Shown here: one piece after another, positions 1-64,000 of the stretch
Numbering within the stretch: the first letter of the stretch is position 1
Layout: each line of letters begins with the position of its first letter
Assembly: GCF_021654165.1 (NCBI RefSeq)
Contig: NZ_JAKFZN010000001.1
Location: 310,001-374,000, forward strand
Origin: Nereida sp. MMG025
GTDB taxonomy: Bacteria > Pseudomonadota > Alphaproteobacteria > Rhodobacterales > Rhodobacteraceae
Length of the DNA: 64,000 bases
Reading direction: 5' to 3'
Position numbers and translations under genes: made by a program
The notes under the pieces: generated by a model
What the model saw: only the letters and a program-made list of their open reading frames with translations
What the model was told of the DNA's origin: nothing
The model's database searches: none

Positions 1-1
1 G

Positions 2-526
2 CTGACAAAAACCGTATCCCCGCAATCGGTGGCCATCATTGGCCAAGCCCTCATCGATCAGATCGACAATACACCTGAAACGGCGTTTGACGATGACCCG
101 ATCGAGCGTATGGGCGCGATCCTGAATTTCAGCCAGGCGCGCACCCGCGACGATGTCTTGGTGGGGTTGGACGAAGAGGACAAGGACCTGGCCGAACAGG
201 TCCGCAAGTCCATCTTTACCTTCGAAAATATCCCCGCGCGCCTGACCGACCGCGACGTGCCAAAAGTGACCAAAGATGTGGCAGCAGATGTTTTGGCGGT
301 GGCCCTGCAAGCCGCGATGCAAAGCAATATGGAGGGGCCTGCAAACTTCATTTTGGACAATATGTCAAAACGCCTGTCCCAAGGTATCCGTGACGAGATG
401 GCCGAACTTGGGAATATCAAAGAGGATGCCGGCGAGGCCGCGATGGGCGAGGTTGTCGCGGCCATACGCGCGTTAGAGTCCACAGGCGAAATCGTATTGC
501 GGGTTGAGCAGGACACGCCAAACTGA
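2..526 (+). CDS. fliG: Flagellar motor switch protein FliG, C-terminal part (5' end outside window)
   Basis: The frame is open from the first bases of the window, so the gene begins upstream; about 174 residues are visible. The last ~100 residues match the FliG C-terminal torque-generating domain. A run of the type DVPKVTKDV..DVLAVALQ is followed by FILDNMSKRLSQ, then DEMAELGNIKE and a closing helix with GEIVL, the usual FliG ending. FliG sits in the C-ring rotor and contacts the MotA stator. A GTG at 29 could be mistaken for a start, but the upstream codons in frame continue the protein. A TTCACC/GGTGAA inverted repeat lies in the 60-bp gap before the next gene, without a T tract. No other flagellar gene is in the window. 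The family call rests on motif recall, not a search. Confidence 0.75.
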   Translation: MTKTVSPQSVAIIGQALIDQIDNTPETAFDDDPIERMGAILNFSQARTRDDVLVGLDEEDKDLAEQVRKSIFTFENIPARLTDRDVPKVTKDVAADVLAVALQAAMQSNMEGPANFILDNMSKRLSQGIRDEMAELGNIKEDAGEAAMGEVVAAIRALESTGEIVLRVEQDTPN

Positions 527-586
527 CTTGCGGGACAGCGTCGGCTCGCCTACGCTTTTCACCGTGAGCAAGGTGAAAGGCACACC

Positions 587-922
587 ATGAAGCGTTGGCA
601 CGATATGGGTGGCGATGAAGCGGGCACAATCGATATAGCGCAGCACGATTTTGCGCTGTGGGAAAAGCGCGTGGATGCGCTGATGGTGCTGTGTTCCAGC
701 AAAGGATTGTTTACCGTCGACGGCCTGCGCCGCGTGCTGGAAGATATGGGGCCGGATGCGTTTGAAACGATGAGCTATTACGAACGCTGGATCGCATCTG
801 TGAACCAGAACTTGCTGGAAGCGGGCAGCTATAGCGTGGCGGAACTGGCAGCAAAAATGGAACAGGTCGCGCGGCGTGGGGCAGACTATGCCACGGCCGC
901 CGCGCCAGAGCGCACATCATGA
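587..922 (+). CDS. N-terminal half of nitrile hydratase beta / thiocyanate hydrolase beta-type subunit
   Basis: 111 residues. It opens with a HDMGG signature near residue 5, typical of nitrile hydratase (NHase) beta N-termini. Around residues 48-72 it has the family pattern RRVLEDMGP...SYYERW, which contains the conserved Arg that in NHase beta reaches the metal site. It ends where the helical N-terminal domain of beta would end. The start has an AAGGTGAAAGG-type ribosome site. Its TGA overlaps the next ATG by 4 bp (ATGA). In thiocyanate hydrolase (SCNase) the beta-equivalent is split into two subunits in this order. Alternative: an NHase activator of the P14K type, also related to this half of beta. 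Family call firm, substrate unknown. Confidence 0.75.
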   Translation: MKRWHDMGGDEAGTIDIAQHDFALWEKRVDALMVLCSSKGLFTVDGLRRVLEDMGPDAFETMSYYERWIASVNQNLLEAGSYSVAELAAKMEQVARRGADYATAAAPERTS

Positions 923-1209
923 TCTATGTCCGCGTCAAAACATGGGCGCCCCCCGGACATGTGCGCACCCCTGCCTACCTGCGCGGCAAAACGGGTGTGA
1001 TCGAACGTAGCCTTGGCCCATTTGGCAACCCCGAAGAGCTGGCCTACGGGCATGATGGCACCCCTACCCTGTTGCGGCGTGTGCGCTTTACGATGTCCGA
1101 GGTTTGGGGGCCAGATTGCGAAGCGGCCAGCGATACCATCGAAGCAGAGATCTATGAGCATTGGTTAGAGCCTGCGCCAACCCCAAGGACACGCCACCAT
1201 GCCACATGA
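919..1209 (+). CDS. C-terminal half of nitrile hydratase beta / thiocyanate hydrolase alpha-type subunit
   Basis: 96 residues corresponding to the SH3-like C-terminal domain of NHase beta. APPGHVRTPAYLRGKTGVIE comes first, then a short variable stretch, a VRFTMSEVWG segment, and an acidic end resembling the DLWE.YLEP close of the family. It is translationally coupled to the preceding half-gene (4-bp overlap) and overlaps the next gene by 11 bp. Together the two halves give about 207 residues, close to a complete NHase beta, so they very likely pair in one holoenzyme. The split matches the separate alpha subunit of SCNase. A frameshift in an originally fused gene is the main alternative, but the clean ATGA junction argues against it. 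Confidence 0.72.
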   Translation: MIYVRVKTWAPPGHVRTPAYLRGKTGVIERSLGPFGNPEELAYGHDGTPTLLRRVRFTMSEVWGPDCEAASDTIEAEIYEHWLEPAPTPRTRHHAT

Positions 1210-1849
1210 CCACCCCCACGATAATGGGGTGTCCGCATCAGGACACCCGTATCGAACAGACAATGACGGCGCGCTAAGCTACTGGCAATGCATGGAAATT
1301 GCCGTTCGGGAATTGCTTGTCGAAAAAGGTGTGACAACGTCATCTGAGATTGCCAGACAGATCGAGGCGATGGATGCGCGGTCCCCAAGCGATGGCGCCA
1401 AAGTGGTGGCACGTGCCTGGACAGACCCCGATTTTCGGCGCGACTTGCTGGCGGACGCATCAGAGGCGACGCGCAAGATGGGCTTTGACATCGGCCCGAT
1501 GAAATTAATCGCGGTTGAAAACACCCCACAGCTGCACAACATCATCGTGTGCACCCTGTGCAGTTGCTATCCGCGCAATTTGCTTGGGCTGCCGCCCGAT
1601 TGGTATAAAACCCGCGCTTACCGCAGTCGCACGGTCCGTGAACCGCGCAGTGTTCTGGCCGAGTTCGGTGTCCTCCTGCCGCCTGATGTGGAGGTGCGTG
1701 TGCATGATAGCACCGCCGATATGCGCTATATCGTGATCCCTGCCCGCCCCGAGGGCACAGAGCATATGGATGCAGACGCGTTGGCCGCATTGGTCACCCG
1801 CGACAGCATGATCGGAACAGGCCTTCCCTTGGACGCCGCGGCGTTTTAA
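1199..1849 (+). CDS. Cobalt-type nitrile hydratase alpha / thiocyanate hydrolase gamma-type catalytic subunit
   Basis: 216 residues. The metal-binding claw V-CTLCSC is at residues 117-123 (C118, C121, C123). The Thr between the first two Cys is the cobalt-type signature; iron types have Ser. Downstream, WYKTRAYRSRTVREPR and VLAEFG are the conserved NHase alpha core. In this family two of the Cys are oxidised to sulfenate and sulfinate, and the metal hydrates a nitrile or hydrolyses thiocyanate. No cobalt transporter or separate activator gene lies beside it in the window. The N-terminus is His/Asp-rich (MPHDHPHDNG). Nothing in the sequence alone fixes the substrate. Confidence 0.85.
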   Translation: MPHDHPHDNGVSASGHPYRTDNDGALSYWQCMEIAVRELLVEKGVTTSSEIARQIEAMDARSPSDGAKVVARAWTDPDFRRDLLADASEATRKMGFDIGPMKLIAVENTPQLHNIIVCTLCSCYPRNLLGLPPDWYKTRAYRSRTVREPRSVLAEFGVLLPPDVEVRVHDSTADMRYIVIPARPEGTEHMDADALAALVTRDSMIGTGLPLDAAAF

Positions 1850-1858
1850 ACGCTCGCC

Positions 1859-2746
1859 ATGGCTACAAGCACACCCCAACACCGCGGCACCCTAAGCGAA
1901 TGGCTGATTGACCGTGTTTTGCGTGGATTGATCGGTGGTTTGCGATTGATCCCGTTCAAGCAGCGCGTGCGTTTGATGGGCTGGATTGTATCGGGGGGCA
2001 TCGCGCGGGTGGCCGGGTATCGCAAGCGCGCGGAACGCAACATTGCGCTGGTCTATCCCGACATGTCTGCGGCCAGGCGTAGATCATTGGCCAAGGCAGC
2101 CTGTAATAACGCAGGGCGCACCATTATTGAAAACTACTCGGGCAATGATCTGGAGCGACATATCACAGGCGCCCAGATCGAAGGCGAAGGTTTGGCCGCG
2201 TTACAGGCGGCCCAAGCCGAAGGCCGCCCGGTTTTGTTGATGACGGGCCATTTTGGTAATCATGAGGTGCCGCGGATCTTGTTGCATAAACAAGGGTTTA
2301 ACATTGGCGGGTTGTATCGCCCGATGCGAAATCCGTTTTTTAACGAGCATTATGTAAAAACAATGACAGATGTCAGCGGACCCGTGTTTGAGCAAGGTCC
2401 GCGTGGCACGCGCGGGTTTGTCAAACACCTGCGTGCGGGCGGTGCGTTGGTATTGCTGTTCGATATTTTTGACTATGAAGGTGCCGAGCTGCAATTTATG
2501 GGGCAGCCGACACTTACCGCGACCACGGCAGGCGAATTGAAACAGAAGTTCGATGCGGTGGTTATCCCGTTTTTCGGTATCCGCCAAGCGGATGGTCATA
2601 GCTTTCGGGTCGTTCTGGAACGCCCTGTTGACGGCGATACGCCAGAGCAAGTTATGCAGGCGCTTTCACACCGGTTGGAAGCCCGCGTGCAAGACGACCC
2701 CGCGCAATGGTTCTGGATTCACAGGCGCTGGAAAAATATCATATAA
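1859..2746 (+). CDS. Lysophospholipid/lipid A-type acyltransferase (LpxL/HtrB family)
   Basis: 295 residues of the LpxL/HtrB lauroyl acyltransferase family. These inner-membrane enzymes transfer an acyl chain to lipid A precursors or related lipids. The catalytic H-x4-E motif is HFGNHE at residues 131-136. Other family hallmarks are the YRKRAERNIALVYP stretch near the N-terminus, GGLYRPM and the C-terminal WFWIHRRWK (the family usually has W.HRRWK). It follows the hydratase alpha gene by 9 bp on the same strand, and no strong ribosome site precedes its ATG, so coupling is possible. The adjacency to the hydratase genes has no obvious functional meaning. Confidence 0.85.
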   Translation: MATSTPQHRGTLSEWLIDRVLRGLIGGLRLIPFKQRVRLMGWIVSGGIARVAGYRKRAERNIALVYPDMSAARRRSLAKAACNNAGRTIIENYSGNDLERHITGAQIEGEGLAALQAAQAEGRPVLLMTGHFGNHEVPRILLHKQGFNIGGLYRPMRNPFFNEHYVKTMTDVSGPVFEQGPRGTRGFVKHLRAGGALVLLFDIFDYEGAELQFMGQPTLTATTAGELKQKFDAVVIPFFGIRQADGHSFRVVLERPVDGDTPEQVMQALSHRLEARVQDDPAQWFWIHRRWKNII

Positions 2747-2767
2747 TCAATAAATTGTAGCGCGAAG

Positions 2768-3454
2768 TTAACGCAGCCGTGCAGCACCAAGCACAGCGCC
2801 GCTCTCTGATTTTTGCACCAGCACGACGATGGGCATGTCCCCGTCGACATCGGCTTGAAGTGTCAGATCGGCTTGGCCGTCCCATGTCTCAAGCACATGC
2901 CATTCGCGCACGATATTTGCGTATTCAAACGTCTTACCACGGTTTTCACCGCGTTTGATATCCACGGTTTCAGACGGTTGATAACGCACCAAATGAACCA
3001 CCATATCCTGCGGGGCATCCGTGCGGGCGGCGATGTTAAGCGCTGCCCCGTCGCGGTCGATCGAGACCGATACGACCTCTTGCAATTCCGAATGTTTGCG
3101 CAGCATTTCGGCCACTTTCATCGGTTTGTAGCCTACCACGTGATCACTACCGCCAATCACCATCTGCGGTGTATAGATTGAGCGCGAGCCCGCGGCACGG
3201 GCATAGCCCTTTTGTCGTTCGGTAAAGGCGGGGTTGGCAAAGACATCTTTCCAACCGATGTAGTCCCAGTAATCGACATGCAGTGCCAGCGCGATCACAT
3301 CGTCGCGGTCCGCAAGCTCATGCAACAATTTGTCCGCAGGCGGGCAGCTGGAACAGCCCTGCGAGGTAAACAGTTCCAGCACCACAGGATGATCATCCGC
3401 CAAAGCCGCGAGTGGGAAAAGAGCCAGAGCAAAGGCGAGGGTAAGAGCGCGCAT
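2768..3454 (-). CDS. DUF1223 thioredoxin-fold secreted protein
   Basis: 228 residues from the ATG at 3454, which has GGAA upstream; a TTG four codons earlier is less likely. An N-terminal signal peptide (MRALTLAFALALFPLAALA) is followed by VVLELFTSQGCSSCPPAD, the CxxC signature of DUF1223 proteins, which have a thioredoxin-like fold. Later segments (HVDYWDYIGWKD, YTPQMVIGG) are also typical. It is probably periplasmic. The role is unknown; a redox function is inferred only from the CSSC motif. It is convergent with the upstream acyltransferase (21-bp gap) and divergent from acnA. Confidence 0.85.
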   Translation of the reverse strand: MRALTLAFALALFPLAALADDHPVVLELFTSQGCSSCPPADKLLHELADRDDVIALALHVDYWDYIGWKDVFANPAFTERQKGYARAAGSRSIYTPQMVIGGSDHVVGYKPMKVAEMLRKHSELQEVVSVSIDRDGAALNIAARTDAPQDMVVHLVRYQPSETVDIKRGENRGKTFEYANIVREWHVLETWDGQADLTLQADVDGDMPIVVLVQKSESGAVLGAARLR

Positions 3455-3519
3455 ATCGGTTTCCAAATCTGTGTTGCCTCATAGATAGGCCATCAAGGAC
3501 CAGGCTGCCAATCAAGGTT

Positions 3520-3549
3520 TTGCGAGGCTTTTCGGCCTTTTGTTACAAT
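3520..3549 (+). promoter_or_regulatory. Candidate sigma-70 promoter upstream of acnA
   Basis: TTGCGA at 3520-3525 and TACAAT at 3544-3549 are separated by 18 bp, a fair match to housekeeping -35/-10 elements. They sit in the 232-bp gap between the divergent DUF1223 gene and acnA. The predicted start would leave a leader of about 130 nt, in which I see no riboswitch-like structure. This is a visual match only. Confidence 0.4.
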
Positions 3550-3686
3550 CGCGCATAAAAAATGTGTGCAACGGTATACAAAAGTGACGCAGGGCCACCA
3601 TTTGCCATTGATCGTAGGGGCAAAGCAGGGCTACACCGCCCCCAAGATATTCATTTTTCTACATGTAGCCATCTGAAAGGACCGCC

Positions 3687-6374
<2,688 letters not shown>

Positions 6375-6397
6375 AGCGCCTCACCACGAAACGACAA

Positions 6398-6427
6398 AGG
6401 GCGCTCCTTAACCAGAGCGCCCTTTTT
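6398..6427 (+). terminator. Rho-independent terminator of acnA
   Basis: Inverted repeat AGGGCGCTC (6398-6406) and GAGCGCCCT (6415-6423) with an 8-nt loop, followed by a run of T. It lies 24 bp after the acnA stop. Confidence 0.9.
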
Positions 6428-6477
6428 CATGTCTTCATTGTTGTCCAAATACCTCGGGGTCTGGGGCAGCGCCCCAG
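6428..6477 (+). repeat. Dispersed palindromic repeat, copy 1
   Basis: A ~50-bp element starting CATGTCTTCATTGTTGTCC and running through AAATACCTCGGGG into the palindrome CTGGGGCAGCGCCCCAG (6461-6477). The same element occurs in reverse orientation at 57632-57683. It begins immediately after the acnA terminator, in the convergent gap before the M32 carboxypeptidase gene. It has the look of a REP-like extragenic element. Confidence 0.75.
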
Positions 6478-6484
6478 TCGGCCT

Positions 6485-7942
6485 TCAGCAAAACGCGCCG
6501 AACTTCTCTTCCAGATACCCCAATAGTGGCGCCTCACTCACCTCTCCGGCAGCCCGCACGATGAGAGCCTCAGGCTCAAAAAGCCCGCCGTACGTTTGCA
6601 CATTGCGCCGCAACCACCCCGTCGCGCCGCTCGTGTTGCCTTTGGCAAGCTGCGCATCCAGATCAGCCACATCGCGGCGCAAGGCCTGATACAGACACCC
6701 CGCATAGACATTTCCAAGCGTGTAGGTCGCAAAATACCCAAATAGGCCAACGGGCCAATGTACGTCTTGCAGCACGCCATTGCTAACGCGGTCCACGTCG
6801 TAACCGAAATCGGCCTTGAAGCGATCGTTCCACGCAGCTTCCAGATCAGCCACCTGCAAATCCCCTGCAATCAGGGCACGCTCCAGATCAAAACGCAGCA
6901 TGACATGCAGATTATACTGCACCTCATCGGCCTCTGTGCGGATGAACCCGTTTTGCACACGATTAACGGTGCGATAGAAGGCCTCTTCATCAGCGACGCC
7001 AAAATCGCCGAACGTGTCGCGCATTTGTCCAAACAGCCAGCCCGTGAAGGCGCGGCTGCGGCCAAGCTGGTTTTCGTAAATGCGGCTTTGGCTTTCGTGC
7101 ACACCCATTGACGCCCCGGACCCCACAGGGGTCATCAAATAGGCGCGGTCGATGTTTTGCTCGTAACAGGCGTGGCCGACCTCATGGATGGTCGAATAAA
7201 AACAGTTAAACGGATCCTGTGGTGCCGTGCGGGTTGTAATCCGCACGTCCAATCCCGACCCGCTGGAAAACGGATGCACCGCCTTGTCGATCCGCCCATG
7301 TGTCAGATCATAGCCAAAGGTCTGGGCCAATAAAGTGGACACCTGCAATTGCTTGGCCTCGTCAAACAGGCCCGTCAGCGCGGGGGGCTGCGCACTGGCC
7401 AACACGCGGTCGCGCAACTCAACCAGCTTCGGGCGCATCGCATCAAACATGCCGCTCAGTCTTTGGGCGTTTGCACCGGGCTCGTAGTCTTGCAACATCG
7501 CGTCATAGACATCGCCACCATCAGCCAGTGCCGCCCCCTCCTCGCGCTTCAATCGCACCACATTTTCAAAGGTTTGCACAAAAGACTTAAAGTCATCATT
7601 GGCGCGGGCTTCCGCCCAGATGCCTTGGCTTTGCGATGTTACGCGCGCAATTTCGCTGGCCAGATCGGCAGGCACTTTCACCGCCCGCTCATAGCCGCGG
7701 CGCACAAGGCGCATTTGGGCCGCTTCCACCTCATCAGCAGGTGTTACATTTTCAAGCCATGCGCCCAGTCGCGGATCAGTCGATCGCGCATGCAACACAG
7801 CCGCCATAGCCGCTGATTCCTCGCCACGTTGCGGCGCAGCTCCGCGCGGCATCATGGTTTCCTGATCCCAACCCAAGCGGCCAGCCACCTGCCCCAGTGC
7901 GGTTGTTTCGCGCACATAGGCCATCATTTCGCTATATGACAT
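6485..7942 (-). CDS. Carboxypeptidase M32 (thermostable carboxypeptidase 1 family)
   Basis: 485 residues, full length for M32 metallocarboxypeptidases. The zinc motif is HEVGH (H253, E254, H257) in TIHEVGHACYEQ. The second family signature HESQSR begins at residue 282 and supplies the third zinc ligand, and DVRITTR (residues 232-238) is also conserved. These cytosolic enzymes trim C-terminal residues from peptides. The start lies 3 bp beyond the end of ctaA, so the two may be co-transcribed. No anomaly. Confidence 0.93.
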   Translation of the reverse strand: MSYSEMMAYVRETTALGQVAGRLGWDQETMMPRGAAPQRGEESAAMAAVLHARSTDPRLGAWLENVTPADEVEAAQMRLVRRGYERAVKVPADLASEIARVTSQSQGIWAEARANDDFKSFVQTFENVVRLKREEGAALADGGDVYDAMLQDYEPGANAQRLSGMFDAMRPKLVELRDRVLASAQPPALTGLFDEAKQLQVSTLLAQTFGYDLTHGRIDKAVHPFSSGSGLDVRITTRTAPQDPFNCFYSTIHEVGHACYEQNIDRAYLMTPVGSGASMGVHESQSRIYENQLGRSRAFTGWLFGQMRDTFGDFGVADEEAFYRTVNRVQNGFIRTEADEVQYNLHVMLRFDLERALIAGDLQVADLEAAWNDRFKADFGYDVDRVSNGVLQDVHWPVGLFGYFATYTLGNVYAGCLYQALRRDVADLDAQLAKGNTSGATGWLRRNVQTYGGLFEPEALIVRAAGEVSEAPLLGYLEEKFGAFC

Positions 7943-7945
7943 GTC

Positions 7946-9085
7946 TTATCCCCTGATGGATTGAGCCAGCGGATAGCCCGCCAGGAACCGCGCGCGCAGG
8001 ATCGACACCCACAGAACCACGGCAAAGAATTGATGGGTGATCGCTAAATACCAAGGCGCCGAATTCATCACCGTGACGATGCCCAAAACCATCTGCAAAA
8101 CCATCACCGCAAAGACCAGATTGAAGGCAAACCGCGTCTGACCATTGGGGGATTTGCGCGCGCGCAGCCAGACCACCAGACCGAAGGCAAACAATAGATA
8201 GCCCGCGATCCGGTGCATGAATTGCACCAATCCGTCGTCTTCGAAAAAGTTGCGCCACCACGGCTCTAACGCGAACAGATCGGGCGGCAAAAAGCCCCCT
8301 GCCATCAGCGGCCAATCGGTGTAATTGCGGCCCGCATCAATGCCCGCAACCAACGCGCCAATCAGAATTTGCAGGAACGCGAAATGCATCAGCCCTGTGC
8401 CCATGGACCACAGTTTGGCGTCCTTTTGGCGCCGCGCCTGCATCAAATCCGCCTCTTTGCGGCCAAGCTGGAAAACATACCACGCCAGCACCCCGAGGAT
8501 CACAAAGGCAAGCCCCAGATGCGTCGCCAAACGGTAGCTGGCCACATCCAACATGCCCGCCTGCAGACCGCTTGAGACCATCCACCAGCCAATCGCGCCC
8601 TGCAGCCCACCAAGGGCGCCGACAAACACCAGCTTGCCTGTCCAGCCTGTGGGGATCTTGCGCGTGCCAAGAAAGAACAGAAATCCAAGCGCCCAAACCA
8701 GCCCGATGAAGCGGCCCAACTGTCTGTGCCCCCATTCCCACCAATAGATGACCTTGAACTCCGCCATACTCATCCCGCGGTTTTGTTCAATGTATTCAGG
8801 GATTTGGCGGTAAAGGTCGAACTCGGCCTCCCATTCGGCGGCGCTGAGCGGCGGGATCGCGCCCTTGATCGGCTCCCAGACGGTGATGCTGAGACCACTG
8901 TCGGTCAGCCGTGTCAGCCCGCCCACTGCGATCATGACAACCACCAAGGCAAACAGTACCATCAGCCAAATGCGGATGGCCCCGCGCGCACCGCGTTTGG
9001 CGGCGTCGATCACACCTGTTGTGGGGGCCGCGGCCACCTTCTGATCAGTGCCAACCTCTTCAAAAATGGAGCGTTTTTGTGCCAT
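7946..9085 (-). CDS. ctaA: Heme A synthase (COX15/CtaA)
   Basis: 379 residues with about eight hydrophobic segments. The family's heme-ligand His motifs are present: GHRQLGRFIGL, ATHLGLAFVI, FMHRIAGYLLF and AITHQFFAVVLW. It oxidises heme O to heme A for cytochrome c oxidase in the inner membrane. The long form with N-terminal extension is usual in alphaproteobacteria. No cox genes are nearby; it heads a two-gene unit with the M32 peptidase. Confidence 0.95.
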   Translation of the reverse strand: MAQKRSIFEEVGTDQKVAAAPTTGVIDAAKRGARGAIRIWLMVLFALVVVMIAVGGLTRLTDSGLSITVWEPIKGAIPPLSAAEWEAEFDLYRQIPEYIEQNRGMSMAEFKVIYWWEWGHRQLGRFIGLVWALGFLFFLGTRKIPTGWTGKLVFVGALGGLQGAIGWWMVSSGLQAGMLDVASYRLATHLGLAFVILGVLAWYVFQLGRKEADLMQARRQKDAKLWSMGTGLMHFAFLQILIGALVAGIDAGRNYTDWPLMAGGFLPPDLFALEPWWRNFFEDDGLVQFMHRIAGYLLFAFGLVVWLRARKSPNGQTRFAFNLVFAVMVLQMVLGIVTVMNSAPWYLAITHQFFAVVLWVSILRARFLAGYPLAQSIRG

Positions 9086-9134
9086 GTCTCACCTCTTCTG
9101 GGCGCAGCCTATTGCGGCGCGTCTTTCAGCGCAA

Positions 9135-9890
9135 TTAGCTCTTGTCGTTCTCTTTCCACCAGACAAGCTGTCGCATCATACCGTGCAACATCTGAACATC
9201 TGCGCGGGTTAGTGGCATGCGGCTCCACATGTTGCGCAGGTTCAACTTCATGTTTTCGGCCTTCTCAACCGGGTAGAAAAAGCCAGCAGTCTCCATCCGG
9301 CTTTCGATATGATCGGCCAGTTTTTCGACCTCAATCTGCGGCGCCCAGTCGGTTTTGACCATCTCATGGGTCTCGTGGGTCACCTCTGCCATTTGGCGGC
9401 GCCATTCATAAGCGGTCAGAAGCACACATTGCCCAAGGTTCAGGCTTGGGAAATCGGGGTTTACGGGCACGGTGATTGTGGCGTTGGCCCGCGCGATATC
9501 CTCGTTTTCAAGGCCCGATGCTTCGGGGCCGAACATCACGCCCACGCGCTGGCCTGCCGCGATTTTTTCCGCGGCAATTTGCATGGCGCGTTCGGGCGAA
9601 TAGATCGGTTTGGTCAATCCGCGGTGGCGCGCAGTGGTTGCAAAAATGTAGTCGCAATCCCCCAAAGCCTCTGGCAGCCCTGTGTGCAAGCCTGCCTCGT
9701 CCAGCAAGCGCCCTGCGCCACTGGCCATCGCCACGGCTTTTTGATTGGGCCAGCCGTCGCGGGGATCAACGATGCGCATGCGGTCGAGGCCGAAGTTCCA
9801 CATGGCGCGGGCCGCCGCGCCGATGTTTTCGCCCATCTGTGGGCGCACAAGGATAAAGGTGGGTTGCGGATCTGGTGTCATGCCTTTCAC
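9135..9890 (-). CDS. trmJ: tRNA (cytidine/uridine-2'-O)-methyltransferase TrmJ-type
   Basis: 251 residues of the SPOUT class. ILVRPQMGENIGAAARAMWNFG is the TrmJ N-terminal motif. VGVMFGPEASGLENEDI and the SLNLGQCVLLTAYE knot motif form the SAM site. TrmJ methylates the ribose of position 32 in tRNAs. The chosen start is GTG at 9890, with AGAGG six bases upstream; an ATG three codons on (9881) has poorer spacing. It is divergent from the ThiE-like gene. Confidence 0.9.
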   Translation of the reverse strand: MKGMTPDPQPTFILVRPQMGENIGAAARAMWNFGLDRMRIVDPRDGWPNQKAVAMASGAGRLLDEAGLHTGLPEALGDCDYIFATTARHRGLTKPIYSPERAMQIAAEKIAAGQRVGVMFGPEASGLENEDIARANATITVPVNPDFPSLNLGQCVLLTAYEWRRQMAEVTHETHEMVKTDWAPQIEVEKLADHIESRMETAGFFYPVEKAENMKLNLRNMWSRMPLTRADVQMLHGMMRQLVWWKENDKS

Positions 9891-9942
9891 TTACAACCTC
9901 TTGGCGGCGGCGCAAGCCCTTGATAGAGAGACAGAAATCAAG

Positions 9943-10596
9943 ATGAACGCAGGCCACCCAATGACAGATGCTACAGCAGACGAACAGATCATCCCGCAGG
10001 TCTATCTGACTTCGCCCCCTCAGGTCGAATTATCAAGCTTTGCCAATGTGTTGGCAGACGTTCTTGATGCGGTTCCTGTCGCCTGTTTCCGCCTTGCCCT
10101 GTCAGGCACCGATGAAGACCATATCGCGCGCGTAGCGGATGCCACCCGCGAGATATGCCACGCACGCGACGTTGCGATTGTGATCGAAAAGCATTTGATG
10201 ATGGTCGAACGGCTTGGGCTGGACGGCGTGCATTTGACCGATGGGGCCCGCAGCATCCGATATGCCCGCAAGGAATTGGGCGATGATGCGATTGTTGGCA
10301 CGTTTTGCGGCACGTCGCGGCATGACGGGATGAGCGCAGGAGAGGCCAGCGCAGACTATGCGGGGTTTGGTCCTGTTGGTCAGACGCCTTTGGGCGATGG
10401 CAGCGTGGCAGAGACAGAGCTGTTTCAATGGTGGTCCGAGATGATTGAGGTGCCATGCATTGCAGAAGGCGCGCTGGATCTGCCCCTTGTGCGCCAGCTT
10501 GCGCCCTACTCTGATTTCTTTGGTCTGGGTGATGAAATCTGGGCCAGCGATGATCCCGTTGCAACGCTCAAGGCATTTCACGCGGCGATGGTCTGA
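9943..10596 (+). CDS. Divergent thiamine-phosphate-synthase-like (ThiE/TenI fold) protein
   Basis: About 217 residues from ATG 9943; ATG 9961 is an alternative. The TIM-barrel order resembles ThiE/TenI: VPVACFRLAL, then a helix region, then LGLDGVHLTDGARSIRYARK, IVGTFCGTSRHDG and a late glycine/acidic strand. Several residues expected in true ThiE (the ND..D pyrophosphate/Mg ligands and the usual GxSxH..E strand) are altered, so synthesis of thiamine phosphate is doubtful. No other thi gene is in the window. It is convergent with olsA (19-bp overlap at the 3' ends). Confidence 0.6.
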   Translation: MNAGHPMTDATADEQIIPQVYLTSPPQVELSSFANVLADVLDAVPVACFRLALSGTDEDHIARVADATREICHARDVAIVIEKHLMMVERLGLDGVHLTDGARSIRYARKELGDDAIVGTFCGTSRHDGMSAGEASADYAGFGPVGQTPLGDGSVAETELFQWWSEMIEVPCIAEGALDLPLVRQLAPYSDFFGLGDEIWASDDPVATLKAFHAAMV

Positions 10597-11426
10597 TCGG
10601 TCAAATAGCTGTCCAGACCTGCACGCACCTGTGCCTCGGCGGCCGCCGCCAATGCTTTGCGATCGGCAAAGTCACCGACTTTGAGCGCGGGGTGATACAC
10701 CACATCAACCGATCCCTGGCGATGTGCCGCCAAAGTGGACAACAGGTGCGGCGCGAAATCCATATCCCCCCACCAGCCGTAAAACCGCGGCTCGGCGCCT
10801 TTGGGGGCGTGGTAGATGACCGAAACGGGCTGTATCCACATCTCTTCGCGCAAGGCATCCTCAAAAAACGCGGCAAATAGGGTCGGCTTGAAGGTCAAAA
10901 CACGTTTGCCATCGGTGCTTGTGCCCTCGGGGAAAAACAAAAGACGGTGGCCCGCCTTCAGACGGTCTTCGAACATCTGCTTTTGGATGCGTGCCTGACG
11001 TGGGTCGCGCGCGATAAAGACCGTGCCTGTGGCCCGCGCCAGCCAACCGATGCCGGGCCATTTGGCGACCTCGGCTTTGCTCACGAAATAGATGCGCTTG
11101 CTGGCGTTCAGAGTAAAAATATCCAGCCAGCTTGAATGATTGGCAACAATCGCGCCCTTGTGGGGCATGACCTCGCCGATCACACGCCGTTTGATCCCCA
11201 AAATGACAAAGGCCGCACGGCACACAAATTGCGTAATGAAAGGTGTCACAGGCCGTGCCTGCCCGAAAACCGGACGTTCGATCAACCGCACCAGCAACAA
11301 AAGGGCAAGACAGCTGAAGGTCACCAGCCCAAGGATGCCCCCGCGCCATGCCACGCGCACAAGGGCCATCGCTGTCATAGGCGGCAAGGGCGGCATATCA
11401 TCGGGGTTCCACGCAGGCTTGCTCAT
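10578..11426 (-). CDS. olsA: Lyso-ornithine lipid / 1-acylglycerol-3-phosphate O-acyltransferase
   Basis: 282 residues of the PlsC family. The catalytic H-x4-D is NHSSWLD at residues 96-102 and the substrate motif FPEGTS is at 165-170. A hydrophobic N-terminal anchor (~28-48) precedes the domain. The ATG overlaps the stop of the upstream OlsB-like gene by 4 bp (ATGA), so the pair should be translated together. That context points to the second step of ornithine-lipid synthesis, acylation of lyso-ornithine lipid, rather than general phosphatidate synthesis. Confidence 0.8.
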   Translation of the reverse strand: MSKPAWNPDDMPPLPPMTAMALVRVAWRGGILGLVTFSCLALLLLVRLIERPVFGQARPVTPFITQFVCRAAFVILGIKRRVIGEVMPHKGAIVANHSSWLDIFTLNASKRIYFVSKAEVAKWPGIGWLARATGTVFIARDPRQARIQKQMFEDRLKAGHRLLFFPEGTSTDGKRVLTFKPTLFAAFFEDALREEMWIQPVSVIYHAPKGAEPRFYGWWGDMDFAPHLLSTLAAHRQGSVDVVYHPALKVGDFADRKALAAAAEAQVRAGLDSYLTDQTIAA

Positions 11427-12220
11427 GTCCCGCGCCCGCGTGCGAACAGGGCGGCCTGCTTGTCGTTCACCTTGGCCGCATCAAGGATAAGGCACACATC
11501 GGTTGTATTGAAATCACGGTCGATAAACGCACCGTCCCCCACATAGCCGCCAAGCCGCAGATAGGCTTTGATAAGCTGTGGTGTCTCAAGCATGGCGCGT
11601 TTGCGATCAACATCTTCGCGCGCCAAAAGCGCCAAGGGCTGCGCGTGCGCGCCCGGTAGAACGCGGGTGCGTAGATCACTGGGCGCAAGATGGGTGTGAT
11701 GCAGGTTGCTTAACGGATGGGCCAAGGCTTGGGCATCTGTTCCGTGAAAACTGGCGACGCCAAACAATACATCAATCTGGTGATCGGCAATATAGTCGGC
11801 CAAAGCAGCCCACAAGTGCAGCATGGCCGTCCCGCCGCGGTAATCGGGGTGCAAACACGACCGGCCAAGTTCAAGCAGGCGCCGACCACTTTGTTTGAGA
11901 GGCGATAGATCAAACTCCCCTTCGGAATAAAACCGCCCTGCCCGTGCGGCCTGATCACTGCGTAACAGACGATAGACCCCTACGACCCGTTCAACATCAC
12001 CTGCCCGATCAATCAGCAAAAGATGATCGTAAAACGGATCAAACGCATCTTTTTCGAGGCCCTCTGCATGATCCACCAAAGGACCATCCGCCCCAAGCTC
12101 TTTGACAAACACCTGATACCGCAAGGTTTGGGCCGCGCGAAGATCCGCCTCGTTCTGGGCCAAGCGCGTGAGAAAGTCTGGGGTGTCGGGCATAACGTGC
12201 AGCGGTCCGTCAAAGGGCAT
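11423..12220 (-). CDS. olsB: Ornithine-acyl[ACP] N-acyltransferase (first step of ornithine lipid synthesis)
   Basis: 265 residues of the hemolysin-like GNAT family that contains OlsB. Signatures are LRAAQTLRYQVFVKELGA, the acidic YDHLLLIDR strand, LELGRSCLHPDYRGG and LFGVASFHGTD. OlsB attaches a 3-hydroxyacyl chain to the alpha amine of ornithine. It is the first gene of the olsB-olsA pair. Ornithine lipids are common phosphorus-free membrane lipids in roseobacters. Confidence 0.82.
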   Translation of the reverse strand: MPFDGPLHVMPDTPDFLTRLAQNEADLRAAQTLRYQVFVKELGADGPLVDHAEGLEKDAFDPFYDHLLLIDRAGDVERVVGVYRLLRSDQAARAGRFYSEGEFDLSPLKQSGRRLLELGRSCLHPDYRGGTAMLHLWAALADYIADHQIDVLFGVASFHGTDAQALAHPLSNLHHTHLAPSDLRTRVLPGAHAQPLALLAREDVDRKRAMLETPQLIKAYLRLGGYVGDGAFIDRDFNTTDVCLILDAAKVNDKQAALFARGRGT

Positions 12221-12292
12221 TGATGTGTCCTACTGTGCAGGTCCGACTTGCGCAAGCGTCCAGCCATTAACGTGGTTTTAACCATCAAGCGG

Positions 12293-12487
12293 TTAGGAGT
12301 GGTCAAACACCAACTCAAGCTCAACACGCGCGCCATCTATGACCACTTTGCCCTCTTCACGAAAATTCACGGTGATCTTGCCGCCGATATTGGATTGCAC
12401 CTGCCCCACCCCCCAATTGGGCGCGTTGGGATTGCGCACCAACTGGCCAGGTTCAAGCAATGAATTCATTTCCGACATTTTTTCGTC
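12293..12487 (-). CDS. DUF3553 small protein
   Basis: About 64 residues from ATG 12487; in-frame ATGs at 12475 and 12466 are alternatives and none has a strong ribosome site. The conserved body is LEPGQLVRNPNAPNWGVGQV followed by IGGKITVNF and GKVVIDG, the DUF3553 pattern (an SH3-like fold is also seen in UvrD-type helicase C-termini). Function unknown. It diverges from chpT with a 24-bp gap, so the two share a compact promoter region. Confidence 0.75.
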   Translation of the reverse strand, partial: DEKMSEMNSLLEPGQLVRNPNAPNWGVGQVQSNIGGKITVNFREEGKVVIDGARVELELVFDHS

Positions 12488-12511
12488 CATTTCGAAAGCT
12501 AGGAATGCCCG

Positions 12512-13114
12512 ATGACCAAAACCGACCTTGATATTAGCACACTTGTAGGCTCGCGCATCTGTCACGATCTAATTAGCCCATTGGGTGCGATTGCCAATGG
12601 GGTTGAATTGCTCAGCCTATCTGGCCTGCCACAAACGCCCGAAATGGCCCTGATTGCCGATAGCGTGGAAAACGCGAACGCGCGCATCAAGATGTTTCGC
12701 ATCGCCTTTGGTGCGGCATCGGCCGATCAACAGGTCAACGCCAGCGATATGCAGGCGATTATGGTGGGGTTAACCCGTGGCGGCAGGCTTAGGTATGACT
12801 GGCAAGCGCAGGGCAGTGCATTGCGCATCCACGCCCGATTTGCGCTGTTACTGGTTCAGGCCCTGGAAACCGCCATGGCTTACGGTGGGCAGATTACAGT
12901 GTCTGAAACAGCCGGCACATGGGTGATTAAAGGAACCGCAGATCGGCTGGTCCATGACCCTGCATTGTGGCGATATGTCGATGATACACAAAACGCTGAC
13001 CAACCACTCCAAGCCAGCCAAGTGCATTTTGAACTGATTGCGCAGCTACAACACGACCACGGATTTCGTGTGACAGCCGATGTCAGCGATACTGAGATTG
13101 CCATAACATTTTAG
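12512..13114 (+). CDS. chpT: Histidine phosphotransferase ChpT
   Basis: 200 residues. The phospho-acceptor His lies in [18 protein letters not shown] (about residues 12-29), the ChpT signature, followed by a degenerate kinase-like C-terminal domain. ChpT passes phosphate from CckA to CtrA (and CpdR). In Rhodobacteraceae this relay governs motility, gene transfer agents and cell-to-cell processes rather than viability. The stop overlaps the 3' end of proA by 4 bp on the opposite strand. Confidence 0.9.
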
Positions 13115-14376
13115 GCCCGAACGGTGCCATCACCACGCACGATATATTTGAAACTGGTTAGCTGCTCTGCCCCGACAGGGCCACGCGCGTGCATCTTGCC
13201 GGTGGCAATGCCAATTTCCGCCCCCATGCCAAATTCGCCACCATCGGCAAATTGGGTCGACGCATTGTGCATCACAATGGCGCTGTCCAATTCGGTCAAA
13301 AACCGCTCGGCTGTTGCCGCGTTTTCGGTCAGGATACAGTCGGTGTGATCTGACCCAAACTGACGGATATGGGCCAAGGCGTCGTCCAGCCCCGAAACAG
13401 TTTTTGCCGCGATTTCCATATCCAGAAATTCCTTGCCCCAGTGATCATCGGTGGCCGTCTTCGTTCTGTCGCTTTGAAGCGCCATGTCGGCATCTACCGT
13501 CACGCCCGCATCCAGTAGCATCTGGATCACATCGGCCCCAAGACCGTCCGCGATATCTTGGTGGATCAACAGACATTCAGCCGCGCCGCAAATGCCCGTG
13601 CGTCGGGTTTTTGCATTCAAAACAACATCCATTGTCTTTTGGGGATCCGCTTGCTTGTCGATGTAGATATGCACGATGCCTTCAAGGTGGGCAAAGACGG
13701 GCACCCGTGCCTCGCGCTGGACCAAACCGACCAGACCTTTGCCGCCGCGCGGCACGATCACGTCAATGAATTGTGTCATGCTTAGCATTTCCGACACGGC
13801 AGCGCGGTCGCGTGTTGGCACAAGTTGAACGGCCGCTTCCGGCAAGCCAGCTTCTACAAGGCCCTGCACGACCGCTGCATGGATGGCTGTGGCACTGTGC
13901 AAGCTTTCTGATCCGCCCCGCAAGATCACAGCGTTGCCGGACTTGACACACAAGGCCGCAGCATCCGCCGTCACATTCGGGCGGCTTTCATAGATCACAC
14001 CAACCACACCGAGTGGTGTGCGGACGCGGCTGATGTCCAACCCCGATGGCATCTGCCAGTTTGCGATCACCGCCCCCACCGGATCGGCCTGCTCTGCCAC
14101 CGAACGCAGCCCATCCACCATGGCGCGGATGCGGTCCTCGTCCAGCATGAGGCGATCCAGCATCGCGGCGCTCAACCCTTTGTCGCGGCCGTAAGCCATG
14201 TCTTTGGCATTTGCTGCAATGATATCTTCCCGTGTCCGCCACATATGTTCGGACGCACCGATCAAGGCTGCGTATTTGCGCTCGGCACTGGCATTGGCCA
14301 ATGCCACGCTGGCCTTTTTTGCATCGCGGCCGATCTGTGCCATCAGGTTGGGAATATCTGTCAGGTCTTTCATCAT
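13111..14376 (-). CDS. proA: Glutamate-5-semialdehyde dehydrogenase (gamma-glutamyl phosphate reductase)
   Basis: 421 residues, full length. Conserved pieces include [20 protein letters not shown], the catalytic Cys in [10 protein letters not shown] and [19 protein letters not shown] near the C-terminus. It carries out the second step of proline synthesis, NADPH reduction of glutamyl-5-phosphate. Its start overlaps the proB stop by 4 bp, so proBA is one unit. Confidence 0.97.
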
Positions 14377-15479
14377 ATCACCATGTCATCTCGGTGGATC
14401 AGGGTCGCGCGGCCAGAATAGCCAAGCAAGTCGGCAATGTCGCTGGTTTGATGGCCTTTTATCTTTCGGGCCTCATCCGCGGTGTAGCGTGTCAGCCCAA
14501 GACCCAGTTTAGCCCCGCCCGCATCCAGAATATCAATGGGGTCACCACGTTCAAAATCGCCCCGCACCTGTGTAATGCCCGCGGGTAAAAGGCTGTTGCC
14601 GCGTGCAAGAGCCCGCGCAGCCCCTTCGTCGACACTCACAGACCCTTTGGGTTTCATCGCGGCGATCCAGCGGGTGCGCGCGTGTTGCGGATTGTCCTGC
14701 GCCAAAAACCATGTCGATGGCGCACCACTTTCCAATACTTTCAATGGGTTGCTGGTCGATCCTAATGTAATTGCCATAGCGCAGCCCGCAGCGGTGGCCA
14801 TCTTGGCCGCCATCACTTTGGTCTTCATGCCGCCTTTTGACAGCCCTGACCCCGCATCGCCTGCCATGGCCTCTATCTCGGGCGTGATCGCTTCGATCAC
14901 GTCAAAGCGTGTGGCCGTTGGATCATCTTGCGGATTGGCGCTGTAAAGGCCGTCCACATCCGACAAAAGGATCAGCTGGTCCGCCCCGACGGTGACGGCC
15001 ACTTGCGCGGCCAAACGATCATTATCACCATAGCGAATTTCATCGGTGGCCACCGTGTCGTTTTCATTGACGATTGGCACCACACCGAGGCTAAGCAACT
15101 GCGAAAGGGTCGCGCGGGAATTCAGATAGCGTTTGCGATCCGCAGAATCCTCAAGCGTGACAAGAACCTGTGCGGTGGTGATCGCATGGGGCGCCAAGGC
15201 CTCCTCATATGCACGGGCCAAGCGGATTTGCCCAACGGCGGCGGCGGCTTGCGATTGTTCCAAAGCCAATTCTGTCGCAGGCAGTCCAAGCACACCGCGA
15301 CCAAGCGCAATCGAACCGGACGACACCAGCACCACGTCTTTGCCCAAGGATTTGAGCCAAGCCACGTCTTGGGCCAGAGAATAGAGCCAGTCCTCGCGCA
15401 GCGCCCCTGTCTCGCGGTCCACCAGCAAGGCAGACCCGATTTTGAGAACCACGCGTTTGGCGTCTGCTAGGGCTGCCAT
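14373..15479 (-). CDS. proB: Glutamate 5-kinase
   Basis: 368 residues: an amino-acid kinase domain ([37 protein letters not shown]-type [11 protein letters not shown]) and a C-terminal PUA domain from about residue 275. It carries out the first step of proline synthesis and is usually feedback-inhibited by proline. It overlaps obgE upstream by 13 bp and proA downstream by 4 bp, giving an obgE-proB-proA operon, an arrangement common in alphaproteobacteria. Confidence 0.97.
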
Positions 15480-16504
15480 GGCGCGTCTTCCTCGGCCCCT
15501 TTTTTCTGGCGCAAGCGGTCATCATCGATCTGACCACGCACCGCACGTAGAACGGTATCCAGCCCTTCGCGACTGACGCCCGACATCAGCATGACGCGCG
15601 CGCCCACTTCGGCCTCAAGGGCAGCTTTGGCGGCTTGACGTTCGTCTTCGTCCAAAGCGTCAATCTTGTTGAGGGCCGTGACGCGCGGCTTCTCTGCCAG
15701 CTCACCACCATAGGCCTCTAACTCGTTGATAATGGTGCGATAATCTTCCGCGATGGTTTCAGAGGTGCCATCGATCAGGTGCAGCAGAACCGCGCAGCGC
15801 TCTACGTGCCCAAGGAAGCGATCCCCGATGCCTTTGCCATCCGACGCGCCTTCGATGAGGCCCGGAATATCGGCCATCACAAATTCCGTATTGTCCACGC
15901 CGACCACACCCAAGTTGGGGTGCAACGTGGTAAATGGATAGTCCGCGATCTTGGGGCGGGCGTTTGATGTCGCCGCCAGAAACGTCGATTTTCCCGCGTT
16001 AGGCAGGCCCAAAAGACCCGCATCCGCAATCAGTTTCAGCCGCAGCCAGATCGTGCGTTCCACTCCGTCTTGCCCAGGATTGGCACGGCGCGGCGCCTGA
16101 TTGGTGGAGGATTTGAAATGCAGGTTGCCAAACCCGCCGTTGCCCCCTTTTGCCAAAATGACCTTCTGGCCCACTTCTGTCAGATCCGCGATGACCGTTT
16201 CCTGATCTTCGTCGAGAATTTCCGTGCCGACTGGCACGCGCAGAACGATCGCCTTGCCGTCTGCGCCTGTCCGCTGTTTGCCCATTCCGGGCACACCGTT
16301 TTTGGCAAAAAAGTGCTGTTGATAGCGAAAATCGATAAGCGTGTTCAGCCCTTCGACGCATTCGGCAATCACATCACCGCCACGCCCGCCATCGCCGCCA
16401 TCGGGACCGCCGTATTCCACGAATTTCTCGCGGTGAAAGCTGACAGCGCCGCCCCCACCCGCGCCTGAGCGGATATAGACTTTGGCCAGATCGAGAAATT
16501 TCAT
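15467..16504 (-). CDS. obgE: GTPase ObgE/CgtA
   Basis: 345 residues. The glycine-rich Obg fold spans about residues 1-158 ([27 protein letters not shown]). The G domain follows with GLPNAGKST (G1), DIPGLIEGA (G3) and LNKIDALD (G4). It is an essential GTPase of large-subunit assembly and stress response. Downstream of the L21/L27 genes and upstream of proBA, as in many alphaproteobacteria, with one GNAT gene in between. No C-terminal oddity. Confidence 0.96.
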
Positions 16505-16536
16505 GTCAGGGTCCTTTCGAGGACTGCCTTAGCGCC

Positions 16537-17079
16537 TTAATCCAGTTTGCGCAAATAGGTCCATGTGGGCACGGTTGTCTCGCGCGCGACAGAATAGACT
16601 TCTGCGTCGCCCAAGTATTGAAAACCGCAATGGGTCAGCACGCGTGCGCTGGCGGGGTTGTCTTGAAACACGCTGCCAAACAGCGTTTGGACGTTTTGCG
16701 GATTTGCCGCGACGATCCCGTCCAACGCCTCGGATGCAAAGCCGGTGTTCCAAAAGGCAGGGGCAACCCAATAGCTGATTTCGGATTGTTTTTCATCAAG
16801 GCGGGTCAAACTGATGAGGCCCAAAACTTCGGCCAAACCCGTATGAGAGCCATCCATCACCCAAACGTCTTCTGTGCGATCGTCAGCCAATGAGCGGGTG
16901 ATATAGGCTTCGATTGCGCCCGGCGGCAGAGGATGGGGGATAGAGGACGTCATTCGCGCGACGCGCTGATCACTTGCATACATTTCGACCAGCCCAAGGT
17001 CAGACATGCGCAGAGGGCGCAAAATCATGCGGTCGGTGTCGTAGCGCACTTGTGGTACGTTGCTGGTGTCGAGGCTCAT
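16537..17079 (-). CDS. GNAT-family N-acetyltransferase (RimJ/RimL type)
   Basis: 180 residues. RMILRPLRMSDL at the start, the acceptor strand YWVAPAFWNTGFASEAL and the FQDNPASARVLTHCGF motif are those of RimJ/RimL-like acetyltransferases. The Ser/Asn-type CoA loop is loosely conserved. The substrate is unknown. It lies between the ribosomal protein genes and obgE on the same strand. Confidence 0.85.
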   Translation of the reverse strand: MSLDTSNVPQVRYDTDRMILRPLRMSDLGLVEMYASDQRVARMTSSIPHPLPPGAIEAYITRSLADDRTEDVWVMDGSHTGLAEVLGLISLTRLDEKQSEISYWVAPAFWNTGFASEALDGIVAANPQNVQTLFGSVFQDNPASARVLTHCGFQYLGDAEVYSVARETTVPTWTYLRKLD

Positions 17080-17121
17080 GGGTTCTCCTCCCCATTTTGT
17101 CGGGCCATGATTGACCCTAAA

Positions 17122-17154
17122 AGAAAAAGGGACCGGTCTGATGACCGATCCCTT
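17122..17154 (-). terminator. Rho-independent terminator downstream of rplU-rpmA
   Basis: AAGGGA-C-CGGTC and GACCG-A-TCCCTT form a stem with loop TGAT (17127-17154). Read on the minus strand it ends in a T-rich run, 25 bp past the rpmA stop. It separates the ribosomal protein genes from the GNAT-obgE-proBA unit. Confidence 0.8.
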
Positions 17155-17178
17155 AATCTCAAACGCTTAGGTTTCGGT

Positions 17179-17448
17179 TTACTCAGCGGCCTCTGCTGCT
17201 GGCAGAACCGAAATAAATGTGCGGTTTTTCAGGCCCTTATGGAACTGAACACCACCTTCGACAGTTGCAAAGATTGTGTGGTCTTTGCCCATGCCTACGC
17301 CTTCACCCGGCCAAAACTTGGTGCCGCGCTGACGCACGATGATGTTGCCTGGGATGACAGCTTCGCCGCCATATTTCTTCACGCCAAGGCGGCGACCTGC
17401 TGAGTCGCGACCGTTACGGGACGAACCACCTGCTTTTTTGTGTGCCAT
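17179..17448 (-). CDS. rpmA: 50S ribosomal protein L27
   Basis: 89 residues. [20 protein letters not shown] at the N-terminus is the universal L27 start, with the tail that reaches the peptidyl-transferase centre. No Firmicutes-type cleaved leader is present. It sits 6 bp after rplU. Confidence 0.98.
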
Positions 17449-17454
17449 CTGGAA

Positions 17455-18168
17455 TTACTCCTTTTCAGCTGCGAATTTGGTTGCTTGTGCAATCCAGTCA
17501 TCGCGTTCGATGCGGCCTTTGAACGACAGCTTGTCATCCATATAGGCAATTTCGTCTGCGCCCCAAGCCATGATCTGGTCAAAGTGGAATACGCCGTTGT
17601 CATGCAACAGGCCTTCCAGTTTCGGACCCACGCCCGAGATCTTCTTGAGATCGTCTGGCTGGCCACCGCGGGCTTCGCTCAGCAGGTTGGCAGGCTTTGT
17701 GCCGCCTTCTGCAGGCGCTTCTGCTTTTGGGGCAGCCGCTTTCTTTGGCGCGGCTTTTTTGGGCTCTGCTTTTTTGGCGGGTTTGGCAGCAGCGGCCGCT
17801 GCAACAGCAACACCAGCAACCGAACCGGCACCGACAGCCGCTTTTACGCCCGATTTGTCCGCGCCTTTTTCCAGCAGGTCCGTCACGCGCAGCAGTGTAA
17901 GTTGCTGGCGGTGGCCTTTGGTGCGCTTGGAGCTGTGCTTACGGCGGCGCTTAACGAAGTTAATCACCTTTTCGCCTTTGATCTGGTCGATCACTTCGGC
18001 CTGAACCGCAGCGCCGTCTACCAGTGGTGCACCCACTGTCGAACCGATCATCAGAATTTCGTTGAACTGGACTTTTTCACCAGCATCGGCAGCCAATTTT
18101 TCCACGCGCAGCACATCGCCGCTGGAAACTTTGTATTGCTTGCCGCCTGTTTTCATAACAGCGAACAT
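17455..18168 (-). CDS. rplU: 50S ribosomal protein L21 with long C-terminal extension
   Basis: 237 residues, more than twice the usual ~103. Residues 1-100 are a normal L21 ([31 protein letters not shown], the rRNA-binding stretch). Residues ~105-165 are an Ala/Lys/Pro-rich linker. Residues ~172-232 form a helix-hairpin-helix-like module ([27 protein letters not shown]), of the kind also found at the end of NuoE and other Rhodobacteraceae proteins. An inverted repeat CCTTAT-AA-ATAAGG (18203-18216) lies in the leader. The open frame is continuous, so this is a real fusion. Confidence 0.93.
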
Positions 18169-18369
18169 ATCGTTCTTCCTTGTCTTCCGCGTCTTACAGG
18201 CCCCTTATAAATAAGGCGTTGGACTACCTGTTAACAGCGCGCCTGATGTATCCCCGCGACCGGGGCAGACGATATTTCATGCACCCCACGCGCTCCGAAT
18301 GAGCGGGGGAATGGCGCATATGGGACGGATTGCCTTGCAAGTCAAGCCTGAATCGCGCTGACTGGGGGG

Positions 18370-18717
18370 ATGAAACCCATTGTTTTTCTGGCCTTTGCCC
18401 TTGCGGGATGCGGCGGCACAGCCAGCCATTTACCCAACCCGCTTCTTTTGCCCGGACAGGCGGTTATCACCGGACTTGAAAACAGTGCTTACACCACACG
18501 GCGCGGCAAAGTCAGCCGCTATGTTGCGGCCAACAGCGATGCCATTTTACAAGATGCAAAAGCTGGCGGCGGCCCTGCCCTGACCAAAGCAATGCAGATC
18601 GCGCGTGTGCCTGCGGATCGCCACCGCGAATTGCGTCACGTCTTAAAAGCGGATGCAGAGCTATACGCCACCAATCAAGAGGCGCTTGTCGTGGCCATCA
18701 TGGTGCACGGTCGCTAA
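18370..18717 (+). CDS. Small putative lipoprotein, unknown function
   Basis: 115 residues. MKPIVFLAFALAGC is a short signal peptide with lipobox LAGC (Cys 14), so the mature protein should be lipid-anchored in the envelope. The rest is a single compact domain without a motif I recognise. It is divergent from rplU (201-bp gap) and convergent with the DUF2059 gene, sharing 4 bp at the stops. Confidence 0.7.
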   Translation: MKPIVFLAFALAGCGGTASHLPNPLLLPGQAVITGLENSAYTTRRGKVSRYVAANSDAILQDAKAGGGPALTKAMQIARVPADRHRELRHVLKADAELYATNQEALVVAIMVHGR

Positions 18718-19541
18718 AGTTCTTCCCCGCCCGAGAACCGCGAAACCGAAATCCCCAACTGTCGGCTGATGGCCACATACATCTGGTCAAATCCTGCAAA
18801 GAGGGCACGGTTCATGGCGCGGCCGGCATCTGTTTGCAAAAGCGCCTGATACTCGGCCAGTTCCGCGTCCTCCAAGGGCTGATAGGCCATGTAAAGATAG
18901 GAATAGAGCCATTCGGTCGTGTTTTCCCTGATCTCGGGCTCTTGTTCCCAGACCATTGACAGCACTTGATCGTCGGTCAGCCCCATGTTGATGCCACCCC
19001 CGTCGATCATGCCGATGTAGAAAGCGTAATTGGCATTCAACGCACCAACGACATTGGTTTCGATGTAATCGTTGGCCGCCACGAAATCCTTGACCTGCTC
19101 AAGGCGGGCATCACCGGCCTCCTCCATCGTGACGACACGCGCGATTGCAGCTTCCTCGACGCTTTCATCCAGAAACGCTTCGCGCGCCGTATATTCCAGC
19201 GTGACAATTTCGGTGCCCAGATCAGAGGTAAAGAACGCCTCAAGCGGGGTGACATCCACGCCTTCCATCTCGCGCAGGAACGCCGCGGACATGCCATCAA
19301 CCATCACGTCCAGATCATAGACGCGGGCGACCTCGCGCTCCCATTCGGCGGTGTCACGTCCGGGCATCATTTCCGTGCCCAGATCAGCCCCGTAGTCCAG
19401 ACCCTCGCGCTGCATGAGCGCCACCATGTCATCAAGGCGCAGCGCGTCCAACAGGGCTTGGGCCGTGGCCGCTTGGGCCGCGACGGGCGCGGTCACAGGG
19501 ATCAAAACAGTGGCAAGAACAGCAAGTGAGCAGCGCAGCAT
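18714..19541 (-). CDS. DUF2059-type periplasmic protein
   Basis: 275 residues from ATG 19541, chosen because it opens a clear signal peptide (MLRCSLAVLATVLIPVTAPV, cleavage after AQA). The frame stays open about 38 codons upstream without signal-like sequence. It is helical and acidic, with DUF2059-like segments (MSAAFLREMEG, LEAFFTSDLGTEI, RALFAGFDQMYVAISRQLG). These are secreted proteins of unknown role. Confidence 0.6.
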   Translation of the reverse strand: MLRCSLAVLATVLIPVTAPVAAQAATAQALLDALRLDDMVALMQREGLDYGADLGTEMMPGRDTAEWEREVARVYDLDVMVDGMSAAFLREMEGVDVTPLEAFFTSDLGTEIVTLEYTAREAFLDESVEEAAIARVVTMEEAGDARLEQVKDFVAANDYIETNVVGALNANYAFYIGMIDGGGINMGLTDDQVLSMVWEQEPEIRENTTEWLYSYLYMAYQPLEDAELAEYQALLQTDAGRAMNRALFAGFDQMYVAISRQLGISVSRFSGGEEL

Positions 19542-19723
19542 AGGCAACCTTTCCAATAGCTTCGGTGCAAAGATGCACCGCGTTACTCCCAAGACTAAGC
19601 ATGATCGGTTCGCATTTCCATCGCCAGACGCGTTTGCGCCCATGATTTTTCGCATCTTGCGTGCATTTCGGCCCTTGCATGGGTCAGACGCTTTGCATAA
19701 ACCGCCCCCACCACTTCATGCGC

Positions 19724-19813
19724 GGAGCTATGCCGGAGTGGTCGAACGGGCCGGTTTCGAAAACCGGTGTGGGTGCAAGCCCACCCAGGGTTCGAATCCC
19801 TGTGGCTCCGCCA
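19724..19813 (+). tRNA. tRNA-Ser (anticodon CGA)
   Basis: A 90-nt class II tRNA. Acceptor strands are GGAGCTA (19724-19730) and TGGCTCC (19803-19809), with discriminator G and encoded CCA. The anticodon loop TTCGAAA sits in a CCGGT/ACCGG stem, giving CGA. The long variable arm (GTGGGTGCAAGCCCAC) and the GGTTCGAATCC T-arm are intact. Confidence 0.95.
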
Positions 19814-19828
19814 TTTCTGTGACATTGG

Positions 19829-21079
19829 TTATTCAGGCTGCGGGTGTTGTTTGCGCAGCAGCTTTGTCAGGCCCCATATCACCAGCACGATCAGCGGCAT
19901 AGGCAATGGCGACACAAGTTCAGGCACCACTTTGGATGGCGCCCAAGACAGCGCCCAAGCGGCCATCAGCCACCCCCACCCGTTGCGATGCGTGGTGATC
20001 CACGCCACATCAAGCGAGACACGGTTTGCGCCGAACACCTCGGGGCGCAATGCAAAAATGAGCGTCAAAAAGCCAAGAACGATCACCACAAGCGACACAA
20101 ACCGCCCCCAATCCACCGCAACCATCATGATGGATGCCGTCATAACAATCATCGCAACCATCAACACGGCCGCCAGCAACCCGCCAAAGCCCGCGCCGCG
20201 AAAGCCGCCGCGCCGCCAGATGAGCGCCGCCACAAAAGCAAGTGGCGCAACATAGACCAAGGCGCCAAGCACGGGCAGCCACCCGTCGCCGTTCATCTTC
20301 TCAAAAAGAAGGGCCACCCCTTGGGCGCTGTCCTGACCAAAGTAGGTGAAGGCCTTGAAGTCAGGACATTGGGACGCGTCGCTGCCAATCCGTTCAAGGT
20401 AGAGGATGCACATGGCAAGACCTTGGGCAGGCGTGCCGGGTGCCATCAAGGAGGCCAGCAACGCCGCCCCTGCCCCCGCGCCGCCCACAAGCACAGCCAA
20501 CCGCGTGGCACCTGACAGATCCCGCCACGTCAAAGCGGCCAGTGCAGGCAAGAACAAAAGCCAAGCAATCAGCCCTTCATGGACCAACACGATCGGCCCC
20601 GACGCAAGACAGCCAACTGCAAGGAGCTTTTGCGGCACGCGCCCGCCTTGCAATGTAGATGCGGTCATCGCTGCCAAGAGCGGCAGGATCAGGATTTCTT
20701 TGTGGCCCATCTGTTGGGTGACGGAATAGCCGATCAGCATGACCGGGCTCAGGACAAGGGGCCACAGGGCTGGTTCCGTCATCGCCACACGCAAAATACG
20801 CCACATTCTCCATAAAAATACGGCTTGAAGCGGCACCAGAAGGAGCGTCAAAACCGTGGTCATCGGAATGGCGGATAGATCGCTGAGAAAATAAAGGACC
20901 TCGCCACCTAATCCACGGCGGGCGAACCCGTCGACATACTTAATCGCAAAGTCTGTGGTGTAGTAACTTTCGGGATCCCACAATGCCTCGATCAGGATGA
21001 TCAGGCTGAATACGCTGAGAACGCCCCAAAACAGCCCCGCCCATCCAAGAGCGTTCTTAGGGGTCAAGCGGTGGAACAT
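19829..21079 (-). CDS. Polytopic membrane protein of unknown function
   Basis: 416 residues with about ten hydrophobic segments. Loops are short apart from an external stretch after TM1 (DPESYYTTDFAIKYVDGFAR) and another near residues 220-260. The pattern of an acidic/aromatic loop after the first helix recalls GT-C-type or wzy-like proteins, but no catalytic motif is secure. It lies between two tRNA-Ser genes in opposite orientation, with no neighbour on its own strand within the tRNA pair. Confidence 0.6.
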   Translation of the reverse strand: MFHRLTPKNALGWAGLFWGVLSVFSLIILIEALWDPESYYTTDFAIKYVDGFARRGLGGEVLYFLSDLSAIPMTTVLTLLLVPLQAVFLWRMWRILRVAMTEPALWPLVLSPVMLIGYSVTQQMGHKEILILPLLAAMTASTLQGGRVPQKLLAVGCLASGPIVLVHEGLIAWLLFLPALAALTWRDLSGATRLAVLVGGAGAGAALLASLMAPGTPAQGLAMCILYLERIGSDASQCPDFKAFTYFGQDSAQGVALLFEKMNGDGWLPVLGALVYVAPLAFVAALIWRRGGFRGAGFGGLLAAVLMVAMIVMTASIMMVAVDWGRFVSLVVIVLGFLTLIFALRPEVFGANRVSLDVAWITTHRNGWGWLMAAWALSWAPSKVVPELVSPLPMPLIVLVIWGLTKLLRKQHPQPE

Positions 21080-21184
21080 CTGGGGCGTCTTTCCATTAAT
21101 CAGGTTATTCTGACTAGCACAGGGTCTAGGGTGTTGTCACACCCGCAGCGCGCCGCCCTGACGCAATAAAATGGTCGGAAAAAA

Positions 21185-21274
21185 TGGCGGAGCGACAGGG
21201 ATTCGAACCCTGGAGACGGTCTCCCGCCTACACACTTTCCAGGCGTGCGCCTTCGACCACTCGGCCACCGCTCC
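21185..21274 (-). tRNA. tRNA-Ser (anticodon GGA)
   Basis: A 90-nt class II tRNA on the minus strand. The 5' strand GGAGCGG pairs with TCGCTCC, then discriminator G and encoded CCA (complement at 21185-21187). The anticodon loop CTGGAAA gives GGA. The variable arm is long and the T-arm GGTTCGAATCC is intact. Confidence 0.95.
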
Positions 21275-21321
21275 GTTAAAAAGCGCAATACCTGCAAAGA
21301 TGGTCTGGGTTCAAGAGCGAA

Positions 21322-21687
21322 TTAGCGATGCGCCCGCGCCGCCCAAAGAAACAGAGCCCCAAGGATCACTTCAGTGACCGCTGCCAGCAAAATGTTCGCG
21401 TGCGCGGTGCCTGTCAGAAAATCGTAAATGCCTGTTGCTGCCACACCCAACCATACAAACGCCGTGGCCGCCGCGAAGCGCGATGGAAACGGACCCGGCG
21501 GCATTGGTGCCACCAAGAGCAAAACAACGCCAAGTCCGATGATGGCTGGCGACAAACGCCGCGCGCCAAATCCCATGCCGTCACTGACGTCGACATAAAC
21601 AGCAAGATAGGCGTCTGGCGCGATCAACAGCAAAAGCCCCAACGCCACAGCAAACACACCTGACACCGTCAAAAGCGCACGAAACAT
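21322..21687 (-). CDS. Small membrane protein (DUF4345-like)
   Basis: 121 residues with four hydrophobic segments: MFRALLTVSGVFAVALGLLL, a second with IIGLGVVLLLVAP, a third around AAATAFVWLGVAA and a fourth, LLAAVTEVILGALFLWAA. The fold pattern resembles DUF4345-type proteins, but the assignment is weak. It starts 1 bp after the AlaX-type gene ends and is probably the last gene of the minus-strand block. Confidence 0.55.
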   Translation of the reverse strand: MFRALLTVSGVFAVALGLLLLIAPDAYLAVYVDVSDGMGFGARRLSPAIIGLGVVLLLVAPMPPGPFPSRFAAATAFVWLGVAATGIYDFLTGTAHANILLAAVTEVILGALFLWAARAHR

Positions 21688-22416
21688 CTATGCCTCCAGA
21701 TGGACATAAACGCGGCGGTTGATCTTGCCCTTCTTTTCAATCTTTCCAAGACGGATGGCACCAATCTCGCCCGTGCGTTCCACATGGGTGCCACCGCAGG
21801 GCTGCAGATCAATTTGGGTGGCTTGGTCGCCGATGCGCACAAGGCGCACCACCCCCGCGCCTTTGGGGGGCTGCACGGACATGGTTTTGACCAGCGCGGG
21901 ATTTTCCTCAAGCTCGCGTTCGGTGATCCATGCATCCGTGACGTAGTGATCAGCTTCGATCAGCGCTTTCAACGCCGTCTCTATTGCAGCTTTGTCTTCT
22001 GGTGGCTCTGGCATGGCAAAGTCCAACCGTCCCTTGTCGGCTCCGATCGCGCCGCCTGTGACGGGCAAAGGGATGACCACCGATAAAAGATGCAAAAGCG
22101 TGTGGACCCGCATGTGACGATGGCGGCGGTCCCAATGGATTTCCTGGGTGATCTGGCCCCCGACAGGTGGCAGTGCCACAGGTTCGGCGGGAATAAGGAT
22201 CAACCCGCCCGACCCTTTGACACAGGTGGCAATTTCCATACTGGCCTGACCGCCTTGGGCCTGCCAGCGAATGACCCCACTGTCCCCCGGTTGGCCGCCA
22301 CCTGTGGCATAGAAATTGGTTTGATCGACAACGATTCCGCCCTCTTCGGTATGGGCAACCACCTTGCCTGTGGCGTCACGCAAATAAGCATCGGTCAGAA
22401 AAAGCGGTTCGGTCAT
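21688..22416 (-). CDS. AlaX-type alanyl-tRNA editing domain protein
   Basis: 242 residues: a short N-terminal part with TNFYATGGGQPGDSG, then the editing/SAD domain with zinc ligands HTLLH and C..H in QPCGGTHVE. Freestanding AlaX proteins hydrolyse Ser- or Gly-tRNA(Ala). ATGGGQPGD, as in AlaRS and the long AlaX forms, suggests the AlaX-M class. It overlaps the MscS-type gene by 4 bp. Confidence 0.85.
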   Translation of the reverse strand: MTEPLFLTDAYLRDATGKVVAHTEEGGIVVDQTNFYATGGGQPGDSGVIRWQAQGGQASMEIATCVKGSGGLILIPAEPVALPPVGGQITQEIHWDRRHRHMRVHTLLHLLSVVIPLPVTGGAIGADKGRLDFAMPEPPEDKAAIETALKALIEADHYVTDAWITERELEENPALVKTMSVQPPKGAGVVRLVRIGDQATQIDLQPCGGTHVERTGEIGAIRLGKIEKKGKINRRVYVHLEA

Positions 22417-24731
22417 GTATCACCTTGCGGATTCAACGTTTCGGGATTGCGCAGCCAGACATCGCGTTGTGCGAATGGAATTTCAATCCCCTCTTCGGCA
22501 AAGCGTTGGGCGATCGTGTGGTTCATCTCGGATTTGACGCTCAGAACCCAATTCACGTCCCGCAGGATACCGCGGATTTCGAAATCCATACTGTCGGCCC
22601 CGAACCCCTGAAATACCACCGCAGGCGCAGGATTCAGCAAGACCATGGGATGGCTGGTCACGATATCCATCAGGATCTTTTCAACCTTCTTGGTGTCGGT
22701 GCCATAAGCTACGCCAACAGGGACAATCACGCGGCCAACGGTATTGCCGCGCGTGTAATTTGTCACAGTGCCGCTGACCAAATCCGCGTTGGGCACAATG
22801 ACGTCCGTGCGATCAAATGTTTCGATGCGGGTCGACCGCACCGAGATGTCACGCACATATCCCATCTGACCGCCCACTTCGATCCAGTCACCTTCACTGA
22901 TGGGACGTTCGATCAGCAAAATAATGCCCGAAACAAAGTTCGACACGATGTTTTGCAGACCAAAACCGATCCCCACGGATAGCGCACCAGCAACAATGGC
23001 CAGCCCGCTTAGATCAATCCCCGCGGTGGTAATCGCAATAAGCGCCGCAAGGAATATTCCGACATAGCCAACCCCGCTGGTGATTGCGTTCTGGCCACCT
23101 TTGTCGATCTGGGTTTTGGGAAGCACGTTGGTTTTGAGCGTCCCCTGAAACAAACGCGTCAGCGTGTAGCCCACCACAAAAACAATCGCGAAGGTTAGGA
23201 AATTCGTTGGCGAAATCCGCGTTTCACCGAATTGGAACCCTTGTCGGAACTGCGTCCAAAGTTCCGTCAAATCGGCAAGCCGTGCACCCCAGATCAGCGC
23301 AAAAAGCGGCAGCGACAAGATCACCAGACCAAAGCCGATCAGAATGGGGATAAGCGCATCGGACGGTTTGCGCGTCACAAGGGTATAGATACCCCCCACA
23401 ACCTGTTGCGCGATCCACAGCATCGCCATGAGCCCCAAGCTGTAGGCCGTGGGATAGACCAGCGCGACGGCGGCCGCCATATAGCCGATCGCAGCAAGCA
23501 CCGGCCCCGCAATCGCGGCAAAGGTCAGCGCAGTGGCCAACAGGCTCCACACTCTGCCCTTCAGGCGCGGTGCTTCATCGCTTTCGTCGCCGTCCGAAAC
23601 GATCTGTCCGCGCAAAAGCCGGGCAAACAGAAAAAATAGAACGCTGAGGCCAAGGATGACAGGAAACTGCAGCACAGCCAGCGTTGCATCACTCCACCCT
23701 TCAAAACTGCCAAAAGAGGAAATCAGATAGGGAACGCACAACACCCCGCCAATCCAACTGAACACACGGCGTCCCATTGTCCGGTCATCAGGCGACATTT
23801 GTGCCAGGCCATTGCCGTCATCAACCTTGGGAAACATGCGGTTGCCAAGCCAGCGGGCCACAAAGACAAACACCCCGATCACGGGCAAAGCATCCACCAG
23901 GATATAGCCGCGCAGCCCCACCAGATCCGTTGCAAGCAACGCACGAGACAAGGCCACCAGCCCCAAAATGGGCAAAAGCATTTGGCCCAGGGAAATCACA
24001 AAACTGGCCAACCCGTAGCCGCGGGCGATAAAACGGTTGGCCAGTTGCTCCATCCAGAACCGCCCCCGCAGCAACAGGATCAGCGCCAACGCCAGATAGA
24101 ACAGGATTTCGGGTGTTTTGCTGGCCACTTCGGTCAAACGCGTGCGGTTGCCGAGGGCTGAGGTCACTTCGGCGCCCATCCGTTCCGTTGTGCGGATCAC
24201 GGCACGTGACGCGGTGGCCCAATTGCTTGGGTCAAGCGGGCTGGCGCCTGACGAAAAAAGCGCCTCGGCTTGACGTTCGCGGATGACCTGATCGATTTCA
24301 GAGATCAACCCATCGGCTTGGGTATTGGCCTGTTCGGCCGCAATCACGGGCGCGCGCAACGTATTGAGCTGTGTGTTCAAGGCCTCGCGGCGGTCGGCGA
24401 TATCTTCGCTTTCGGTCTCGCCTTCTTCGGGCGGGGGGCCCAACACATCCAGCTGATCGCGGACGTTATCAATGCGCGCCGCGTTTTCGGTCTGCGCTTC
24501 TACAAATTGCGCCCTCCACGTGGCCAATTCCGTGCGCATGGCCTCTAAAAGGCTGGTCGCGCGATCTTGTTCCAGCGCGCCTTCGACCTCTGCTGCGAAG
24601 TTGCGAAAGGCCGTGTAATCCTCTGCTGCAAGCGCCACATCAGACGACGGCGTGGTTTGCGCCAGCGCCCCTGTGGCAGACGCACATGCAATCCACAGCG
24701 CCAGCCAGAGTGCCTGAAAAACGGGTGCCAT
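22413..24731 (-). CDS. Large MscS-family mechanosensitive channel with DUF3772 N-terminal region
   Basis: About 772 residues from ATG 24731, chosen because it gives a signal peptide (MAPVFQALWLALWIACASAT, cleavage near ALAQ) and starts 5 bp after cysK. An upstream in-frame ATG would overlap cysK. The periplasmic coiled N-terminal region (~25-190) is followed by about ten membrane helices. The MscS core follows, with VGIGFGLQNIVSNFVSGIIL (pore helix), ISEGDWIEVGG and a cytoplasmic beta/vestibule domain. It probably releases osmolytes at hypo-osmotic shock. Confidence 0.9.
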   Translation of the reverse strand: MAPVFQALWLALWIACASATGALAQTTPSSDVALAAEDYTAFRNFAAEVEGALEQDRATSLLEAMRTELATWRAQFVEAQTENAARIDNVRDQLDVLGPPPEEGETESEDIADRREALNTQLNTLRAPVIAAEQANTQADGLISEIDQVIRERQAEALFSSGASPLDPSNWATASRAVIRTTERMGAEVTSALGNRTRLTEVASKTPEILFYLALALILLLRGRFWMEQLANRFIARGYGLASFVISLGQMLLPILGLVALSRALLATDLVGLRGYILVDALPVIGVFVFVARWLGNRMFPKVDDGNGLAQMSPDDRTMGRRVFSWIGGVLCVPYLISSFGSFEGWSDATLAVLQFPVILGLSVLFFLFARLLRGQIVSDGDESDEAPRLKGRVWSLLATALTFAAIAGPVLAAIGYMAAAVALVYPTAYSLGLMAMLWIAQQVVGGIYTLVTRKPSDALIPILIGFGLVILSLPLFALIWGARLADLTELWTQFRQGFQFGETRISPTNFLTFAIVFVVGYTLTRLFQGTLKTNVLPKTQIDKGGQNAITSGVGYVGIFLAALIAITTAGIDLSGLAIVAGALSVGIGFGLQNIVSNFVSGIILLIERPISEGDWIEVGGQMGYVRDISVRSTRIETFDRTDVIVPNADLVSGTVTNYTRGNTVGRVIVPVGVAYGTDTKKVEKILMDIVTSHPMVLLNPAPAVVFQGFGADSMDFEIRGILRDVNWVLSVKSEMNHTIAQRFAEEGIEIPFAQRDVWLRNPETLNPQGDT

Positions 24732-24735
24732 CCCC

Positions 24736-25770
24736 TTAAACGTTTTCAAAGACCGTCGGGATCGCGCGTGGGGCACGGTCCAGCCAATCAGGGACTGGCA
24801 GGTCTTTTGAACGCAAAAACTCGGGGTTGAACAATTTGGACTGATACCGCGTGCCGTAATCACACAAAATCGTCACGATCGTATGACCCGGCCCCATTTG
24901 CTTGGCCATATGCATCGCCCCTGCGATGTTCACGCCGCTGGAGCCGCCCAAGACAAGCCCTTCGTCGCGAAGCAGATCAAAGACAATCGGCACAGCTTCG
25001 CTATCGGGGATCTGAAAGGCCATATCGGGGGTGAACCCTTCAAGGTTCGCAGTAATGCGCCCCTGCCCGATCCCTTCTGTGATGCTGCTGCCTTCGGATT
25101 TCAGCTCACCATCGGTGTAAAAACTATAAAGCGCAGCCCCCATGGGATCGGCCAAACCAATTTTGACACCTTTGGGCTGCAACGCCATCCCGACGCCCGC
25201 CATTGTGCCACCAGAGCCAACGGCGCAGATAAATCCATCAACCTTACCGCCTGTCTGTTCCCAAATCTCAGGCCCTGTGGTTTCGATATGGGCTTGGCGG
25301 TTGGCGGTATTGTCGAACTGGTTGGCCCAAATTGCGCCATTCGGCTCTGTCTGGGCCAGCGCATTTGCCAAACGTTCGGAATAGCGCACGTAATTGTTTG
25401 GGTTTTTATAGGGCGCGGCGGGCACTTGCACCAATTCGGCCCCCGCCAAACGCAGCATGTCTTTCTTTTCTTCTGACTGGGTCTCGGGGATCACGATGAC
25501 CGTTTTGAACCCCATTGAGGCCCCGACCAACGCAAGTCCGATGCCCGTATTGCCCGCGGTCCCCTCAACAATCGTGCCACCCGGTTTCAATGCCCCCGAG
25601 GCCACGGCCTGTTTGATGATATAAAGCGCCGCGCGGTCCTTGACCGATTGACCGGGATTGAGAAATTCGGCCTTGCCCAGAATTTCACAGCCCGTTTCAT
25701 CACTGGCTTTGTTCAGGCGGATCAGAGGGGTGTTGCCAACAGCATCGGCGAGGTCTTTTGCAATACGCAT
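24736..25770 (-). CDS. cysK: Cysteine synthase A (O-acetylserine sulfhydrylase)
   Basis: 344 residues from ATG 25770, preceded by AAGGA eight bases upstream. The PLP lysine is in NPGQSVKDRAALYI, the phosphate loop is GTAGNTGIG, and VGSGGTMAG and GGSSGVN are conserved. It makes cysteine from O-acetylserine and sulfide. It lies directly downstream of trgA-trgB, as in the tellurite-resistance locus of Rhodobacter sphaeroides, where cysK contributes to resistance. Cystathionine beta-synthase-type activity cannot be excluded from sequence alone. Confidence 0.9.
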   Translation of the reverse strand: MRIAKDLADAVGNTPLIRLNKASDETGCEILGKAEFLNPGQSVKDRAALYIIKQAVASGALKPGGTIVEGTAGNTGIGLALVGASMGFKTVIVIPETQSEEKKDMLRLAGAELVQVPAAPYKNPNNYVRYSERLANALAQTEPNGAIWANQFDNTANRQAHIETTGPEIWEQTGGKVDGFICAVGSGGTMAGVGMALQPKGVKIGLADPMGAALYSFYTDGELKSEGSSITEGIGQGRITANLEGFTPDMAFQIPDSEAVPIVFDLLRDEGLVLGGSSGVNIAGAMHMAKQMGPGHTIVTILCDYGTRYQSKLFNPEFLRSKDLPVPDWLDRAPRAIPTVFENV

Positions 25771-25822
25771 TGGGCGCGTCCTTTTATCGTTGCACCAGAT
25801 GTAGGACAGGGTTTGCCTAACC

Positions 25823-26926
25823 TCAATACGTTGCTTGCAAACGCGCGCGGTGACGGGCCAGCCAAAGGGCACAGGTCATCAGCGGCACATTGGTCAGACG
25901 CATGGCATCGGCATGGGCAATCAATTCTTCGGCAGGCATCAAAAGCGAGCGGATGTCTTCGGCTTCGCTGGCCTCTCCGCCAATGCCTGTGATGCCATCT
26001 GGCAAATCGCACAGACCGACATAGCAATAGAAAAACTCGGTCGAACAGCCGGGGCTCGGGTATGCTTCTGCCACAGGCTCCAACCGCGTGATGGACAGGC
26101 CCGCCTCTTCGTGGGCTTCGCGCAATGCAGCCTGCTGCGGTGTCTCAAAGGCATCGACACGGCCAGCAATCGGTTCAATGGACCACGGCGCGTCCGAGCC
26201 GCGCAGAAACGGGCCGATGCGAAATTGTTCCACCAGCATGACGCGGTCGCGCATGGGGTCATATGGCAAAACGATTGCTGCGTCGGTGCCCACAAATCCC
26301 GCGCGTGTGACCACCTGACTGCGCCCGCCGCCATAGGTTTCGAACGCCAGATCCACCTCGCGCAGGGCAAAGAAGTTTGAATAGGGATAGCGGCTTGCAT
26401 GCAGCGTCACGTCATCTGACCGAAACGCACTGCCCGTGGGCAGTGATTGCGCCGCTTTGGCGCGCACAGTGGCAGATGCCCTGACGCGGATCATCTCGAA
26501 CCGCGCGGCCACTTCCTCGGCGGTCAGTTGGCCGTAATAGGCCATCACTTCACGGGCGGCCGCATATGTCAGCGCCCCGAAACGCGCCTGCCAATCACCG
26601 AGCGACCACGGCGCTCCCTTGGGCCAACGCCCCTGCTGCGGCACGTAAAGCCGCGCACCGCCCACATCGACCAGATCATAGGCAAAGCCACCTTCATAAA
26701 AATCCAGCCGATCTTGATCGGCTTGCGTCAACCCATCGATCAACAGAGCCTCAGCACATGCGCCATCCTGCGCCACACACATCGGAAAAGGCGCATCCTG
26801 CACCCAGTGAACCGCATAGCCATGAAGTGTGGTTGGCGTCAGCCGCAGGTGCGCGGTGTCACCCACAACGATTTCAAGAAGCGTGTGGTCGCGCAACGTG
26901 CCATAAACGATCAGCGGTCTAGTCAA
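25823..26926 (-). CDS. trgB: TrgB-type fusion: gamma-glutamylcyclotransferase-like domain + Nudix ADP-ribose pyrophosphatase
   Basis: About 367 residues. The N-terminal GGCT-like domain starts with LIVYGTLRDHTLL, and an AYDLVDVGG region follows. The C-terminal Nudix domain has a full canonical box (G-x5-E-x7-REAHEEAGL). R. sphaeroides TrgB has been linked to the ADP-ribose pyrophosphatase group. I favour TTG at 26926, which overlaps the trgA stop by 8 bp and puts YGTL at the usual distance. An in-frame ATG at 26971 would overlap trgA by 53 bp. Confidence 0.85.
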   Translation of the reverse strand: MTRPLIVYGTLRDHTLLEIVVGDTAHLRLTPTTLHGYAVHWVQDAPFPMCVAQDGACAEALLIDGLTQADQDRLDFYEGGFAYDLVDVGGARLYVPQQGRWPKGAPWSLGDWQARFGALTYAAAREVMAYYGQLTAEEVAARFEMIRVRASATVRAKAAQSLPTGSAFRSDDVTLHASRYPYSNFFALREVDLAFETYGGGRSQVVTRAGFVGTDAAIVLPYDPMRDRVMLVEQFRIGPFLRGSDAPWSIEPIAGRVDAFETPQQAALREAHEEAGLSITRLEPVAEAYPSPGCSTEFFYCYVGLCDLPDGITGIGGEASEAEDIRSLLMPAEELIAHADAMRLTNVPLMTCALWLARHRARLQATY

Positions 26927-27359
26927 AGCGTCGCGATGCCCAAGTTGCGGCCAGACCTGCTCCCATTCCAACGATGATAATCGTCGTCACAACCAAAGCG
27001 CTTCCCATGATCTGGCCGTCTTTCAAAGCGATCTCAAAGACGCCCACGACCGCTTGCATGGCGTCGTCATATTGTTTGCGCAGCGACAGTTCGACCATTT
27101 TGATCGTGGAATGGGCCAGCATCGCCCAGAAAACCCAAGCCGCGGCCCCCGTCAAACCATGGGCAAATGCCGCGACATAGGTATCGCGGGCGCGGCTGCC
27201 GATAACGGTCCATCCAACCAGCAGGCCCAAGCCCGCGTTGATCAGCTGAAACCGCGGGTGCGGCGGGTCCTCGACCATCAAGGGCTGGATCAGGTCCGAA
27301 ACATACCACGCCATCGCGGCAAGGATGACGGCGGCAACTAAACGTGCGGCGGTTGGCAT
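26919..27359 (-). CDS. trgA: TrgA family membrane protein
   Basis: 146 residues from ATG 27359 (GGGAGAG upstream); an ATG eight codons earlier is possible. Four hydrophobic segments alternate with short loops (PTAARLVAAVILAAMAWYVS; FQLINAGLGLLVGWTVIGSR; HGLTGAAAWVFWAM; VVTTIIIVGMGAGLAA). It matches the small TrgA protein named for tellurite resistance in R. sphaeroides. Biochemical function unknown. It heads trgA-trgB-cysK-mscS. Confidence 0.82.
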   Translation of the reverse strand: MPTAARLVAAVILAAMAWYVSDLIQPLMVEDPPHPRFQLINAGLGLLVGWTVIGSRARDTYVAAFAHGLTGAAAWVFWAMLAHSTIKMVELSLRKQYDDAMQAVVGVFEIALKDGQIMGSALVVTTIIIVGMGAGLAATWASRRFD

Positions 27360-27402
27360 TCGGGCTGCTCTCCCTATGTGCAAGGGCGCGTTCCCCTATG
27401 TA

Positions 27403-28611
27403 TCAGACAGGCCGCGCCACTGTTATTTGCGTTACGTCACAGTTTTTACTGGAAAAGGTCGCAGCGCAAGAGGTCAAGTAAAAGTTCCACATGCGGCGGA
27501 AACGATCATCAAACCCCATCGGCTTGATCGTGTCCCACTGCGCATTGAAGTCATCAAACCAACGGCGCAACGTGATGGAATAGCTTTCGCCGAATTCAAC
27601 CGACTTCGCTACATCAAGACCCGCTTTTTCCACCTCTTGCTTGAGGATAGAGGGTGCGGGCAGCATTCCGCCGGGGAAGATGTATTTCTGGATAAAATCG
27701 GGACCGCGTTTATAGACAGGCCAACGCGCATCTTTGACAGTGATGATCTGCAAGGTCGCCTGCTTGCCCGGCTTCAGGCACTTCTTGAGCGTTTCGAAAT
27801 AGACAGGCCAATATTTTTCGCCGACGGCTTCAAACATCTCGATGCTTGCAACGCCGTCATACTGCCCCTTTTCGTCGCGGTAGTCTTGCAACTTGAAGGT
27901 CACCATATCGGAAAGTCCAGCCTTTTCAATGCGATCCACGGCATAGTTAAACTGCTCTTGGCTGATCGTTAATCCTGTCACCTTGATCCCACGTTCGCGG
28001 GCCGCATATTCGGCAAACCCACCCCAACCACAGCCAATCTCCAGCAGGTGGTCGCCTGCAACCGCGCCCATTTCGTCGATAAGTTGCGCGTACTTCTGTT
28101 CTTGGGCTTTTTCGGTGCTTTCCTGACCCGTTTTGAACAGGGCCGATGAATAGGTCATCGTGTCATCCAACCAAGCGGCGTAAAAATCATTGCCAAGGTC
28201 GTAGTGATAGCTGATGTTTTTCTTGGCCTGCGCCTTTGAATTTGACTGCCACCAAAAGCGCAGCTTTTCGTACATCCGGACCAGGGCCTGCCCTGCAAAT
28301 CCATCGTAGATTTCATCATTGTCGTCGTGGATCAGATCCATAAAGGCCTGCAAATCGGGGGTCGACCACCACTCGTCAAGATAGGCATCGCAAAAGCCCA
28401 GATCGCCTTCGCGGATCAGGCGGCCGAAGATGTCATCGTTGTGGATGTCCAGTTCTGCCACAAAACCGGGCGCCTTGCCTGTTGCGCGAAACCGGCGACC
28501 ATCTGGCAAAACCATGTCCAGTTGGCCGCGGTTCATGTTTTGCGCCATGGCAAAGACTTGGGTGAAATAGCGGGGCAGATTGTCTTGCCCCTGCGTCGTG
28601 GTCAGGATCAT
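27403..28611 (-). CDS. Cyclopropane-fatty-acyl-phospholipid synthase family methyltransferase
   Basis: 402 residues. The SAM-binding motif is LLEIGCGWGGFAEYAA; the substrate side has SYHYDLGNDFYAAWLD, MTYSSALF and the late FIQKYIFPGGMLPS-like stretch. These enzymes methylenate unsaturated acyl chains of membrane phospholipids. In R. sphaeroides a cfaS gene lies beside the photolyase gene and belongs to the singlet-oxygen response. Here the photolyase gene is likewise directly upstream. Related methyltransferases make other modified lipids, so exact chemistry is open. Confidence 0.88.
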   Translation of the reverse strand: MILTTTQGQDNLPRYFTQVFAMAQNMNRGQLDMVLPDGRRFRATGKAPGFVAELDIHNDDIFGRLIREGDLGFCDAYLDEWWSTPDLQAFMDLIHDDNDEIYDGFAGQALVRMYEKLRFWWQSNSKAQAKKNISYHYDLGNDFYAAWLDDTMTYSSALFKTGQESTEKAQEQKYAQLIDEMGAVAGDHLLEIGCGWGGFAEYAARERGIKVTGLTISQEQFNYAVDRIEKAGLSDMVTFKLQDYRDEKGQYDGVASIEMFEAVGEKYWPVYFETLKKCLKPGKQATLQIITVKDARWPVYKRGPDFIQKYIFPGGMLPAPSILKQEVEKAGLDVAKSVEFGESYSITLRRWFDDFNAQWDTIKPMGFDDRFRRMWNFYLTSCAATFSSKNCDVTQITVARPV

Positions 28612-28651
28612 AAATCGCTACCTGTTTGGGAGTGTGGTATTTTAGTGTTAC

Positions 28652-28682
28652 GCCCCTTGTGACGCGGATAGGCGTCAGGGGC
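28652..28682 (-). promoter_or_regulatory. Intercistronic hairpin between photolyase and cfa-type genes
   Basis: GCCCC-ttg-TGACGC (28652-28665) pairs with GCGTCA-GGGGC (28672-28682) around a six-base loop. There is no T run on the minus side, so it is not a standard terminator. It may stabilise, attenuate or process the phr-cfa transcript, or overlap a promoter. Confidence 0.45.
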
Positions 28683-28689
28683 AAGCCTT

Positions 28690-30111
28690 TCAAAAGTCTC
28701 GGTTTTCATATGCGGAAAGGGCTTTCTTGCGCCCTTCTTCGGCTGTCACGATGGGCGATGGATAGGCATCATCGGCATGGATCGGCCACGCCTGCGGGAT
28801 GGCGTCGAAATAGGCCAGTGCCGTATCGGCGGGGCGGCTGCGCCCTTCGGCGATCCACGCGCCCACATAATCGCGGTTTTTGTCGAATTTATCGAGCTGT
28901 GTGACAGGGTTGAACACGCGGAAATACGGCGTGGCATCTGGACCAGAGCCTGCGGACCATTGCCAGCCCATCGCGTTGCTGGCGGGGTCCCAATCAATCA
29001 AACAGTCCTCAAACCACGCAAGACCGATTTTCCAATGACACTGCAGGTGTTTGGTCAAATAGCTTGCCACGATCATGCGACCGCGGTTGTGCATGGTGCC
29101 TGTCACATACATCTCGCGCATGGCCGCATCCACGAATTGAATACCTGTGCGTCCTTGTTTCCACGCTTTGACCTCGGCCAGACGTTCATCGGTTTTCCAT
29201 GGAAAGGCGTCCCAATCCTCTTTCCAGTTACGGTCCAGAATACGCGGCGTGTGATGGGCCAGATGATAGGCAAACTCGCGCCAGACCAATTCTTTGAGAA
29301 AGGTTTCTGCCCCTGCTTTTCCTTCCTCGCGCGCGCGCATGCCTGCATGCCAGCAACTTCTTGGGCTGATTTCGCCGACGGCCAGATTTTCCGAAAGGCG
29401 GCTGGTGCCATCTTTCCACGGAAGATCACGGTTGGTGTCATAGCCCTGAACTTTGTGCGCGATGAACGCACCAAGGCGACCCTTGGCCTTCTCCTCGCCG
29501 ATACAGGCGTGCTGCGCCACAACCGATGCGCCCCGCTGCATAGCGTCTCCCATGCCCCAGTCTTGCAAACTGTCCGAGGCGGGCCAATTATCAGGGGCGG
29601 GTATGTCGCCAGGTGCTGCAAGCGGCGCAGGCACATCGCGGGTTTTCACCATGTTCCACATCGGGGTGAACACTTTGTAAAAACCGCCTGTCTTGGTCTC
29701 GACGGTCCAGGGCTCGAACAACAAATGCCCTTTGAAACTTTGCGCATCGACACCCTGATCTTTCAGGGTGGACTTCACATCGGTGTCACGCGCCTGTTGA
29801 TCTGGCACATAAGCCCGCGACCAATAAACGGCACCCGCACCGGTGTCGCGCACCAACTGCGCCAAGACATCACTGGCTTTCCCGCGCCGCAAGATCAGGC
29901 GACTGCCTTTCGCCTTCAGCGTTTCGGCAAATTGCGCAACGGCCTGTTCCAATCGCCATTTTGGCGCAGCCCCGTGGGTTTCGGCGACCTCGTCCAGAAT
30001 AAACACCGGGATCACAGGACCACCGCGTTCGACTGCGGCACAAAGCGCGGGATGGTCGCCCAGTCGAAAGTCGCGGCGAAGCCAAAGAATGGTCGGAGAG
30101 GTATGTGCCAT
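28690..30111 (-). CDS. Cryptochrome/DNA photolyase (class I CPD photolyase type)
   Basis: 473 residues. The N-terminal antenna domain starts with TILWLRRDFRLGDHPALCAA; the C-terminal FAD domain has LPWKDGTSRLSENLAVGEIS, LVWREFAYHL, WKQGRTGIQFVDAAMREM and NAMGWQWSAGSGPDATPYFR. It repairs UV cyclobutane dimers with blue light. All motifs expected of a bacterial class I enzyme are present, so a repair role is more likely than signalling. First gene of the stress block; the aminotransferase gene ends 39 bp upstream. Confidence 0.92.
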   Translation of the reverse strand: MAHTSPTILWLRRDFRLGDHPALCAAVERGGPVIPVFILDEVAETHGAAPKWRLEQAVAQFAETLKAKGSRLILRRGKASDVLAQLVRDTGAGAVYWSRAYVPDQQARDTDVKSTLKDQGVDAQSFKGHLLFEPWTVETKTGGFYKVFTPMWNMVKTRDVPAPLAAPGDIPAPDNWPASDSLQDWGMGDAMQRGASVVAQHACIGEEKAKGRLGAFIAHKVQGYDTNRDLPWKDGTSRLSENLAVGEISPRSCWHAGMRAREEGKAGAETFLKELVWREFAYHLAHHTPRILDRNWKEDWDAFPWKTDERLAEVKAWKQGRTGIQFVDAAMREMYVTGTMHNRGRMIVASYLTKHLQCHWKIGLAWFEDCLIDWDPASNAMGWQWSAGSGPDATPYFRVFNPVTQLDKFDKNRDYVGAWIAEGRSRPADTALAYFDAIPQAWPIHADDAYPSPIVTAEEGRKKALSAYENRDF

Positions 30112-30150
30112 AGTCAGCCCTTACTTGCGCAGGGTCTTGGACGCCCTGCC

Positions 30151-31374
30151 TTATAGCGTTTGATCTAGGGCACGGATCAGCAGGTCAACCTCGGCGGGGG
30201 TGGTGTAATGCACAAAAGAAAGACGCAGCACACCTTTGTCAGGGTCAACGCCCATCGCGTCCAGTGATCGGCGAGCGTAAAAGTCACCGCCCCCCGCCAT
30301 GATACCGTGATGCGACAGCGCCTCGGCCATCTCTTCGCCAGGGGTCTTGAGGGCCAGCGCAACCGTGGGGGCACGCCCCTTATGGGTTTGAGGCCCGATG
30401 ATGCGCAGATCAGATCTTGTGCGCAGATAATCCATCAGCGGTTCCAGTAATGCCGCCTCTGCATTTTGCATCATATCGGCCACAACGGCGGCGCGCCCTG
30501 CCCCGTCGCGCCCTTCTTTTCGGTGATGCGCATAAACCGCATCGATGTAGTCTGCCATGCCAGCGCAGGCCGCAACTTGCGCGTGATCGGGACCTGCGGG
30601 GGTAAAGCGTTTGTGCAACGTATCATTGTTGAAGTAATGCCCCTGCCCGGGCAAAGCCATGCCAAGGGGGCGGCGGATCAACATAATCCCTTGATGGGGG
30701 CCATAGGTTTTATAAGCGCTGAAAAGGTAAATATCACAGCCCAACTTGCCAACATTCGGGAAACCATGTGGGGCATAACTCACCCCGTCGACGCAGGTAA
30801 AAATACTGGCGTCACGCGCAATTTTGCAGATCGCGGCCACATCATTGATCTGCCCGACCACGTTTGAGCAATGGGGAAAGCAAAGCAATTTCACATTGTC
30901 GTCGATCAGATCATGCAGATCGTCGATATCGAGCGCCCCCGTCTCGGGGTCGATCGTCCATTCACGAATTTCGATGCCGCGATCTTCCAACCGACGCCAC
31001 ACGCCTGCATTCGCTTCGTGGTCCTGTTCGGTGACAATGATGGCCTGACCAGGGCTAAGCCATTCCCCGAACGCCTTGGCCAGCACATATGTGTTTTGCG
31101 AGGTCGAGGGGCCGAATGACACTTCATCGGAGGCCACGCCAAACATGCGGGCAAGTCGGGTGCGGGCATCGTCCATTTCGTTGCCCGCAAGGAAAGACGC
31201 TTTGTAAGGCGCATAGGGCTGCACTTTTCGTTCACGGTAAAACCGCGACAGGCGCCACGCCACGTGCCGACAGGTAAAAGACCCGCCTGCGTTTTCAAAA
31301 AACGCAAGGTTGCGCAGGCTTGGTTCTGCAAAAGCAGGAAACTGGGCGCGGATAAAATCGGTGTCCAATTGCAT
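30151..31374 (-). CDS. Class V aminotransferase / cysteine desulfurase-like PLP enzyme
   Basis: 407 residues. PLP-fold landmarks are FFENAGGSFTCRHV, GPSTSQNTYVLA, EQDHEANAGVWRR, the Asp in CVDGVSYAPHG and the PLP lysine in FSAYKTYGPHQG. The group is often annotated cysteine desulfurase-like, but the mobile-loop Cys expected of IscS/SufS is not evident. The substrate is therefore unknown; isopenicillin-N-epimerase-like and kynureninase-like members exist. It is the most upstream gene of the minus-strand block, with a leader next to the BCCT terminator. Confidence 0.85.
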   Translation of the reverse strand: MQLDTDFIRAQFPAFAEPSLRNLAFFENAGGSFTCRHVAWRLSRFYRERKVQPYAPYKASFLAGNEMDDARTRLARMFGVASDEVSFGPSTSQNTYVLAKAFGEWLSPGQAIIVTEQDHEANAGVWRRLEDRGIEIREWTIDPETGALDIDDLHDLIDDNVKLLCFPHCSNVVGQINDVAAICKIARDASIFTCVDGVSYAPHGFPNVGKLGCDIYLFSAYKTYGPHQGIMLIRRPLGMALPGQGHYFNNDTLHKRFTPAGPDHAQVAACAGMADYIDAVYAHHRKEGRDGAGRAAVVADMMQNAEAALLEPLMDYLRTRSDLRIIGPQTHKGRAPTVALALKTPGEEMAEALSHHGIMAGGGDFYARRSLDAMGVDPDKGVLRLSFVHYTTPAEVDLLIRALDQTL

Positions 31375-31458
31375 ACAGAATTATATGCACAGAAATCGCA
31401 GAAATATCAATATTTGCGAATATGTCCCCACAGGGTGTTCAGCCAACTCACCCCCATA

Positions 31459-31493
31459 GAAAAAGCCCCGCACCTGTCGCCAGATGCGGGGCT
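31459..31493 (-). terminator. Rho-independent terminator of the BCCT transporter gene
   Basis: AGCCCCGCA (31464-31472) and TGCGGGGCT (31485-31493) form a perfect 9-bp stem. On the minus strand it runs into five T. It lies 23 bp after the transporter stop. Confidence 0.9.
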
Positions 31494-31515
31494 ATTGCCT
31501 AACTGCCAAGCACCT

Positions 31516-33174
31516 TTATTCCGCAGGCACCGTTGTCGCAACACCCATGGCTTCGCGCCGCCCATCGTTCCAGATCGCCTTGATCATCGAAAGGCACATC
31601 AACACCATCACAAAGCTGAATGGCAAGGCACCGATCACCATCGCCGTTTGAATGGCCGATGTGCCGCCAGAAATCAGCAAGCCTGCAACCACCAGACCAA
31701 GGGCAGCGCCCCAGAACAGAATGTGCGGGCGTGCTTTGGGGCCTTCATCGCCTGCCGCATTGATGGTGTTCACGATCAACACAGCAGAGTCAGCAGAGGT
31801 CACAAGGAACGTCATCAACAATACAACGATCAGCATCGCCATCCCCCATGCCAGAGCTTCCGCAATCGGGGCCAGCATGAATTCGGTCATGGCAAAGATC
31901 TTGTCACCGTTGGCCGCGTCAAAAATGACGCCGTTCGCCTCCCCGTTCAGCTCCAGGTCGATGGCCGTGCCGCCCGCCCATGCAAACCAGACAAAACACA
32001 TCAGCGACGGGACGATCATCGCCCCCAAGACGAACTCACGAATGGTGCGTCCACGGCTGATCCGCGCAAGGAACAGGCCGACGAAGGGCGCAAAGGCGAT
32101 CCACCATGCCCAGTAGAACACGGGCCACCAGCCCTGCCACTGCGCCAGCAGGAACGCTTCGGACCCGTCAACGCCATCTGATTTGAATACGTTGAAGCTC
32201 ATCTCGGGGAGCGCCACCAGATAGTCCCACAGGCCGACAAACATCGCCTGTGCGCCAAACCACGTGGCCCCGAAAATGATGAAGAAACCCAACAGGATGA
32301 TGGACAAAACCATATTGATATTCGACAGCCATTTGATGCCTTTACCAACACCTGACAGCGCTGAAAGGGTCGATGCCCCCATAATGGCCAGCAAAGCGAC
32401 GACGATGCCGAATGTGGTGGCCGCACCGCTTTCTTCGACCAAACCGCCAATGCCGATACGTGTCAGGCCTGCCACGAATTGTTCAACGCCAAAGCCCAAG
32501 GTTTGGGCGACACCAAGAATAGTCGCAACAACTGCAACAATATCAATAAGATGGCCCAGGTTGCCCGAAAGCGCCTTGCCGAAAAGCGGTGTGAGCGATG
32601 ACCGGATCGTAAGCGGCAAGCCGCGGCGATAACTGAAAAACGCAAGCGAAAGCCCCGCCACAGCGTAACAGGCCCAAGCCCCCAACCCCCAATGGAGGAA
32701 CGACCATTTGTAGGCCATACGCACGTTGTCGGCTTCGCCGCCTGTCGTAAGGCCCTGAATGGTTTCAGGGTTCGACCCGAAATGCGCCACGGGTTCGGCC
32801 ACCGCCCACGTCAGCATGCCCACACCGATCCCCGCGCCAAACATCATGGAAAACCACGAGAAATTGCTGAACTCCGGCTTTTCCCCATCCAACCCGAGGT
32901 TCATGCGCCCCGCTGTCGGCCAGATCGCAAGGCCCAGACAGAAAATGATAAAGAAAGCGACCGCCCAGATATACCAGGCGGCAAAGTTGGCAAGGATCAC
33001 ACTATTCCAATTGCCAAGGATCGTGCCTGCTTGGGTGGGCCAGACGATGCACCAGACGACAAGCAAACTGATGATGATTTTGCTGACAACCGTTACGTCT
33101 ATGCTGAAGCCGCGATAAAACCCCTTTTCGGCGGTCCTGATTGGCAGTTCGGTTAAAGGCTCTTTGATGGCCAT
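31516..33174 (-). CDS. BCCT family betaine/carnitine/choline/DMSP transporter
   Basis: 552 residues from ATG 33174, with twelve hydrophobic segments. Family signatures are the glycine-rich TM region GAGIGVGMLTWAVAEPVAHF and the highly conserved WWIAFAPFVGLFLARISRGR, a substrate-site helix rich in Trp. BCCT carriers take up quaternary amines or DMSP with Na+ or H+. It is next to the acuI-dmdA operon but has its own terminator and is separated from acuI by another. DMSP or glycine betaine uptake is therefore a contextual guess. Confidence 0.9.
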   Translation of the reverse strand: MAIKEPLTELPIRTAEKGFYRGFSIDVTVVSKIIISLLVVWCIVWPTQAGTILGNWNSVILANFAAWYIWAVAFFIIFCLGLAIWPTAGRMNLGLDGEKPEFSNFSWFSMMFGAGIGVGMLTWAVAEPVAHFGSNPETIQGLTTGGEADNVRMAYKWSFLHWGLGAWACYAVAGLSLAFFSYRRGLPLTIRSSLTPLFGKALSGNLGHLIDIVAVVATILGVAQTLGFGVEQFVAGLTRIGIGGLVEESGAATTFGIVVALLAIMGASTLSALSGVGKGIKWLSNINMVLSIILLGFFIIFGATWFGAQAMFVGLWDYLVALPEMSFNVFKSDGVDGSEAFLLAQWQGWWPVFYWAWWIAFAPFVGLFLARISRGRTIREFVLGAMIVPSLMCFVWFAWAGGTAIDLELNGEANGVIFDAANGDKIFAMTEFMLAPIAEALAWGMAMLIVVLLMTFLVTSADSAVLIVNTINAAGDEGPKARPHILFWGAALGLVVAGLLISGGTSAIQTAMVIGALPFSFVMVLMCLSMIKAIWNDGRREAMGVATTVPAE

Positions 33175-33287
33175 GTGGTTCCCTCTCTGTTTATTATGAG
33201 GAAAGCCTATCGCACATGGTTGCATTCATGAAATGAAATACGACGAAAAACCGTGCAAAATCGCTTATTTTTTGCGCTTTTAACCAT

Positions 33288-33325
33288 AAAAATGGCCCCG
33301 AACTGAACCATTCGGAGCCATTTTT
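33288..33325 (-). terminator. Bidirectional-looking terminator downstream of acuI
   Basis: AAAAATGGCCCCGAA (33288-33302) pairs with TTCGG-A-GCCATTTTT (33311-33325), with A and T runs built into the stem. It lies 48 bp past the acuI stop and upstream of the BCCT gene, ending the dmdA operon. Confidence 0.85.
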
Positions 33326-33372
33326 GCTTTGCTGTTTTGCAGCATCTGAATGCTGCAAGGCCAAACGAATCC

Positions 33373-34356
33373 CTAGCCGTTGACGTCGACGACAACGCGG
33401 CCCTTGACCTGTCCTTTCAGGATGTCTTTGCCCAAAGCGGGCAGATCAGACAGCACCGCAGGTTGGATCATCGCCTCCAGCTTATCCATCGGCAGATCCT
33501 TGGCTATACGTTGCCAAGCGCGCAGGCGGTTGTCATACGGCTGCATCACGCTGTCGATGCCAAGCAGGTTCACACCGCGCAGCAAAAACGGAATGACGGT
33601 CGCAGGCAACGCCGCGCCACCCGCAAGACCCACGGCAGACACGCTGGCGCCGTATTTCATTTGTCCAAGCAAGCGGGCCAGCATTTCGCCGCCCACCGCA
33701 TCAACGCAGCCGCCCCATGTTTCGGCCTCAAGCGGGCGTTTGGTGGTCTCGTTCAGATCTTCGCGCGCCACAATCTGTGTCGCGCCAAGGCTCTTGAGGT
33801 AGTCCGCCGTATCAGGCCGCCCTGTCACCGCCGCAACGTCATGACCAAGGTTTCCAAGGATCGCTGTGGCAACCGAACCGACGCCGCCCGCAGCACCTGT
33901 GACCAACACAGGACCGTCTTTGATGCCGTGATCTTCCAGCGCCATCACAGCCAGCATCGCGGTGAAACCTGCGGTGCCAACGGCCATGGCCTGACGTGTG
34001 TCCAAACCGTCTGGCAACGGCACCAGCCAGTCGGCTTTGACGCGCGCTTTTTGCGAATAGCCACCCCAATGCGCCTCGCCCACGCGCCAGCCCGTCAGGA
34101 CCACCTTGTCGCCCGCCTTGTAGCGCGTATCATCCGAGCTTTCGACGGTGCCCGCAAAATCAATGCCAGGCACATGCGGATAGTTGCGCACCAATCCGCC
34201 GCCAGGTCCGATGCACAGACCATCTTTGTAGTTCACAGTTGAGTATTCGACCGCCACCGTCACGTCGCCATCGGGCAAACGGTCTTCGCCAATCTGCTGC
34301 ACCGATGCGCTTGTTTTTCCGTCGCCGTCTTTCTCTACCACCAATGCGTTGAACAT
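33373..34356 (-). CDS. acuI: Acryloyl-CoA reductase (NADPH), MDR family AcuI/YhdH
   Basis: 327 residues of the zinc-free MDR quinone-oxidoreductase group. VNYKDGLCIGPGG, HVPGIDFAGTVESS, the Rossmann motif GAAGGVGSVA and LLGIDSV are characteristic of AcuI/YhdH. AcuI reduces acryloyl-CoA to propionyl-CoA, detoxifying the acrylate formed during DMSP catabolism. It is 13 bp after dmdA on the same strand; the dmdA-acuI pair is known in roseobacters, which strengthens the name. Confidence 0.9.
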   Translation of the reverse strand: MFNALVVEKDGDGKTSASVQQIGEDRLPDGDVTVAVEYSTVNYKDGLCIGPGGGLVRNYPHVPGIDFAGTVESSDDTRYKAGDKVVLTGWRVGEAHWGGYSQKARVKADWLVPLPDGLDTRQAMAVGTAGFTAMLAVMALEDHGIKDGPVLVTGAAGGVGSVATAILGNLGHDVAAVTGRPDTADYLKSLGATQIVAREDLNETTKRPLEAETWGGCVDAVGGEMLARLLGQMKYGASVSAVGLAGGAALPATVIPFLLRGVNLLGIDSVMQPYDNRLRAWQRIAKDLPMDKLEAMIQPAVLSDLPALGKDILKGQVKGRVVVDVNG

Positions 34357-34369
34357 CGTGCTCTCCCTG

Positions 34370-35470
34370 CTAAATCCAGAATTTTTCCAAAACGGTTGCG
34401 TCGCGCATGCCGTCTGGCGTGTCGACTTGCACCTTGGTGCCTTCGTCCCAATGGGTCATGCGGACCATGCCAATGGCCACGCCTGTATCAAAGTCGGGTG
34501 AATTGGCCGCCGATGTGACCTGCCCCACCTTTTTGCCGTTGACCACGATGGGCCAAATACGGTCACACGGCGGCAGGCCCCCATCAATCGAAATCGGACG
34601 TATCTGCTGCACAGGGCCTTCTTTGGCCACACGCAGCAACGCATCACGCCCCACACAGCCAATCGCAGTTTGTGTGCTGCAGAATTTGCCCAAACCGGCC
34701 TCATGCGGCGTGTTCCAGCGGGTCATGTCATTGCCGTAGGACAGCAAACCACCCTCAATCCGTTCGATCAGATTTGGACAACCTGCCCGCACCCCAAGGT
34801 CTTTGCCTGCGTCAAACAACGCATTCCAAAGCGGCATACCATTTTCCGTGCCCTCGACATAAATCTCGAACCCGCCCTGTTTGGAATAGCCAGACCGCGC
34901 GACGGCAAAGGTGTTGCCTTCAAAATCGAACATGCCGAAGCGGAAGAACCGCACATCGCGGACCCCTTCGCCAAAAACGCGTGCCATCAGATCATCAGCC
35001 AGCGGCCCCTGCACGGCCAGCGGCGAGACATCAGGCTCATCGACCAGCACATCAAGACGGTAGCCATATGCGATGCCTTTGACCCAGAGCAACAAGTCGC
35101 TATCGGCGATCGATACCCAATACCGGTCCTCGGCCAGTTTTACGCACACAGGGTCGTTCAGCATCCCACCTGTTTCATCCACCATCGGCACGTAATAGCA
35201 CTGCCCCGGCAGCATGCCGCGCAGATCGCGCGGGGTTAGCATCTGCATCAAACGGCCCGCATCCGGACCACGCAATTCTACCTGCCGCTCAACGGAAACA
35301 TCCCAGACCTGCACCGCCTCCTTCAGGTGGCGGTAGTCGTATTCGACACTTTCGAACACGGTGGGCAACAGCATGCGGTTGTAAACCGTGTAAGCTTTGA
35401 CGCCCTGCGCTTCGACACCATCGGAAAACGGGGTGCGACGCACACGCCGCGAGGGGGAAATCATGGCCAT
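34370..35470 (-). CDS. dmdA: Dimethylsulfoniopropionate demethylase DmdA
   Basis: 366 residues, aminomethyltransferase (GcvT) fold. It opens with the roseobacter DmdA pattern PSRRVRRTPFSDGVEAQGVK. The body has VQVWDVSVERQVELRGPDA, QCYYVPMVDETGGMLNDPV, SKQGGFEIYVEG and CPNLIERIEGGLLSYGNDMT, which fits DmdA better than GcvT, sarcosine or glycine-cleavage relatives. It transfers a DMSP methyl group to tetrahydrofolate, giving methylmercaptopropionate. The start ATG is directly adjacent to the stop of the DinB-type gene; MISPSRR two codons in is an alternative start. dmdB-D are not in the window. Confidence 0.88.
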   Translation of the reverse strand: MAMISPSRRVRRTPFSDGVEAQGVKAYTVYNRMLLPTVFESVEYDYRHLKEAVQVWDVSVERQVELRGPDAGRLMQMLTPRDLRGMLPGQCYYVPMVDETGGMLNDPVCVKLAEDRYWVSIADSDLLLWVKGIAYGYRLDVLVDEPDVSPLAVQGPLADDLMARVFGEGVRDVRFFRFGMFDFEGNTFAVARSGYSKQGGFEIYVEGTENGMPLWNALFDAGKDLGVRAGCPNLIERIEGGLLSYGNDMTRWNTPHEAGLGKFCSTQTAIGCVGRDALLRVAKEGPVQQIRPISIDGGLPPCDRIWPIVVNGKKVGQVTSAANSPDFDTGVAIGMVRMTHWDEGTKVQVDTPDGMRDATVLEKFWI

Positions 35471-35977
35471 TTAGCTGTCCTCTGGCATAAAGACGAGATC
35501 GGTGTCAGGCATGGTCACACCGCTGGCGGTAAGCATGGCATGCAGTTGACCGCGGTGATGCGTCTGGTGGTTGAACATATGTATCGCACAGGCCTGAATG
35601 GGCTGGCTGACATGACGATTTTGGGCGCCTGAAAACCATGTCATTTGCCCCGTCAGATCAATGGATTTCAGCGATTTGGCCCATTTGATAATGCGCCCGT
35701 CGGTGCGAAACCGCGCGACATCCCAAGTGCCTGCATCTTCAAACAACGAGACACTTTCGGAAATGCCACCCGTTGGCGCCTCGCCACCGTCAAAGCGCGA
35801 CATCCAAAGCATATCGCCCCATAACAGATGGTTCGCCGTGGCCATGATCGAGCCAAAAAAGCTCCCGTGATCGCGGGTCAGATCATCTTCATCCATCGCC
35901 AGAAGTGCTGCACGCAAGCCGTTGTTTTGCCATTGATTATACCGCGCCATATGGCGGCAATAATCAGCGGTGATCAT
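35471..35977 (-). CDS. DinB/YfiT-like four-helix protein
   Basis: 168 residues from ATG 35977, which overlaps the DUF1326 stop by 4 bp. The metal-ligand pattern of DinB proteins is present: a His in ATANHLLWGD and the later HMFNHQTHHRGQLHAML. DinB-fold enzymes include thiol S-transferases and nickel- or zinc-binding proteins of unknown substrate. Its place between DUF1326 and dmdA, with no gap to dmdA, suggests a linked role, perhaps thiol or cofactor handling; this is inference. Confidence 0.82.
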   Translation of the reverse strand: MITADYCRHMARYNQWQNNGLRAALLAMDEDDLTRDHGSFFGSIMATANHLLWGDMLWMSRFDGGEAPTGGISESVSLFEDAGTWDVARFRTDGRIIKWAKSLKSIDLTGQMTWFSGAQNRHVSQPIQACAIHMFNHQTHHRGQLHAMLTASGVTMPDTDLVFMPEDS

Positions 35978-36684
35978 GGCTTGGGGCCTTTCCAGTCGAT
36001 CGGGCAAATCTCAGCGGACATGCCACCAAAGTCCCACACGCGGCCATAGTCGCGCACTTTGGACTTCACGCCGCGCGCTGCAATAATATCGGGTCCCATC
36101 CAGTATTTCGAGTTGGTGATCATAACGGGGTGGTCCGGGTTGCCACCGTCAATCATCTCGATTTCACCGGCAATCTTGCGCCCAATATAGAGCCCGCGTT
36201 TCTTGCCATCGCGGACAATCTCGACCTTTTCGCGCTCGGCCCCGATGATTTCGGACACAAGGAAAGTAAACAGCCCCGTCGTGCCGCCCGCTGCCCCGCT
36301 AAATATCTTGAGCAGTCCGTTATAGGCTTTTTGCGTGCTGCGTTCATCCACATAGGCCGCGACACGCCAGTTGCCTTCGCCCATGCGGCCTGGGATATCG
36401 ACCAGCAAACCGACGTTCAGGCCAGACAGGTCCTCGCCTTCAAAATGGCCTTCATCAATCGCAATCGCCATCCAGGCATGGCAATGCCCTTCTGTGGGCG
36501 GGTGCGCCCCAAGGCTGACCACACAAGGGCAAAAGACCGTGCAAGAGCAATTCAAAAACAACTCGCCCTTGATGGCCCAATCGGTGGGGTCCATTTTACG
36601 GCGCAACGGGTTGTTATCCATTCGCTGGTCGATGCGTTGCGAGATCGGCAGTTTATCCGCAGGTTGTCGTGTTTTCGCAGTCAT
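35974..36684 (-). CDS. DUF1326 domain protein
   Basis: 236 residues from ATG 36684. The hallmark is a Cys cluster at LFLNCSCTVFCPCV followed by GHCHAWMAI, which suggests metal binding. The rest is the conserved beta-rich domain (DLSGLNVGLLVDIPG, ALIVGEIE-like IAGEIEMID). Function unknown. DUF1326 genes commonly accompany DUF2182 genes, and here the DUF2182 gene is 13 bp upstream. The gene overlaps the DinB-type gene by 4 bp. Confidence 0.88.
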   Translation of the reverse strand: MTAKTRQPADKLPISQRIDQRMDNNPLRRKMDPTDWAIKGELFLNCSCTVFCPCVVSLGAHPPTEGHCHAWMAIAIDEGHFEGEDLSGLNVGLLVDIPGRMGEGNWRVAAYVDERSTQKAYNGLLKIFSGAAGGTTGLFTFLVSEIIGAEREKVEIVRDGKKRGLYIGRKIAGEIEMIDGGNPDHPVMITNSKYWMGPDIIAARGVKSKVRDYGRVWDFGGMSAEICPIDWKGPKP

Positions 36685-36697
36685 GGTCTGACCTTTC

Positions 36698-37456
36698 CTA
36701 AAGAATTCCGTAGAGGCACAGGCCCGCGCCCGCTGCAATGAGACCAAAGCCCAAAGGCCGTGTGATGACATGGCCCACGGCTGGCAGTTTTTCCAACACC
36801 ATCAACAACGTCGCAAGCCCCATCCAAAGAAGGCTCATCACGCCGCCCACAAACCCAAGCGCCATGAACCCCCAACAACAGCCCACACAAAACGCGCCAA
36901 GCCCAAGCCCCATGCGGGCGCCGCCTAAAAAGCCGGTGCGCCAGTGGCCTAGAAAATACATCATCGGCGCGTGGCACACGCCGTGGCACACCTCTTTGGT
37001 GCGGCTGAATTGGAACGCGCCCACCACGATCAGCAACACGCCCGCAAACCAAGGTGACGTGGCAATGCCAAGCGCGTCAATCATGCCCGCAGATGTCAGC
37101 GCCAACTGCGCCACAGAAATCAACGCGGCAAAGCCAACCCAGACCACAAAATAGCCAAGTAAAACCCCCGTCCATCCCACGCGGGTGCCATTGGCGCTGG
37201 TCATCAAATCCTCGTAAGCGCGCAATGTCGGCACAAGTGTCGGCAACATCATCGCCGCCATCATGATGGCCCACATCGGGAAAAGGGCTCCAAAGGTTTC
37301 CATGGGCATCATATTTGCGCCAACAGGCCGGCCGATCATATCCACGCCCGACATTTGCGCCATCATCCACATCACCCACCACGCCAACAGGATAACCACG
37401 AAAAACGTGATCCACAGCAGCGACCGTGTCGGCAATTTCGAGATAAGTTGAGCCAA
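36698..37456 (-). CDS. DUF2182 predicted metal-binding integral membrane protein
   Basis: 252 residues, about six membrane helices. Conserved features are MPMWAIMMAAMML-like (FPMWAIMMAAMMLPTLVP), CHGVCHAPMMYF and FCVGCCWGFMALGFVGGVM, with Cys/His pairs inside or beside helices, which supports metal binding. First gene of the DUF2182-DUF1326-DinB-dmdA-acuI run. Its start faces the GntR-type regulator across a 91-bp gap carrying operator-like palindromes. Confidence 0.87.
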   Translation of the reverse strand: MAQLISKLPTRSLLWITFFVVILLAWWVMWMMAQMSGVDMIGRPVGANMMPMETFGALFPMWAIMMAAMMLPTLVPTLRAYEDLMTSANGTRVGWTGVLLGYFVVWVGFAALISVAQLALTSAGMIDALGIATSPWFAGVLLIVVGAFQFSRTKEVCHGVCHAPMMYFLGHWRTGFLGGARMGLGLGAFCVGCCWGFMALGFVGGVMSLLWMGLATLLMVLEKLPAVGHVITRPLGFGLIAAGAGLCLYGIL

Positions 37457-37493
37457 CGTGCCCTCCCAAGCGACTCATGCGTTGCAAATTAAA

Positions 37494-37535
37494 TGTCAGA
37501 CTTTTAGAAACGGGGCAAACAATAAATGTCTGACA
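37494..37535. promoter_or_regulatory. Paired TGTC-N-GACA palindromes, probable GntR/FCD operator
   Basis: TGTCTGACA (37527-37535) is a perfect palindrome around one base. TGTCAGACT (37494-37502) is the same site with one mismatch. Centres are 33 bp apart, about three helical turns, in the gap between the divergent DUF2182 operon and the GntR gene. This form matches operators of FCD-type GntR regulators. Confidence 0.65.
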
Positions 37536-37547
37536 ATAGCGAGCCCG

Positions 37548-38288
37548 ATGAAAACGCAACTCGACCCCTCTGCCGATTTATCCATCCAGATTGCCACTGC
37601 AATCCGCGATGCCATCATCTCGGGCGCCCTGCCCGTTGACGAACGGCTGCCCTCTGAATCCGAGCTGTGCGAGACCTTCGAGGTCGGCAGATCGACGGTG
37701 CGCGAAGCGCTCAAACGTCTTGCTGCGCAGTCTCTCATCCGCACGCAGCGCGGCGCAACGGGTGGCGCTTTTGTCAACCGCCTCAGCTATGCCGACGCGC
37801 ACGCCCAACAGATCACGACCTCTACGCTTTTGCTGTCGATGAATGCGGTGAATTTCGAAACCGCCTGTGAGGCGCGCTTTGCACTGGAACGCGCCTGCGC
37901 GCCCCTTTCGGCCAAGCGCCGAACCCCTGACCAACTGGCCACCATGCGGGCCGAGATCCACCGTCAGGGGCAAACAGGTCTGTCTGATGAGGCGTGGTGC
38001 GCCAGTGATGTGGCCTTCCACCGTGCTTTGGTGGATGGTGCGGCCAACCCTGTGTTGTCCTATCAGCTTGCCGGCGCGGTTGAAGCGATGCAGCCCTTGA
38101 TGAACATGATCACCTTTACTGCCCGCAGCCGCGACCATATCATCGGTTTGCACACCGATATCGCTGATGCGCTCGATGCCCGTGATGCCGCGACGGTCGA
38201 TCAAAAACTCGCTGATCTGGCCCATTACACAACGCAGTTGGCCCTATCGGTGTTCGCCGCACGCCAGGCAACGCAAAAAACCTCGTAG
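37548..38288 (+). CDS. GntR/FCD-family transcriptional regulator
   Basis: 246 residues from ATG 37548; an earlier in-frame ATG at 37458 would cross the operator sites. The winged helix lies at about residues 12-75 with LPSESELCETFEVGRSTVRE and the wing RTQRGATGGAFV. The FCD effector domain follows, with ligand-site residues in DVAFHRALVDGAANPVL and late His residues. It diverges from the dmdA operon and likely controls it and itself. The ligand could be DMSP, acrylate or a CoA/carboxylate derivative; not determinable here. Confidence 0.87.
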   Translation: MKTQLDPSADLSIQIATAIRDAIISGALPVDERLPSESELCETFEVGRSTVREALKRLAAQSLIRTQRGATGGAFVNRLSYADAHAQQITTSTLLLSMNAVNFETACEARFALERACAPLSAKRRTPDQLATMRAEIHRQGQTGLSDEAWCASDVAFHRALVDGAANPVLSYQLAGAVEAMQPLMNMITFTARSRDHIIGLHTDIADALDARDAATVDQKLADLAHYTTQLALSVFAARQATQKTS

Positions 38289-38402
38289 GCGGGCCTTCAA
38301 AAAACCGCCGATCCCATGCGACTTGCGCCCTTATCCACTTGCACCAACCTGCGCTGCGCCATAGCGTCTGGCGCGATAACACCTTTGGGGAGCCTTCCAA
38401 TC

Positions 38403-39437
38403 ATGAAACATATCCTACTTGCCAGCACCGCTGTCATGTTGGCCACCGCCAGCTTTGCAGAAGACGCCGATCTTCTGGTTTTCGACTATTCCGGCTTTGA
38501 ATTCCCTGCGTTCCACAGCAAATATGTGGAACAGCACGGCCAAAGCCCCCGCTTTGCCTTCTTCGGCGATGAAGAAGAAGCCTTCCAGAAAATCCGCTCG
38601 GGCTTTCGCGCAGATGTCAGCCATGTTTGCGCAGGATCGGTCAACAAATGGACCGCCTCTGGTATTCTTGAGCCTTGGGACACCGCAAAAATCCCTGAAT
38701 TCGCAAATCTGGACGCCAATCTGACGGGCCAAAACGTGGCTGGTGAAGACACGTATTTCATTCCCGTTGATTTCGGCTCGACCGCAATCGCCTACAACAC
38801 CGATGAAGTTCCCGCCGATGATGTGGCATCGCTCAATGTGTTCCTGAACCCCAAATATGCAGGCCGCATGACCATCCCTGACAATGTGGATGATGCCTAC
38901 GCTTTGGCGTATCTGGCAACGGGCACCACCGACTGGACAACCGCCACGGATGAACAGTTCGCCGCCGCCTCTGACTGGCTGCGTCAGGCGCATGCAAACC
39001 TGCGTACCTACTGGGTTGACCCGGGCGAGCTGGCGCAACTGATGGCAACAGGCGAAGTTCTGGTCTCGTGGGCGTGGAACGAAACCTATCCCACGCTTGC
39101 GGACGAAGGATTTCCCGTGGGGTTCCAACGTGAAGCGGCCGAAGGATCCTCGCTGTGGTTGTGCGGATATGTGAACCTCAAAGACGGCGAAGGCGTTGAG
39201 GATAAAGCCTATGATTATCTGAACGCGTTTCTGGATCCGTCCTCGACCCAAGCGCTGATGGATGATGGCTACGGTCACGCAAACGCAGCGGCCATGGCCG
39301 ACCAGATGACCCAAGACGATTTGATTGCCGCAGGTCTTGGCCCCATCGATGCGCCCGTCCTGGCGCAACTGCCCATGGATGATGCGCGCCGCGAACAGCA
39401 ATCGGCTGAGTTTGAAAAGATCAAAGCGGGCTTTTAA
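38403..39437 (+). CDS. PotD/PotF-like ABC substrate-binding protein (orphan)
   Basis: 344 residues from ATG 38403. The signal peptide is MKHILLASTAVMLATASFA. Body motifs are those of spermidine/putrescine-type binding proteins (LVFDYSGFEFPAF; GFRADVSHVCAGSV; FGSTAIAYNTDEV; VSWAWNETYPTL). No permease or ATPase genes follow: a strong terminator comes 21 bp after the stop. It therefore either serves a transporter elsewhere or acts in sensing. It is 114 bp after the GntR gene on the same strand. Confidence 0.87.
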   Translation: MKHILLASTAVMLATASFAEDADLLVFDYSGFEFPAFHSKYVEQHGQSPRFAFFGDEEEAFQKIRSGFRADVSHVCAGSVNKWTASGILEPWDTAKIPEFANLDANLTGQNVAGEDTYFIPVDFGSTAIAYNTDEVPADDVASLNVFLNPKYAGRMTIPDNVDDAYALAYLATGTTDWTTATDEQFAAASDWLRQAHANLRTYWVDPGELAQLMATGEVLVSWAWNETYPTLADEGFPVGFQREAAEGSSLWLCGYVNLKDGEGVEDKAYDYLNAFLDPSSTQALMDDGYGHANAAAMADQMTQDDLIAAGLGPIDAPVLAQLPMDDARREQQSAEFEKIKAGF

Positions 39438-39458
39438 AGCCCTGGCCATCAAACAATA

Positions 39459-39486
39459 AAAAGCCCCGCTTTTGCGGGGCTTTTTT
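39459..39486 (+). terminator. Rho-independent terminator after the PotD-like gene
   Basis: AAGCCCCGC (39461-39469) and GCGGGGCTT (39474-39482) with a four-base loop, followed by T residues. Confidence 0.93.
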
Positions 39487-39513
39487 GTACAGTTAGACGT
39501 GTCGTCAAACCGT

Positions 39514-40671
39514 CTAATCGATGATGTCAAAGAAATCCGGAATTACCTGAGATATCAGCGACAGATCCCCATCTGAATCAAACCCCGCGGTAAATTCTGC
39601 CAGCACTGCCTGATCATTCAAAAGCTCGCCGATCGAATAGTATAACTTGGTTTCCGAAAGGGCACCTGTTTCGTCAAATAGCTGCAACTGGAACAGCCAG
39701 TCATCAACACCAGGGTCTATCGAAGGCGCGTCGCCCGGCGTCCCCACCACGATCGGCTCCCCCAGAAAATCGCCTGGTGACAGGTTGTCAGACTCAAACC
39801 GCAACCGGTGGGTCATTGATCCATCTTCTGCAAACAACACTGCCGTCGCATCATTATCGTCCATTGTGCGTAGGCGGGCCTGCATGTTTCCGTCTTCGTC
39901 GAACACCCGCAATGTCGTTGCCCATACAAAAGCATCGGACGTCATGCCAGGATCCTCGTCGATACCAACGAGCACCTCAGTCGCTTCAAAACGATCGCCG
40001 CCTACGGGTAAGTCTTCAAGAAAAGTATATTTCAACCCGTTTTCGTCTGTCAGACCAGTCTCGATCCGTAGCCCCGAATCCTTGGTAACACGCGAGTAGA
40101 CCACCTCACCATTTACCTTCGTTTGTTCAAACGAAGAAAAGTTGTATCTGTCGTCTTCACCGTCAAAAATCGAGACCTCTTCCCACACATCGCTGCCGAT
40201 TTGATCGAATTCTCTTATGATCCGTGCACCATCGTCGAAAAAGACCGATCGTTGTGTCAGGGTCCCCTCGTTATCATAACTCCATGTCTTCGTAGACCAC
40301 TCGAAAACATCATCCTCATCGAACCTATTGCGATATGAAGACCCTTCAAAGTTTTGCGATACCTGACGCACCCCGTTGTCGAACTCGACCTCTTTGCCGG
40401 CTATTTCGCCGGTTGCGTCATAGGTGAAGGTGATCTTTTCGTACGGCTTCAGGTTGGCCTCTGCATCGCGCAGCACACGCGTGGTCAAAACGCCAGTTTC
40501 GTCATATCGAAACTCGCGTTGCGTACCGTCATCACGCGTAATTGTGCGCTGTGTTACGACATCTGTATCAGGATCGAACACTTCTACGATCGATGACCAA
40601 TTATAGATGTCATCGACATCATTAATGACGCGGATCGTCGGAAGTGTGAAAAAACTAGAGCGTATTGACAT
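39514..40671 (-). CDS. Acidic protein with YD-like repeats, unknown function
   Basis: 385 residues, rich in Asp/Glu, no signal peptide or membrane segment. At least seven units fit a loose pattern hydrophobic-x-Y/F-D-x-x-G-x-hydrophobic-x-x-R: FRYDETGVLTTRV, FTYDATGEIAGKE, WSYDNEGTLTQRS, RVFDEDGNMQARL, VLFAEDGSMTHRL, QLFDETGALSETK and AGFDSDGDLSLIS. This recalls the YD repeats of RHS/tenascin-like proteins, but without an RHS core or toxin tip. It is a single gene bounded by a terminator on one side and a 131-bp AT-richer gap on the other. Its codon use looks less GC-rich than the neighbours. Confidence 0.7.
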   Translation of the reverse strand: MSIRSSFFTLPTIRVINDVDDIYNWSSIVEVFDPDTDVVTQRTITRDDGTQREFRYDETGVLTTRVLRDAEANLKPYEKITFTYDATGEIAGKEVEFDNGVRQVSQNFEGSSYRNRFDEDDVFEWSTKTWSYDNEGTLTQRSVFFDDGARIIREFDQIGSDVWEEVSIFDGEDDRYNFSSFEQTKVNGEVVYSRVTKDSGLRIETGLTDENGLKYTFLEDLPVGGDRFEATEVLVGIDEDPGMTSDAFVWATTLRVFDEDGNMQARLRTMDDNDATAVLFAEDGSMTHRLRFESDNLSPGDFLGEPIVVGTPGDAPSIDPGVDDWLFQLQLFDETGALSETKLYYSIGELLNDQAVLAEFTAGFDSDGDLSLISQVIPDFFDIID

Positions 40672-40802
40672 TGAAATCCCTTAATCATGTTGGATCTTGG
40701 GCACAAAACAAACTAAACTTAAATCTGAACTGGGTACGCGGCCCAAACAAAAACCAGATAACTCGACGTAAACTAGGCGTTAACTTTTCGTGAAAGTCAA
40801 CA

Positions 40803-41153
40803 ATGCTCGATCTGATAAACCCTGCCCTAGCCCTTTTGACCATCGGTTTGGGACTGTTTGGCTTTCTGGCACCGCGCTTTACAGCCAGTGCGCTTGATCT
40901 TGAGGCCGTGAAAAGCACCATGGGGTTGTCCGAAATGCGCGCCAGCGCCGGCGGATTGTTTGTCGCAATCGGGGTGGTGTGTCTGATCTCGGCCGAGCCC
41001 ATGACATATGTGATGCTTGGCGTGGCCTACACAGGGGCCGCAGCAGGGCGATTTATCTCAATCGTAATAGACAAACCTCCCATGCCCAAAGCTCTGGTGT
41101 TCTTCCTGTTTGAAGCCCTGCCAGCCGCATGGCTAATCACGTGGAACATCTAA
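40803..41153 (+). CDS. Small four-helix membrane protein (DUF4345-like)
   Basis: 116 residues, four hydrophobic segments (LINPALALLTIGLGLFGFLA; AGGLFVAIGVVCLISA; MLGVAYTGAAAGRFISI; ALVFFLFEALPAAWLI). Between TM1 and TM2 is a GLSEMRASAGG stretch similar to the R..YGG motif of DUF4345-type proteins. It is a distant look-alike of the 121-residue protein at 21322-21687. It lies just upstream of the tmRNA gene. Confidence 0.6.
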   Translation: MLDLINPALALLTIGLGLFGFLAPRFTASALDLEAVKSTMGLSEMRASAGGLFVAIGVVCLISAEPMTYVMLGVAYTGAAAGRFISIVIDKPPMPKALVFFLFEALPAAWLITWNI

Positions 41154-41164
41154 CGCCGCGCATT

Positions 41165-41510
41165 GCAAAGACCGGGATGTCCGCCTATATACCGAATGTC
41201 CCTCGGGACTATGGACATAAACGCGCTCGTAATAAGCGGATCGGACCCGGGGGCGGTACCCGGCGGCTCCACCAAAATCCCTCATTTGGGGATCATGGGG
41301 CCGAAACAGGATCGACGAACGTCTAAAGGGGTTAGCTTTGTCTCGGTGAGATACCACCGTTATCGGTTCGTTTAAGCTAGTTGCAAATGACAACAAAGCT
41401 CCAGTAGCACTCGCAGCGTAAGCAGCGCGTAATACTGAAATCTTAAGCCCTATTGCCTAGCCGCGATAGGCGGGGTTCGCAGGTACCTGGCAACAGAAAC
41501 CTGCATTTTC
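41165..41510 (+). ncRNA. ssrA: Two-piece (circularly permuted) tmRNA
   Basis: The acceptor piece comes first and ends CGGCTCC-A-CCA (41264-41274). After a short intervening segment, the coding piece starts GGGGCCG (41297-41303), which pairs with that acceptor strand, then AAACAGGATCGACG, the classic tmRNA start. The resume codon and tag reading frame are at 41383-41421: ANDNKAPVALAA then TAA. This permuted order is the alphaproteobacterial type. A GCAGGT/ACCTGC hairpin followed by TTTT (41479-41509) probably ends it. Outer ends are approximate. It rescues stalled ribosomes; SspB is encoded 0.9 kb downstream. Confidence 0.93.
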
Positions 41511-41525
41511 CTTCCCTAGATACGC

Positions 41526-41547
41526 AAAAGGGCAGCAGAAGCTGCCC
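41526..41547 (-). terminator. Hairpin terminator between tmRNA and the convergent gene
   Basis: GGGCAGC (41530-41536) and GCTGCCC (41541-41547) with loop AGAA. On the minus strand it ends in TTTT, 24 bp after the stop of the minus-strand gene; it may also backstop the tmRNA transcript. Confidence 0.75.
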
Positions 41548-41570
41548 CTGTAACGTAATATGTGGACCTT

Positions 41571-42164
41571 TTAGGCCTCACATTTGGCCAGATCACCTTT
41601 AACCTCGCCGACAAATCGGAAATCCTGAGACGCATAGCGATAGGTATATTCAAACCCATAATCGCGCATGAGTGTCTGAATCGATGCGTCATTGCAGATT
41701 TGTTCGTGCACCAAAGCGTCCTGTTCAGCCATTACTGCAGCAGGGCTGATACGGTCGAAGGTCTGGCCGACGGTGTAATAATAGCGCACGTTCAGACGGT
41801 CGATTGTCATATTATTGAATCGCAATGCCTGTCCGCCGCGCGCTTGGCCGCTTTCATTCATCTCGCGGGCTGTGCGTTCGAAAAAGGCGATAACTTCCAA
41901 CTGTTCGTCGGTCAGATCCTCTGTTCGTGTAAGCGGAGTTTGTGCTTTGGACACAACCGCATTGAGTTTTGAAATGGTATTCAAGGTAAGCGGATCGGCG
42001 GCTTGGCGCGTGACCTCTGCTGCATCTTGCGTTTCAGCGGCTTGCGTGGCCATTTCGGCCTGCTGCTGCGGCGCCTGCGTTTCGCCGCCGCCCATCAAAA
42101 ATGCACTGCCCAGACCAAAGGCAACGCCTGCGCCAACAAGACCAGCTGCTTGAAGTGTATTCAT
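41571..42164 (-). CDS. Membrane-anchored protein of unknown function
   Basis: 197 residues from ATG 42164. One N-terminal hydrophobic segment (MNTLQAAGLVGAGVAFGLGS) is followed by a Gln/Ala-rich linker (residues ~28-58) and a folded domain with LTDEQLEVIAFFERTAREMN, VRYYYTVGQTFD, EQICNDASIQTLM and a terminal Cys. The pattern Y(T)VG..F and C.D...L resembles small envelope proteins seen in several alphaproteobacteria, but I recognise no named family. An upstream in-frame ATG (42278) lacks a sensible N-terminus. Confidence 0.6.
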   Translation of the reverse strand: MNTLQAAGLVGAGVAFGLGSAFLMGGGETQAPQQQAEMATQAAETQDAAEVTRQAADPLTLNTISKLNAVVSKAQTPLTRTEDLTDEQLEVIAFFERTAREMNESGQARGGQALRFNNMTIDRLNVRYYYTVGQTFDRISPAAVMAEQDALVHEQICNDASIQTLMRDYGFEYTYRYASQDFRFVGEVKGDLAKCEA

Positions 42165-42412
42165 CTCGATTTCCCCCAGACGTGTCGGCTTTGACAGAAG
42201 CCGATCATAATTATGGACCACCCCAAAATAAGGTAGCGTTTGTAAAGGCGAATACCATATCACGCGGCTTTCTGACAAGCACGCAAAGCATCGATCGCAA
42301 TAATAAACATCGCGTTGCCGCGGTTACCCTTGGGTCAATAAATCAGCGCTTCGGCCTTTTGTTTCCCAGAAATTGGATTATGCTGTCTATAACGGAGCAA
42401 GGGATCCCTGCC

Positions 42413-42895
42413 ATGGACCGCAAAATTGACTACGGAAACCTGATGCATCAAGCGATGCGCGGCTTGATCCAAAAGGTGCTGGAAGATGTGAAATCTGGCG
42501 GACTGCCGGGTGATCACCACTTCTTTATTACCTTTGACACCATGCATCCTGATGTCGAAATCGCCGATTGGCTTTCTGACCGCTATCCTGGCGAGATGAC
42601 CGTAGTTATGCAGCATTGGTTCGACAATCTGACCGTGACCGACGAAGGCTTTGCCGTCACGTTGAATTTCGGCGACAGCCCAGAACCACTCTATATTCCC
42701 TATGATGCGATCAAGACATTTGTAGACCCGTCCGTTGAATTCGGCCTACGCTTTGAAACGCAAGAGGGTGACGACGATGATATCGAAGAGATCGCAGAAG
42801 CCCCTATGACCGAATTGGTCGAAGATACGGCGGACGAAGATGACGGCCCGAAGGAAGCAGAAGTGGTCAGCTTGGACAGTTTCCGCAAGTCATGA
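42413..42895 (+). CDS. sspB: ClpXP adaptor SspB (alphaproteobacterial type)
   Basis: 160 residues from ATG 42413, preceded by GGAGCAAGGGA. The SspB fold is seen in IDYGNLMHQAMRGLIQKVLE, HHFFITFDTMHPDVEI and MTVVMQHWFDNL. The acidic flexible tail ends in EVVSLDSFRKS, the ClpX-binding module. SspB tethers ssrA-tagged proteins to ClpXP. Adjacent to the tmRNA gene, so the tagging RNA and its delivery factor are clustered. Confidence 0.93.
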   Translation: MDRKIDYGNLMHQAMRGLIQKVLEDVKSGGLPGDHHFFITFDTMHPDVEIADWLSDRYPGEMTVVMQHWFDNLTVTDEGFAVTLNFGDSPEPLYIPYDAIKTFVDPSVEFGLRFETQEGDDDDIEEIAEAPMTELVEDTADEDDGPKEAEVVSLDSFRKS

Positions 42896-42982
42896 TCCGA
42901 TCTGTGTCGGCCTGCGCCATTTGGCCCGTTGCTCTTGGCACATAGCCCCGCTAAACGGCATGCAACGGCATACTGGAGTAGC

Positions 42983-44377
42983 ATGATGACAACCACCCGC
43001 ACAGAAACCGACAGCTTTGGCCCCCTCGAAGTCCCCTCCGAGAAATACTGGGGCGCACAAACCCAACGCTCGATCATGAACTTCCCCATCGGTTGGGAAA
43101 AGCAACCCATCGCAGTGGTGCGCGCCCTTGGCGTGATTAAACAGGCCTGTGCGCAGGCCAACGTGGAAAACGGTAAACTGGACGCCAAACTGGGCGAGGC
43201 GATTGTGCAAGCCGCCTCTGAGGTTGTCGCAGGCAAGTTTGATGACAACTTCCCGCTTGTTGTTTGGCAAACAGGCTCAGGCACCCAAAGCAACATGAAC
43301 GCCAATGAAGTGATCGCGAACCGCGCCATCGAAATTCTGGGCGGTGTGATCGGCTCCAAAGATCCTGTGCATCCCAACGATCACTGCAACATGGGTCAGT
43401 CCTCCAACGATACCTTCCCCACCGCCATGCATATCGCGACGGCGATGACAGCGCGTGATGTGCTAATCCCGGGGCTGGAAAAACTGCACGCCGCTTTGGC
43501 TGCCAAGGTTGCGGAATTCGACGGCATTATCAAAATCGGTCGCACCCACACGATGGATGCGACACCGCTGACGCTGGCGCAGGAATTTTCAGGCTACACA
43601 CATCAGGTCGCGATGGGGCTGGAACGCATCAAAACGGCGCTGCCCCGCATTTATGAGCTGGCCCAGGGCGGCACGGCTGTAGGCACCGGGTTGAACACCG
43701 TGCAGGGATGGGGCGAACAAGTCGCCGCCAATATGGCCAGCATCACCGATCTGCCCTTCGTCACCGCGCCCAATAAATTTGAAGCACTGGCCGCCCATGA
43801 CGCCATGGTCGAGATGTCAGGTGCGCTGAAAACAGTGGCCGCATCGCTGTTCAAAATCGCCAATGACATCCGATTGCTTGGGTCTGGCCCGCGCTGCGGC
43901 TTGGGCGAATTGATGTTGCCTGAAAACGAGCCGGGCTCTTCTATCATGCCGGGCAAGGTGAACCCGACCCAGTGCGAAGCACTTACCCAAGTGTGCGCCC
44001 ATGTCTTTGGCAACGATGCAGCCGTCGGGTTTGCGGGCAGCCAAGGCCACTTTGAATTGAACGTCTACAAACCGATGATGGCCTATAACGTCCTGCAATC
44101 CATGCAACTTTTGGGGGATGCATCGGCGGCATTCACCGATAATTGCGTCGTGGGCATCAAAGCCAACACCGACAATATTACCCGCATCATGAATGAAAGC
44201 CTGATGCTGGTGACCGCGTTGGCCCCCGAGATTGGCTATGACAACGCAACAACGGTGGCCAAGACGGCCCACAAAAACGGCACGACCCTCAAACAAGAGG
44301 CGATCGCCCTTGGGTATGTTGATGAAGAAACCTTTGACCGTGTGGTGCGCCCCGAATTGATGATCGGCCCTAAATGA
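42983..44377 (+). CDS. fumC: Class II fumarate hydratase
   Basis: 464 residues from the ATG at 42983 (GGAG upstream). Signature [11 protein letters not shown] is present, as are [25 protein letters not shown] and [16 protein letters not shown]. It hydrates fumarate to malate in the TCA cycle without iron-sulfur clusters. Its stop overlaps the next ATG by 4 bp. Confidence 0.97.
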
Positions 44378-44547
44378 AGCCAATCAATCTGAACAAAGCC
44401 CGAAAGGCGAAGGCCCGCGCCGAGAAATCAGCGCGGGCCGATGCCAATGCGGTGAAGTTCGGGCGCAGCAAAGCGCAACGGGATTTGGAAAAAGCGAAGG
44501 AAGATCAGCGCGTTATACGGCTTGATCAACACAAACGCGATGAGTGA
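44374..44547 (+). CDS. DUF4169 small basic protein
   Basis: 57 residues beginning [20 protein letters not shown], followed by [20 protein letters not shown] and ending HKRDE. This Lys/Arg/Ala-rich composition is the DUF4169 pattern, found next to fumC in Rhodobacteraceae. It starts inside the fumC stop (ATGA) and overlaps the following gene by 8 bp, so all three should be translated together. Function unknown; the charge suggests nucleic acid or ribosome contact. Confidence 0.8.
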
Positions 44548-44767
44548 GCGGCCAAAAAAACGCTCGCTCACCTTGCGGGGGCATCGCACATCTGTGTCGC
44601 TGGAAGATGAATTCTGGACTGCATTTCGCGCCATCGCGGAAGACCGCGGCTTGCCGATCAATGTTTTGGCGGCGCAAATTGACGAAGGGCGCGGCACTGA
44701 TATTGGGTTGGCCTCGGCCATTCGGCTGTTCGTGCTGCGCCACTATCAGCGCCTCGCGCAGATTTAG
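44540..44767 (+). CDS. Ribbon-helix-helix domain protein (RHH_4 type)
   Basis: 75 residues from ATG 44540, within the end of the DUF4169 gene. RGHRTSVSLEDEFWTAFRAI gives the beta strand and first helix of the RHH fold; ASAIRLFVLRHYQRL the second helix. It is probably a small DNA-binding protein. Third gene of the fumC-DUF4169-RHH cluster. Confidence 0.8.
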   Translation: MSERPKKRSLTLRGHRTSVSLEDEFWTAFRAIAEDRGLPINVLAAQIDEGRGTDIGLASAIRLFVLRHYQRLAQI

Positions 44768-44780
44768 GCACGCGGCACAC

Positions 44781-45230
44781 TCAGGTCTCGGCCTTCTTTT
44801 CCCACCGACCGCTTTCTTCTGACCAATATTGCGCAGAAACACCCGCCCCTGTCAGGGATTTCCATTGGCCACGCGCGTGTTGCAGGGCATCGGGGTCATT
44901 GCCATCAAACAGAATACAGGTGCGTTCGCTGGCATTGATGTCGTCGGCGCTCACCGCTGCGCCATGCACGCTCATCACGCATTGCGCCATTTGCGATTGA
45001 TCGGTCAACAAGATCGGTTGCTCCGCATCATGCGGCCCGCCATCCAACGCGTGGGGCAGAAAACTGTCTTTGCCAAAGGTCCAAAGCGCCTCGTCCAAAC
45101 GGCTGAGTGCCGTGCGGTCTGTGCCGCGCACAACACAGCGCCACCCTGCCCCAACCGCCTTTTCCAGCAGCATAGGCAAGGTCGCCTCAAGCGGGCGGCG
45201 CGTCAGGTGATAGAAATAGACAGCGCCCAT
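44781..45230 (-). CDS. holC: DNA polymerase III chi subunit
   Basis: 149 residues. VYFYHLTRRPLEATLPMLLEKA at the start and LWTFGKDSFLPHA with QPILL are typical of HolC. Chi links the clamp loader to SSB. Its ATG shares one base with the pepA stop (TGATG), the usual pepA-holC arrangement. Convergent with the RHH gene. Confidence 0.92.
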   Translation of the reverse strand: MGAVYFYHLTRRPLEATLPMLLEKAVGAGWRCVVRGTDRTALSRLDEALWTFGKDSFLPHALDGGPHDAEQPILLTDQSQMAQCVMSVHGAAVSADDINASERTCILFDGNDPDALQHARGQWKSLTGAGVSAQYWSEESGRWEKKAET

Positions 45231-46696
45231 CAGCTCTCAAACTGGTCCGCGATCAGGCGGTTCAACGCCATCACGCCCCACCCTGTTGCCCCTTTGGGCG
45301 CGTAGGTCGTATCGGCCTTTACGCTTGCAACACCTGCGATGTCCAAGTGGATCCACGGCGTGTCGTCTTTGACAAACCGCTGCAAAAATTGTGCCGCCGT
45401 GATCGACCCTGCGCCGCGCCCTCCTACGTTTTTCATATCCGCCAGCTGTGACTTGATCAGCTTGTCATAGGAAGGGCCCATTGGCATCCGCCACGCCCCT
45501 TCGTTTTCGGCGCTGGCCGCGGCCAGAAAATCATTGGCAAGCGTGTCATCATTTGAAAAGACGCCCGCGTTTTCATGTCCCAAACCGATGATAATCGCGC
45601 CTGTCAGTGTGGCCAGATTGATCACGCCTGTTGGCTTGAAACGCTCTTGCGCGTACCACAAGACATCAGCCAGAACGAGGCGCCCTTCGGCGTCGGTGTT
45701 GATAATCTCAACTGTGTCGCCTTTCATAGATCGAACAATATCACCGGGCCTGGTCGCGTTACCACTGGGCATGTTTTCCACTAATCCAACAAGTCCGACA
45801 ACATTGGCCTTTGCTTTGCGCATCGCCAGTGTCTTCATCACACCAGCCACAACGCCCGCGCCGCCCATGTCCATGGTCATGTCTTCCATGCCGCCCGCGG
45901 GCTTGAGGCTGATGCCGCCCGTATCAAAGACGACCCCCTTACCGACAAAGGCAAACGGCGCTTCATCGCCGCCGCCATTCCATTTCATCACCACCACTTT
46001 GGACGGGCTGTCGCTGCCTTGGCCAACACTCAGCAAGGTGCGCATGCCAAGTTTTTCCAACTCAGGCTCGTCCAGCACTTCGACCTCAAGACCCAGAGTT
46101 TCCAATGCCTTTAGGCGGTCCGCGAACTCTGTCGTTGTCAGAATATTTGCAGGCTCGGCCACCAGATCACGGGTGAAGAACACGCCTTCGGCCACGGCGC
46201 GCAAAGCCTCTAACTTTGCGGTTTCCTCATCCGGTTTGGAGACCATGACCTGCACTGCCCCCATCTGGGTCGGCTCGGACGATTTGTGGTCTTGGAAATT
46301 ATAGGCCCGCAGCATCACCCCCAACGCCAGTTGATCGGCGTGTTTAAGGTTTCCCGCAAGAACGGTGAGTGGTGACTTGCCCATGGTTTTGCCCAAGGAC
46401 ACGCCTGCTTTGCGTGCCTCGTCTTGCGATGGGCGACGGTCCAGTTTGATCACATGCACCGATTGCGCCACCACGCCAGAGGGGAATCGCAGTGTTTGCA
46501 GGCCACCCACTTCCATATCATCGAACTGTTCGCTGTCCGCAAACCGCTCTACCGCGCCTTTCAACAGGCGGTTCAGACGCCGCGCTGTTTGATCCAGCTT
46601 GCCCGAACTTGCGACGCAGACTGCAAGATGCCCTTCGCGTTCGGCGATTTCATCAAGCGATGTCTCGATAAAGCTCAGATCAACGGGTGTGGTCAT
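45230..46696 (-). CDS. pepA: Leucyl aminopeptidase (M17)
   Basis: 488 residues from ATG 46696 (AGGA upstream). The M17 active-site signature is NTDAEGRLVLADVL, preceded by GKGVVFDTGGISLKPAGGM with the metal-binding Asp residues, and followed by ATLTGAI. A hexameric cytosolic aminopeptidase with two metal ions. Divergent from lptF with a 180-bp gap that shows no special structure. Confidence 0.96.
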   Translation of the reverse strand: MTTPVDLSFIETSLDEIAEREGHLAVCVASSGKLDQTARRLNRLLKGAVERFADSEQFDDMEVGGLQTLRFPSGVVAQSVHVIKLDRRPSQDEARKAGVSLGKTMGKSPLTVLAGNLKHADQLALGVMLRAYNFQDHKSSEPTQMGAVQVMVSKPDEETAKLEALRAVAEGVFFTRDLVAEPANILTTTEFADRLKALETLGLEVEVLDEPELEKLGMRTLLSVGQGSDSPSKVVVMKWNGGGDEAPFAFVGKGVVFDTGGISLKPAGGMEDMTMDMGGAGVVAGVMKTLAMRKAKANVVGLVGLVENMPSGNATRPGDIVRSMKGDTVEIINTDAEGRLVLADVLWYAQERFKPTGVINLATLTGAIIIGLGHENAGVFSNDDTLANDFLAAASAENEGAWRMPMGPSYDKLIKSQLADMKNVGGRGAGSITAAQFLQRFVKDDTPWIHLDIAGVASVKADTTYAPKGATGWGVMALNRLIADQFES

Positions 46697-46876
46697 GGGA
46701 ATATGTCCTGTGGCTAGAGAATTGGCATTTGCAGCGCGCAAGCGTCGGCAGCGTTTCGCCTTATACCTAATGCAGCCCCCGGGCTTTGACCAGAAACGAG
46801 TTTCACACCCGTGCCGCATGGTTTACAACGCCCTTAATTGTCTGCCGACACCCACCTGACAGGAGCATTGGCGCCC

Positions 46877-48001
46877 ATGCCCCGCTTTGACCGTTACCTG
46901 CTGTCCCAATTGATGGTGGTGTTCGGATTTTTCAGCCTTGTTCTGGTTTTCGTCTACTGGATCAACCGGGCGGTTGTGCTGTTTGATCAACTGATTGCAG
47001 ACGGGCAATCGGCGGTGGTATTTTTGGAATTCACGGCCCTGACCCTGCCCAATGCCATACGGCTGGTTTTGCCCATCGCCGCGGTGGCAGCCAGCATCTA
47101 TGTCACCAATCGTATGTCATCTGAAAGTGAATTGGTGGTGGTGCAGGCCACAGGGTTTTCACCTTATCGCATGGCCCGCCCGATCATCACCTTTGGTGTG
47201 ACCGTTGCTTTGCTTTTATCGGTGCTGACGCATTTTTTGGTGCCCATAAGCTCTGGCCGTCTTGCCGACCGCACCAGCGAGATTTCCCAGAATGTCACCG
47301 CGCGTTTGTTATCCGAAGGCCGCTTTCAACACCCGACCGACGGTGTGACGATCTATATTCGCGAGGTGACGTCGAATGGCGAGCTGAAGGGTTTGTTTCT
47401 GTCTGACAATCGCACACCTGATCGCCGCGTGACGTATACCGCACGGTCTGCGCTGCTTGTGCGGTCAGACACCGGGCCAAAGCTGGTCATGTTTGATGGG
47501 CAGGCCCAGGCGCTGACCGTCGAAACACGCCGGCTGTCCATCACGTCCTTCAGCGATTTTGCCTACGATATCGGCGGGCTGATTGACGACACCGATGATA
47601 CGGCCCGTTCGTTCCGAGAGATGCCCACAATTGATCTGATCAACCCGTCCCCCGCCATTTTGGCAGAGGCGAACCGCACGCGGGGCACCTTGGTGCAGGA
47701 AGGCCATTCGCGCTTTACCCAACCGCTCTTTGCGCTTGTCGGTGCGCTGATCGGGTTTGCCACGCTGATGGTCGGCAGTTTCAGCCGCTTCGGGGTGTGG
47801 CGGCAGGTGAATTTCGCTGTGTTTCTGATCATCGCACTTAAACTGATTGAAAATAAGCTGACCGATCAGGTGGAAACCAATCCCGATCAATGGATGCTGA
47901 TGTATCTGCCCACGGGCTTGGGGCTGGCCGCAGCCTATGGCTTGCTCTGGCTGTCCACAAAACCCACGCTTTTCGTCCGCCGCAAAAGGGGGATGGCATG
48001 A
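46877..48001 (+). CDS. lptF: LPS export permease LptF
   Basis: 374 residues from ATG 46877 (AGGAG upstream at a slightly long spacing). LptF/LptG topology: three N-terminal helices, a periplasmic jellyroll domain (~130-260) and three C-terminal helices. MSSESELVVVQATGFSPYRM is the conserved coupling-helix region. With LptG and LptB it extracts LPS from the inner membrane. Its stop overlaps the lptG start (ATGA). Confidence 0.95.
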   Translation: MPRFDRYLLSQLMVVFGFFSLVLVFVYWINRAVVLFDQLIADGQSAVVFLEFTALTLPNAIRLVLPIAAVAASIYVTNRMSSESELVVVQATGFSPYRMARPIITFGVTVALLLSVLTHFLVPISSGRLADRTSEISQNVTARLLSEGRFQHPTDGVTIYIREVTSNGELKGLFLSDNRTPDRRVTYTARSALLVRSDTGPKLVMFDGQAQALTVETRRLSITSFSDFAYDIGGLIDDTDDTARSFREMPTIDLINPSPAILAEANRTRGTLVQEGHSRFTQPLFALVGALIGFATLMVGSFSRFGVWRQVNFAVFLIIALKLIENKLTDQVETNPDQWMLMYLPTGLGLAAAYGLLWLSTKPTLFVRRKRGMA

Positions 48002-49095
48002 GGCTGCATCTCTATTTCGCGCTAAAGTTCTTGCGCAGTTTTTTGGTTGTGACGTTCATTTTCTTCGTGATCTTGATGCTGATTGATCTGGTCGAACAGT
48101 TGCGCCGCTATTCGGGCGAAAACGTCAGTTTTGCCGATACCATCGGGTTGTCGGTGCTCAACGTGCCAACGGCGATCTATACCATCCTGCCGCTGTTGAC
48201 GATCATCGCAACTGTCACCTTGTTTCTGGGCCTGTCGCGCACGTCGGAATTGGTGGTGACACGTGCGGCGGGCCGGTCCGCTTTGCGATCGCTGATGTCG
48301 CCTGTGTTGGTCGCGGGACTTGTGGGCGTGATTGCCATTGCTGCGTTCAACCCCATCGTTGCCGCCACGCAAAAGCAATACGAGCTGCGTTCGGCACAAT
48401 TCAAAGATGATACCGCCTCGGTGCTGTCAATTTCCGATGAAGGGCTGTGGTTGCGTCAGGGCGGGGATGCAGGCCAAACGGTGATCCGCGCGGTGCGCGC
48501 CAATCTTGACGGAACCACGCTGCAAAATGTGACGTTTCTGACCTTCTCGCCAGATGGCACCCCGACCCGCCGCATCGAAGCCGATAGCGCAACACTGACG
48601 CTTGGCGCGTGGACCTTGTTGAATGCAAAAGAGTGGGAGCTGACAGGCCGCTTAAACCCCGAACAGGCCGCACGCACCTACGCAAGCCTTGCCGTGGCCA
48701 CCGATCTGACCCGCGACCGTATTCAGGACAGTTTCGGCACGCCAAGCGCCATTCCGATCTGGGAATTGCCCACCTTCATTTCTGATCTGGAACGCGCGGG
48801 GTTTTCGGCGCAAAGTCATCGCATCTGGTATCAGATGGAACTGGCATTGCCGCTCTTTTTGATCGCGATGGTAATGATTGGGGCCGGGTTCACGATGCGG
48901 CATGTGCGGTTTGGAAAGACGGGGCAAATGGTGTTGATGGCGATCTTAACGGGGTTTGGGCTCTATTTTGTGCGCAACTTTGCCCAGGTGCTTGGGGAAA
49001 ACGGCCAAATCCCGATCCTGCTGGCCGCTTGGGCGCCGCCTATCGCAGGCATCTGCGGCTCGCTGGCGTTGTTGCTGCATCTGGAGGACGGCTGA
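47998..49095 (+). CDS. lptG: LPS export permease LptG
   Basis: 365 residues from ATG 47998. Same topology as LptF, with LSRTSELVVTRAAGRSALRS as coupling region and the C-terminal triple-helix block (IAMVMIGAGFTMRHVRFGK). Translationally coupled to lptF and, by one base, to lptD. The order lptF-lptG-lptD-surA-pdxA-rsmA is common in alphaproteobacteria. Confidence 0.95.
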   Translation: MRLHLYFALKFLRSFLVVTFIFFVILMLIDLVEQLRRYSGENVSFADTIGLSVLNVPTAIYTILPLLTIIATVTLFLGLSRTSELVVTRAAGRSALRSLMSPVLVAGLVGVIAIAAFNPIVAATQKQYELRSAQFKDDTASVLSISDEGLWLRQGGDAGQTVIRAVRANLDGTTLQNVTFLTFSPDGTPTRRIEADSATLTLGAWTLLNAKEWELTGRLNPEQAARTYASLAVATDLTRDRIQDSFGTPSAIPIWELPTFISDLERAGFSAQSHRIWYQMELALPLFLIAMVMIGAGFTMRHVRFGKTGQMVLMAILTGFGLYFVRNFAQVLGENGQIPILLAAWAPPIAGICGSLALLLHLEDG

Positions 49096-51215
49096 TGCGC
49101 TGGCTTTGGGCGCTTGCGCTGATCTTTGCGACGACAACCGCACAGGCGCAGCAAGCAATCCTTGTCGCGGATGCGATGACCATCGAAGGACGCGACCGCC
49201 TTGTGGCGACAGGCAATGTCGAAATTCTTTATGAGACAACCCGCGTGAAAGCCACACGCGTGACATATGATCAAACCACCGACACGCTTCAGATCGACGG
49301 GCCGATCACCTTGATCGATGGCGACACATTGATTGTCATCGCCGATCAGGCACAGCTATCGGACGACCTGCGCAACGGTGTCTTGTCGGGTGCGCGTATC
49401 GTTCTGGCCGAGCAGCTTCAGCTTGCCGCCCTTGAGGTGAACCGCGTTGATGGCCGTTACACGCAGCTTTACAAGGTCAGCGCCTCGTCTTGTCATGTGT
49501 GCGGCCCCGATGATCAACCGTTGTGGCAAATCCGTGCCAAACGCGTTGTCCACGACCAGCTTGAACGCCAACTCTATTTCGACAATGTGCAACTGCGGGT
49601 GCTGGATGTGCCGGTGTTCTGGCTGCCCCGCATGCGGTTGCCCGATCCAACGCTTGACCGCGCCCGCGGCTTTATGGTGCCGCGCCTGCGCACAACGTCA
49701 CAACTGGGAACGGGTCTGAAAATTCCCTATTTCATTCCTATTGGCGATGATAAGGATCTGACACTCACCCCTTACCTTTCGTCCAAGACAACCACGCTGG
49801 AGTTCCGCTATCGCCAAGCCTTTGTCAAAGGGGACATCAACTTTGTTGGCGCGGTGACCAACGATGATCTTTTGAACGACAATCGCGGCTATATCTTCGG
49901 CCAAGGCCAGTTTGATTTGGCGCGTGGCTATACGCTTACCTTCGATCTGGAAGTCACCAGCGACGATGCCTATTTGCTGGACTATGGCTATTCCAGCAAA
50001 GACCGTCTGGACAGTGCCATTTCTATTGCACGCACCCGCAGCGACGACACATTCGACGCGACGTTGACCTATTACAAAACACTGCGCGCAGGGGAACAAA
50101 CCGATGCTTTGCCGCCACTGGTCGGCGATGTGCGATATAACACACGGCTGCGCCCTGCGCGGTTCGGGGGCACGCTTGATCTGGGTGCAGCGATCCACGG
50201 CCACAACCGGTTCGATGACACCGATGCCACGCTGACAGATGCCAACGGACGTGATGTGGCACGGCTTTCGGCCGAAGCGATATACCAACGCGACTGGCTG
50301 CTGAACGGCGGGGTTTTGTTGGGGCTGGATCTGGGCTTGAGGGTTGATGCCTATAACGTCGGGCAAGATCCGAACTTCCAAGGCACGCAAGTGCGCAGCA
50401 CACCCGCTGCGGCATTGACCTTGCGCTATCCCCTGCACAAGTGGGGACGGACTGGAATTTCGCATCTGATCGAACCTGTGGTGCACCTTGCGTGGTCGGA
50501 TACGGATGGCGATGATGTGTTCAACGAAGACAGCACGCGTGTCAGTTTTGACGAAGGCAATCTTTATGCGCTCAACCGCTTTGCGGGTGTTGATGCGCAA
50601 GAAGTCGGCGCACGCGCGACCCTTGGGTTGGGCTACACCCGCATTGATCCAAACGGATGGACACTATCGGCCGCTGTCGGGCGCAGCTACCGCTCCGATG
50701 ACCATAACCAATTTACAGTCTCATCGGGGCTGGACGGTAAACGCTCTGACTGGTTGACCACACTTCAGATCAAAAACCGCAATGGGTTGTCACTGACCAA
50801 CCGCGCGATCTTTGACGATGATCTGTCGCTGACCCGCAATGACCTGCGTATTGATTGGCGCAACGAGCTGTGGACCCTGGCAAGCACCTATTACTGGTCC
50901 ATCGACGATCCCGCACTGGCGCCCGCCCAGACCGAATTTTCCGAACTGACACTGGACGCAGGCTACAAATTCAACCGCTATTGGACGGGACTGGCCGATC
51001 TGCGCTATGACTTCAACGCAGATGAAGCCGCAAGCGCGGGACTGGGCCTGCGCTACGAAAACGAATGTATCTTGGTGAATATGGGCCTATCACGGCGATT
51101 TACTGAAACCACAACCTTGAACCCAACGACGGATTTTGATTTGTCGGTTTCACTAAAAGGGTTCAGCACAGGCGGTGCGCGTGGCACGGTCGACACCGCA
51201 CATCGTTGCAACTGA
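49095..51215 (+). CDS. lptD: LPS-assembly outer-membrane protein LptD
   Basis: 706 residues from ATG 49095. The signal peptide is MRWLWALALIFATTTAQA. An LptA/OstA-like periplasmic domain spans about 25-180, and the beta-barrel fills the rest. The CHVCG pair near residue 137 and a later Cys (YENECILVN), plus a near-C-terminal Cys, could form the disulfides usual for LptD. It inserts LPS into the outer leaflet with LptE. Stop at 51215; surA starts 28 bp on. Confidence 0.95.
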   Translation: MRWLWALALIFATTTAQAQQAILVADAMTIEGRDRLVATGNVEILYETTRVKATRVTYDQTTDTLQIDGPITLIDGDTLIVIADQAQLSDDLRNGVLSGARIVLAEQLQLAALEVNRVDGRYTQLYKVSASSCHVCGPDDQPLWQIRAKRVVHDQLERQLYFDNVQLRVLDVPVFWLPRMRLPDPTLDRARGFMVPRLRTTSQLGTGLKIPYFIPIGDDKDLTLTPYLSSKTTTLEFRYRQAFVKGDINFVGAVTNDDLLNDNRGYIFGQGQFDLARGYTLTFDLEVTSDDAYLLDYGYSSKDRLDSAISIARTRSDDTFDATLTYYKTLRAGEQTDALPPLVGDVRYNTRLRPARFGGTLDLGAAIHGHNRFDDTDATLTDANGRDVARLSAEAIYQRDWLLNGGVLLGLDLGLRVDAYNVGQDPNFQGTQVRSTPAAALTLRYPLHKWGRTGISHLIEPVVHLAWSDTDGDDVFNEDSTRVSFDEGNLYALNRFAGVDAQEVGARATLGLGYTRIDPNGWTLSAAVGRSYRSDDHNQFTVSSGLDGKRSDWLTTLQIKNRNGLSLTNRAIFDDDLSLTRNDLRIDWRNELWTLASTYYWSIDDPALAPAQTEFSELTLDAGYKFNRYWTGLADLRYDFNADEAASAGLGLRYENECILVNMGLSRRFTETTTLNPTTDFDLSVSLKGFSTGGARGTVDTAHRCN

Positions 51216-51242
51216 CCTGATGGCAGAGCAAAGGACAACACA

Positions 51243-52490
51243 GTGACCTCTAAATCTACAGGCCGCCTGACCCCACTGCGCCGCTTCACTGCTTTGATCA
51301 CAGTGATATGCGCGTTGATGACAGCCCCCGTCGCGGTGGCGCAAAACAACCCCTTCGCCACGGCGATCAAAGTCAACGATCGTGCGATCACCTATTATGA
51401 GCTGGACCAGCGCGCGCGCTTTATCCGCCTTCTCAATGCCCCGGGCGATCCCGAGACCGTCGCACGCGAACAGCTGATTGAAGAACGTCTCAAGCAAGAG
51501 GCAATGGCGCGTGCAGGCATCCAGCCCACACCAGAAGAAGTGTCTGGCGGCATGGAAGAATTTGCGGCCCGCGCGAACCTGAGCGCTGAACAATTTGTCG
51601 CCGCTCTGCGCCAAGGCGGGGTGGATGAAGAATCCTTTCGTGATTTTGTATCGGTCGGTCTGGGCTGGCGGCAATTTGTCGGCCAACGCTTTGCGCCACG
51701 CGCCCAAGTGACCGAAGCCGAGATTGACCGCCGCGTGGCCCAGGCAGGATCAGGCGGTGGATTGCGGGTGCTGCTGTCAGAGATCGTGCTGCCAAACGTG
51801 CCCCAACTGGCCGAACAAAGCCGTGCCCGTGCAGAACGTGCGGCGCGTGTGACATCCATTTCCGAATTTTCCGCGCTTGCACGGGAGTTTTCATTTTCAC
51901 CATCGCGCGCGCGCGGTGGGCGTTTGGACTGGGCGCCGCTTTCCAACTATCCACCACAGTTGGGCCAACTACTTTTGGGCCTGTCACCGGGTGAAACAAC
52001 ACAGCCGCTGAATGCAGGACAGGCCTTGGTCGTCCTTCAATTGCGCGACATTGAAGAAACACCCTCTGCCCCTGCGGAAATCGCTGCTGTGGATTATGCC
52101 GCTTACTACATTCCCGGCGGGCGCACCGCCGAAACACTGGCACAGGCCAAACGCATCCGGTCGCGTGTTGACACCTGCGATGATCTCTACGGGATTGCAA
52201 AGGGCCAACCAGACGAGGTGCTGGAACGCGGCGCCCTGCCCCCATCAGAGGTTCCACAGGATATCGCGCTGGAACTGGCCAAACTGGACGATGGAGAGGT
52301 GTCGACAAATCTGACCCGCGCCAATGGCCAAACGCTGGTGTTTTTGATGCTCTGCGGGCGCACGACGGCCCTTGGTGAGGATGCAGACCGCGAAAGCATT
52401 CGCAACGCGCTGTTTAACGAGCGTGTGGAACGTCTGGCCGAAGGCTTCTTGGCCGATCTTGAGGCCGACGCATTGATCCGTGAACAGTAA
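51243..52490 (+). CDS. surA: Periplasmic chaperone SurA / peptidyl-prolyl isomerase
   Basis: 415 residues with a signal peptide (LITVICALMTAPVAVAQ). A SurA-N helical domain with EQLIEERLKQEAMARAGI, one parvulin-like segment (ARVTSISEFSALAREFSFSP; LGQLLLGLSPGETTQPL) and a C-terminal helix. It delivers outer-membrane proteins, including LptD, to the BAM complex. Isomerase activity is uncertain. It overlaps pdxA by 11 bp. Confidence 0.88.
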   Translation: MTSKSTGRLTPLRRFTALITVICALMTAPVAVAQNNPFATAIKVNDRAITYYELDQRARFIRLLNAPGDPETVAREQLIEERLKQEAMARAGIQPTPEEVSGGMEEFAARANLSAEQFVAALRQGGVDEESFRDFVSVGLGWRQFVGQRFAPRAQVTEAEIDRRVAQAGSGGGLRVLLSEIVLPNVPQLAEQSRARAERAARVTSISEFSALAREFSFSPSRARGGRLDWAPLSNYPPQLGQLLLGLSPGETTQPLNAGQALVVLQLRDIEETPSAPAEIAAVDYAAYYIPGGRTAETLAQAKRIRSRVDTCDDLYGIAKGQPDEVLERGALPPSEVPQDIALELAKLDDGEVSTNLTRANGQTLVFLMLCGRTTALGEDADRESIRNALFNERVERLAEGFLADLEADALIREQ

Positions 52491-53451
52491 ACCCACACCG
52501 CCTGTTGCGTTGACCTGCGGCGAGCCTGCGGGCATCGGCGCGGAAATCACCATCAAGGCGTGGACGGCGCTGCAAGGCGATGTGCCGTTTTTCTGGATAG
52601 GGGATCCACGTCATCTGCCCCAAGGCACCGCCTTTCAGGTCATCACCGATCCGCTGGAGGCGCGCACAGCAACATCGCTGCCCGTGCTGCCCCACGCCTT
52701 TGATGGCCATGCCACGCCGGGCCTTCCAGATCAGGCAAACGCGCAAGGTGTGATAGACGTAATTGCGCGCGCTGTTGATCTGGTCAAAACGGGGCACGCC
52801 AGCGCCGTGTGCACCAATCCGATCCACAAAAAAGCGCTCAAGGATGGGGCCGATTTCGACTATCCCGGTCACACGGAATATCTAGCGGCACTGGCGGGCA
52901 CCGACCAAGTGGTGATGATGCTTGCCTGCGATGCGCTGCGGGTTGTGCCCGTGACCATCCATATTGCGTTGACCGATGTCCCTGACCAGCTGACCGCCGC
53001 CAAGTTGACCGACACGATACTGATCACCCATGCCGCCCTGCGCCGTGACTTCGGATTACCTGCGCCGCGCATTGCGGTGGCGGGGCTGAACCCGCACGCA
53101 GGCGAAGGTGGCGCGATGGGGAATGAAGAGATCGAAATGATCACACCAACGCTGGATGCGCTGCGCGGCCAAGGGCTGGACATCGCAGGGCCGCTTTCTG
53201 CGGATACGATGTTTCATGCCGCCGCGCGTGCGCGATATGATGTGGCCATCTGCATGTATCACGACCAGGCGCTGATCCCGATCAAGACGCTTGGTTTTGA
53301 CAGTGGGGTGAACGTCACGCTTGGCCTGCCATTTGTGCGCACCTCGCCCGATCATGGCACGGCATTTGATATTGCAGGCCAGGATATCGCGGATGCGACC
53401 AGCCTGATCCATGCCCTGCGCCAAGCCGCAGCAATGGCCGCGGCACGCTGA
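52480..53451 (+). CDS. pdxA: 4-hydroxythreonine-4-phosphate dehydrogenase
   Basis: 323 residues. PVALTCGEPAGIGAEI, YPGHTEYLA with the metal-binding His, GLNPHAGEGGAMGNEE and MYHDQALIPIKTLGFDSGVN are the PdxA motifs. It takes part in DXP-dependent pyridoxal phosphate synthesis. The start falls inside the surA 3' end. Confidence 0.96.
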   Translation: MNSKPTPPVALTCGEPAGIGAEITIKAWTALQGDVPFFWIGDPRHLPQGTAFQVITDPLEARTATSLPVLPHAFDGHATPGLPDQANAQGVIDVIARAVDLVKTGHASAVCTNPIHKKALKDGADFDYPGHTEYLAALAGTDQVVMMLACDALRVVPVTIHIALTDVPDQLTAAKLTDTILITHAALRRDFGLPAPRIAVAGLNPHAGEGGAMGNEEIEMITPTLDALRGQGLDIAGPLSADTMFHAAARARYDVAICMYHDQALIPIKTLGFDSGVNVTLGLPFVRTSPDHGTAFDIAGQDIADATSLIHALRQAAAMAAAR

Positions 53452-53454
53452 ACC

Positions 53455-54294
53455 ATGGGAACGATCGACAGCCTTCCACCCTTGCGCCAAGTGATTGCTG
53501 ACCATCAGCTATCGGCCAAGAAGTCGCTTGGTCAGAACTTTTTGCTGGACCTGAACCTGACTGCGAAAATTGCGCGGCAAGCAGGTGATTTAGCGGGCTG
53601 TGATGTGCTTGAGATTGGCCCCGGCCCAGGTGGGTTGACGCGCGGTTTGCTGGCAGAAGGCGCACGCCGTGTTCTGGCCATCGAAAAGGATGCGCGTTGC
53701 TTGCCTGCCTTGGCCGAAATCGCGCAGGCCTATCCAGACCGCCTTGAGGTCATCAACGGTGACGCGCTTGAGGTTGACCCCCTTGATCACCTCACACCGC
53801 CCATCCGCATCGCTGCGAACCTGCCCTATAATGTGGGCACCGAATTGTTGGTGCGTTGGCTGACCCCGCCACAGTGGCCACCCTTTTGGGACAGCCTGAC
53901 GCTGATGTTCCAAAAAGAAGTTGCTGAACGCGTTGTGGCAAAACCGGGCGCCAAGCAATACGGCCGCTTGGCGATCCTGTCGCAATGGCGCGCAGACGCG
54001 CGGATCGCCATGACCTTGCCGCCAGAGGCGTTTACCCCCCCGCCAAAAATCCATTCCGCCGTTGTTCACCTGACCGCTTTGCCTGAGCCGCGCTACCCCG
54101 CTGATCCCAAAATCCTGTCGCGTATTGTGGCGGCGGGATTCAACCAGCGGCGCAAGATGCTGCGCGCCTCTCTCAAAGGTCAGGCCCCCGACATCGAGGA
54201 CCGTCTGATCGCGGCAGGCATTCAACCGACAGACCGCGCCGAGACTGTGCATCTCGAACAATGGTGCGCGTTGGCGCGTGGGCTTGAAACGTGA
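53455..54294 (+). CDS. rsmA: 16S rRNA dimethyladenosine transferase
   Basis: 279 residues. [15 protein letters not shown], the SAM loop [14 protein letters not shown] and the catalytic NLPYNV are conserved. It dimethylates A1518 and A1519 of 16S rRNA. Three bp after pdxA; its stop overlaps the next start by 4 bp. Confidence 0.97.
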
Positions 54295-54911
54295 GGGTCT
54301 GGATCAGACGCGGCGCCCTTCTGGTCTGGCCAATCGCTCTGATCCTTTATCTGTTTGCGCGTCCCATTCTGGCGGGACTGTTCCCGCCGATGTTCGGGCT
54401 GCAGCGCATCGCGCCGTCTGTGTGGACAGACACCACTGATCCGCAAATACACCAGCGTCTTGTGACAATGGTTGCGGCCAGTCACGCGCGGGTGGATCGT
54501 CTTTTTGGCGAAGTCAGCAGCGCCGCACGGGTGCTGATCTGCACAAGCGACGCCTGCAGCGCACGGCTCGGGGCACAAGGGCCACGTGGGATTGCCTATG
54601 GGACTTTTGTGATAAAACTGGCGCCGCGCGGTGTGGATGCCATCATCGTCACCCATGAGCTGACCCATATCGCGCGACGTCGCACTGTCCTAGGACCACT
54701 GAGATATCCGACACTCTGGCGCGAAGAAGGCATCGCTGAATGGGTTGCCAAAGGCCCCGCGCCATCAACCTGCACAGTCACAAAAGAGCTGCCTCAGGGC
54801 TACAGCGATCGTCATATGTGGAGGAATGATCTGGACCTTTATGCGCAGTCGCACTGCGCCATCAGCACGTTGATCCGCGCCCAAGGCGCAGATCAGGTTT
54901 TGCTGAACTAA
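54291..54911 (+). CDS. Membrane-anchored HELTH-motif putative metallopeptidase
   Basis: 206 residues. One N-terminal membrane helix (~10-30) precedes a domain with the zincin motif HELTH at 122-126. The EGIAEW motif lies twenty residues on, whose E146 is well placed as third zinc ligand, as in peptidase MA-like gluzincins. Two Cys pairs near 84-89 and later suit an extracytoplasmic fold. It ends the lpt-surA-pdxA-rsmA operon (ATGA overlap with rsmA). No named family is recognised. Confidence 0.75.
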
Positions 54912-54915
54912 GCCT

Positions 54916-55467
54916 TTATTCGGCAGCGTCCGGCGCAGGTGCTTCGGCTGGCGCGTCTGCCGGATCTTGTGTTTCGGCCTTGGGTTTGCGGGGGCGACGC
55001 GCACGTTTTGGTTTTTCCGCTTTGGCCTCTGCTTCGGGTGCATCGGCCTTGGCTTCTGGTGTTTCGACCAACCCGCCCTCTTCGGCAGCTTGTGCCTGCT
55101 CGCCGCTGCCATTGCTTTCGCGTTCCTGACGTTCGGCACGTTCACGATCACGTTGTTCCTGACGTTCGCGGTTCTGGCGTTCCTGCTCTTCGCGTTTGGC
55201 ATCTACCTCGCGCTGCGCTTCGCCCAAAATACGGGTGTAATGCTCGGCGTGTTGTTGGAATGCTTCCACGGCAACACGGTCGCCAGACAGCTGCGCGTCA
55301 CGGGCAAGCTGGTTGTATTTGTCGATGATCTGCTGCGGTGTTCCGCGAACTTTGCCTTCGGGTCCAGAGCTATCAAACACACGGTTGATGATATTGCCGC
55401 CAGACGGTCGATTGTTGTTGCGGTTTTTGTTCCGCGAACGGTTTTTGGAGGATCTCATAGGTCTCAA
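54916..55467 (-). CDS. DUF4167 protein
   Basis: 183 residues. The N-terminus is Arg/Asn-rich (MRSSKNRSRNKNRNN). The conserved core is VFDSSGPEGKVRGTPQQIIDKYNQLARDAQ with AEHYTRI, followed by a charged coiled stretch (~100-125) and a Glu/Ala/Lys/Pro tail. It is the DUF4167 family, probably RNA-binding by composition, function unknown. It lies beside prmC-prfA as in many alphaproteobacteria. The 217 bp between it and prmC hold nothing I can identify. Confidence 0.88.
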   Translation of the reverse strand: MRPMRSSKNRSRNKNRNNNRPSGGNIINRVFDSSGPEGKVRGTPQQIIDKYNQLARDAQLSGDRVAVEAFQQHAEHYTRILGEAQREVDAKREEQERQNRERQEQRDRERAERQERESNGSGEQAQAAEEGGLVETPEAKADAPEAEAKAEKPKRARRPRKPKAETQDPADAPAEAPAPDAAE

Positions 55468-55684
55468 TTCGCCCAGTTTATCGCGCAGCAGACGCGCGGT
55501 TATCTTGGTGACAGTTTTTCAGGGTGGTTCCTAAATTTGATCGCTTTTTTGAGCGTCATCCGAACCCATACTGTCAGCTTGGTATCACGCGGGAGGCAGG
55601 CCTCTTAACCGCTGATACCTCGTCAAACCATTTAACCGCCCCTAGGGCAAGCCAAAAACGTCAAAAACCGATCATCGGCGGTAT

Positions 55685-56536
55685 TTAGAGCAGTTGCGAT
55701 GCCGATTTGACGGCACTGACCACCCGATCGTGCCCATTTAAATCGGCATGCAAGGTAACGCGATCCCACATCGCCTGCTTGAACAAGGCGCACACATCTG
55801 CGCCTTGCGCATATCCGATCTCAACCACGATGCGGCCTGTCTCGTTCAAAAACTGCGCAGCTTGGGCCGCCAACACCCGATACGCCGCCAGTCCGTCTGT
55901 CCCGGGTGTCAGCGCCAAATGCGGTTCCCACTCACGCACCTCGGGCGACAAATCTGCCATCTCGCGGGCGGCAATGTAGGGCGGGTTGGAGACGATCAGG
56001 TCATAAGGGCCGGTCACAGCGCCCAAATAATCCGAACGGTAAAACACCGCGCGCTCTGCCACTGCGTGCCAGCGTGCGTTTTCTTGGGCCACATCAAGGG
56101 CGCGGGCGGACAGATCCACCCCTTCACCGCGCGCATTCGGCACCTCGGCCAGAAGGGTGACAAGGATGCAGCCTGATCCCGTGCCGACATCCAATACCGT
56201 TTCAAACGGCGCGGACAGCGCAATATCCACCAGCGTTTCCGTTTCGGGGCGCGGATCCAATACATCCGCAGTCACTTTGAAATCGCGCCCGTAAAACGCA
56301 CGTTTGCCAATTATCTGCGCCACGGGCTGGCGGCTCAGACGCGCTGTGACATAGGCCTGCAACAACGCCGATTGATCGGGTTCCAGCGTATCGGGCCCCA
56401 CAAGTGACAGGCGTGATCCATCCGCCCCAAGTGCTGCAGCCATAAGACGACGCGCATCCGTCGCAGCCCCCTCGATACCTGCCTCGCGCAGCGCCGCAAT
56501 CGCTTGGGTCAGAGCGGCGTTGACTGTCAGGCTCAC
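55685..56536 (-). CDS. prmC: Peptide chain release factor N5-glutamine methyltransferase
   Basis: 283 residues. SAM motif [16 protein letters not shown] and the catalytic NPPYI in [14 protein letters not shown]. It methylates the Gln of the GGQ motif of release factors. It overlaps prfA by 4 bp, the standard prfA-prmC pair. Confidence 0.95.
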
Positions 56537-57579
56537 CCTTCCATCTCGGCCAGCATCGCGGCCTGTGCCTCGGCTCTGAGAGCGTCAATGATCTCGTCCA
56601 GATCGCCCTGCATCACTTGGTCCAGTTTATAAAGCGTCAGGTTGATGCGGTGATCCGTCATCCGACCTTGCGGGAAGTTATAGGTGCGGATGCGCTCAGA
56701 GCGGTCGCCGCTTCCCACCTGGCTTTTACGATCCGCCGAGCGTTCATCGTCGACGCGTTGCCGCTCAAGATCATAGAGCCGCGTTTTGAGAACCTGCATC
56801 GCAATTTCGCGGTTGCGGTGCTGTGATTTTTCAGAGCTGACCACCATGATGCCCGTGGGTTCATGAACGATCCGCACCGCCGAATCCGTAGTGTTGACGT
56901 GCTGCCCGCCCGACCCACTGGCCCGCATCGTATCAATGCGCAGATCGGATGGATCGATGTGAATGTCGACGTCTTGCGCCTCGGGCAAAACAGCGACCGT
57001 GGCGGCCGACGTATGGATGCGCCCGCCGCTTTCCGTGCTTGGCACGCGCTGCACGCGGTGCACGCCGCTTTCGTACTTGAGCCGCGCAAAAACGCCCTGC
57101 CCCTGCACATGGGCTGTGACTTCCTTGATGCCACCAAGTTCCGTTGCCTGTTCTTCGATGATTTCGAATTTCCAACCCTGTGCATCGGCATAGCGTTGAT
57201 ACATGCGCAACAGATCGCCAGCGAACAACGCGGCCTCGTCTCCGCCCGTGCCGGGACGAATTTCGATCATCGCCGGACGCGCATCGGCAGCATCTTTTGG
57301 CAACAGCGCCAGTTGCAACGATTGCTCAACCTCTGGCAAGCGGGCCTTGAGATGCGGCAGTTCGGCTTCTGCAAGCTCTTTCATCTCGGGGTCGGCCATC
57401 ATGGCTTCTGCCTCTTCGAGATCGGCAAGAAGTTGCTGGTATTCTGTGATCTGCTCCACCACAGGGCGCAAGTCTGAATACTCTTTGGACAGGGTCGCGA
57501 TATCGGCCCCGACTTCGGCCATGGCCGCTTCAAGGTATTCAAACCGTTGGATGATTTGGGCGAGTGTATCTGCTGGAAC
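56533..57579 (-). CDS. prfA: Peptide chain release factor 1
   Basis: 348 residues from ATG 57579. [16 protein letters not shown] carries the GGQ catalytic motif, and the PxT-type codon recognition region is in [13 protein letters not shown]. It reads UAA and UAG stops. An ATG fifteen codons upstream gives an extension unlike RF1. Confidence 0.97.
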
Positions 57580-57631
57580 CATAGTGGTGGTTTTTCCTAA
57601 AGCCGACTGCGGGTCAAGGGCCATGGTCGCG

Positions 57632-57683
57632 ATGGGGGCGCTGCCCCCAAACCCCCGAGGTATTTCAACAACAATGAAAACAT
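57632..57683 (-). repeat. Dispersed palindromic repeat, copy 2
   Basis: On the minus strand it reads CATGTTTTCATTGTTGTTG, then AAATACCTCGGGGG and the palindrome TGGGGGCAGCGCCCCCA. It matches the copy at 6428-6477 with a few changes. Both arms of the palindrome gained a base, so pairing is kept. It lies in the divergent gap between prfA and the small secreted protein. Confidence 0.75.
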
Positions 57684-57697
57684 GCTAAAAGGTAAAT

Positions 57698-57976
57698 ATG
57701 AAAAGGATACTTCTTGTTTTGTGTGTTGTTGGCACACCAGCCTTTGCTGAGACCAAGAAAACCGTGGACTGCTATTGCACGGACAGTACAGGTGGACGCA
57801 TCGAAATCGGGCAGTCCATTTGCATGACCGTTGGTGGACGCAGCTTTACCGCGCAATGCCAGATGTCGCTGAATTCGCCTATGTGGCGCGAGATGAACCC
57901 CGGGTGCCTGTCATCGCAGTCCCGCCCGCTGCCACATTCGGCCAAGGCATCCCCACTGATCAACGAGACAGGCTAA
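57698..57976 (+). CDS. Small secreted Cys-containing protein, unknown
   Basis: 92 residues. A signal peptide MKRILLVLCVVGTPAFA precedes a mature part with Cys in VDCYCTDSTGG, SICMTVGG, TAQCQMS and NPGCLS, giving up to five Cys and likely disulfides. No family recognised. Its 3' end overlaps the DUF1499 gene on the other strand by 4 bp. Confidence 0.65.
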   Translation: MKRILLVLCVVGTPAFAETKKTVDCYCTDSTGGRIEIGQSICMTVGGRSFTAQCQMSLNSPMWREMNPGCLSSQSRPLPHSAKASPLINETG

Positions 57977-58371
57977 ACACCTGCTTGCTGTAACCAGTCT
58001 TCGATCCGTTTGCGATTGACGCCCAGATCCGAGCGGCCGTAAACCAGATGCCCCGAGACATGAAGGGTGTCGTCGTGTGTCCAGACCCGCGTCACATCGG
58101 GAAAGCCCCAAAGGGCCGAGCGCGTTACGTAAATACCGTCCGAGAGTTTTCGGGTGCGGGGCGTATTTTCAATCACGTCAATCAGCGCATCCCGTTTATC
58201 CGCAGCCTTGTCACGGACGGCATAAAAGCCCCCCGCCACAGGATAGTCGCCCGCCGCCATATTTTGGGGTTTGGGCGCGCGATCCGTATTCACCGGGGTG
58301 ACGCGCACGTAGATCATGGTCGCAACCACCGCGACTGCCAGCCCTGTTAAAATCCAACCGATCATTTTCAT
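57973..58371 (-). CDS. DUF1499 domain protein
   Basis: 132 residues. One N-terminal membrane segment (IGWILTGLAVAVVATMIYV), then the DUF1499 domain with VYVTRSALWGFPDVTRV-like sequence, the SRLVYGRSDLGVNRKR region (here HLVYGRSDLGVNRKRI) and a C-terminal W. Function unknown, envelope-located. Probably co-oriented with speB upstream (51-bp gap). Confidence 0.85.
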   Translation of the reverse strand: MKMIGWILTGLAVAVVATMIYVRVTPVNTDRAPKPQNMAAGDYPVAGGFYAVRDKAADKRDALIDVIENTPRTRKLSDGIYVTRSALWGFPDVTRVWTHDDTLHVSGHLVYGRSDLGVNRKRIEDWLQQAGV

Positions 58372-58422
58372 GTCGCCTTGTTCCTAATTTCGCGCGCATA
58401 CCGCCCCAAGCTTTTGCGGCCA

Positions 58423-59382
58423 TCACCGCATCGTATATGTCATCAGGCATAAAAGTTCCATCGCGACATGCGCCCCTGCAATGGCGGTTGCGCCGCTTGG
58501 ATCATAGGGCGGAGCAACTTCTACGACGTCCGCGCCTACCACCTCAACCCCCGCGATATCGCGCAGGATAATCGCCGCTTGCCCACTGCTTAGACCGCCC
58601 CAAACAGGGGTGCCTGTGCCGGGCGCAAACGCGGGATCGAGACAATCGATGTCAAAGGTAAGGTAGGTTTTACGGCCCTGTGTGATCGCTTTTATGTCCT
58701 GCGCCACCTGCGCGGGGCCCCTTTCGTGAACGGCGCGCGCATCAATCTGGTGAAGCCCCAAGGTATCGGGATTTGTTGTGCGTATACCGATTTGCACAGA
58801 GGTGGCAGGATCGATCAATCCAAGTTTCACAGCTTTGTAAAACATCGTTCCGTGGTCAATTCTGTCCATATCGTCATCGGGCCATGTGTCGGAATGGGCG
58901 TCGAAATGGATCAGCGATAAAGGACCGTGTTTGGCGGCCAAAGCCTTCAGGATGGGCAGGGAAATGGAATGATCCCCGCCCAGTGTGAGCGGCTTGACGC
59001 CATGCTTGACGAAATGGGCGGTATGATCTGTCACCGCCTGCGGAACGGCGCTGACCTTGGCGTAGTCAAAAGGCACATCGCCAAAATCTATCACGGTAAA
59101 GTCGGACAGCGGATCAAAACCCCACCCGTAGGGCGGATCGAACGGCTGCAGGGTGCTGGCCTCTCTGATCGCGCGCGGTCCCAAACGACAGCCAGGGCGG
59201 TTTGTGACGGCTTGGTCAAACGGCACACCTGTGACTGCAATATCGACGCCTGTGAGATCTTTGGTGTATTTGCGGCGCATAAACGACGGCGCGCCGCCAA
59301 AGGCGTTTTCAAAGCTCAATCCCTTGGGATCGTCGCGGGTGAAGGCATGATCAACTTGGGTTTTTGCATCTTCCAACGCCAT
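58423..59382 (-). CDS. speB: Agmatinase / ureohydrolase family
   Basis: 319 residues from ATG 59382. Manganese ligands are in GGDHS, HFDAHSDTW and FDIDCLDPAFAPGTGTPVWG. It hydrolyses agmatine to putrescine and urea; guanidinobutyrase or related specificity is possible. The start shares one base with the stop of the amidohydrolase gene, making a two-gene guanidino/amide catabolic unit. Confidence 0.85.
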   Translation of the reverse strand: MALEDAKTQVDHAFTRDDPKGLSFENAFGGAPSFMRRKYTKDLTGVDIAVTGVPFDQAVTNRPGCRLGPRAIREASTLQPFDPPYGWGFDPLSDFTVIDFGDVPFDYAKVSAVPQAVTDHTAHFVKHGVKPLTLGGDHSISLPILKALAAKHGPLSLIHFDAHSDTWPDDDMDRIDHGTMFYKAVKLGLIDPATSVQIGIRTTNPDTLGLHQIDARAVHERGPAQVAQDIKAITQGRKTYLTFDIDCLDPAFAPGTGTPVWGGLSSGQAAIILRDIAGVEVVGADVVEVAPPYDPSGATAIAGAHVAMELLCLMTYTMR

Positions 59383-60554
59383 CACGCTGCCCCTTCGACA
59401 GGTTGCGCACATTCAACCAACCGCGCAAAATACGACGCACCGATTGGGCTGACCTCATCATTGAATTCGTAAGAGGCACTGTGAAGACCCGCGCTTTTGC
59501 CGTTGCCGATAAACAGATATGCGCCGGGGATGGCCTGCAGGAAGTAGGCGAAATCCTCGGCTCCCATCTCGCGGCCTGCGTCGCCATCCACCTTATCGGC
59601 CCCCACCAGCGCACTGGCCACCGAGACAGCAAACTCGGTGGGTTTTTCATGGTTAATTGTGGCAGGATACCAGCGGTCGTATTGCAGGTGGGCCGTCACC
59701 CCGAAACTGGCGGCTTGCCCTTGCACAACCTCGCCCATGCGCTTTTCCACCATGTCCTGCACCAGCGGATCAAACGTGCGGACGGTTCCACCGACATAAG
59801 CGGTCTCGGGCACAATGTTTTCGGCGCTGCCTGTGTGGATCTGGGTGACCGACAAGACCAGATCGTCCAGCGCGCAATGGTTGCGGCTGACAATGGTTTG
59901 TAACGCCTGTGCGACCCCCACGGCCGCCATCACGGGATCGGCGGTTTCATGGGGCATCGCGCCATGTCCGCCGCGTCCGGTGATGTGGATATGAAAGCTG
60001 TCCACCGCTGCCATAATCGGCCCCGGAGTGGTGAAAAACTGACCAACGGGGGTGTTGGGCGCGTTGTGCAGCGCGTAAATTCGGCTGATATCAAAATGAC
60101 TTAGCAGCCCTTCTTCAACCATAACCCCCGCGCCGCCACCGTCTTCTTCGGCAGGTTGGAAAACCAGCGCGACGCGGCCAGCAAAGTTGCGCGTCTCTGC
60201 CAGATACTTCGCCGCACCAAGCAGCATTGTCGTGTGCCCGTCGTGGCCGCAGGCGTGCATCACACCGTCGATGCCAGAGGCATGTGCCAACCCTGTTTCT
60301 TCGTGAATAGGCAGCGCGTCCATATCCGCACGCAACCCGATCGTCGGCCCGTCCGCGCGCCCATTGATGATGCCCACCACACCGCTTGTTGCCCACCCTT
60401 GGTGCACCTCATCCACACCAAAGGCGCGCAGGCGGTCTGCCACAAAAGCTGCGGTGTTGTGACACTCAAACCCAAGCTCTGGATTGGCGTGCAGATGGCG
60501 ACGCCATTGGGTCATTTCGTCAGAAAATCCCGCAATTCGGTTGATGATGGGCAT
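59382..60554 (-). CDS. M20 amidohydrolase (hippurate hydrolase/IAA-amino acid hydrolase-like)
   Basis: 390 residues from ATG 60554. HACGHDGHTTMLLGAAKYL and VFQPAEEDGGGAGVMVEEG carry the di-metal ligands; the dimerisation domain has GRGGHGAMPHETADPV. Such enzymes cleave N-acyl amino acids and related amides. Linked to speB by a one-base overlap and divergent from mazG. Confidence 0.9.
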   Translation of the reverse strand: MPIINRIAGFSDEMTQWRRHLHANPELGFECHNTAAFVADRLRAFGVDEVHQGWATSGVVGIINGRADGPTIGLRADMDALPIHEETGLAHASGIDGVMHACGHDGHTTMLLGAAKYLAETRNFAGRVALVFQPAEEDGGGAGVMVEEGLLSHFDISRIYALHNAPNTPVGQFFTTPGPIMAAVDSFHIHITGRGGHGAMPHETADPVMAAVGVAQALQTIVSRNHCALDDLVLSVTQIHTGSAENIVPETAYVGGTVRTFDPLVQDMVEKRMGEVVQGQAASFGVTAHLQYDRWYPATINHEKPTEFAVSVASALVGADKVDGDAGREMGAEDFAYFLQAIPGAYLFIGNGKSAGLHSASYEFNDEVSPIGASYFARLVECAQPVEGAA

Positions 60555-60606
60555 GGGACTGATACTCCTGTTGGGGACACAAAACACCGATCACGGCGGC
60601 CCCGCA

Positions 60607-61422
60607 ATGCAAAAACCTGATTTGATCCACGACCCCAAAGGCGGCATGCCGCGTCTGCTTCATATTATGGCGTGTTTGCGCGACCCGGCCACAGGCTGCC
60701 CTTGGGACATAGAGCAGACATTCCAATCCATCGCGCCCTACACAATCGAAGAAGCCTATGAGGTCGCGGATGCGATCGAACGCGGCGATATGGCCGATCT
60801 GAAGGGGGAGTTGGGCGATCTTTTGCTGCAAACCGTTTACCACACGCAAATCGGGTCAGAGGCGGGGCATTTTACGTTCGATGAGGTCGCAGATGCGATT
60901 TCCGACAAGATGGTGGCCCGCCATCCGCATGTGTTTGGCGACGAAAGCAACGCCAAATCATCCGAGCAGCAAAAGCTGGACTGGGAAACGATCAAAGCCG
61001 CCGAACGCGACACCAAAGGGGCCGCAGGCGTGTTGGATGATGTGGCCAAGGCCCTGCCCGCCCTGTTGCGTGCCGTGAAGCTGCAAAAACGCGCGGCACG
61101 GGTCGGGTTTGACTGGCCCGATACGGTCCAAGTGCTTGAAAAAATTCAGGAAGAAGCCACAGAACTTGTGCAGGCCCGCGACCAAATGGATGCCGATGCG
61201 CTGGAGGACGAGATGGGCGATCTGTTGTTTGTCATGGCCAATCTTGCCCGGCATCTCAAGGTTGATCCCGAAGCCGCATTGCGGCGCACCAACGCCAAAT
61301 TCACCAAACGCTTTGAATGGATCGAAGCGGAACTGGCCAAAACAGGCCGCAGCCCCGAAGACAGTGATCTGGCGGAAATGGACGCGCTTTGGAACAAGGC
61401 CAAAGACGCATTGAAACCCTGA
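60607..61422 (+). CDS. mazG: Nucleoside triphosphate pyrophosphohydrolase MazG
   Basis: 271 residues from ATG 60607; ATGs some 20 codons upstream overlap the divergent amidohydrolase. Two MazG repeats: GCPWDIEQTFQSIAPYTIEE with KGELGDLLLQ, and EEATELVQARDQ with EDEMGDLLFVMANLAR. It cleaves NTPs to NMP and PPi, acting as a house-cleaning enzyme. Confidence 0.95.
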   Translation: MQKPDLIHDPKGGMPRLLHIMACLRDPATGCPWDIEQTFQSIAPYTIEEAYEVADAIERGDMADLKGELGDLLLQTVYHTQIGSEAGHFTFDEVADAISDKMVARHPHVFGDESNAKSSEQQKLDWETIKAAERDTKGAAGVLDDVAKALPALLRAVKLQKRAARVGFDWPDTVQVLEKIQEEATELVQARDQMDADALEDEMGDLLFVMANLARHLKVDPEAALRRTNAKFTKRFEWIEAELAKTGRSPEDSDLAEMDALWNKAKDALKP

Positions 61423-61480
61423 CCGACAGGGCGCACATTAACCACAACGCACGCAGCAATTAACCACCACGGGAGGGCAC

Positions 61481-62419
61481 ATGCCCCGCAAAATCATCAT
61501 CGATACCGATCCCGGTCAGGACGATGCCGTTGCAATTCTTCTGGCGCTCGGTTCGCCCGACGATCTGGAGGTTCTGGGCATCACGGCGGTTGCTGGCAAC
61601 GTACCGCTTCCCCTCACCCAAAAGAATGCACGGATCGTTTGCGAATTGGCGGGCAAGTCAGACGTCAAGGTGTTTGCAGGGTGCGACGCGCCGTTGCAAC
61701 GCAAACTTGTCACCGCAGAACATGTGCACGGCAAAACGGGGTTGGACGGTCCAAAAATGGATGACCCCACCATGCCCTTGCAAGACCAGCACGGCGTGGA
61801 TTTCATCATCGAAACCCTGCGCTCCGAGGCGGAAGGCACAGTTACGCTGTGCCCGCTCGGACCTTTGACAAACATCGCCTTGGCCATGCAAGAAGCCCCT
61901 GACATCGTTGGCCGCATTCAGGAAATTGTGCTGATGGGCGGCGGGTATTTCGAAGGGGGCAACATCACGCCAACAGCCGAATTCAACATATTCGTCGATC
62001 CCGAAGCGGCCGCGATTGTGTTCAAATCAGGCGTCCCGCTGACGGTGATGCCGCTGGACGTCACCCATAAGGCGCTGACCACCAAACCGCGCATACAGGC
62101 CTTTCGCGATATGGGCACGCAGGTTGGCGACATGGTGGCAGCCTGGACAGACTTCTTTGAACGGTTCGACATGGAAAAATACGGCAGCGAAGGCGCGCCG
62201 CTGCATGATCCTTGTGTGATTGCCTATTTGATCAGGCCTGACTTGTTTGACGGGCGCCACATCAATGTCGAGATCGAGACAGATTCGCCCCTGACCCTTG
62301 GAATGACAGTGGCCGATTACTGGCGAGTGACCGACCGCGCCCCCAACGCGATGTTTATGCAAGATGTTGATGCTGACGGGTTTTATGCCCTGCTCACCGC
62401 ACGATTGGCCACATTATGA
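61481..62419 (+). CDS. Inosine/uridine-preferring nucleoside hydrolase
   Basis: 312 residues. The calcium/ribose signature is IIIDTDPGQDDAVAILLAL, with GKTGLDG, LGPLTNIALA and AEFNIFVDPEAA completing the site. It hydrolyses nucleosides to base and ribose. Its stop overlaps the GNAT gene by 4 bp. Confidence 0.95.
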   Translation: MPRKIIIDTDPGQDDAVAILLALGSPDDLEVLGITAVAGNVPLPLTQKNARIVCELAGKSDVKVFAGCDAPLQRKLVTAEHVHGKTGLDGPKMDDPTMPLQDQHGVDFIIETLRSEAEGTVTLCPLGPLTNIALAMQEAPDIVGRIQEIVLMGGGYFEGGNITPTAEFNIFVDPEAAAIVFKSGVPLTVMPLDVTHKALTTKPRIQAFRDMGTQVGDMVAAWTDFFERFDMEKYGSEGAPLHDPCVIAYLIRPDLFDGRHINVEIETDSPLTLGMTVADYWRVTDRAPNAMFMQDVDADGFYALLTARLATL

Positions 62420-62853
62420 GCGCGTCTTTGCATCTTGCTGGCCCCGATGCCTTGGCCCGTTTGGCCACGATGATAGACGCTGCAGGCAGCCCTTTGGACT
62501 TTGCACAAATCGAAGGCGCGCTGGCCCCGATCCTGAATGGCACGCCCCACGGTGCGGCGTATCTTATCGGCCCGGCCCGCGCACCTGTGGGGTTTGTGCT
62601 GGTCAGTTTTGGCTGGTGCGTCAATGCGGGCGGGATGACCGCCACGATTGACCAGATTTTTATTCGTGAAAACATCCGCGGGCGCGGCATGGGCAGCGAA
62701 GTGTTGATCGCCCTGCCCAAAGCACTGGCCGCCGCTGGCGTCATGACCATGCGTGCCCATATTCCGTCAGACAACACACGCGCCAAGTCCTTGTTCGCGC
62801 GATTGCGCTTTATCGAAACTGATGCGCAAACCATGCAACTGGCGCTGACATGA
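62416..62853 (+). CDS. GNAT-family acetyltransferase
   Basis: 145 residues. The CoA loop is IRENIRGRGMGSEVL, followed by LFARLRFIETDAQTM. Substrate unknown. It lies between the nucleoside hydrolase and selO with 4-bp overlaps on both sides, a three-gene operon. Confidence 0.82.
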   Translation: MSASLHLAGPDALARLATMIDAAGSPLDFAQIEGALAPILNGTPHGAAYLIGPARAPVGFVLVSFGWCVNAGGMTATIDQIFIRENIRGRGMGSEVLIALPKALAAAGVMTMRAHIPSDNTRAKSLFARLRFIETDAQTMQLALT

Positions 62854-64000
62854 CCATCGCATTTGACAACAGCTACGCCCGCTTGCCGCACGCCATGTTT
62901 GCCCGCGTCCAGCCCACCGAAGTGCCTGCGCCGCATGTCTTGGCATGGAACCAACCACTTGCTGATGACTTGAAGATCGACCTGCAAGATACTGACAAAG
63001 CTAGATATTTCAGTGGTAACGCATTGCCCGATGGTGCAGACCCGATCGCCCAAGTCTATGCAGGTCATCAGTTTGGCAACTGGAACCCCCGCTTGGGGGA
63101 TGGCCGCGCGATTTTGCTTGGCGAGGTTTTGGACCGTTCGGGCGCACGCCATGACATCCAGCTAAAGGGCGCAGGCCGCACGCCCTATTCGCGTGGCGGC
63201 GATGGTCGGGCGTGGCTTGGGCCCGTCTTGCGTGAATATGTGGTCTCGGAGGCCATGAACGCGCTTGGCGTGCCCACCACCCGCGCCTTGGCGGCGGTTG
63301 GCACCGGTGCGCCCGTTTTGCGCGAACAAGGCCCGCTGCCCGGTGCGGTGTTGACGCGCGTGGCCACCAGCCACATCCGTGTTGGCACCTTCCAGTATTT
63401 TGCCAGCGTGGGCGATACGGACAGCCTGCGCGCGCTTCTTGAGCATACAAGTGCGCGTCACTATCCGACGGCCAATAGCCCCAAGGACTTTCTTGCACAT
63501 GTGGTCCGCGCACAGGCCGAACTTGTCGCCAAATGGCTGTCATTGGGCTTTATCCACGGGGTGATGAACACCGACAACGCCCATGTTGGCGGGCTCACGA
63601 TTGATTACGGCCCTTGCGCCTTTATGGATGCCTTTCACCCCATGCAGGTCTATTCCAGCATCGATCACACGGGGCGCTATGCCTATGGCAACCAACCCAA
63701 CATTGCTGCTTGGAACTGTGCGCAACTGGCGACCGCACTGCTGCCGCTTGAGGCGGACCGCGATGCGGCGGTGGCCACATTCACCGAAGTGGTGCACGGG
63801 TTCGGGCCGATATTCGAGGCCGCATACGACAGGATTTTCCTGCGCAAAATTGGCATCACCACACCCCAAGATGGCGATATGGATTTGCTGAATGATCTGA
63901 TGAAGCAAATGGCACTGGCGGAGGCCGATTTCACCAACACCTTCCGCAATTTGGCCCAAGCCCCCTTCCCCGATTGGCAGGCCGAATGGGCCGCACGGAT
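62850..64000 (+). CDS. selO: SelO/YdiU family pseudokinase AMPylase (3' end outside window)
   Basis: 383 residues visible. IAQVYAGHQFGNWNPRLGDG and IQLKGAGRTPYSRGGDGRA are canonical SelO motifs. MNTDN (N243) and TIDYGPCAFMD (D252) form the catalytic and metal site. SelO transfers AMP to Ser/Thr/Tyr of redox proteins. Between N243 and D252 the sequence is AHVGGLTI rather than the usual MLISGETI-type run. The gene runs off the window. Confidence 0.93.
   Translation, partial: MTIAFDNSYARLPHAMFARVQPTEVPAPHVLAWNQPLADDLKIDLQDTDKARYFSGNALPDGADPIAQVYAGHQFGNWNPRLGDGRAILLGEVLDRSGARHDIQLKGAGRTPYSRGGDGRAWLGPVLREYVVSEAMNALGVPTTRALAAVGTGAPVLREQGPLPGAVLTRVATSHIRVGTFQYFASVGDTDSLRALLEHTSARHYPTANSPKDFLAHVVRAQAELVAKWLSLGFIHGVMNTDNAHVGGLTIDYGPCAFMDAFHPMQVYSSIDHTGRYAYGNQPNIAAWNCAQLATALLPLEADRDAAVATFTEVVHGFGPIFEAAYDRIFLRKIGITTPQDGDMDLLNDLMKQMALAEADFTNTFRNLAQAPFPDWQAEWAAR

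Follow-up and report, generated by a model that had tools for sequence, protein, structure and literature searches.

A predicted five-gene operon with dmdA and acuI

The window analyzed here is a 64-kb stretch (64,000 nucleotides) of the genome of Nereida sp. MMG025, a member of the Rhodobacteraceae. It contains five genes, all on the minus strand, which follow each other with spacings of 13, -4 (an ATGA overlap), 0, and 13 bp. The first encodes a PpoB2 family membrane protein (formerly DUF2182, PF09948; positions 36698..37456; 252 aa, TTG start) and the second a DUF1326 protein (PF07040; 35974..36684; 236 aa). They are followed by the genes for a DinB family protein (PF05163; 35471..35977; 168 aa), which shares the ATGA overlap with DUF1326, for the DMSP demethylase DmdA (34370..35470; 366 aa), and for an acryloyl-CoA reductase of the AcuI/YhdH family (33373..34356; 327 aa). 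A hairpin with a U-run is located 3' of acuI on the same strand (33290..33313). A 106-nt stretch folded here at z = -4.3, a value that none of 200 shuffled sequences equaled; the pattern scan alone was weak evidence, with seven terminator-like sites in the region and 5.6 expected. This single strong hairpin is the likely intrinsic terminator of the operon. The gene for a BCCT transporter (31516..33180, minus strand) lies beyond the terminator and is thus placed outside the operon. The coordinates match exactly the array and gaps given in a first-pass annotation of this DNA, which had also proposed the single terminator and the identities of dmdA and acuI.

DmdA scored 670 bits against the NCBIfam equivalog NF009133 (cut-off 410). 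AcuI reached 447 bits with TIGR02823 (cut-off 297) and narrowly missed the narrower equivalog NF051456 (421 bits, cut-off 440), a cut-off passed in only 20 of 198 family genomes. The DinB protein matched PF05163 with 76.5 bits (gathering cut-off 23), and a search of solved structures by its sequence returned none at E ≤ 0.01. The first-pass annotation had singled this protein out as His-rich. The C-terminal His motif of the DinB family has a metal role, and 44 of 47 DinB proteins from the fetched loci match its pattern, so that the feature is ordinary for the family.

Conservation of the locus in the Rhodobacteraceae

We examined 198 genomes of the family, representing 197 genera. The gene order is no local accident. 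PpoB2 and DUF1326 genes (the pair) are located upstream of 64 of the 92 DmdA genes, and of 57 of the 62 that are linked to acuI. In all 64 neighboring cases, DUF1326 is on the same strand as and upstream of DmdA, and PpoB2 is upstream of DUF1326. Inside the family, the arrangement around dmdA thus held up in the comparison with relatives that the first-pass annotation had suggested.

A DUF1326 clade, T1, was delimited by a 230-bit cut on a profile made from these loci (95 loci; this threshold and those for neighbors are our own). PpoB2 adjoins DUF1326 on the same strand in 95/95 T1 loci. AcuI is found within 4.5 kb in 79, DmdA in 64, and the GntR regulator described below in 60. DinB is present in 45 loci, and a CoA ligase of the family described below in nine. 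A homolog of the BCCT transporter is located on the same strand within 6 kb in 26/95 loci. By open reading frames, PpoB2 is upstream in 93/95 loci; in loci L102 and L152 the DUF1326 frame extends upstream, and profile matches still place PpoB2 there. Some neighborhoods are clipped by contig ends. Among the 80 loci whose flanks are covered for 1.8 kb on the upstream and 4.5 kb on the downstream side, 70 have AcuI and 58 DmdA, and AcuI is present in 18 of the 22 that lack DmdA. DinB is optional in the locus, and at locus L192 it accompanies dmdA-acuI with the pair absent.

DmdA was found in 71 of the 95 genomes with the T1 clade vs 13 of the 103 without (Fisher P = 1e-19, uncorrected for phylogeny, though the 198 genomes represent 197 genera). 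Nevertheless, 31/95 T1 loci have no DmdA nearby (AcuI is kept in 22 of these) and 5/62 acuI-linked DmdA genes have no pair; therefore, neither requires the other. On a quick tree of 134 of 143 sequences (length limits applied; the program warns of long branches), the presence of DmdA changes at least 19 times, with seven changes forced by well-supported branches, while the pair stays. DmdA is better seen as a variable passenger of a PpoB2-DUF1326-AcuI locus. The first-pass annotation had tied the genes of unexplained function to the DMSP genes. This stands insofar as the pair accompanies most acuI-linked dmdA genes and shares a candidate operator with them, but the pair is not specific to DmdA: in addition to the DmdA-less T1 loci, 59 of 123 DUF1326 genes in the family are away from DmdA, and outside the family DmdA or AcuI is beside DUF1326 in 0/20 loci.

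PpoB2, in contrast, is present at 19 of these 20 outside loci. Such loci, together with the persistence of the pair through the DmdA changes, favor a reading in which the pair provides general copper and thiol stress protection within a strongly induced, stress-type operon, with a function that is not DMSP specific. In this view, AcuI would guard against acryloyl-CoA and the pair would handle copper mobilized by reactive sulfur or acrylate, while DinB may act in detoxification as an enzyme linked to thiols. The stable linkage and the operator common to many genera argue instead for a regulon-tied benefit, and we consider this reading rather unlikely, though it is the strongest of the alternatives.

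Next to T1 loci without DmdA (92 of 156 proteins scanned), the families named were class V aminotransferase (11), BCCT (9), chromate transporter (8), and fumarase-type lyase (6), with no copper enzyme among them. Around a second kind of pair (T2; 110 of 163 proteins scanned), none was indicated either, and each of the 25 commonest families occurred in at most 4 of the 110 proteins. Outside the family (70 of 81 proteins scanned), no recurrent partner was seen among the 25 families listed.

Beyond the operon, further genes are kept near T1 loci: photolyase (39/95) and class V aminotransferase (47/95) homologs lie on the same strand within 6 kb. Moreover, AcuI was found in 179/198 family genomes anyway, and therefore its kept linkage could be inertia. 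The genes may thus be functionally unlinked neighbors, brought together by one ancestral event and separating by slow decay. This is improbable given the invariable adjacency of PpoB2 and DUF1326 in T1, the gain and loss of DmdA at a locus that otherwise persists, and a candidate operator ahead of PpoB2 that tracks the presence of GntR.

Candidate operators and a divergent GntR regulator

Divergently from the operon, a gene for a GntR/FCD-family regulator is located at 37548..38288 on the plus strand (246 aa from the ATG at 37548). The start was set by reading the sequence, and 246 aa is the median length in its cluster; with the longer frame from 37458, Pfam scores were 64.5 bits for GntR and 65.9 bits for FCD. 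Between the two genes, we detected two candidate operators. The first, at 37524..37538, reads AATGTCTGACAATA on the plus and ATTGTCAGACATTT on the minus strand. The second, at 37491..37505 (AAAGTCTGACATTT on the minus strand), is 33 bp from the first and approximately 35 bp before the PpoB2 start.

TGTCWGACA-type sites (at least one core) precede PpoB2 in 46 of 60 T1 loci with GntR vs 1 of 35 without. Paired GTCNGAC cores 10 to 40 bp apart were found in 31/60 and 0/35 loci, respectively, with a spacing of 15 bp in 21 of the 31; the background for GTCNGAC is 0.095 per 340 bp. A site is also present in five of nine loci with GntR but without DmdA. Among named loci, the best 80 of at least 518 and biased to close relatives, the core was absent in 23/74.

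In this genome, the sole other match to the site on both strands precedes a gene for an acyl-CoA ligase. When the best-matching ligase (best protein match only) was checked in 30 of 38 searched genomes, the site preceded it in 7 of the 30 vs approximately 0.5 expected, and was absent before 23. The ligase scored 709 bits with the acyl-CoA synthetase subfamily PRK08162 (cut-off 677). It was not named DmdB, because it reached only 274 bits with the 3-(methylthio)propionyl-CoA ligase equivalog (cut-off 822). We propose the operon and this CoA ligase as a candidate GntR regulon. In the open-licence PMC papers examined, we found no named regulator of the DMSP/acrylate pathway.

PpoB2 and DUF1326 have invariant putative metal ligands

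The first-pass annotation had described DUF2182 as unexplained. However, PF09948, also known as COG5486, is now named PpoB2, copper chaperone, in Pfam, and the window protein matched it with 197 bits (gathering cut-off 28.7). In the open-licence PMC papers searched, COG5486 was found in one, and DUF1326, DUF2182, PF07040, and PF09948 in none. According to the available part of PMC2855505, the PpoB2 of Marinomonas transfers copper to tyrosinase.

We aligned 71 DUF1326 and 62 PpoB2 sequences, comprising those of the window, roughly one T1 locus in two, and the T2 loci that passed length limits. PpoB2 has ten invariant Met and Cys residues (M61, M65, M69, M70, C157, C161, C190, C193, C194, and M198), which are potential Cu(I) ligands. 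Its AlphaFold model is mainly helical (pLDDT 94.2); a fold search against the PDB gave no match with E ≤ 0.001, and a search of solved structures by sequence nothing credible (best E 0.015).

The window DUF1326 protein matched PF07040 with 165 bits (gathering cut-off 25) and contains the CxCxxxCPC motif. Five of the nine columns invariant in the 71 sequences are cysteines, C46, C48, C52, and C54 of this motif and C68. The pattern CxCxxxCxC is present in 95/95 T1 proteins, in 27/28 T2 proteins, which are just 19 to 31% identical to the window's DUF1326, and in 20/20 proteins outside the family. Metal handling, as suggested in the first-pass annotation, fits these Cys and Met residues and the available PpoB2 literature (PMC2855505).

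The DUF1326 model (pLDDT 90.6) resembles the acetoacetate decarboxylase family (PF06314) in predicted fold, with VIA Z scores of 10.4 to 11.1 for ten entries (next row, 8.1) and Foldseek E values down to 1.9e-5, but with low TM-scores (0.37 in the best row). This suggests an alternative in which DUF1326 would be an enzyme rather than a metallochaperone, with a metal-cysteine site in a decarboxylase-like barrel. Anchored or fed by PpoB2, it would act on a small product made in the pathway, either a thioether, a thiol, or a CoA compound. Sequence similarity was not detected: profile-profile comparison (hhalign) returned probabilities of 0.2% and 0.4%, and the Pfam scan of the window proteins had no PF06314 match at E ≤ 0.001. 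In addition, the invariant lysine of the acetoacetate decarboxylase family (K105 in 17 sequences) has a catalytic role, and no lysine is invariant or nearly so across the 71 DUF1326 sequences, so that it is without a counterpart in all DUF1326 (compared by conservation, with positions not superposed). Within T1 (21 sequences), two lysines, K39 and K207, are nearly invariant, and a lysine-based site is therefore possible there. With most invariant columns being cysteines, we regard an enzymatic DUF1326 as a long shot. Solved structures searched with its sequence yielded nothing credible (best E 0.53).

Possible copper clients

Methanethiol oxidase (MtoX), which clears methanethiol from the demethylation pathway and is its most evident copper enzyme, is copper dependent, and its gene often adjoins that of another copper chaperone, SCO1, as described in the available part of PMC5739008. 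The pair could therefore metallate MtoX. MtoX is indeed commoner with the pair (51/95 vs 16/103 genomes), and three genomes (G043, G136, and G160) have a PpoB2-family gene no more than 3 kb from mtoX. However, these are the only three such cases among 67 MtoX genomes, and just a single genome has mtoX and DUF1326 within 20 kb of each other. Of the genomes with DmdA, 43/71 have MtoX when the pair is present and 6/13 when it is absent; the association may therefore run through DmdA. The same counts give no support to the pair as a replacement for MtoX. Since PF05694 had no match in this genome or in the other sampled member of the genus, MtoX was rejected as the client here, and a role of the pair as MtoX chaperone appears doubtful at best.

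Tyrosinase was also rejected as the client of PpoB2 in this genome, in which PF00264 had no match; two of 27 genomes searched have one. SCO1 (PF02630) was uninformative because it is present in 15/15 genomes searched.

Discussion

The explanation we favor, tentatively and at somewhat less than an even chance, is that this is a GntR-controlled operon for DMSP and acrylate catabolism in which the two leading genes make up a Cu(I)-handling module. It draws on sequence-based support: gene order, conservation, invariant Cys and Met residues, and a common candidate operator. GntR would repress through the TGTCWGACA sites until metabolites of DMSP or acrylate accumulate. DmdA would then demethylate DMSP, and AcuI would remove acryloyl-CoA. 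DUF1326, by prediction a soluble barrel protein bearing a site of five cysteines, would carry cytosolic Cu(I) and exchange it with the Met/Cys-rich membrane protein PpoB2. The pair may be induced together with the enzymes because the pathway yields a copper-binding thiol, methanethiol, and the thiol-attacking acryloyl-CoA. During high flux, it could maintain the copper supply of cuproenzymes or prevent copper from doing damage, and the cuproenzyme served may differ between species. Against the Cu(I) reading, the PpoB2 role described in the available part of PMC2855505 has a tyrosinase client, which was not found in this genome, and 14 of 60 T1 loci with GntR lack the core site. A bolder version, which we think very unlikely, is that DUF1326 and PpoB2 form a new membrane-linked Cu(I) system in marine sulfur metabolism, in which the five-cysteine, decarboxylase-like barrel and its Met/Cys-rich partner would trap, transfer, or oxidize copper-bound methanethiol or acrylate adducts and help decide the routing of DMSP sulfur in roseobacters.

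Several known systems share features with this locus, as far as the available parts of the respective papers describe them. The operon of Ruegeria pomeroyi DSS-3 also has dmdA followed by acuI (PMC3338564), an arrangement found in 24 of 26 dmdA-bearing roseobacters, and it is induced 10- to 14-fold by DMSP or acrylate. There, a 2.4-kb fragment comprises the promoter and both genes, from which we infer that dmdA is promoter proximal, whereas here PpoB2, DUF1326, and DinB precede it; the terms "GntR" and "DUF" were not found in a search of that text. In Marinomonas mediterranea (PMC2855505), the PpoB1-PpoB2 tyrosinase operon likewise encodes a PpoB2 membrane protein with a copper-transfer role and includes the enzyme served, whereas here no tyrosinase was found, DUF1326 is the partner of PpoB2, and none of the enzymes encoded in the operon is a known copper enzyme. 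In mtoX-SCO1-mauG clusters (PMC5739008), a copper chaperone gene adjoins that of a methylated-sulfur enzyme, but the chaperone family differs. In Rhodobacter sphaeroides, acuI is part of the three-gene DMSP operon acuR-acuI-dddL (PMC3017554), in which the lyase gene dddL replaces dmdA, and PpoB2 and DUF1326 are not in the listed operon.

DMSP demethylation by roseobacters helps set the marine loss of sulfur as DMS. The dmdA-acuI linkage has been known since 2012 (PMC3338564, available part); in our sample, 57 of 62 acuI-linked dmdA genes are preceded by these two additional genes, mostly behind the same candidate operator. Judged from sequence, the placement of the pair under the same candidate switch points to a possible role of metal in DMSP processing. 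If the pair does not handle copper, a well-characterized operon still gains two components that await study. If it does, metal supply would be a testable control on DMSP use.

Gene order around dmdA in Rhodobacteraceae

Re-reading of the window sequence bore out the first-pass annotation of five minus-strand genes (37456-33373), with their gaps and terminator. Searches with Pfam and NCBIfam named them PpoB2, DUF1326, DinB, DmdA and AcuI/YhdH reductase. PpoB2 is the former DUF2182, and its current Pfam label is copper chaperone. The intergenic spacing suggests that the genes are co-transcribed. A GntR/FCD regulator gene is divergent from PpoB2, and the gap to the PpoB2 start, as read from the sequence, is 91 bp.

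We searched 198 family genomes (197 genera) with profiles and found DUF1326 in 106, PpoB2 in 110 and DmdA above its cut-off in 84. All 106 DUF1326-bearing genomes also had PpoB2. DUF1326 was located within 5 kb of 64 of the 92 DmdA genes, always on the same strand and in the order PpoB2, DUF1326, DmdA; 59 of the 123 DUF1326 genes were without a nearby DmdA. Neighborhoods were fetched for the DUF1326 genes and for 20 of the 28 DmdA genes lacking a nearby DUF1326. Two kinds of DUF1326 were distinguished: T1, the clade of the window's protein (95 loci), and T2 (28 loci). At T1 loci, PpoB2 adjoined DUF1326 on the same strand in all 95 cases, AcuI was present within 4.5 kb in 79 (same strand in 77), DmdA in 64, GntR in 60 (divergent in 58) and DinB in 45. 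PpoB2 was present at 24 of the 28 T2 loci, and no DMSP genes were detected at any of the 28.

DmdA and AcuI occurred together at 57 T1 loci and without the pair at five loci (L119, L120, L190, L192 and L194), and the eight unfetched DmdA genes had AcuI on another contig or not at all. Thus, the conservation of gene order around dmdA, proposed earlier as a check on the operon, was found: the pair is upstream of 57 of the 62 acuI-linked DmdA genes, and of 64 of all 92. Named loci in GTDB genomes (the best 80 of 518, and biased to close kin) were also surveyed: among the 61 of these 80 with full flanks, PpoB2 and AcuI were present at 61 each, GntR at 59, DmdA at 55 and DinB at 46. The record titles of these best 80 named Rhodobacteraceae genera (Yoonia, Loktanella, Octadecabacter, Roseovarius, Sulfitobacter, Tateyamaria and others), "Rhodobacteraceae bacterium" or "Alphaproteobacteria bacterium". 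The PpoB2-DUF1326-dmdA-acuI arrangement is real and conserved, and its gene order is well supported at the sequence level. It is undescribed in the open-licence PMC papers that we searched.

Beyond the terminator, the window encodes a BCCT transporter, a class V aminotransferase and a photolyase (28690-31374 and 31516-33180), with same-strand homologues no more than 6 kb away at 26, 47 and 39 of the 95 T1 loci, respectively. A 385-aa open frame (39514-40671) had no NCBIfam match at E <= 1e-10 and was the sole member of its cluster among the fetched loci. A 116-aa protein (40803-41150) shows a weak resemblance to AGROH133_08824, a "phage infection protein" family, scoring 65 bits against a cut-off of 120.

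The pair without DmdA

When 134 DUF1326 proteins were placed on a quick tree, T1 was a single supported group (SH-aLRT 99) that included two sequences from outside the family. DmdA presence required a minimum of 19 changes on this tree, and well-supported branches forced 7 of these. Most simply, DmdA would have been lost several times with the pair retained. AcuI was kept at 22 of the 31 T1 loci without DmdA (18 of 22 when contig-cut loci were excluded). Since AcuI is present in 179 of the 198 genomes anyway, its kept linkage may be inertia. An acyl-CoA ligase homologue was encoded nearby on the same strand at nine T1 loci, seven of them without AcuI.

In the phylum sample, DUF1326 was detected in 41 of 378 genomes, 14 of them family members. 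PpoB2 was present at 19 of 20 outside DUF1326 loci (it was not seen at L206), and none of the 20 had a convincing DmdA or AcuI score; two AcuI matches scored 31 and 26 bits. Thus, the pair is broader than its DMSP link. Two alphaproteobacteria outside the family (L202 in G205 and L205 in G248) carry a T1-type PpoB2-DUF1326 pair in the same order without DMSP genes.

A shared candidate operator

Two TGTCWGACA-type candidate sites, 33 bp apart, are located between GntR and PpoB2 (37491-37538). The core TGTCNGAC/GTCNGACA preceded PpoB2 at 46 of the 60 T1 loci with GntR and at only 1 of the 35 without it. Paired GTCNGAC cores 10-40 bp apart were found at 31 of these 60 loci (spacing of 15 bp in 21) versus none of the 35. 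The core also preceded PpoB2 at 51 of the 74 named loci with PpoB2 and GntR (among the best 80 of 518). A candidate site was present at five of nine loci with GntR but no DmdA, and in none of 16 regions before a pairless DmdA; one of these 16 regions, at L190, nevertheless contains a paired variant, TGTCNGGCA.

When one mismatch was allowed, a longer site pattern gave 8 forward and 8 reverse matches in the window's genome; the reversed control gave 4 in each direction. Apart from the operon, the only both-strand match was before an acyl-CoA ligase gene. Among 30 genomes checked, with only the best protein match to this ligase considered in each, 7 had a site within 300 bp before the gene (~0.5 expected) and 23 did not. 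Overall, the comparisons support a shared candidate operator well. In Ruegeria pomeroyi, dmdA-acuI is induced ~10- to 14-fold by DMSP and by acrylate, according to passages of PMC3338564. GntR would be the mediator of such induction.

Predicted properties of PpoB2 and DUF1326

The PpoB2 alignment contains ten invariant Met/Cys residues. Its model is confident and mainly helical (pLDDT 94.2), and a fold search of the PDB gave no match with E <= 0.001. In DUF1326, C46, C48, C52, C54 and C68 were invariant across 71 sequences. The CxCxxxCxC motif was present in 95 of 95 T1, 27 of 28 T2 and 20 of 20 outside proteins; T2 proteins are 19-31% identical to the window's protein. The DUF1326 model (pLDDT 90.6) resembles the acetoacetate decarboxylase family, with ten entries at Z 10.4-11.1 and the next at 8.1; Foldseek gave E 1.9e-5 and TM 0.37. 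Profile-profile comparison with this family gave no match. No lysine was invariant or nearly so over the 71 sequences; K39 and K207 are nearly invariant within T1. Our claim is one of similar predicted fold, and of neither kinship nor an enzyme role.

Proposed copper handling and methanethiol oxidase

Excerpts from PMC2855505 describe for Marinomonas mediterranea PpoB2 a role in copper transfer that serves one tyrosinase but does not extend to another copper oxidase. We therefore read T1 PpoB2-DUF1326 as a putative Cu(I)-handling pair. On general chemical grounds, methanethiol and acryloyl-CoA may both disturb thiol-copper chemistry. As products of the pathway, they might create a need for copper handling, which we consider fair to infer for the pair.

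A direct candidate for the pair's copper client is the methanethiol oxidase MtoX, described as Cu-dependent in the portions of PMC5739008 and PMC10936201 consulted. MtoX was indeed commoner in genomes with T1 (51 of 95) than in those without (16 of 103). However, when only DmdA-bearing genomes were compared, it was found in 43 of 71 with the pair and 6 of 13 without. Profile search did not find MtoX in the window's genome or in its genus mate G081, and only three genomes had mtoX close to a PpoB2 gene.

Several mtoX neighborhoods were recorded. In G136 (C5:47682-50220), mtoX and a divergent PpoB2 paralogue lie on the same strand, separated by 667 bp, and no DUF1326 match was found near the paralogue; judging by position, this may be a PpoB2-MtoX pairing. 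In G066, a genome without the pair, MtoX follows DmdA by 72 bp on the same strand (C1:189548-192088, within L188). In both G036 (C40:235341-243640) and G032 (C71:96110-102255), mtoX shares a stretch of ~8 kb, away from the DmdA operon, with a P0001-family ligase and a DmdA-like gene that scores under the DmdA cut-off.

Within the family, one clade of the pair became tied to the DMSP operon, and its PpoB2 and DUF1326 would handle Cu(I) together, being induced alongside the breakdown of DMSP and acrylate.
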